From a virus: a stretch of DNA of 21,837 nt. The notes beneath the pieces were generated by a model. That model saw nothing but the letters and a program-made list of their open reading frames with translations. It did no database searches and was not told the origin of the DNA. The translations under genes and the position numbers were made by a program. Positions 1 to 21,837 of the stretch are shown here, piece by piece. Position 1 is the stretch's first letter; every line of letters starts with the position of its first letter. Where the stretch lies: positions 1-21,837 of IMG/VR virus record IMGVR_UViG_3300010318_000064; one strand, 5' to 3'.

Positions 1-61
1 GTTCCTTGATGATGTCTACCTCCATCTCCAATAACTTAGCGAAACTACTTGTCTGAATCAT
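1..61 (-). CDS. Partial unknown protein (N-terminal 20 codons)
   Basis: Only the first 20 codons are in the window; the gene runs off the left edge. It starts with ATG at 61-59, which overlaps the TGA stop of the gene upstream in transcription (ATGA junction), a sign of translational coupling. The visible residues (MIQTSSFAKLLEMEVDIIKE) look helical. Too short to assign a function. Confidence 0.6.
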   Translation of the reverse strand, partial: MIQTSSFAKLLEMEVDIIKE

Positions 62-279
62 TTTATCACCTTCGATATCATAAACTCGTCAGCAGGTCCA
101 CGCCGTCCATTAGCGTAAACCACTTCCACTACGTCAGGTTTCCCGTCGCGGTCCCTAAGTGAGATACTCATAACTATTGCCCACCCTCCGCCAGACAAGT
201 CCGAGTCTGGATGGACAAGCACCGAGTTACCGACCTCTACCTCTTTTATCAAGTGCCTATTTCCTTCGTTAAAAAACAC
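58..279 (-). CDS. Small beta-barrel-like protein (KxGDLV-type family)
   Basis: A 73-residue unknown protein. From residue 13 it has the pattern seen in several small proteins here: a short charged lead, then V-G-N-S-V-L-V, a central strand (WAIVMSISL) and a final strand after a polar loop (DVVEVVYANGRR). This suggests a small all-beta, SH3- or KOW-like barrel. The start is GTG at 279, ten bases after an AGGAG; a TTG at 252 with a GAAGG ahead of it is an alternative that would put the barrel nearer the N-terminus. The stop overlaps the next gene by four bases. Function unknown; no catalytic motif is seen. Confidence 0.75.
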   Translation of the reverse strand: MFFNEGNRHLIKEVEVGNSVLVHPDSDLSGGGWAIVMSISLRDRDGKPDVVEVVYANGRRGPADEFMISKVIK

Positions 280-282
280 TGC

Positions 283-978
283 TTATGTTCTCCTTGCTTT
301 CTTGAGGTCTTTTTCACAGGCGAGTAGTTTGAGTGTCGAACCCGGTATTATTATCGAATACACCTTGCCACCCGACACGGCACGATACATTGGTTTTGTG
401 TTAATTCCAATTACCATTGCGTAAACTCTTTCGCCTCTCATTGCTTTTTTACTCACCTGATAGGCGCGTTGCCTAGTGCTTCTGTCATCATAGGGTGCCA
501 TGTCAAGTCTGTTAGTGGAGCGCACTTCAACAATCTGTCCGACCTTGAACTTGTTATCACTTTTCATCTCGTTGATGATTTTGACTGCATACTTGTTCGC
601 GCACATTGCATTGAATTCTTTCTTACTAAGGGTGTGACCTTTAGGATTTTCTAGCACCTTATTTCTGATGTCCCTGAAGTAGTTGCCTCCCGCACTATTG
701 CTCTCATAATACTCTGCACACATAATAGCGACATCTCTCAAATCATCACTGTAGTTCTGTATCCACTCGTCTGCGAGTTTTATCTCTTCTTCTGAGCATT
801 GTCTCTCTATATCGTTGAGGTACTTATTTTGTCCTGCTGAGAGTTTTTTACCTGAAGCGACCTGAGTCCTAATACTTAACAGGAATGCCTTGAAGTAGTC
901 TCTTCTGCTATTGCTAACAACACCTGCACTTCGCGCCTTATCGAGATTGACAAGAACTTCTTGGATACGTTCAATCAT
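283..978 (-). CDS. Unknown two-part protein, helical N-half and barrel-like C-half
   Basis: A 231-residue protein I do not recognise. The N-terminal ~140 residues are charged and predicted helical. The C-terminal ~90 begin with F-K-V-G-Q-I-V-E-V and continue with strands such as VYAMVIGIN and KVYSIIIPG, so the C-half resembles the small KxGDLV-type barrels elsewhere in this window. I chose ATG 978 over an upstream in-frame TTG (1005) because a GGGAGA lies six bases ahead of it and because it forms an ATGA junction with the small gene at 975-1148. Confidence 0.75.
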   Translation of the reverse strand: MIERIQEVLVNLDKARSAGVVSNSRRDYFKAFLLSIRTQVASGKKLSAGQNKYLNDIERQCSEEEIKLADEWIQNYSDDLRDVAIMCAEYYESNSAGGNYFRDIRNKVLENPKGHTLSKKEFNAMCANKYAVKIINEMKSDNKFKVGQIVEVRSTNRLDMAPYDDRSTRQRAYQVSKKAMRGERVYAMVIGINTKPMYRAVSGGKVYSIIIPGSTLKLLACEKDLKKARRT

Positions 979-1148
979 TGATTGTCTCCCTTCGTTTGAT
1001 TGCAACTAATAATAAAATATATTTTTGGAATTTGCAACCTTTTTTTCAAAATAAAAATTGCTTGTCTTTTTGTTATAGGTTTGTTGACCTTCAAAACCCT
1101 GTGGAGTGAGTCGGGGTCAAGATAGTAGCACCACGTATCTGATAGCAT
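975..1148 (-). CDS. Small basic protein, 57 aa
   Basis: A 57-residue frame starting with ATG 1148 behind a strong AAGGGGGG SD six bases upstream. Its TGA overlaps the next gene's ATG (ATGA). It fills what would otherwise be a 180-bp gap in a tightly packed cluster. The protein is basic (LHRVLKVNKPITKRQAIFIL, then KKRLQ) with a hydrophobic stretch (IYFIIS) near the C-terminus. The second half is much more AT-rich than the first and also contains a promoter-like pair (1009-1037), so a regulatory role for this DNA is the alternative. Function unknown. Confidence 0.55.
   Translation of the reverse strand: MLSDTWCYYLDPDSLHRVLKVNKPITKRQAIFILKKRLQIPKIYFIISCNQTKGDNQ
1009..1037 (-). promoter_or_regulatory. 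Candidate sigma70 promoter inside the 57-aa frame
   Basis: On the minus strand, TTGCAA (1037-1032) is followed by 17 bases and TATTAT (1014-1009). Transcription would start near 1002, just ahead of the SD of the 231-aa gene. It lies inside the candidate 57-aa coding frame, so either it is an internal promoter or the AT-rich DNA matches by chance. Confidence 0.35.
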
Positions 1149-1160
1149 TCACAACCCCCC

Positions 1161-1391
1161 TTAATCATAAGACTTCAATCCTTTTCTGGTCGCAATAACT
1201 GTACCATTGCTAAACATAAATAGGTCTTGAGTGTTATGTAGTTCCTTAAAAGCGTTGAATATGTCCAACAAGTCCACGATTCGCCCACTAGAACGCAGGT
1301 CAAACTGTATGTTTGATACCAGTATGTCCAAGTCCCTTGGTGACTGGTCGCTGGGCAAGTTCTCCATAATAAATCTCTTTAACATAAACAC
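1161..1391 (-). CDS. Unknown small protein, 76 aa
   Basis: A 76-residue protein starting with ATG 1391, five bases after an AAGGAG. It follows the tRNA gene at 1412-1484 with only 20 bases between, so it is probably on the transcript that carries the tRNA. The sequence is a plain mix of charged and hydrophobic residues (LDILVSNIQFDLRSSGRIVD then LLDIFNAFKEL), probably helical, with a possible strand pair at the end (LFMFSNGTVIATRKG). Not recognised. Confidence 0.75.
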   Translation of the reverse strand: MFMLKRFIMENLPSDQSPRDLDILVSNIQFDLRSSGRIVDLLDIFNAFKELHNTQDLFMFSNGTVIATRKGLKSYD

Positions 1392-1411
1392 TCCTTAGAA
1401 AGTAAAAGTAG

Positions 1412-1484
1412 TGGACCTGCTCGGATTTGAACCGAGGACCAACCGTTTATGAGACGGACGCACTAACCACTGTGCTACAGGTCC
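1412..1484 (-). tRNA. tRNA-Met (anticodon CAT)
   Basis: The minus strand folds into a full cloverleaf: acceptor GGACCTG/CAGGTCC, positions 8-9 TA, D stem GCAC/GTGC, anticodon loop CTCATAA, and T arm CTCGG-TTCAAAT-CCGAG, with discriminator A. CCA is not encoded. The anticodon stem has a T-T mismatch at its base and lacks the three G-C pairs of initiators, so this is elongator Met, or Ile2 if the C34 is modified to lysidine. The 5' end overlaps the stop codon of the upstream protein gene by 10 bases. Confidence 0.93.
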
Positions 1485-1990
1485 ACATTAAGAAATCTCT
1501 TATATCTGTCAGGCATTTTATCGTAGTATTTTGTTTTTGTCAATGACTTTTTTCCTTTATCTAAATCATCAATTCTGGAAACCACTATCAGGAAGTATGG
1601 AGACAGTGACCTCGGGTTGTATTCTCCCATACTTACTTGGTCATTAGGATTGATACATATGTTTTTGTAATCACTTATACCATTATCTTTCATAACTCCA
1701 TTCAAAAACTTGGAGAATTTACCTGTTTCGCTCTTGCTCATTACAACGGGGGTGTCTCCCTGAAACAACGCCAAAGCAGCGGACGAATAACCCTGAGAGA
1801 TAATCTGTTTCATGCAATCAGGAAACGACATCTCATCAGGGTCAAACACTCCAATAAACAATCTACCTCTAGTTCTTTCTGGTTTCGAGAAAGGACAAAC
1901 TGCAAACCCCGAAAACTCTTGTGATGGCACCTCTATGACTTCGGTAAGATACTTTATAATATCTTTAGTCACCTGTGTTTTTTCTGCCAT
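1475..1990 (-). CDS. Unknown protein with CPFSKP motif, 171 aa
   Basis: A 171-residue protein. Near the N-terminus it has F-S-G-F-A-V-C-P-F-S-K-P-E-R-T-R-G-R, which reminds me of the LCPFAKP-type start of DUF1415 proteins; that is a weak resemblance only. I place the start at ATG 1990 (MAEKTQ). The longer frame to a TTG at 2053 has no SD, while ATG 1990 lies inside the end of the small upstream frame, as is usual here. No clear SD is seen for ATG 1990 either. The TAG stop sits inside the tRNA-Met gene, so mature tRNA and intact mRNA for this protein cannot come from the same transcript. Confidence 0.7.
   Translation of the reverse strand: MAEKTQVTKDIIKYLTEVIEVPSQEFSGFAVCPFSKPERTRGRLFIGVFDPDEMSFPDCMKQIISQGYSSAALALFQGDTPVVMSKSETGKFSKFLNGVMKDNGISDYKNICINPNDQVSMGEYNPRSLSPYFLIVVSRIDDLDKGKKSLTKTKYYDKMPDRYKRFLNVDL
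1515..1543 (-). promoter_or_regulatory. Candidate sigma70 promoter for tRNA-Met
   Basis: TTGACA (1543-1538), 17 bases, TAAAAT (1520-1515) on the minus strand. A start near 1508 would put the tRNA 5' end about 24 bases downstream. The promoter lies inside the C-terminal coding part of the 171-aa gene. The other tRNA gene in the window has the same TTGACA/TAAAAT pair. Confidence 0.6.
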
Positions 1991-2117
1991 ACAGTTTGTC
2001 CAATCTCTTTTTTCTCTCCTGTTCGGGACAGGGTTTACTTCTTGATATAACAAAACGAACTACTGCTGATAGGGTATAGGCATAACACAGTATCAGCAGT
2101 AGAGACTCAATCCTCAC
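1965..2117 (-). CDS. Small single-pass membrane protein, 50 aa
   Basis: A 50-residue frame starting with GTG 2117, which overlaps the RNA ligase stop as GTGA; an in-frame ATG at 2147 inside the ligase gene is an alternative. One hydrophobic segment (about residues 5-20, LLLILCYAYTLSAVV) is followed by a long, strongly charged tail (EQERKKRLDK). That fits a single-pass membrane protein with a cytoplasmic tail. It overlaps the next gene by 26 bases. A 12-bp perfect inverted repeat lies under the membrane segment, so the region may instead be a structured untranslated spacer. Function unknown. Confidence 0.45.
   Translation of the reverse strand: MRIESLLLILCYAYTLSAVVRFVISRSKPCPEQERKKRLDKLYGRKNTGD
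2060..2102. repeat. 12-bp perfect inverted repeat, 19-nt spacer
   Basis: CTACTGCTGATA (2060-2071) and its exact reverse complement TATCAGCAGTAG (2091-2102). On the minus-strand transcript this forms a 12-bp stem starting 11 bases after the RNA ligase stop codon. The downstream tail is only moderately T-rich (TTCGTTTTGTT), so it is a weak terminator at best; it could also be an mRNA-processing or stabilising hairpin. Confidence 0.7.
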
Positions 2118-3256
2118 GCTGCCACGAACCTGTAGAAGTTCCTGCAAACAGTCCTAAAGTAGTTGACGCCGCCTTCATTCTCGTTGTGTAATTCGTACAG
2201 CAACTTGTAATCTCCTGCGACTTGAGCACTGTCAACTGTTTCATTTACAACATCAACCATCTTGTATGCCACATCTCGAATCTCTTCGGGCAACATAAAC
2301 ATCATCTTATCAAGACGACCCTTAATCATACAGTTCATGATGTACTTGTAACTCAACTTACTCTTGACCATTTCGCCAATGTAGTTGATATATTTGAACT
2401 TAACGAGTTGTCCGTTAAAGTTCATGACCCAACCCTCGTGATTTGACACTGAACGACTGCTAACTTCATCAACAATTTCATTCAGAGTCATCTCACGAGA
2501 CTCAGGACAAATAAAGAGGTGCGGCATTGACTCACAAATATACTCCAACTCTGCAACATCAAGGGAGTTGCCATCGGAGTCATAAGCGTTCAACAGGTAT
2601 AGCGTTTCCGCGTTGTCATAATCAACAAAGACCTTGGTGTAGGGATGAATCAACTCTACTACAACGGTCATTAGTTTCTTTCCTACAGTCTTTTCTACCT
2701 GTTGAAAGTCCGAAAGAGAAAGCATATCGTTTGCAATCTCCGCACTAACTGTTCCAAATTTACCTCTTGTGGAGGAACACAGTTCACCGTTATGGACAAA
2801 ATACTCAATCATATGTCCGTCTGCCTTCTCTCTGGCAAGGAAACTGCTTGTTCCAAACTTATCAGTAAGTGCCTCGTAAGTGTTTTCTGGCAACTCACTG
2901 AAGTTAAAGAACTTTTCAAACCCTCGACTAACGAGAACTGGTTCCTCCACACTAAAATCGTAAATCATACCGCGCATATCGCGCAGGGGTTGGGACCAAC
3001 CTCTGTCTACTTCGTGCAGTACATTGTGTGCCTGTCCCGTATAGTTTAAAAGAATAAGTTGTCGCTCCTCATCAATGTCAAACCCTAGCAACTCACCTGG
3101 GTTCTCCATGTCAGTGTGCTCAAGGTGTAGTAGTTCTTTGAACTTCTGAGCGTTCTCTCTCTTAAACGATGCCCACTTTGTTTTCTTATCCTCGATAGTT
3201 TTAATCTCAGATGTGATAAGTTTAGCAATCTTTGGCACATTAGAATGTACTGACAT
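2114..3256 (-). CDS. rnlA: T4 Rnl1-type RNA ligase
   Basis: ATP-dependent RNA ligase that joins 5'-phosphate and 3'-hydroxyl RNA ends through enzyme-AMP and RNA-adenylate steps. In T4 it repairs tRNA cut by host anticodon nucleases. The 380 residues are close to T4 Rnl1 (374). Nucleotidyltransferase motifs are in order: K144-A-D-G147 (motif I, AMP-accepting lysine), STRG (162-165), E201-L-I-H-P (III), E274-G-W-V-M (IV) and V-K286-F-K288 (V). The family hallmark RGFEKFFNFSE sits at 111-121. I start at ATG 3256, seven bases after AAAGGA; an ATG two codons earlier is too close to that SD. It has its own consensus promoter and lies close to tRNA-Met. No polynucleotide kinase partner is in the window. 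Confidence 0.95.
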   Translation of the reverse strand: MSVHSNVPKIAKLITSEIKTIEDKKTKWASFKRENAQKFKELLHLEHTDMENPGELLGFDIDEERQLILLNYTGQAHNVLHEVDRGWSQPLRDMRGMIYDFSVEEPVLVSRGFEKFFNFSELPENTYEALTDKFGTSSFLAREKADGHMIEYFVHNGELCSSTRGKFGTVSAEIANDMLSLSDFQQVEKTVGKKLMTVVVELIHPYTKVFVDYDNAETLYLLNAYDSDGNSLDVAELEYICESMPHLFICPESREMTLNEIVDEVSSRSVSNHEGWVMNFNGQLVKFKYINYIGEMVKSKLSYKYIMNCMIKGRLDKMMFMLPEEIRDVAYKMVDVVNETVDSAQVAGDYKLLYELHNENEGGVNYFRTVCRNFYRFVAA

Positions 3257-3287
3257 AATCATGTCCTTTCATTTAAGTTGTGAAAGT

Positions 3288-3316
3288 ATTATATAAATGT
3301 TTTATTTATTTGTCAA
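3288..3316 (-). promoter_or_regulatory. Perfect-consensus sigma70 promoter
   Basis: TTGACA (3316-3311), exactly 17 bases, TATAAT (3293-3288): a full match to the bacterial sigma70 consensus, in the 63-bp gap before RNA ligase. Predicted start near 3281. This indicates strong, probably early, transcription by the unmodified host polymerase. Confidence 0.9.
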
Positions 3317-3319
3317 GAA

Positions 3320-3760
3320 TTATTTTTGATGTTTTGAAATCCAATCTTTGAACTCGCTGTACTTCATCACCAATATCTCCTGTAATTGGTTCAAGTCCTT
3401 TTGGTCGTCTACAAACTCTTTGCAGAAAGAATACATCTTGTTGCCCCTGTCTGTATCCCAATGAGGTCCGCCAACGACATAAATGTACCTCTTAGCGTTC
3501 AAGGTGTAAATAGCGTTTGCAATCTCTGTAATACCCTTTTGGTCTGCTGTGCCACTCACTCCCTGATACTTGCATTCAATTACAGTATCAATCTCTGGCA
3601 AATAAACATCTGTCTTTGACCTAGTAGAATACTTTGACTCATATTTCTTCTGTGTGGATTCAAACCCGTACTCACTTACAAGTTGTTTAACCTTATCTTC
3701 AAAACTTCTACCAGTCTGATTTGCCTTTTGTCCTTGGTTCACTGCATCACCTTTAGTCAT
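3320..3760 (-). CDS. PD-(D/E)XK superfamily nuclease
   Basis: A 146-residue protein with the core of a PD-(D/E)XK nuclease: T-D51-V-Y-L-P-E, ten residues, then E62-C-K64, with an N-terminal helix carrying E21 (SFEDKVKQLV) that could complete the site. After the core, K-Y-Q-G-V-S-G-T-A-D-Q-K and A-K-R-Y-I-Y-V-V-G-G resemble the third core strand and helix of small type II restriction enzymes. Likely a DNA endonuclease; restriction, host-DNA breakdown or Holliday-junction cleavage are all possible. The start is ATG 3760, overlapping the previous stop as TAATG, so it is translationally coupled with no SD of its own. An in-frame TTG at 3769 is less likely. Confidence 0.7.
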   Translation of the reverse strand: MTKGDAVNQGQKANQTGRSFEDKVKQLVSEYGFESTQKKYESKYSTRSKTDVYLPEIDTVIECKYQGVSGTADQKGITEIANAIYTLNAKRYIYVVGGPHWDTDRGNKMYSFCKEFVDDQKDLNQLQEILVMKYSEFKDWISKHQK

Positions 3761-4089
3761 TACAAACAAAAAGAAATATTTTGTATAAGTCTCAATCTTC
3801 TCGTGGTGTATGAAGGACTGTTAGTAGATACGAAGTCTCTCATTTTCTCATCACCCAGATATGCTATTGTGCCTGCAATGGTATTACCCTTAGAGAGGTA
3901 TCTAACATTGCCAGTTCTGGCATACAGGTTTTTAGCGACCGCTTCCCCAAGGCGTCGATTGGGAAGTTTAACTTCACACGCAATAACACTATGTAGTGGT
4001 ATACTGTTGTTTCTCATATACTCTGCAATAACTTCACCAGTCTCTTCCCAAACGCCTTCTTTGGACCAGTTTAATCTCTTGTTCTTCAT
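3760..4089 (-). CDS. Unknown protein coupled to the nuclease, 109 aa
   Basis: A 109-residue basic protein, not recognised. It begins NKRLNWSKEGVWEETGEVIA and ends with a basic and hydrophobic tail (TTRRLRLIQNISFCL). Start ATG 4089, nine bases after an AAGG. Its stop overlaps the nuclease start (TAATG), so the two are made together. It may be a partner or specificity subunit of the nuclease, which is inference from position only. A strong terminator lies directly upstream, yet no good promoter is seen in the 30 bases between them, so expression may depend on readthrough. Confidence 0.7.
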   Translation of the reverse strand: MKNKRLNWSKEGVWEETGEVIAEYMRNNSIPLHSVIACEVKLPNRRLGEAVAKNLYARTGNVRYLSKGNTIAGTIAYLGDEKMRDFVSTNSPSYTTRRLRLIQNISFCL

Positions 4090-4120
4090 TGTAGATAACC
4101 TTGAATTACTTTAAATGCTT

Positions 4121-4148
4121 AAAAAAACGGACCCCCCGAAGGGGGTCC
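4121..4148 (-). terminator. Rho-independent terminator with UUCG loop
   Basis: The minus-strand transcript reads GGACCCCC-UUCG-GGGGGUCC, then G and seven U. This is a classic intrinsic terminator 16 bases past the stop of the ParB-like gene, ending the modification island's transcript. Confidence 0.93.
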
Positions 4149-4164
4149 AAGGATGCCCACCGAA

Positions 4165-5292
4165 TCAACACTCGGATGCTGGCGCAGCGATATCCCAACC
4201 AGTGGTAGGAAAACCAGTGATGAAATTGCCGTTAGAGTCCTTCTCGACCTCATAGAATCCACGCTCAATGAAATCCTCGGAATCATCGATGTTTAGTTTC
4301 TGAGGTGCTAGAAAGATTCTATCAACCAACTTCTTACCCTGACGGAGCATCTCAGATGAGTTTGCCTCGTTCATTTTTTGAATCATCTCACGGCGATTGG
4401 TATCTACCTGAGTGAAGTCCTTTCCAATGGTATCGTTATCCCACACCACAACAACTGCCTCTTTTGTAGTATCAGCAGTCTTGCATCGGAATGTGTTACC
4501 CGTGATGTTAGGAAAAACGTGTTGTGTGGTTCCTAACTTAAATACATCCCTACCACGAAAGGTAATCTTCTTGCCCTTTCGCTCCGCCACAGACCAATGC
4601 CCATCAGCAAAAGAATTAAACTTTTGCGTCAACGTATCGGATGTATAATTTTCCAGTTTACCTGGAAGTTTATTAAGGAACTTCTTAACAGCAGATTCTG
4701 CCTTTTTGGTCGTCCACTCGTAAGTATCCTTAATAGATTTCACCAGCACGTCATAGTATGCCTCGGGTGCTCGCTTGTACAATTCTTCAGGAGTATGCCC
4801 CTTCAGTTGCTCGGGTAAACCCTCAAGCGTTCCCGCAGTTAACTGCGACATGATGATAGTTGCGTCTGCCTCGGTATTTGCCTTTGCAGGCAAGGTATCG
4901 TGACCATTACACTTCACCTTATAAAAAGTTCTCTCCGCATCAGAAGAAAACTCTTTTATTTCGGCATTGACAAACTCAAAATCAGGTCTGTCCTTGTGCT
5001 GCTTCGCCAAGACAGCAAGTGCTTTAAGACGGTGTTCACCGTCAATCAAACGGTAGATGGTAGTGCCATCGTCCCGCTCACCAACAATCTCTACAGAGAT
5101 TGGTATACGCTGACCCAACTCAAGAATTGAATCAGTCAAATCACGAACGTGAGAAGGGACAATCCCTCCTTGTCGGACTTGGGAAATGACTTGATTGATA
5201 TTCTCAATCCAGTCAACATTTATTGTTTGGACATTTCTCACTGCCCAGGAACTGTCTTTCATTAGTTCCTTATAAAATTGGTTTACATTCAT
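4165..5292 (-). CDS. ParB/Srx-fold nuclease-like protein
   Basis: A 375-residue protein whose N-terminal ~130 residues match the ParB N-terminal fold: a strand (GGIVPSHVRDLTDSILELG), then I-P-I-S-V-E-I-V, and the signature D-G-E-H-R-L-K-A at 84-91 (like the GERR box that binds CTP or ATP in ParB-like proteins). The C-terminal ~240 residues are not recognised and lack an obvious ParB helix-turn-helix, so chromosome partition is unlikely. Phage ParB-like proteins beside DNA methyltransferases can be nucleases or DNA-binding regulators; which applies is unknown. The start ATG 5292 has GAGGTG six bases ahead; a GTG at 5340 would add 16 residues. It is last before the terminator. Confidence 0.75.
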   Translation of the reverse strand: MNVNQFYKELMKDSSWAVRNVQTINVDWIENINQVISQVRQGGIVPSHVRDLTDSILELGQRIPISVEIVGERDDGTTIYRLIDGEHRLKALAVLAKQHKDRPDFEFVNAEIKEFSSDAERTFYKVKCNGHDTLPAKANTEADATIIMSQLTAGTLEGLPEQLKGHTPEELYKRAPEAYYDVLVKSIKDTYEWTTKKAESAVKKFLNKLPGKLENYTSDTLTQKFNSFADGHWSVAERKGKKITFRGRDVFKLGTTQHVFPNITGNTFRCKTADTTKEAVVVVWDNDTIGKDFTQVDTNRREMIQKMNEANSSEMLRQGKKLVDRIFLAPQKLNIDDSEDFIERGFYEVEKDSNGNFITGFPTTGWDIAAPASEC

Positions 5293-5400
5293 CGTAAACA
5301 CCTCATAGTTTGGGGGTCCAACCCCCTGCAATTGCGACACAAACTGCCGCGAACGGGAACGCCCTATGCGCTCCTAAAACTTGATTATGTTACAACTCTA
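5293..5400 (-). promoter_or_regulatory. Structured leader of the ParB-like gene (three short hairpins)
   Basis: A 108-base gap, long for this window, with no convincing gene. The transcript can form GGG-CGTT-CCC, then GCGGCA-GTTTG-TGTCGC (six pairs, one G-U), then GGGGGT-TGG-ACCCCC (six pairs), ending just before the SD. The arm TTGGACCCCC also occurs in the terminator after this gene. Possible roles are translational control or binding of the ParB-like protein; this is inference from base pairing by eye. Confidence 0.35.
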
Positions 5401-6261
5401 TCACAACTTTTCTAATCTTGCAAGAGTTTTCTTAAAAAAAGTTTCATCAACCTCACAACCACTAAATCTTCTATCGTGCAACTTGCATGCAGCAGCAGTA
5501 GTGCCTGACCCCAAGAATGGGTCAACTACCAAATCGCCAGCGTTAGAGTGCTTGCAAACTAGTTCTTCAAACAATTTCAAACTCTTTTGCGTAGGATGAA
5601 ACCTGTCCTTACCTGAATAAAGGGGGTATTCGTAAATTCCCTTATCATATTTGCTATTAAACGTAGGTTTTCCTCCTTTAACAGCAGTGATAGCGACCTC
5701 TCTACAGTTCGTAAGGTAATTAACATTACTGTTTCTCGGTTGTGGATTGCTTTTAATCCACTCGATAAATCGCAACTGCTTAAACCCTGCGCCTTCAAGC
5801 ATAGACTTTAAGTCTGACAACTTCCAAATGTCAAAAAAGACAATACAAGTGCCGCCTGTTTTCAATACTCTGTAAAATTGTCTAATAAAAGAGTCAAGAG
5901 TCTCTAAATCAAACTCACTATCCCATTTTCCAAAATCGGTTTGGACTGCATACTTCGTTCCATAGATTGAACCATATTTTAGGTAATCGCCTTTCATTCT
6001 GTGCATAGCGGCAAACCTGTCAACAACATCGCTGTTAGCAAAGAATTTTTCCCAATTCTTTCTTTGCTTGAACTTCTCCCACTGCTCTTCAGTTTTCAAA
6101 TTCGCTGCATCGGGTTGATTCTGTCTCTCAACAAGGTCAACCCACTTATCCATGCCACTCTCTCTGGATGTGATGTATGGGGGGTCAGTCAACACGAGGT
6201 CCGCTGAACTCTTGTCCATCGCTCTCAAAAACTCTAACCCTTCTTTGTTCTCTATTATCAC
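5401..6261 (-). CDS. Beta-class DNA methyltransferase (N6-A or N4-C)
   Basis: S-adenosylmethionine-dependent DNA amino-methyltransferase, 286 residues. The catalytic motif IV T-D-P-P-Y (25-29) comes first, then the variable target-recognition region, then F-H-P-T-Q-K-S (about 221-227, motif X) and D-P-F-L-G-S-G-T-T (about 247-255, motif I, AdoMet loop). This order (IV, then X, then I) defines the beta class and the PF01555 family. DPPY favours adenine, but N4-cytosine is not excluded. It starts with GTG 6261, overlapping the upstream nuclease stop (GTGA), so nuclease and methyltransferase are translated together as in many type II restriction-modification pairs. Confidence 0.9.
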   Translation of the reverse strand: MIIENKEGLEFLRAMDKSSADLVLTDPPYITSRESGMDKWVDLVERQNQPDAANLKTEEQWEKFKQRKNWEKFFANSDVVDRFAAMHRMKGDYLKYGSIYGTKYAVQTDFGKWDSEFDLETLDSFIRQFYRVLKTGGTCIVFFDIWKLSDLKSMLEGAGFKQLRFIEWIKSNPQPRNSNVNYLTNCREVAITAVKGGKPTFNSKYDKGIYEYPLYSGKDRFHPTQKSLKLFEELVCKHSNAGDLVVDPFLGSGTTAAACKLHDRRFSGCEVDETFFKKTLARLEKL

Positions 6262-6785
6262 TTCATACTCTTTTGGATTGCTTCAAAGATAACTTTTTCC
6301 ATATCTAGACCATCATAACTTTTATCAGCAGTTACTCCATCGGCAACAAATTCAACAACGCTCTGGTCGTCAACTCTGCATTCAACATTAGCATCTTTGT
6401 TGAACATTGTCAAATCTTCAAAGTTGACAACACCAACTTTATTTTTACCAGTGTCAATAAAAATCATTCTATCAAATGTTTTATCTGGTGTACCAAGGTT
6501 CTTACCTCTGTGGTTCTTCAAGATAACCTTTGCAGTATGTGGAGTAGTTGGTTGAAAAATTGTGCCTTGCATCTTGCACTCGTAACGCAACCCATCAGAC
6601 CCCTCGAAGTCCATACCATCAGCAGAATCGCCAACGTACTTTAATTTGCCATTGCTGTACTTATCAATCGCCATCTCAACAATCTCAGTACGCAGAGGTC
6701 TAGTTTGATTGCGAGTCAGCGTGCTAACAGAATTGATGACACCAAAAACTTTATTCCAATTAACTTCTTTCTTGAGGTCAATCAT
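6258..6785 (-). CDS. PD-(D/E)XK nuclease, probable restriction-type partner of the methyltransferase
   Basis: A 175-residue protein with D59 (G-M-D-F-E-G-S-D-G), ten residues, then E69-C-K71: the same D-x10-E-x-K spacing as the second nuclease at 3320-3760. A helix carrying E34 and E37 lies upstream (LRTEIVEMAIDKY). I infer an endonuclease, most simply the restriction half of a type II system with the overlapping methyltransferase. The start is ATG 6785, six bases after AAGGA and eight bases inside the end of the Dam-like gene; the ATG at 6800 is less well placed. No homology search was possible, so the assignment rests on the motif and context. Confidence 0.65.
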   Translation of the reverse strand: MIDLKKEVNWNKVFGVINSVSTLTRNQTRPLRTEIVEMAIDKYSNGKLKYVGDSADGMDFEGSDGLRYECKMQGTIFQPTTPHTAKVILKNHRGKNLGTPDKTFDRMIFIDTGKNKVGVVNFEDLTMFNKDANVECRVDDQSVVEFVADGVTADKSYDGLDMEKVIFEAIQKSMK

Positions 6786-7677
6786 TGCTATTCCTTTCAT
6801 AGTTTGTTATTAGCAATTCTTTTCTATCCTTTTGCGCTTCTGTATATGTTTTACTAGAACGCATTGTATATGTCAAGTCCCAATCATTAAAATAATAATC
6901 TGAGAACCTTTTTCTTAAAACTTCATTTGAATTATATGTAATCATCCAATCGTGTGGACACCTAACCACATCTTCGTAGAATCTCATATGATTGAAACCT
7001 GAGTGCATATCTCCGTTCTTTCCGTATAAGTCATCCTTAATATCATAAGGAGGGTCGAGAAAGACAAAACAGTTGTCGCCGCTCGCATTCATTACATCCC
7101 TGTAATCAAGGTTTGTTATCCACCAGTTCTTAATGAGTTTAGAATACTCTGGTAGTTTGTTTATACCTGTCATACTAAAGTTCTGTTCTGATGCCTGTTC
7201 AGAGAAAGAACTACTCTCTCCAAGTCCCGAGAAACTACACTTGTTTAGTATAAAGAAGTAGACTGCCTTTGTCAAGTTATCCGCTCGACCATTTATTTCT
7301 TCTCTTGCCTTGTTGAACAGGGCACGATGACTTTCAATGTTATCGAGAATAGACTTGTCCCATTGTGATTTATCTACTTGCTTTTTTCTAAGCGGTTTAG
7401 AGACATACTCAATGGGTTGCTTAATCCTAACCAACTCTTCATGAAGTTGGTCGCCCTTGTTCTTCAATTGGTTCCAAAAGTTAAACAAGTTAAAATAGGC
7501 ATCATTAACCCAAACTCTAACGTCAGGTCTAGTCTGGGTTACATGCAGTGCCATTGACCCGCCACCAAGGAACGGTTCCCTGAACTCCTCAAAGTGCTCG
7601 GGTATGTCTGGACTTAGTTTCTTTATCGCCCTTGACTTGCCACCTGGATATCTTAGTGGTGTTTTTAGTGATGTCAT
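6778..7677 (-). CDS. dam: Dam-type (alpha-class, D12) adenine-N6 DNA methyltransferase
   Basis: A 299-residue D12-class methyltransferase (PF02086 type), methylating adenine N6, classically in GATC. Motifs: L-R-Y-P-G-G-K-S (8-15, motif X), R-E-P-F-L-G-G-G-S (33-41, motif I), N-D-A-Y (58-61), and F-L-D-P-P-Y (206-211, motif IV). Motif order X, I, target domain, IV marks the alpha class. The target sequence cannot be read from this. I start at ATG 7677, because it overlaps the TGA of the 30-aa upstream gene (ATGA); a TTG at 7698 has no SD. It leads the modification island and overlaps the nuclease gene by eight bases. Confidence 0.9.
   Translation of the reverse strand: MTSLKTPLRYPGGKSRAIKKLSPDIPEHFEEFREPFLGGGSMALHVTQTRPDVRVWVNDAYFNLFNFWNQLKNKGDQLHEELVRIKQPIEYVSKPLRKKQVDKSQWDKSILDNIESHRALFNKAREEINGRADNLTKAVYFFILNKCSFSGLGESSSFSEQASEQNFSMTGINKLPEYSKLIKNWWITNLDYRDVMNASGDNCFVFLDPPYDIKDDLYGKNGDMHSGFNHMRFYEDVVRCPHDWMITYNSNEVLRKRFSDYYFNDWDLTYTMRSSKTYTEAQKDRKELLITNYERNSND
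7247..7275 (-). promoter_or_regulatory. Candidate internal sigma70 promoter in the Dam-like gene
   Basis: TTGACA (7275-7270), 17 bases, TATACT (7252-7247) inside the methyltransferase coding sequence. If used, it would transcribe the nuclease, second methyltransferase and ParB-like gene separately. A weaker pair (TTGACA, 17 bases, TAAAAC) follows at 6876-6848. Coding constraint may produce either by chance. Confidence 0.3.
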
Positions 7678-7766
7678 CTTGAGTGCTTTCTGTACCAATC
7701 AACCAACATAGTTCCGAGGAATAATCCTCCAGCAACTGAAATAATAGTCATAAAAAAGTCTAACAT
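7674..7766 (-). CDS. Micro membrane protein, 30 aa
   Basis: A 30-residue frame starting with ATG 7766, six bases after a GAGGA and overlapping the end of the preceding 59-aa gene. Its TGA overlaps the Dam-like ATG (ATGA). One hydrophobic helix fills most of it (FFMTIISVAGGLFLGTMLV), followed by a basic end (WYRKHSR). The SD and both junctions argue that it is translated. It may act mainly to couple translation into the methyltransferase gene, or be a small membrane effector. Function unknown. Confidence 0.6.
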   Translation of the reverse strand: MLDFFMTIISVAGGLFLGTMLVDWYRKHSR

Positions 7767-7939
7767 ACCTCTTCCTCTTCTTTGAGCAGTTTCTCTTCCA
7801 ACTGCTCTAATCTTTGCCTATTTTCGTTGATTCGAACAGCGTTCAAGTTGATAACCTGATTCAATGCTCTTAAAGTACCGTAAAGAGATACCGCAAAAAC
7901 AACTGCTCCACCAATCCACATAATATAAAACCAACTCAT
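7760..7939 (-). CDS. Small membrane protein with coiled-coil tail, 59 aa
   Basis: A 59-residue protein starting with ATG 7939 behind AAAGGA. An N-terminal membrane helix (about residues 3-25, WFYIMWIGGAVVFAVSLYG) is followed by a heptad-like charged segment (RINENRQRLEQLEEKLLKEE) able to form a coiled coil. The topology suggests a membrane-anchored cytoplasmic coiled coil. It sits between tRNA-Arg and the 30-aa membrane gene, probably on the tRNA transcript. No lysis motif (lipobox, endolysin pairing) is near, so I do not call it a spanin or holin. Confidence 0.75.
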   Translation of the reverse strand: MSWFYIMWIGGAVVFAVSLYGTLRALNQVINLNAVRINENRQRLEQLEEKLLKEEEEVC

Positions 7940-7965
7940 TATTTATCCTTTCAAGAAAAGAAATG

Positions 7966-8038
7966 CGCCCCAGGTAGGAGTCGAACCTACGACCGACGGA
8001 TTAGAAGTCCGTTGCTCTATCCACTGAGCTACTGAGGC
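7966..8038 (-). tRNA. tRNA-Arg (anticodon TCT)
   Basis: Full cloverleaf on the minus strand: acceptor GCCTCAG/CTGGGGC with one G-U pair, D stem GCTC/GAGC, anticodon stem ACGGA/TCCGT, loop CTTCTAA, T arm GTAGG-TTCGACT-CCTAC, discriminator G. CCA is not encoded. It reads AGA codons, which are common in AT-rich phage genes and rare in many hosts, so it probably supports phage translation. Confidence 0.95.
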
Positions 8039-8047
8039 ATTTTCATT

Positions 8048-8077
8048 ATTTTAACATATTTATTTTTTGTTTGTCAA
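8048..8077 (-). promoter_or_regulatory. Sigma70 promoter for tRNA-Arg
   Basis: TTGACA (8077-8072), 18 bases, TAAAAT (8053-8048), with TG one base ahead of the -10 (extended -10). Predicted start near 8041, only a few bases before the tRNA 5' end. It lies in a short AT-rich gene-free stretch (8039-8120). Confidence 0.75.
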
Positions 8078-8120
8078 GTAAAAGATTACCCTTATATTCA
8101 TTTTTATGGTGTTCCGACTC

Positions 8121-8282
8121 TCACTTCCTTCTCTTTCTGACTGGGATAATCTCTGTCGGAGCATTTTGAGGGTCGTCTCTGTCTCTCCTCTTGAGGTAGT
8201 CCTCTATCTCAAATAATTTGTAAACAACGAACAGATTTGCCGCTGCGGAGAGAGTAACCAATAAAATAAAAGAAGCACTCAT
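8121..8282 (-). CDS. Small membrane protein, 53 aa
   Basis: A 53-residue protein with an N-terminal hydrophobic helix (about residues 4-24, SFILLVTLSAAANLFVVYK) and a charged tail ending in a basic cluster (IPVRKRRK). The start ATG 8282 overlaps the previous gene's TGA (ATGA). Probably inserted with the tail in the cytoplasm. The first helix could also be read as an uncleaved signal, but there is no lipobox. Function unknown; last gene before the tRNA-Arg promoter. Confidence 0.65.
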   Translation of the reverse strand: MSASFILLVTLSAAANLFVVYKLFEIEDYLKRRDRDDPQNAPTEIIPVRKRRK

Positions 8283-8551
8283 TTCGCATCCCTTAAATTT
8301 GTGGGCGAGAGGTTGTTGTCCCTTTTTGCCCTAATCATTATTCTGAGGAACTTTGCTCGAACCCACTCGGACTCGCCTGTTGTGAGTCTAACTAAGCATC
8401 TGTATTCGTCCCTATGCCACTGATAGTTCCAATCTTCTGGAAGTTCTGTTATTCTCTTGCTCTTAAAAACAAGTCCAACTTCTCCCGCTGCGCCGATTGG
8501 TCCCACCAATCTTACTAAGTCACCCTTGTCAAATTCTTGCCTAATCGTCAT
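8279..8551 (-). CDS. Small KxGDLV-type beta-barrel protein, 90 aa
   Basis: A member of the small barrel group: F-D-K-G-D-L-V-R-L-V-G at residues 8-18, then a turn (GAAGEVGLVFKSKRI), a strand (YRCLVRLTTGESEWV) and a short basic helix at the end. The pattern of G-D-L-V, G-x-V, alternating hydrophobics and a conserved W suggests an SH3/KOW-like fold. I start at ATG 8551, eight bases after GGGG; an ATG two codons earlier (8557) is equally in frame. Function unknown, with nucleic-acid or protein binding inferred from the fold only. Confidence 0.75.
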   Translation of the reverse strand: MTIRQEFDKGDLVRLVGPIGAAGEVGLVFKSKRITELPEDWNYQWHRDEYRCLVRLTTGESEWVRAKFLRIMIRAKRDNNLSPTNLRDAK

Positions 8552-8975
8552 AGTCATCGCCCCAATAACCCAAAAATGGATTATCGTATTCGTCTGTATC
8601 TATCTTTTGTTTTTCTCTTTCTTTTTGTCTCTGTTCTTTTTGTTTAATGAACTTTCTCCTCATAATCTCAAACCTATCATTTCTTTCGAGCATACCATCG
8701 ACTATAGCGGGCAAATAAACAGAAGAACCACCCACAAAGACCCTTACCTTTTCTCCGTCTTTCATTGTCAAAACAGGGTCTGAGTTTATAACTCGCGGGT
8801 GCATCACAAACTCCTTAGCAGTAAGTTCTCTTCTCACAACCCTTCTTCCACTAGGACCTTCTTCCACTGCATTGAGTATAAAAGTTCCGTTCTTGGTTGC
8901 CTTGACGAACTTTCTCTTGCCATCGAGCAAATAAGAAATTTGCTCTATAGTTCTACTGTCTCTAAAGTTGCTCAT
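8541..8975 (-). CDS. Unknown protein with charged C-terminal tail, 144 aa
   Basis: A 144-residue protein, not recognised. The first ~95 residues look beta-rich (KRKFVKATKNGTFILNAV; D-G-E-K-V-R-V-F-V-G-G-S-S-V-Y-L-P). A strongly charged helix follows (about 103-122, RRKFIKQKEQRQKEREKQK) and then an acidic end (YWGDDYDD). Start ATG 8975 overlaps the lipoprotein stop (ATGA). The charge pattern suggests binding to nucleic acid or another protein, as inference only. Confidence 0.75.
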   Translation of the reverse strand: MSNFRDSRTIEQISYLLDGKRKFVKATKNGTFILNAVEEGPSGRRVVRRELTAKEFVMHPRVINSDPVLTMKDGEKVRVFVGGSSVYLPAIVDGMLERNDRFEIMRRKFIKQKEQRQKEREKQKIDTDEYDNPFLGYWGDDYDD

Positions 8976-9196
8976 CTATTCCAGACCCCATCTCTGCAAA
9001 TGTAGTATTCATCACAGACATAAGTTTCTCTTGTTTCGTTCCAGCAATAGTATTGATTGCACACGTTGACTCTTCTGGTGGTATAATAGCAGTCCGTTTC
9101 TGTGTATTCATACTCAGGATGCTGAGGGTCGCAATCATCATCCAAGACAATCAAACACCCCTGTAACATAAACAATAACAAAACTAAAATTCTCAA
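8972..9196 (-). CDS. Small Cys-rich lipoprotein, 74 aa
   Basis: The N-terminus is a lipoprotein signal peptide: R2, a hydrophobic run (ILVLLLFM), then a lipobox-like L-Q-G-C with Cys14. The mature ~60-residue domain has six more cysteines among many Tyr, Asp and Glu, with pairs spaced like knots (DDDC; TDC; NVCNQYYC; YVCDEYYIC). That predicts three disulfides in an exported protein anchored in the host envelope. Phage lipoproteins of this kind include T5 Llp, which blocks the receptor against superinfection; that role is only an analogy here. The start TTG 9196 has GGAG six bases ahead; an in-frame TTG at 9202 is too close to it. A downstream ATG would destroy the signal. Confidence 0.7.
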   Translation of the reverse strand: MRILVLLLFMLQGCLIVLDDDCDPQHPEYEYTETDCYYTTRRVNVCNQYYCWNETRETYVCDEYYICRDGVWNR

Positions 9197-9210
9197 GACC
9201 AACTCCAGTT

Positions 9211-9465
9211 CTAAGCAGTTATCCGCAACTCGACAATACGCCTACATAAATTAGCATATCTCTTTGGTACATGTCCAGTATTTTTTGCCTCAAGTATGTT
9301 TAGTTCTGGTTCTGCCCACTCCTCAACCTCTGGGACGTAAACCAGACACTTACCTTCAATTGTTGAGTATCTGTAAAACATTGCCTCATAACCGTTTACG
9401 TTTGTATCAAATAGATTATAATCTTCAATAAACAAAACCGCTTCGCCCTGCTTGATGTCTGTCAT
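9211..9465 (-). CDS. Small beta-barrel-like protein, 84 aa
   Basis: An 84-residue protein with I-K-Q-G-E-A-V-L-F-I near its start, then strands (YEAMFYRYSTIEGKCLVYV) and a W-A-E-P-E-L segment, similar in layout to the other small barrels in the window. The start ATG 9465 has AAGGAT six bases ahead and overlaps the TGA of the 37-aa upstream frame (ATGA). Function unknown. Confidence 0.75.
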   Translation of the reverse strand: MTDIKQGEAVLFIEDYNLFDTNVNGYEAMFYRYSTIEGKCLVYVPEVEEWAEPELNILEAKNTGHVPKRYANLCRRIVELRITA

Positions 9466-9575
9466 TTCGTAATCCTTTTTTCTAAAGAGTGAACTTTTAG
9501 TGCTAATACTATTATACATACTACACTAAAAATGTCAAGAAAAGCATTTATTTTTACTATATTCCAAAACCACAT
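9462..9575 (-). CDS. Micro membrane protein, 37 aa
   Basis: A 37-residue frame starting with ATG 9575 seven bases after a full GGAGG. Its stop overlaps the next gene's start (ATGA). One membrane helix (about residues 11-27, AFLDIFSVVCIIVLALK), preceded by Trp-rich MWFWNIV and followed by a basic end (LEKRITK). The SD and junction are strong for so short a frame. A consensus-like promoter lies within it (9511-9538), so the DNA may serve both purposes. Function unknown. Confidence 0.6.
   Translation of the reverse strand: MWFWNIVKINAFLDIFSVVCIIVLALKVHSLEKRITK
9511..9538 (-). promoter_or_regulatory. Sigma70 promoter with perfect hexamers
   Basis: TTGACA (9538-9533), 16 bases, TATAAT (9516-9511). 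Predicted start near 9504, about 40 bases before the 84-aa gene, which leads a run containing the lipoprotein and later genes. It lies inside the 37-aa frame. Confidence 0.65.
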
Positions 9576-9595
9576 AACAAAACCTCCATTACTAA

Positions 9596-9817
9596 CTATG
9601 GTTGTTCTGCTGGGTTTACTCCTCTTTTACCTAACTTCTGGACATGTGAGGACCTAAACTTCTCTGTTACGCCCTCTTTGGTGATAACTGTCGCTGTCTT
9701 CATCAGCACGTCAAGTTCAAGCAAGAACCCTGGACCATCCCACTCATACTTCTCCATTCCCAGTCTGCCTTCTCCTAGTTTGAACCTACGATACCTTACT
9801 AAATCACCTTTTTTCAT
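9596..9817 (-). CDS. Small KxGDLV-type beta-barrel protein, 73 aa
   Basis: The clearest family member: M-K-K-G-D-L-V-R-Y at the very N-terminus, then a loop, G-P-G-F-L-L-E-L-D-V-L, a strand (TATVITKEG) and a final S-S-H-V-Q-K-L. Start ATG 9817, four bases after GAGG and 14 bases inside the end of the preceding barrel gene, so two barrel genes are in tandem. A small SH3-like fold is inferred from the strand pattern. Function unknown. Confidence 0.75.
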   Translation of the reverse strand: MKKGDLVRYRRFKLGEGRLGMEKYEWDGPGFLLELDVLMKTATVITKEGVTEKFRSSHVQKLGKRGVNPAEQP

Positions 9818-10055
9818 TAAACCTCACAAGATTCCAAATCCAGTGGTTCTCCCTTTTGCCGCTGGTGAAAACAACCCTAACCTCCTTACCATTCCAAGAA
9901 GTCACCATGCCAACTGCATCAGTGTCAACAAAGTCTGACCACGTTTCGTGCTTGAGGCGAACAAGCATACCCTTGCTTAATTCTTTTTGTTTGATTCTAG
10001 TCCTCAATTTTCTTGTAACCCTTCGACAAGCGTCTAGCAACCTGATGACAAGCAT
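9804..10055 (-). CDS. Small beta-barrel protein with basic N-terminal extension, 83 aa
   Basis: The barrel part starts at about residue 27 (S-K-G-M-L-V-R-L-K), followed by V-G-M-V-T-S-W-N-G-K-E-V-R-V-V-F and a closing W-I-W-N-L-V-R-F. The first 26 residues are strongly basic (RRVTRKLRTRIKQK). The start is uncertain. ATG 10055 has GGAAAG five bases ahead but overlaps the upstream gene by 59 bases. A TTG at 10007 would give a 67-residue protein with an 11-base overlap, closer to local habit. Confidence 0.6.
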   Translation of the reverse strand: MLVIRLLDACRRVTRKLRTRIKQKELSKGMLVRLKHETWSDFVDTDAVGMVTSWNGKEVRVVFTSGKRENHWIWNLVRFNEKR

Positions 10056-10275
10056 TGAGACTTTCCGCGCTTATTGCATTGCATTTCTCAAGTTCTTTTC
10101 TAATTTGAATGAAAATTTCCTCAAACACATTGCTGGCATCAGAGATGTCTTTGGTGTCTAAGTTGTCTATAGTGTACCCTTTTATTTCCGAAAGAACGTT
10201 TCCAAAGGAGTCTGTGTATCTGCTTCTCCACTTGAATCCTCTACCTGTTCTTGTTTCTGTGCTGACATAGGACAT
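9997..10275 (-). CDS. Unknown protein, 92 aa
   Basis: A 92-residue protein, not recognised. The N-terminal ~35 residues look beta-like (RGFKWRSRYTDSFGNVL). The rest is helical (ASNVFEEIFIQIRKELEKC then NAISAESLNACHQVARRL). I start at ATG 10275 behind AAGAGA; an ATG at 10296 is possible. Either start overlaps the upstream barrel gene by 94 bases or more in another frame, far more than elsewhere in this window, so one of the two ends may be wrong. Confidence 0.55.
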   Translation of the reverse strand: MSYVSTETRTGRGFKWRSRYTDSFGNVLSEIKGYTIDNLDTKDISDASNVFEEIFIQIRKELEKCNAISAESLNACHQVARRLSKGYKKIED

Positions 10276-10460
10276 TGTTCTCTTATTAAACTCCATTCTT
10301 TAAACGGTCTTATATTCCCAGCGTTGAGACCGTTAGATAACAATACATTATACGTGTCTTCGTTCAAGTATCCGACTATTTTGCCATAAATGGACAAAGG
10401 TCTACCCCAAGGATAATCTCTGAGGTAAACCTTTTCTCCCAATTTATATTCTCTGTCCAT
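10182..10460 (-). CDS. Small beta-barrel-like protein with polar tail, 92 aa
   Basis: Residues 1-60 follow the local barrel pattern: Y-K-L-G-E-K-V-Y-L-R, then Y-G-K-I-V-G-Y, N-V-L-L-S-N-G and a closing segment before K-E-W-S-L-I. The last ~30 residues are polar and look disordered (QKQEQVEDSSGEADTQTP); this tail is the part that overlaps the next gene. The start is ATG 10460. A small hairpin (ATACCT/GGGTAT) covers the SD and start and could reduce translation. Confidence 0.6.
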   Translation of the reverse strand: MDREYKLGEKVYLRDYPWGRPLSIYGKIVGYLNEDTYNVLLSNGLNAGNIRPFKEWSLIREQCPMSAQKQEQVEDSSGEADTQTPLETFFRK

Positions 10461-10476
10461 ACCCTAAATAGGTATT

Positions 10477-10914
10477 TTATACGACTTTTACCAGTTCTAT
10501 GTCAAAGTTCAAGTCCTTGCCTGCCATTGGGTGGTTAAAATCGACAGTAACCGTCTCCTCATTAACAGAGTTAATTATTCCACGAACTGGTTGTGTTCCA
10601 ACCTGACCCTCAATGACGACACCAGTTTCGAACTTGAAGTCCTCTGGGAAGTGCTCCTTGTTGACTTCTTGCACACCATCTGGATTATGGGGTCCGTATG
10701 CTTGGTCCGGCGAAAGGGTTACAGTCTTCTTTTGTCCCACCTTCATACCGTCAACTGCACTGTCGAAACCTGGAATCATCTCTCCTGCTCCAACCGTAAA
10801 ACTAATCGGTTCTCCTCTCTCATAGGAACTGTCGAATGTCGTTCCGTCCTTGAACGTTCCCTTGTAGTGAACCTGAACTCCTCTTCCTGACTTTGCGATT
10901 GTCTTCTTTGCCAT
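10477..10914 (-). CDS. slyD: FKBP/SlyD-type peptidyl-prolyl isomerase
   Basis: Cis-trans prolyl isomerase, 145 residues. FKBP core: V-H-Y-K-G-T-F (15-21), T-T-F-D-S-S (25-30), then F-T-V-G-A-G-E-M-I-P-G-F-D (39-51) and G-M-K-V-G. An insert-in-flap chaperone-like domain follows A-Y-G-P (73-76) and returns at V-D-F-N-H-P-M-A-G-K (124-133), the hallmark of SlyD/FkpB proteins. The His-rich metal-binding tail of E. coli SlyD is absent, so it is closer to FkpB or short SlyD forms. It probably folds phage proteins in the cytoplasm (no signal peptide). Start ATG with AAGGAG eight bases ahead. Confidence 0.93.
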   Translation of the reverse strand: MAKKTIAKSGRGVQVHYKGTFKDGTTFDSSYERGEPISFTVGAGEMIPGFDSAVDGMKVGQKKTVTLSPDQAYGPHNPDGVQEVNKEHFPEDFKFETGVVIEGQVGTQPVRGIINSVNEETVTVDFNHPMAGKDLNFDIELVKVV

Positions 10915-10916
10915 AA

Positions 10917-11132
10917 CTATTTCTCCTTTTTCTCTAAGTTATCAATCATTCTTTGCAAATACCATTTTGCTTTTTTTAAATCTTCGATTGGATTCTCTTT
11001 GTGCTTATGCCTAGTGACATACTTTACTACATTCCCCTCACTGAATCCGAGGTCCCAAGATTCAATGAACTCTATTACCTCAATACCTCCCTTGTTGTAG
11101 TGTTCAGGATGATTCACCCTCTCTTTCTTCAT
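10917..11132 (-). CDS. DUF3310 family protein
   Basis: A 71-residue protein matching the phage DUF3310 family: V-N-H-P-E-H-Y-N (6-13), G-I-E-V-I-E-F-I-E, G-N-V-V-K-Y-V-T-R (33-41) and D-L-K-K-A-K-W-Y-L. These are often annotated as nucleotide kinase-like, but the activity is not established. It overlaps the thymidine kinase stop (ATGA), which hints at a shared role in nucleotide metabolism. Confidence 0.9.
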   Translation of the reverse strand: MKKERVNHPEHYNKGGIEVIEFIESWDLGFSEGNVVKYVTRHKHKENPIEDLKKAKWYLQRMIDNLEKKEK

Positions 11133-11689
11133 ATCTCCACCTTATTGATAACAGAGTGTTTCCAACACACTGGTTGATAAGACTCTGCTCCTCCGACAAG
11201 TATGTCGCTATCTTGTTTGCCCTCTAGTCTCTTGGTATAGTAGGCATCCCTATCGCACTCTGAGCATACGGCAGGGCACACTTCAATTTTAGTCGCCCAA
11301 GGCATCAGGTCCTTGACCTCCCTAAACGAGTTGTATCCATCTGGATGGGAGGATAGTTGTAGTGTCGATACTAACACAGTCTTACCCATCTTGTACAACT
11401 CCAGACAAGCAGCAGCAGACTCAGGAATCATAAACAGTTCATCAACTGCTACAACATCTGCTTCTCTTGCTTGTTCAAGTATTTCTGACCCCGACTTTAC
11501 CAAAACTGAAGTGTGCTCCTGCCCCTTGTGAGTGACCACCTTGTTTTCAGAATACCTGTCGTCCATGCAAGGTTTGAAAAGTATTACTTTTCTGTTCTGG
11601 TATCTGTATCTCTCCAGTGTTGCAAGCATTCTTGTTGTCTTGCCGCCAAACATTGGACCAGTGAATATCTTTAACTCAGGTGGTTTCAC
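11129..11689 (-). CDS. tdk: Thymidine kinase (TK1-type)
   Basis: ATP-dependent phosphorylation of thymidine to dTMP for phage DNA synthesis. The 186 residues have a P-loop G-P-M-F-G-G-K-T (11-18), D83-E84 (catalytic glutamate), a zinc site C142-x2-C145 with C175-x2-H178, and the substrate-binding Y171 region (ESYQPVC). The usual D-E-x-Q-F reads D-E-L-F-M, so the conserved Gln is replaced, which is unusual. GTG start at 11689, with GAGGA eight bases ahead. It forms a pair with DUF3310. Confidence 0.95.
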   Translation of the reverse strand: MKPPELKIFTGPMFGGKTTRMLATLERYRYQNRKVILFKPCMDDRYSENKVVTHKGQEHTSVLVKSGSEILEQAREADVVAVDELFMIPESAAACLELYKMGKTVLVSTLQLSSHPDGYNSFREVKDLMPWATKIEVCPAVCSECDRDAYYTKRLEGKQDSDILVGGAESYQPVCWKHSVINKVEI

Positions 11690-11693
11690 TTCC

Positions 11694-12668
11694 TTATTCC
11701 TCTATGAATCTCTCTACCAAATCCTGAACTGTCTCTTGGATAGTGGAGGTATCTGCTACTTCTGTTTTCTGCTCCTCAATGTTGATGTAGAATGTCATTG
11801 GAACATACTCGCCCTCAAACAAAGTTTCTTCGTGTCGGTCAAAGAACTTATAAGTTGTTGCGGCAACATCATTCGTATCTGATAGGGCATTGGATAATTC
11901 TTGGAGCAAATCCTTGTGGAAATAAAAGATATCACTATCCTCTGCTTGTTCTAAATACATTTGAGCAGCAAGTGCTTGTGCTGTCTCATAACTTGTTGCT
12001 GTCTTTGTTTCTGAACTTGAATGAACCCTCTTGTAGTCATCCGAAGTTGATGTTGCTGTTACAACATAAATTGATTCACCATTGATTACATTACTCATTT
12101 TTCTTTTTTCCTCCTCTGCTTCTTTTTGTAGTCTAGCAATCATTGCTTCTATTGATTCTGCACCATCAGTATACCTCGTGACGGCACAATTGTAAAGTGT
12201 TTTCTCAAAACCAATGTGTCGTTTCTTACCTTTGAACATTGCTTTGAACTCATCTTCTGTGAGAACTGGTGTTGTGACCCAAGTCGCAGTCCAGTCTTGT
12301 TCGCTTTCTTGGATAACCTCATAGCATTGGAGTGGATGAACCATTCGCTCGTCGTCATCGTCAAGAATAATGCTCTCCCTACTTGGAGTACTTACGGGAC
12401 GGATATCCCTGCCTACCTTGGTGTAGCAGTCAAACATATCCACATTTCCCAAACCAGCGACGGCAACTTCTGAAAACTTGTTCATAAATTTGTCTGTTCT
12501 GTTGTAGGTTCTCACAACAGCACCTGGAACTATGCCCTTCTTTGTTAGTTCTCTTACATAATCTTCCCTTACCCCGATGCTCACATTTAGGTAAGTCTGG
12601 AAGTCATTGTTAATTTCTTCACACTCTTTACGAGTGTGCTTTGGGTTGCTACAATAAGTGCAAGGCAT
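11694..12668 (-). CDS. Zinc-knuckle protein of unknown function, 324 aa
   Basis: The N-terminus is an exact CCHC zinc knuckle, C3-x2-C6-x4-H11-x4-C16, the spacing found in retroviral nucleocapsid and other RNA or single-strand DNA binding proteins. A region with K-K-G-I-V-P-G-A-V-V-R-T-Y (about 43-55) resembles the local barrel motif. A charged helix follows (about 178-192, ARLQKEAEEEKRKM), and the C-terminal third is acidic. Start ATG 12668 behind GGGAG. The knuckle suggests nucleic-acid binding; the rest is not recognised. Confidence 0.75.
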   Translation of the reverse strand: MPCTYCSNPKHTRKECEEINNDFQTYLNVSIGVREDYVRELTKKGIVPGAVVRTYNRTDKFMNKFSEVAVAGLGNVDMFDCYTKVGRDIRPVSTPSRESIILDDDDERMVHPLQCYEVIQESEQDWTATWVTTPVLTEDEFKAMFKGKKRHIGFEKTLYNCAVTRYTDGAESIEAMIARLQKEAEEEKRKMSNVINGESIYVVTATSTSDDYKRVHSSSETKTATSYETAQALAAQMYLEQAEDSDIFYFHKDLLQELSNALSDTNDVAATTYKFFDRHEETLFEGEYVPMTFYINIEEQKTEVADTSTIQETVQDLVERFIEE

Positions 12669-12669
12669 T

Positions 12670-12906
12670 TTACTCTCCCTCTATTTCATCAATTCCGTGA
12701 ACATCTATAAAAATCGGTGTCTGTTCCCCAACATAAGAACCAGCAACATTGAATTCAAAAAACTCTTCTGCTTCTTCGTAGGAACATCCGTCTCTCATTA
12801 TTATTTGGATGCAGGTTTCCCTGTTATAGATAGCAACATCTCCTCCTGCTTGCCAAGAGCGACCAGAACCTATAAAAGCATCCTCAAATCCGTCTGCTAA
12901 AAGCAC
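12670..12906 (-). CDS. Conserved phage hypothetical protein, 78 aa
   Basis: A 78-residue protein of a type I have seen in many phages: F-E-D-A-F-I-G-S-G near the start, then I-Y-N-R-E-T-C-I-Q-I-I-M, S-Y-E-E-A-E-E-F-F-E-F-N-V and G-E-Q-T-P-I-F. The function of the family is unknown. GTG start at 12906, eight bases after AGGGG and sharing one base with the previous stop. Confidence 0.8.
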   Translation of the reverse strand: MLLADGFEDAFIGSGRSWQAGGDVAIYNRETCIQIIMRDGCSYEEAEEFFEFNVAGSYVGEQTPIFIDVHGIDEIEGE

Positions 12907-13121
12907 TATCTCAACCCCTGCTGTCGTTGTCTAACTTTTGGTTCCTTGTAGTCTTTCCACTCTTTATAATATTCTTTTGTCTCTTCAATAATCTCGTTAT
13001 ACTCTTGCTGGGTAATGTATCCCTTTTTGAGTCTCGTCTTTAGGAGAGTCTTTTCAGTCTTTAGTGCTTGCCCCTTCTTTCGGAGCATACTATCAATTAA
13101 AGTTTCTTTTGTCCAAGCCAT
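12906..13121 (-). CDS. Small basic helical protein, 71 aa
   Basis: A 71-residue protein rich in Lys and Glu, predicted almost entirely helical (KTRLKKGYITQQEYNEIIEE). K-K-G-Y-I-T-Q-Q-E-Y resembles the short helical hairpin (SHOCT-like) found at the ends of some proteins, but this is weak. Start ATG 13121 overlaps the previous stop (TAATG). Function unknown. Confidence 0.7.
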   Translation of the reverse strand: MAWTKETLIDSMLRKKGQALKTEKTLLKTRLKKGYITQQEYNEIIEETKEYYKEWKDYKEPKVRQRQQGLR

Positions 13122-13369
13122 TATCTTTTGCCTTTCTTCAGTCGTTTTCTCAAATAACCTGTAATCTCATCGTCCTGTGAGGTTTCTATTTCTTCCAAGC
13201 CTTCTTCTTCCTCTGGTTCAATAATGTCCCACTGAACTCTCTCCATAGTATCACTACCATAAATGGAAGTCAAGTGTTTTTTTAAGGTCGCCTCGGTTTT
13301 AAATGGGAAAGTTGTTGTCTTGCTCTTGATGCCATCGTCTTGTAATAGATACACGGTTGCTTCAATCAT
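13121..13369 (-). CDS. Unknown acidic-middle protein, 82 aa
   Basis: An 82-residue protein: an N-terminal beta-like part (MIEATVYLLQDD; TTTFPFKTEATLKKHLTSIY), an acidic linker (EPEEEEGLEEIE) and a basic end (YLRKRLKKGKR). ATG 13369 is chosen over a TTG two codons earlier, because AGGG lies nine bases ahead of it. It overlaps the previous gene by eight bases. Not recognised. Confidence 0.7.
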   Translation of the reverse strand: MIEATVYLLQDDGIKSKTTTFPFKTEATLKKHLTSIYGSDTMERVQWDIIEPEEEEGLEEIETSQDDEITGYLRKRLKKGKR

Positions 13370-13805
13370 TTTCAAAAACCCTAAACATAGTCACTCCTGC
13401 CGTTAATTTTTCCATCTCATACTCACAATTTAGTCTCTCGGTTTCGTTTATAAAATAGTTTGCATTTAACCCAATGTTGTTATCAAATGCGATATTAAAA
13501 GGAGGTTTAACGAATGATTCAAATTCCTCATACTTCTCTATCTGCTCCGAATAAGAATGTACACCTCTCAAGTCCAATGTTCTCATTCTCCTTTGCTTCG
13601 TGCGATACTTCTTTGTAGAAGCGTACAGTATTTTAACCCTACCAAGGTCAACCATCTCCCAGAAGTGACTCTTACGCACACCAATGATTTTGTTCCTAAA
13701 AAGATAGAACCACTTTGCGCGAGTCTCCCTCATGATAACGGCGGACCCAACCTCCGTAACTATCATGTCTCCTTTCTTTATGTTATCTCGATACTGATGA
13801 TTCAA
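13362..13805 (-). CDS. Protein with N-terminal barrel-like domain, 147 aa
   Basis: The first ~65 residues follow the local barrel pattern (I-K-K-G-D-M-I-V-T-E-V-G-S-A-V-I-M-R, W-F-Y-L-F-R, then V-D-L-G-R-V-K-I-L-Y). The remaining ~80 are unrelated and not recognised (FVKPPFNIAFDNNIGLNANY). The start is TTG 13805, nine bases after GGAG and overlapping the TGA of the 40-aa membrane gene (TTGA). A TTG five codons earlier is less likely. Confidence 0.65.
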   Translation of the reverse strand: MNHQYRDNIKKGDMIVTEVGSAVIMRETRAKWFYLFRNKIIGVRKSHFWEMVDLGRVKILYASTKKYRTKQRRMRTLDLRGVHSYSEQIEKYEEFESFVKPPFNIAFDNNIGLNANYFINETERLNCEYEMEKLTAGVTMFRVFEND

Positions 13806-13924
13806 TGTCTCGTTCTCCAAAGCAAGTATAACTGAAGCACAAGCAGAATTAGCACTAGAGCAATATACAACTCTTTATTCTCCAATGTGACGACTGCTTG
13901 CCAGTCTACTTCATCTATTAGCAC
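13802..13924 (-). CDS. Micro membrane protein, 40 aa
   Basis: A 40-residue frame starting with GTG 13924, eight bases after GAGGAT and 14 bases inside the preceding barrel gene. An acidic lead (LIDEVDW) precedes one very hydrophobic helix (about residues 19-36, LYIALVLILLVLQLYLLW) and a basic end (RTRH). Its TGA overlaps the next start (TTGA). It fills an otherwise empty 100-base gap. Function unknown. Confidence 0.6.
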   Translation of the reverse strand: MLIDEVDWQAVVTLENKELYIALVLILLVLQLYLLWRTRH

Positions 13925-14096
13925 TTTTTAATATCCTCAAGTCTCCAGACCAAACCCACATTTTCTGTGTTCCAAATATGACTCTCATCTTGCCGACCTC
14001 GTTTGGTTCTTCTAGCACCATACCAACTTTTATTCTTGGTGTCAATAGAGAATCTTCTTTCCAGTGTATATATTCTACAAGGTCGCCCCTTTTCAT
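13911..14096 (-). CDS. Small KxGDLV-type beta-barrel protein, 61 aa
   Basis: A compact family member: M-K-R-G-D-L-V-E-Y-I, then V-G-M-V-L-E-E-P, M-R-V-I-F-G-T and a closing W-V-W-S-G-D-L-R-I-L. The layout matches the 9804-10055 product closely (G-M-V, V-V-F, W-I-W-N-L). ATG 14096 overlaps the DUF2061 stop (ATGA), so I prefer it to a GTG at 14114. Function unknown. Confidence 0.75.
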   Translation of the reverse strand: MKRGDLVEYIHWKEDSLLTPRIKVGMVLEEPNEVGKMRVIFGTQKMWVWSGDLRILKSANR

Positions 14097-14299
14097 TCTT
14101 GACCAACGCCCCACTTACACTTGTACCACGCACGTTCATGCAAGTAGTAGAGTGCTGTTTTGGTAATAACCTCAACTCCACTAAACGCTGCGCCAAGTTC
14201 TACACTACCAGTGAGAAACCACGCCAACAGGAACGTGTCTACTGTGCCGACCAGTCTCCAGGTCAGTGCCTTAGCAATGTGCCGCTTCTTCTGAACCAT
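14093..14299 (-). CDS. DUF2061 membrane protein
   Basis: A 68-residue protein matching DUF2061 (PF09834): K-R-H-I-A-K-A-L-T-W-R (5-15), G-T-V-D-T-F-L-L-A-W-F-L-T-G and I-T-K-T-A-L-Y-Y-L-H-E-R-A-W. Two membrane segments (about 14-30 and 34-50) are likely. In bacteria the family is often fused or next to sulfate-metabolism genes, but its role is not established. ATG 14299 with GGAGG nine bases ahead; it overlaps the UV endonuclease by 29 bases. Confidence 0.88.
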   Translation of the reverse strand: MVQKKRHIAKALTWRLVGTVDTFLLAWFLTGSVELGAAFSGVEVITKTALYYLHERAWYKCKWGVGQE

Positions 14300-15230
14300 T
14301 TGCAATCGCCTCCATCTCTAAAATCGCTCGATACTTAAGTAGTCCCAACTCTTTCTTCTTGCACTCCAGCATCATATCATAGTTGACACCATAGTTATCA
14401 ACTGGTTTGTAGATGTAGTCAGAGTGTGCTTGCTCCCTAATCTTGGGGTCTCCCTGTTCTTCTCGTCGAGACTCGGATAGATGAACAACTGGCGTAACAC
14501 CATTCCAAGTAGACGCTGCCAACTGAACTGCTTCACCTTCCGTTTGACCACCAGTGCAGAACCTGTGGTGATGATAGTCAAATACGATAGGGATGTGAAT
14601 TGTTTTGTGTATGTAGTCATACAGATGACGAGTCGACCACATAGATGCCTTATCATCGTTCTCGACTGTTAGACGGTTTTGGCAATTAGCAGACAACTTC
14701 AGAAAGTTTCGGCACCAACGGTCTGCCGTGCCTGCAAAGTCTCCACCGTATGTACCACCGACATGAATGTTAATCTTCGCATAAGGCGTAGGTTCCAACC
14801 CCATCAAGTCAAACACTTCTGAATGAGTCTCCAACTCCTTGATAGTCTTGCGGACAGTCTCTTCGTTTGGAGAACCCAACACATTGAATGGTCCTGGGTG
14901 AGTTGTAATACGGTGACCATGTTTCCACGCATACATACCAGCTTGGTCCAACCACCATGCAATATTTTCATAATCTGGCAAGTCTTTTAGATTGTACTCC
15001 GAAGACCAAGGAAACAAGTCTGAAGACAATCGGAAGAATTTGATTCCATGTTCCTCATTCCACTGGAGGATTTTTAGAAGGTCTTGTGCGTTCTGTAACC
15101 CCAACTCTGAAGCATAAGCAATGCCCTTTTCTTGAAACGTCTTCTTGACCATAGAGCGGTTTGTTGTAACACGCTTGGACTTTGGAAGTGTTGACAAGTT
15201 CATGTTAATGCAAGCATATCCAAGGTTCAT
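14271..15230 (-). CDS. uvsE: UV-damage endonuclease (UvsE/UVDE)
   Basis: ATP-independent endonuclease that nicks DNA 5' of cyclobutane dimers and 6-4 photoproducts, starting excision repair. The 319 residues form a TIM barrel with metal-binding motifs visible in order: F-R-L-S-S-D-L-F-P-W, T-H-P-G-P, I-N-I-H-V-G-G, V-E-N-D-D, F-D-Y-H-H-H-R and V-H-L-S-E-S. It starts with the family-typical M-N-L-G-Y-A-C-I-N. The SD AAGGAC is eight bases ahead of ATG 15230. It has its own promoter. Expected to protect phage DNA in sunlit environments (inference). Confidence 0.95.
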   Translation of the reverse strand: MNLGYACINMNLSTLPKSKRVTTNRSMVKKTFQEKGIAYASELGLQNAQDLLKILQWNEEHGIKFFRLSSDLFPWSSEYNLKDLPDYENIAWWLDQAGMYAWKHGHRITTHPGPFNVLGSPNEETVRKTIKELETHSEVFDLMGLEPTPYAKINIHVGGTYGGDFAGTADRWCRNFLKLSANCQNRLTVENDDKASMWSTRHLYDYIHKTIHIPIVFDYHHHRFCTGGQTEGEAVQLAASTWNGVTPVVHLSESRREEQGDPKIREQAHSDYIYKPVDNYGVNYDMMLECKKKELGLLKYRAILEMEAIANGSEEAAHC

Positions 15231-15260
15231 AATGTAGTCCTTTCTTGTTGTTGTTTATAT

Positions 15261-15289
15261 ACTATAGGGGATGTTTGGTTGGATGTCAA
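15261..15289 (-). promoter_or_regulatory. Sigma70 promoter of the UV endonuclease
   Basis: TTGACA (15289-15284), 17 bases, TATAGT (15266-15261), in the 60-base gene-free gap before the UV endonuclease gene. Predicted start near 15254. Confidence 0.85.
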
Positions 15290-15290
15290 G

Positions 15291-15917
15291 TTATTCTTCT
15301 AAAATTCTTTTTTGGATTGCTCTGACTGCCATTCTCTGAAGACGTGGTAGTTGGTTGTAGGTTTCGAGTTCCACGCCTTCTTTTGTGGTAAAAGGTCTGT
15401 TATTGATTCTGGTCATAAACTCCGCTTCTTGACCCATAGACAAGTCTCCTGTCATACTTTTCTCTCCGTAACCTGGGAACTCTGCATTGTTTGTGCCGAT
15501 AAGGTGAGCGCCTTTTCCTCCCTTGGGAAACACGATGATAGAGTCCTGACAAAACTTCTCTCCGAGTGCTGCCAACCTGTCAACAAAGTCGGTGTCATCA
15601 TTTAAGTTGACACAAAATAGACTATCTTCTTTTACTTCCTTGGCGAGAGGAGTATTGAAGTCCTCAATGTAAGAACCGTCCACCTTGGTAACACCGTATC
15701 CGAGACCAAGCAAGGTTGCCTTGAGGTCCCTGTTTCTCTCCATGTTGTCACCACCGATAACTGCCTTATCAGTACATCTTGAGTCATCGTTAGAGTCATC
15801 TCTGAAAGCAGTGATAATAACACAGTCGTGCTCCATAATGTGTTTGTAAATTCTGCTTAACCCAGATTCGTTAATGAATCCTCTCCATTCATTTAAAATG
15901 TTTTTCATATCAGTCAT
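15291..15917 (-). CDS. DUF3293-like protein with possible capsid-targeting N-terminus
   Basis: A 208-residue protein. The body shows I-I-T-A-F-R-D-D, E-R-N-R-D-L-K-A-T-L-L-G-L-G-Y and V-D-G-S-Y, which resemble DUF3293 proteins, and later V-F-P-K-G-G-K-G-A-H-L-I-G-T. The N-terminus (MKNILNEWRGFINE|SG) is an amphipathic helix ending in I-N-E. It resembles the targeting peptide of T4 internal head proteins, cut by the head protease after (L/I)xE. Packaging into the virion is inference. Start ATG 15917 with AAGGAG seven bases ahead; the ~30 residues that precede it in the open frame lie over another gene. Confidence 0.7.
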   Translation of the reverse strand: MTDMKNILNEWRGFINESGLSRIYKHIMEHDCVIITAFRDDSNDDSRCTDKAVIGGDNMERNRDLKATLLGLGYGVTKVDGSYIEDFNTPLAKEVKEDSLFCVNLNDDTDFVDRLAALGEKFCQDSIIVFPKGGKGAHLIGTNNAEFPGYGEKSMTGDLSMGQEAEFMTRINNRPFTTKEGVELETYNQLPRLQRMAVRAIQKRILEE

Positions 15918-16032
15918 GATTTTTCTCCTTGTGTTTCTTTTTCCTTGTATACTTCTTTTTGTTCTTGTGAGGTTTAACACCACCACCGAACCGCTGCTGC
16001 AATGCAACTGCGAATGGGTTTCTCTTTTTCAC
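15910..16032 (-). CDS. Very basic small protein, 40 aa
   Basis: A 40-residue frame starting with GTG 16032, one base after the endolysin stop; its TGA overlaps the next gene by eight bases. About 40 percent is Lys, Arg or His (KPHKNKKKYTRKKKHKEKNH), after a short N-P-F-A-V-A-L-Q-Q-R-F segment. I have seen similar N-P-x-A-x-A-L ... K-K-Y-x-R-K short proteins in other large phages. Probably nucleic-acid binding. It lacks a strong SD and may depend on coupling to the endolysin gene. Confidence 0.6.
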   Translation of the reverse strand: MKKRNPFAVALQQRFGGGVKPHKNKKKYTRKKKHKEKNHD

Positions 16033-16033
16033 T

Positions 16034-16948
16034 TTACCACCAACTTTCTTGCCAGACACAGTGCTTTACATCTTCCCATGGTCCAAAATCACGACACTCT
16101 TTAAGTGTGTAAATCTTCAACAACTCTCCGCCAAAGGTTGACACACCTGGTTCCAGCGCCTTCTCATACTGGAAGTGCCACCACTCTGCTCCAAGATAAC
16201 TGCCGCCGGTCTTGAATGAACGTCTGCACTTTATGCCCTCGAACCCGTGCTTCTTCGCCAAGTCTGTGAAAGAAAAGAACCTGTCCTCAACGACTACTCT
16301 TGTGTTGTTGTAGGTGTAGGCAGTTATCTTGCGAACCGGAACACTCTCGTCTGTTGTTCTACACCAAACGTTCCAGTTTCTATCTCCAACCTCTTCTACA
16401 ACAAACCTTTCCTTTTTTGGGTTGTTCATTCCAGAGTCCAACGCCATGTCGAACGCTAAACCTGTGTAGTGAAGAGATTTAGAAGAACGACTTGCCATCT
16501 TCTTGCTGTCAGACAGAGGTCTCTTTGCTCCAGCGGAGGTTATAACTCCACCAAGCGAAATGACTTCGTGCCTAAGTTTATTGTATGCAACCGAAACATC
16601 TTCCCTAAGACGAAAGTATGAATAACCTTGACTTCCGTCCACTTGGTCTGCCTCAACCTTTACCCACTTTAACTTAACACTCGACTCCTCTGGGTCAGGG
16701 TAGTCTCCCAACTCGAACTTTAGTTCCGAGTGTCCTGCTGCATCCAGTGCTTCGTTGATTTCTCTTAATGTTCCCTTTCCAACAATACCGTCTGGGTGCA
16801 ACTCGACTGACTCCTGAAACTTCTCTACCTGTATTTCAGTTCCATGTCCAAAGATACCGTCTACAGTTCCCACATTATAACCCAGTGCTTTCAATGCTCT
16901 TTGGAGTTCTTTTACATCCTCTCCCCTAGAACCGTTCTTTATAATCAT
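16034..16948 (-). CDS. Endolysin: peptidoglycan-binding domain plus M15 D,D-peptidase
   Basis: A 304-residue cell-wall enzyme. Residues 1-66 are a PG_binding_1 domain (GSRGEDVKELQRALKALGY; D-G-I-F-G; F-Q; D-G-I-V-G-K-G-T). The C-terminal part is an M15 zinc peptidase: S-L-H160-Y-T-G-L-A-F-D167 and E255-W-W-H258, giving zinc ligands H160, D167 and H258 and catalytic E255. It cuts D-Ala-D-Ala or peptide cross-links. No signal peptide, so a cytoplasmic endolysin needing a holin, or a virion enzyme. Start ATG 16948 overlaps the previous TGA (ATGA); an ATG five codons earlier is less likely. Confidence 0.92.
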   Translation of the reverse strand: MIIKNGSRGEDVKELQRALKALGYNVGTVDGIFGHGTEIQVEKFQESVELHPDGIVGKGTLREINEALDAAGHSELKFELGDYPDPEESSVKLKWVKVEADQVDGSQGYSYFRLREDVSVAYNKLRHEVISLGGVITSAGAKRPLSDSKKMASRSSKSLHYTGLAFDMALDSGMNNPKKERFVVEEVGDRNWNVWCRTTDESVPVRKITAYTYNNTRVVVEDRFFSFTDLAKKHGFEGIKCRRSFKTGGSYLGAEWWHFQYEKALEPGVSTFGGELLKIYTLKECRDFGPWEDVKHCVWQESWW

Positions 16949-17322
16949 TTCTCTGGTCTCCATAGATACTTAATCCAATTATATCTCTTTCTGTTATCCA
17001 AGTAGAAGTGCTCCTTATCGTGCTCATATGCCTCTCTTTCGAAACATATATTGTGGTATGCCTTTTTGCCATCTCCCTTGTACTTTGCGAATAGCACTAA
17101 ATAGTGCAACCCGTACAATATCCATTGGAATACGAAAAGGCATTCGAGTTGCTGCTGAAAATGGATAGTTTCGTGCCTCTTTGTCTTTTCTGACATCTTT
17201 CCCCTACACCAAACCCAGATAGCAAACGAGTTTGCCCACACATTAATGGGCGCAACCTTTGATAACCACACTGGTACTCTACTATTTTCATAAAATATAG
17301 GTTTTAAATTTCTTAAGTTCAT
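16945..17322 (-). CDS. Putative HExxH zinc-binding membrane-associated protein
   Basis: A 125-residue protein with R-H50-E51-T-I-H54, a HExxH zinc-peptidase motif, and E97 in F-E-R-E-A-Y-E as a possible third ligand 43 residues later (gluzincin-like). A hydrophobic segment follows the motif (about 62-79, LFVFQWILYGLHYLVLF), and another lies at 28-38. It may be a small membrane metalloprotease or just a zinc-binding protein. It directly precedes and overlaps the endolysin gene, so a part in lysis or envelope attack is possible. Start ATG 17322 with AGAGGAT ahead. Confidence 0.65.
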   Translation of the reverse strand: MNLRNLKPIFYENSRVPVWLSKVAPINVWANSFAIWVWCRGKMSEKTKRHETIHFQQQLECLFVFQWILYGLHYLVLFAKYKGDGKKAYHNICFEREAYEHDKEHFYLDNRKRYNWIKYLWRPEK

Positions 17323-17324
17323 AT

Positions 17325-17564
17325 TCAATCCTCTCTTTGGTAAACCCACAACCACTTGCTATATACCCATCCAACATCAGAGTTGTTTTTCCCAGTTCTC
17401 TGAAAGTAGTCGTACTGCATCGTGCCAGGTACCATCTTTACATATGCCATTTCTAAACCATCTTCCTCTAAAATGCGCATCTTAAGGAGCAAAGCACACC
17501 ATTCCTCTCTTCTGTAGAGTGAATGATGCACTAAGTCACCAACTTTTATCTTTCTATACTTCAC
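17325..17564 (-). CDS. Small KxGDLV-type beta-barrel protein, 79 aa
   Basis: Family pattern: I-K-V-G-D-L-V-H-H-S (6-15), a strand (WCALLLKMRILEE), another (EMAYVKMVPG) and a closing W-V-Y-S-K-W-L-W-V-Y. The start is uncertain: GTG 17564 has no SD, and no ATG precedes the motif. It follows a candidate 44-aa membrane gene by seven bases. Function unknown. Confidence 0.7.
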   Translation of the reverse strand: MKYRKIKVGDLVHHSLYRREEWCALLLKMRILEEDGLEMAYVKMVPGTMQYDYFQRTGKNNSDVGWVYSKWLWVYQRED

Positions 17565-17571
17565 GTACTAA

Positions 17572-17706
17572 TTAGTGCTTGTTCACAGAATGAACGCCAT
17601 CCCTCTTGTTATCTTCGTATGTTTTCCACATGAAGACCGCACCAGTAAAAACCAGAGACCAAACAATTAAAGATAATGTTTCGATGACTTTGACAGATAG
17701 TTTAAT
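17572..17706 (-). CDS. Candidate small membrane protein with ATT start, 44 aa
   Basis: A 44-codon open frame filling a 156-base gap. No ATG, GTG or TTG precedes its hydrophobic part; the best start is ATT 17706, nine bases after GGGGAG. One membrane helix (about residues 8-27, IETLSLIVWSLVFTGAVFMW) is followed by a charged tail (KTYEDNKRDG). The gap position and helix-plus-tail design match the other micro membrane genes. The rare start lowers confidence; a start at the internal ATG would leave only the tail. Confidence 0.4.
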   Translation of the reverse strand: MKLSVKVIETLSLIVWSLVFTGAVFMWKTYEDNKRDGVHSVNKH

Positions 17707-17720
17707 GACCTTTCACTCCC

Positions 17721-18104
17721 CTACACCGAAGATTTTTCGAATCTAGGTGAAACTTTGAACAACTTCCTGACTCCCTTGGTCTGTCTGATTGCTCTGATTA
17801 TTGCGGACTTTGCGTCTTCAGGCGACCTCAAGATGCCCGGCAGACTAGGAATGAACTTAATCTTAAGTCCTGCAACGTAATCTGTTTCTGAAATCTTCTC
17901 GTTCGCCACCTTGATGGTAACAACAGTCACGCTCGGGATTGCACGAATATCAGCAACGATATCCTCTAGACCTCTATACCCCTGCTCACCAGACGATTCT
18001 GCCTTGTATCCGAGCATCAGGTAAAACTGATAAACTCCAGTTTGTCGAGACCGTTGTGCTTTTTCTGGAATAAGTGAGTCAAAATATTCTTGTATTTCTT
18101 TCAT
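17721..18104 (-). CDS. Conserved phage hypothetical protein, 127 aa
   Basis: A 127-residue protein similar to conserved proteins I recall from marine phages: G-V-Y-Q-F-Y-L-M-L-G-Y-K, then G-L-E-D-I-V-A-D-I-R-A-I-P-S-V-T-V-V-T and L-K-I-K-F-I-P-S-L-P-G. Alternating strands and helices suggest a ferredoxin-like alpha-beta fold. Function unknown. Start ATG 18104 with AAAAGGAC ahead. It lies just past the Hsp20 terminator with no clear promoter of its own, so it may depend on readthrough. Confidence 0.75.
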   Translation of the reverse strand: MKEIQEYFDSLIPEKAQRSRQTGVYQFYLMLGYKAESSGEQGYRGLEDIVADIRAIPSVTVVTIKVANEKISETDYVAGLKIKFIPSLPGILRSPEDAKSAIIRAIRQTKGVRKLFKVSPRFEKSSV

Positions 18105-18130
18105 AGTCTGTCCTTTTAGGTATAGTAAAT

Positions 18131-18169
18131 AGTAAATAAAGAAAAGAAAGGAGGGGCAAATGCCCCTCC
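18131..18169 (-). terminator. Rho-independent terminator after Hsp20
   Basis: The transcript forms GGAGGGGCA-TT-TGCCCCTCC (nine pairs), followed by a U-rich tail (TTTCTTTTCTTTATTT). It starts three bases past the Hsp20 stop. Confidence 0.9.
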
Positions 18170-18171
18170 AG

Positions 18172-18597
18172 TTACTGTATTTCTATCGACAGGGATTTGA
18201 CCTCCGGTCTTTGTGGAACTCTAACTGAAAGTAAACCATTCTCAAACGACGCTTTCGCACCGGCAAGGTCAAGGTTGTCGTCATAATTCACATAGGTTCT
18301 CGTAAAGTTCCTACGAGCAATCCTTTGTCTCTTTTCATTATCCTCATCAACTTGACCAGTGATGGTAATGCTTCGCTTATCAGGTTGTATGTCAATAGAG
18401 AGTTCTTTCTTCTTGAACCCTGCTAAAGCAAACTCCAACACAGTGGAACCATCATCGTCTCGATAAATGTCGGCAACGGGATAACCCTGTGTGGATGCCC
18501 TGAGATGGGTAGGAAAGTCATTGAAGAAGTTGTCAAAAACCTCATTAATAACTTTGTGACCTAAAAGTCCAGGTCGATATGTAGTAATTGCATTCAT
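18172..18597 (-). CDS. hsp20: Small heat-shock protein Hsp20 (IbpA-like)
   Basis: ATP-independent chaperone that holds unfolded proteins. 141 residues with an N-terminal arm (V-I-N-E-V-F-D-N-F-F-N-D-F), an alpha-crystallin domain (about 40-130) carrying the signature E-N-G-L-L-S-V-R-V-P (119-128), and a C-terminal I-E-I (138-140), the I-x-I motif used in oligomer assembly. Length is typical of bacterial IbpA/HspH. Start ATG 18597 with AAGGAGG eight bases ahead. Its own promoter and terminator make it a single-gene unit, which suggests separate, strong expression. Confidence 0.95.
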   Translation of the reverse strand: MNAITTYRPGLLGHKVINEVFDNFFNDFPTHLRASTQGYPVADIYRDDDGSTVLEFALAGFKKKELSIDIQPDKRSITITGQVDEDNEKRQRIARRNFTRTYVNYDDNLDLAGAKASFENGLLSVRVPQRPEVKSLSIEIQ

Positions 18598-18667
18598 TGT
18601 TATTTCCTCCTTATTAAGCAAGTTACTCCGATGCCCAAGTCCCTTCCGGCAACTTGGTCATACCTAT

Positions 18668-18695
18668 AGTATAAACACATACTACTGTTTGTCAA
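18668..18695 (-). promoter_or_regulatory. Sigma70 promoter of Hsp20
   Basis: TTGACA (18695-18690), 16 bases, TATACT (18673-18668); alternatively 18 bases to TACTAT. The -35 overlaps the stop codon of the upstream membrane gene. Predicted start near 18661, 64 bases before the ATG. No sigma32-type heat-shock promoter is seen. Confidence 0.75.
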
Positions 18696-19030
18696 TAAAA
18701 AAGTTGAACTAAAATTATTGTTAACGCCAAGGCAAAGCAAATCATAGTCTTCGGCGTGAACATCGATTCCCCCAATAAGAACCATGTTAAAACAGGAAAG
18801 ACGATAAGTCCTGCTGACGAACCGATAAACCTAGCGGTCCACGCCGAACCCGTTTCATCTACGATGAGTTTCCAAGAATACCAAAAAGCGATAGAACAGG
18901 GAATACCTATGACGACTGCTGTCATTATTGGTTTGTTTGCCCACCACGAAGAGAGGTACTGTGCGTTCAGTTGAAACCAACCCGCAACCTGTGCTATTAC
19001 GACTATAAATATCCCTATGTATATATTCAT
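18692..19030 (-). CDS. SMR/DMT-like four-helix membrane protein with Gln14
   Basis: A 112-residue protein with four membrane helices (about 3-21, 34-55, 64-87, 93-111), the size and topology of small multidrug resistance (SMR) transporters. The start resembles EmrE: M-N-x-Y-I and A13-Q14-V15-x-G17, against A-E14-V-x-G in EmrE. Helix 3 ends V-L-T-W-F-L-L-G-E-S, like L-S-W-G-F-F-G-Q-R. The essential proton-coupling Glu14 is replaced by Gln. It may be a non-transporting SMR relative or use another coupling. ATG 19030 overlaps the previous TAA (TAATG) and has GGAA eight bases ahead; a GTG at 19099 lies inside the upstream gene. Confidence 0.65.
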   Translation of the reverse strand: MNIYIGIFIVVIAQVAGWFQLNAQYLSSWWANKPIMTAVVIGIPCSIAFWYSWKLIVDETGSAWTARFIGSSAGLIVFPVLTWFLLGESMFTPKTMICFALALTIILVQLFY

Positions 19031-19368
19031 TAATGCAGTTCCAAACTTATAGATGATTTCATTAATTGCTTCTTCGAGGTACTCAGGGAAAGTAAACACT
19101 TCCAGATGTTTTCCACTTCCTTATCGTGCAAATCCAAGTAACCCTCCTCGTCTTCCTGTACGTATTTTGACAAGTCTTGCAGGTAGTCAAAGAAGATATA
19201 TGAATTAACACCTAGTTTTCCAAGTTCTACGATAGTTTCTTCGGAGAAGTCCACTTCTTTTGTCGCTAACAGTTCTTGTGATATTGCTCTAAATCGAGAA
19301 GACATCTCAATCCAACCAATCATTGATTGCATCTTGAACTTGTATTCTATGTTACTTTGCTGTGACAA
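19030..19368 (-). CDS. Unknown helical protein, 112 aa
   Basis: A 112-residue protein, predicted helical throughout (FRAISQELLATKEVDFSEET; SYIFFDYLQDLSKYV), acidic in the middle and with a Ser/Lys-rich end (LSLSTSKKQLMKSS). Not recognised. The start is TTG 19368 with AAGGG very close ahead; the ATG at codon 13 is an alternative. It overlaps the previous gene by 17 bases and its stop overlaps the SMR-like gene start. Confidence 0.65.
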   Translation of the reverse strand: MSQQSNIEYKFKMQSMIGWIEMSSRFRAISQELLATKEVDFSEETIVELGKLGVNSYIFFDYLQDLSKYVQEDEEGYLDLHDKEVENIWKCLLSLSTSKKQLMKSSISLELH

Positions 19369-19744
19369 TGCCCTTACCCCAGAAATATTTACTGTTCCTC
19401 TGGTCGGTTACCAAAAGAGCACTAATATAACAACTACCACCTACCTCGATGAAGTTCGCTTTATAAAGTTCTAGAGAACCATACTTTGGTTTCTTAATCC
19501 TTCTTTGGAACTTCTTTCTTGGTGGCGGGGTATTCAAGTAGGCAATGCACCCTTCAATAATTTCTTGCTCTGTTAGGTCGTTAACCGCGTCCTCTACCTT
19601 GATTCTCGCAGCAACAACCCACTTTTTACTTCCAAACCCTGGAATATTCCAGAACATAGAACCATGATATCTGCCGAACTTCGTTTTCTTTCCGTCGGAT
19701 ATAAGTTCATGCTCGGTTATTTCCATCAAGTCACATTTAATCAT
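19352..19744 (-). CDS. Unknown protein, 130 aa
   Basis: A 130-residue basic protein, not recognised. Beta-like segments (KWVVAARIKVEDAV; SCYISALLVTDQRNSKYFW) flank a Lys/Arg-rich linker (PPPRKKFQRRIKKPKYG). One early segment reads F-G-R-Y-H-G-S-M-F-W-N-I-P-G-F-G. The start ATG 19744 follows AGAGA and overlaps the glutaredoxin gene by eight bases. Possibly nucleic-acid binding from its charge. Confidence 0.7.
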   Translation of the reverse strand: MIKCDLMEITEHELISDGKKTKFGRYHGSMFWNIPGFGSKKWVVAARIKVEDAVNDLTEQEIIEGCIAYLNTPPPRKKFQRRIKKPKYGSLELYKANFIEVGGSCYISALLVTDQRNSKYFWGKGIVTAK

Positions 19745-19988
19745 CTAATTCTCTCTTCAAATCATCACATCCGCCAATGAAGCGAACAATAGAGTCGTCT
19801 CCGACTTTAAGAACAATCGGAACTGTTCTGTGTTTATAGAATTCTTTCATCTCTAGGAGGTATTCTGGGTCGTTATCAAGTGTAAAGTACTCGTAGTCAT
19901 ACCCCAATGAACCAAGAAGGTTGTCTGCCTCCTTGCAAAAGGGGCAGTTTGACAGTCCGAACACCAAATAATAACTCGACCTACCCAT
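19737..19988 (-). CDS. grx: Glutaredoxin
   Basis: An 83-residue dithiol glutaredoxin: C15-P-F-C18 active site after the first strand, T55-V-P57-I-V (cis-proline loop) and G-G-C-D-D-L (the glutathione-binding G-G-x-D-D). It reduces disulfides using glutathione and, in phages such as T4, feeds electrons to ribonucleotide reductase. No reductase gene is in the window. CPFC rather than CPYC is a common variant. It overlaps the previous gene by eight bases. Confidence 0.93.
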   Translation of the reverse strand: MGRSSYYLVFGLSNCPFCKEADNLLGSLGYDYEYFTLDNDPEYLLEMKEFYKHRTVPIVLKVGDDSIVRFIGGCDDLKRELDD

Positions 19989-20259
19989 TCAAAAGTTCTC
20001 TCTTTCTACTTCTAGTGTTTTGCAGGACCTCGATGTAACTTCCCATTACCAAGACCTTTTCTGACCTTTCTCCAACATTATACTCTATTTCACAAATCTC
20101 GTTCTGATTGATGGTGCGACCATTCACTTCTCGAATAAGCGAAGAGTGATGTACTGCTGGCGAAATAGATACGATACTACTTGGATTTAGCACCATCGGT
20201 TCTGTTGTGTAATCAAAGTTTGGAGGCAATCCTCGCTTTATAACTTCAAGAGTCAACAT
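19981..20259 (-). CDS. Unknown small beta-rich protein, 92 aa
   Basis: A 92-residue protein with N-P-S-S-I-V-S-I-S, V-N-G-R-T-I-N and K-V-L-V-M-G-S-Y-I-E-V-L segments. The order of strands and a final helix resembles small FlbD-like proteins, but this is only a pattern match. Start ATG 20259, 14 bases inside the previous gene, with GGGAG ten bases ahead. Function unknown. Confidence 0.7.
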   Translation of the reverse strand: MLTLEVIKRGLPPNFDYTTEPMVLNPSSIVSISPAVHHSSLIREVNGRTINQNEICEIEYNVGERSEKVLVMGSYIEVLQNTRSRKRELLNG

Positions 20260-20533
20260 TTTCTACTTCTCCCTGTTGTTGTGGTGGAGAGAGTGCAGCA
20301 CTTAGATAACCAGTCAAAATAGACTCACAATCTGAGTAACTCTCCAGCAAACTATTGCAAATTGCTTTGATTCTATTAATATCTTTGAGAGACCTTAATC
20401 CAAGGTCGCCAACCCTCAATCCTGATGACAACTCTGCCATCTCTGCCTGAAGGTCCTGAGACTTATCGACAATCTCTCTTATAACGGTTGGAATTTCTTC
20501 AAAATCAACTGTATACGAAACTTTAACTTTCAT
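20246..20533 (-). CDS. Unknown helical protein, 95 aa
   Basis: A 95-residue protein: a first strand (MKVKVSYTVDFEEIP), then three probable helices (VIREIVDKSQDLQAEMAEL; KDINRIKAICNSLLESYSDC) and a Pro/Gln-rich tail. Proteins with this M-K-V-K-V-x-Y-T-V-D start occur in other large phages as conserved hypotheticals. Start ATG 20533 with GGAG four bases before it. Function unknown. Confidence 0.72.
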   Translation of the reverse strand: MKVKVSYTVDFEEIPTVIREIVDKSQDLQAEMAELSSGLRVGDLGLRSLKDINRIKAICNSLLESYSDCESILTGYLSAALSPPQQQGEVENVDS

Positions 20534-20547
20534 TTCTCTCCTTTTTT

Positions 20548-20814
20548 TTAAAAAAGTTTAATCACTAATGCACTTGCGAGACCAATAACTGCGGTAAACA
20601 AGGTCCAAGTTACTTTGGAGGATGTATCTTTCCAAGATTCAAGTGCCCTGATTCTAGCATAAAGACCCTCGTCTGGATTATAGACTGCTTCTTTTATTTT
20701 AGAAACATTCTCAATCATCTCATCTTGCCTCTCACGAACCGTCTCCATTGTCATACATAACTTATCTAACTTTCTTGTCAATTCCACGATTAATTCTCTT
20801 GAAAGGTCTGGCAT
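20548..20814 (-). CDS. Coiled-coil protein with C-terminal membrane anchor (XhlA-like)
   Basis: An 88-residue tail-anchored protein. Residues 1-45 form a charged helix or coiled coil (RELIVELTRKLDKLCMTMET), followed by Y-N-P-D-E-G-L-Y-A-R-I-R-A-L-E-S-W and a C-terminal membrane helix (about 68-88, VTWTLFTAVIGLASALVIK). This layout resembles XhlA-type hemolysin/holin helpers and common phage hypotheticals. The lysis role is uncertain, since the endolysin is 4 kb away. Start ATG 20814 with GGAGG eight bases ahead. Confidence 0.72.
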   Translation of the reverse strand: MPDLSRELIVELTRKLDKLCMTMETVRERQDEMIENVSKIKEAVYNPDEGLYARIRALESWKDTSSKVTWTLFTAVIGLASALVIKLF

Positions 20815-20843
20815 CTCACAATCCTCCGTAACTTACTCTATAA

Positions 20844-21837
20844 CTAGTTCGGAGTCTTCCCTGATTCTTCGATAATTGCAAAATTAGTTGTCAGCAATGT
20901 ACCAGCAGCAGAGACAGCATTTCTTAGTGCATTCTTCGTAACCTTCGCTGGGTCGATGATGCCCTCACGGTACATATCTGCTGGAATACCTAAAAGAAAA
21001 TTGAACCCTGTATCGTCGCTTTCATTAGATAATTTAGAGTCTATGTCCTCAAAATCATACCCAGCATTCTCTGCCATCGTCTTCATTGGAGAACGAAGAA
21101 CATCATAGAAAATCTCTGCTGCAAACTTCTGGTCTTCCGTAAGTTCAATATTTCTAATATCGTCTAAGATTGTTTGCGAGATACGATAGAGAGTCAATCC
21201 ACCACCTGGAACGATACCCTCTTGTTGTGCTGACCTGACTGCTTCTAGGGCATCCTCAATGCGGTGCTTCTTTTCAATCATTTCAATCTCTGTTGCTGCA
21301 CCTACTCGCACAATCGCAACACCACTAGACAACCTTGTCACTCGTTCTTGAACCTGTTCTGCATCCACCAGAGACTCTGCATCCTTGACCTGCTGCTTCA
21401 GGTCTTCGATTCGCTGCGACAACTCGTCCGTATCTCCACCACCCCCAACAATGATTGTGCCATACTTAGAAATCTCAATGTTGTGACAAGTGCCAAGGTC
21501 GTTAATAGTAACATCCTTAACTTGGTCGCCCATCATGGTTCTAAAATATTTTGCACCCGTTGCGATAGCAAGGTCCTGCATTGTTGCTCTTCGTTCTTCT
21601 CCATACTTGGGAGACTTAACAGCAGCAACCTTCATGGAACCTCGTGCAGAGTTCATAACGAGTGCAGAGAGTGCTTGACCCTCCACATCATCACAAACAA
21701 GAACAACTGGTTTCTGTTCTCTTGCTGCAATCTCCAAGACAGGCAGGATAGTTTGCACTTGGTCGACTTGTGCATCACACAAGAAAATCAAAGCATTGTC
21801 GTATCTACAAACATTTCTTCTCTCGTCTGTAACGAAA
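20844..21837 (-). CDS. groL: GroEL-type chaperonin, C-terminal part
   Basis: Group I chaperonin; the window holds the last 330 codons and the N-terminus lies beyond the right edge. The apical domain shows Q-T-I-L-P-V-L-E and D-D-V-E-G-Q-A-L-S-A-L-V, matching the substrate and GroES-binding helices of E. coli GroEL. The return to the equatorial domain has G-A-A-T-E-I-E-M-I-E-K-K, E-G-I-V-P-G-G-G (nucleotide loop) and G-I-I-D-P-A-K-V-T with the Asp equivalent to catalytic D398. The Gly-Gly-Met tail is absent; the protein ends E-E-S-G-K-T-P-N. Phage GroEL relatives are known in some large phages. No GroES gene is in the window. Confidence 0.95.
   Translation of the reverse strand, partial: FVTDERRNVCRYDNALIFLCDAQVDQVQTILPVLEIAAREQKPVVLVCDDVEGQALSALVMNSARGSMKVAAVKSPKYGEERRATMQDLAIATGAKYFRTMMGDQVKDVTINDLGTCHNIEISKYGTIIVGGGGDTDELSQRIEDLKQQVKDAESLVDAEQVQERVTRLSSGVAIVRVGAATEIEMIEKKHRIEDALEAVRSAQQEGIVPGGGLTLYRISQTILDDIRNIELTEDQKFAAEIFYDVLRSPMKTMAENAGYDFEDIDSKLSNESDDTGFNFLLGIPADMYREGIIDPAKVTKNALRNAVSAAGTLLTTNFAIIEESGKTPN

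Follow-up and report, generated by a model that had tools for sequence, protein, structure and literature searches.

A conserved Cys-rich lipoprotein gene of large uncultured phages and its possible role in superinfection exclusion

Results

A small lipoprotein gene within a compact phage operon

The window analyzed here, by which we mean the whole stretch of DNA, is a 21,837-base IMG/VR virus record, a fragment whose genes lie on the minus strand. A first-pass annotation, made from the sequence, had described within it a TTG-started frame at 8972-9196 with a signal sequence ending in LQGC, followed by a 60-residue domain with six Cys, and each of these elements was located exactly as claimed (Table 1). 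The precursor translated from TTG 9196 reads MRILVLLLFMLQGC and then LIVLDDDCDPQHPEYEYTETDCYYTTRRVNVCNQYYCWNETRETYVCDEYYICRDGVWNR; its gene, ending in TGA (8972-8974), has a 4-nt overlap with the following gene, which starts at ATG.

Table 1. Features of the lipoprotein locus in the window.
Feature	Position	Strand	Description	Evidence
Downstream gene	8541..8975	-	ATGA stop/start overlap with the lipoprotein gene	Directly after the lipoprotein gene wherever relatives were checked
Cys-rich lipoprotein gene	8972..9196	-	74 aa, TTG start, TGA stop	Homologues, purifying selection
Mature domain	8975..9157	-	Lipidated Cys (predicted) and 60 residues	AlphaFold, alignment
Lipobox LQGC	9155..9166	-	Cys14 predicted lipidated	Gly-Cys invariant in all homologues
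GGAG ribosome-binding site	9203..9206	-	6 nt spacing to TTG 9196	Sequence
Upstream soluble ORF (MTDIKQGEAVLF...)	9211..9465	-	84 aa	Conserved in relatives
Small ORF (MWFWNIVKINAFLDIFSVVCIIVLALKVHSLEKRITK)	9462..9575	-	37 aa with a single TM helix; overlooked in the first-pass annotation	
Perfect sigma70-type promoter TTGACA-N16-TATAAT	9511..9538	-	Within the 37-aa ORF; the lipoprotein start lies about 315 nt further downstream	

Two in-frame TTG codons, at 9202 and 9196, were candidates for the start of the lipoprotein gene. TTG 9202 was rejected, as it directly abuts the ribosome-binding site and is too near to use the GGAG. The predicted start is 9196, which is preceded at the proper distance by the GGAG and aligns with the ATG (MK or MR) of the closest homologues (L002, L004, L005, L006, L014 and L019), while the versions L003, L007 and L018 have their ATG a few codons upstream of the equivalent position. 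A true start downstream of the lipobox, which would have undone the lipoprotein reading, is unlikely, because a start at the sole internal Met (residue 10) would do away with the signal peptide.

Being short and started by a TTG, the frame might be thought a spurious ORF, yet the chance of this is practically negligible: the gene has 11 distinct versions with invariant Cys, is under purifying selection and is coupled to its neighbor, and codon-level conservation already refutes the idea. When the residues of the protein were shuffled, a comparable lipoprotein signal was regained in 0.01% of cases, and shuffled whole-window ORF sets contained 0.24 lipoprotein-type signals each, versus one in the real window.

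Regarding the neighbors, the 37-aa single-TM ORF at 9462-9575 (MWFWNIVKINAFLDIFSVVCII...) is conserved in L002-L005 and in L007. In L003, L007, L014, L018, L019 and L057, an extra gene for a small TM protein (e.g., MLLAAPLIVGTLFYGGLIVTEIGLKSVRTLIWGKK) directly precedes the lipoprotein gene and separates it from the QGEAVLF-type gene; the window, L002, L004 and L005 lack it. In a related 146.6-kb contig (G007), the third gene downstream of the lipoprotein gene (16562-17110, minus strand) encodes a protein of 182 aa; it has a signal sequence, ends in GVNW much as a small outer-membrane barrel would, and had no Pfam match.

The lipoprotein is strongly conserved in a single phage clade

Ten further distinct versions of the lipoprotein, all ATG-started, were found at the same locus on IMG/VR contigs (L002, L003, L004, L005, L006, L007, L014, L018, L019 and L057, with three identical copies as well of L014 and one of L057). 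Every version carries a lipobox and six Cys, and neither the lipobox Gly-Cys nor any of the six Cys varied in a ten-sequence alignment or over the 11 distinct versions, which upholds the earlier proposal of a phage-encoded lipoprotein at the level of sequence. For most pairs of versions pS was 0.76-0.91 (synonymous sites being saturated) versus a pN of 0.15-0.28, the most distant pair having a pN of 0.42; purifying selection on the gene is strong. It also occupies a fixed slot, preceding a recognizable downstream neighbor in 12 of 13 contigs. In the distant 145-kb contig behind L059 the lipoprotein is missing from this slot, and a profile search of that contig gave no match anywhere.

Searches for named relatives gave little. 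A tblastn search of 50,697 phage records and of plasmids returned nothing meaningful, Pfam and NCBIfam nothing significant, and a sequence search of the PDB no match. Because the collections were probed by degenerate patterns, more distant relatives could have escaped these searches. One pattern scan of 84,980 genomes, which as a single scan does not prove the lipoprotein absent from cells, found no cellular homologue; its lone match (L020) was spurious, an 11-residue coincidence inside an unrelated protein. A 54-aa family of unknown function, phrog_8759, matched weakly (E 9e-4) and over residues 4-25 only, a stretch that takes in the signal and the first part of the mature domain but not the Cys hairpin described below. 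A literature search found precedents for Llp, Cor and spanins, and none for Cys-rich phage lipoproteins. As judged from sequence, the lipoprotein appears to constitute a distinct, strongly conserved family with no named relative, though of an already known general kind.

These data also bear on whether the gene is cargo (a moron) that benefits the host cell, such as a surface protein taken from a host. The MopE-repeat and Cys-rich lipoproteins of related phages, described below, do seem cellular in style, but with neither the genome scan nor the plasmids yielding a homologue, and with the gene fixed at one locus across the phage clade, we consider such an origin distinctly unlikely.

Predicted lipidation and fold

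The signal consists of a short, basic N-terminus and a hydrophobic stretch, ending in LQGC. Over the 11 distinct versions the lipobox takes the forms LQGC, LSGC, VSGC, CTGC and MTGC, and while the Q at -2 in the window departs from the strict consensus [LVI][ASTVI][GAS]C, L003, L006, L007 and L019 have the consensus Ser. The protein thus has the sequence characteristics of a signal peptidase II substrate, and it is predicted to be acylated and anchored to a membrane. The residue at +2 is Leu and not the Asp of inner-membrane lipoproteins, and for this reason the predicted destination is the outer membrane.

AlphaFold, run with the family alignment, predicted a beta-hairpin with strands at residues 29-46 and 51-67 and a pLDDT of about 96 over residues 41-60, the low global pTM (0.41-0.42) reflecting uncertain ends; the mature sequence alone with two paralogues added gave the same hairpin. 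The six Cys of the mature domain lie at residues 22, 36, 46, 51, 61 and 67 (full-length numbering). By residue register, C46 and C51, as well as C36 and C61, face each other across the predicted hairpin, leaving C22 and C67 as the remaining pair, and so we infer a three-disulfide pairing from this register rather than from coordinates. Foldseek searches of the PDB, BFVD and VIA-align with the predicted fold gave no significant match. The window protein further contains an internal tandem repeat, C-x9-C-x4-C occurring twice with the middle Cys common to both (p 0.0004 for the window protein), on which we do not rely because it is weak or absent in L003 and L018.

Host-type promoters surround the gene

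The sigma70-type promoter that had been noted upstream of the lipoprotein gene is indeed present, although it had been overlooked that it sits inside a 37-codon ORF. Perfect TTGACA-N(15-19)-TATAAT sites occur twice in the window (0.02 expected), each time on the coding strand; when one mismatch is allowed the number rises to eight, again with none on the opposite strand, versus about 0.7 in block shuffles. The second perfect site (3288-3316, minus strand) lies upstream of the gene at 2114-3262. In L002 and L005 the perfect hexamers occur at the same codons with the spacer bases changed, and in more distant relatives the site at 9511-9538 is absent.

A similar arrangement was observed in larger records. 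All five perfect sites of G007 fall at 11.4-27.4 kb, with the lipoprotein copy at 18.1 kb, and all six of a second record (G001) fall at 46-74 kb, with the copy at 67.6 kb. In both, every perfect site is on the coding strand and within the accessory (non-structural) block, and the structural block of G007 has none. Elsewhere, scanning 160 kb of each, we found no perfect site in T4 and one in Flavobacterium phage immuto. T4-type late promoters (TATAAATA) showed no enrichment on the coding strand. The clustering of sigma70 sites around the gene is sequence evidence only; it fits reading by the host RNA polymerase, and hence indirectly supports a possible early or middle expression of the lipoprotein.

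Related phages encode a set of Cys-rich lipoproteins

The large terminase of the lineage is T4-like, its best named relatives being those of Flavobacterium phage immuto and a Microcystis phage (42-43% identical). In G007, a crude filter picked out six ORFs with lipobox-like signals, of which five are Cys-rich (7-10% Cys); applied to immuto and T4, it gave two and three such ORFs, respectively, at 0-3.6% Cys. These counts come from this simple filter and from greedy ORF calling rather than a trained predictor. One of the proteins, Lp1 (G007 1643-1933, minus strand, with L027 and L036; G001 83669-83947; L038 5001-5279), is a Cys-rich paralogue of the focal lipoprotein, with which it has a DC-x6-YSHT-x3-C module in common. 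Their likeness spans most of the mature length, with z 7.0 against the G007 copy and only z 2.0 against the window protein. A profile built without Lp1 detected it at E 3.7e-4; the E of about 1e-19 obtained with another profile is due to that profile already including Lp1.

Two more small Cys-rich lipoproteins of G007 (31047-31304 and 93128-93406, minus strand) are related to each other (z 4.8), the latter adjoining the large terminase gene and having relatives in G009 and G011. G007 further encodes a giant lipoprotein (39113-41179, minus strand; L040) of about 690 aa and 47 Cys, with MopE-type metal-binding repeats (PF11617, E 4e-11). This protein was found in seven of ten records (G007, G001, G002, G003, G004, G005 and G010), and in most records viewed its gene comes shortly after an SLT transglycosylase gene; in G007 an ORF with a TM helix and a coiled coil lies between the two, where an i-spanin would be expected.

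Comparison with known phage lipoproteins

To our knowledge, a function (receptor inactivation or lysis) has been assigned to just a few phage lipoproteins. The first-pass annotation had named Llp of phage T5 as the precedent for a superinfection-exclusion factor. Llp is an early-expressed disulfide lipoprotein of about 60 mature residues that binds FhuA from the periplasm (PMC9586334), and it shares with the window protein (PDB 8a60, 7qjf for Llp) a lipobox signal and the mature size of about 60 residues. However, Llp has one disulfide while the window protein has six Cys, and llp adjoins the receptor-binding gene oad while the window gene has no such neighbor. As for homology, none is seen beyond the signal: a profile alignment of Llp with the window family covers just 17 signal residues, and the alignment of the mature domains scores at shuffle level. 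In the Foldseek comparison with the PDB all matches were non-significant, and Llp was not among the 50 listed. The Cor lipoproteins (phrog_1119; phages T1, phi80 and N15) are likewise small phage lipoproteins with a disulfide, and their match to the window protein was at chance level (E 0.31, one of seven members).

The o-spanins (Rz1, T4 PseT.2) are small phage outer-membrane lipoproteins as well, and the window has a putative endolysin with a PG_binding_1 domain (16034-16963) and short TM ORFs near the lipoprotein gene, which would suit the o-spanin of a two-component spanin that fuses both membranes at lysis. This role nevertheless seems very unlikely. The protein has no proline-rich stretch, and no i-spanin-like gene adjoins or overlaps its own, the flanking genes (9211-9465 and 8541-8975) having no TM helix by inspection; its six mature Cys exceed the 0-4 periplasmic Cys of 526 surveyed o-spanins (PMC6139136); its promoter is of host type; and in G007 it is another lipoprotein, over 20 kb distant, that has the SLT transglycosylase and the TM/coiled-coil ORF beside it.

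A possible function in superinfection exclusion

The explanation that we tentatively put first, although we would not call it probable, is that the lipoprotein is made early and excludes further phages by altering a host outer-membrane protein. An early-type operon of a large phage, read by the host polymerase, would produce the precursor, which signal peptidase II would cut before Cys14, and the acylated Cys would bring the lipoprotein to the outer membrane. There, the 60-residue domain would form a long beta-hairpin in which the disulfides C46-C51 and C36-C61 join the two strands and C22-C67 makes up the third pair. From the periplasm it would bind an outer-membrane protein of the host and change it, in the way Llp acts on FhuA, so that the infected cell would cease adsorbing further phages. 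The target and the exclusion itself, along with the membrane sorting, the early timing and the disulfide pairing, are steps that we infer. Against exclusion, the gene sits among small genes of unknown function with no receptor-binding gene beside it, and strong conservation could have causes other than receptor blocking; superinfection exclusion, drawn by analogy with Llp, is a plausible function, one reasonable choice among several.

The same anatomy and timing would also suit a lipoprotein that conditions the envelope early in infection with no receptor block, either by binding or inhibiting some host factor of the periplasm or outer membrane (a protease, an assembly machine or a stress sensor) or by stabilizing the envelope, and this we regard as a realistic possibility short of a probable one. 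The five Cys-rich lipoproteins of G007, one paralogue included, together with the folding helpers (FKBP and GroEL) encoded by these phages, look like a general remodeling of the envelope and of protein quality rather than the block of a single receptor. Yet no target or domain match points to a specific host factor. A bolder proposal, which we find doubtful, is that the lineage rebuilds the outer membrane of the infected cell with a whole set of Cys-rich lipoproteins, of which this would be one: a lipid-anchored, triple-disulfide beta-hairpin that docks from the periplasm on a barrel or receptor plug of the outer membrane, representing a novel type of envelope effector in phages.

Should the lipoprotein block adsorption, Llp-type exclusion would extend to uncultured large phages by way of an unrelated protein; should it not, the lipoprotein would point to an unexplored envelope-remodeling function. 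The family offers a simple predicted fold in a lineage with several Cys-rich lipoproteins.

Other genes of the window and its relatives

Adjoining the putative endolysin is a gene (16945-17355, minus strand) for a protein with an HExxH motif (HETIHFQQQ), which had no Pfam match. The chaperone set of the window, all on the minus strand, comprises part of a GroEL (Cpn60, 20844-21791) and an FKBP-type isomerase (10477-10914), and the product of 18172-18621 (minus strand) reads, by eye, like a small heat-shock protein. In L018, a DnaK-like ORF lies near the lipoprotein locus.
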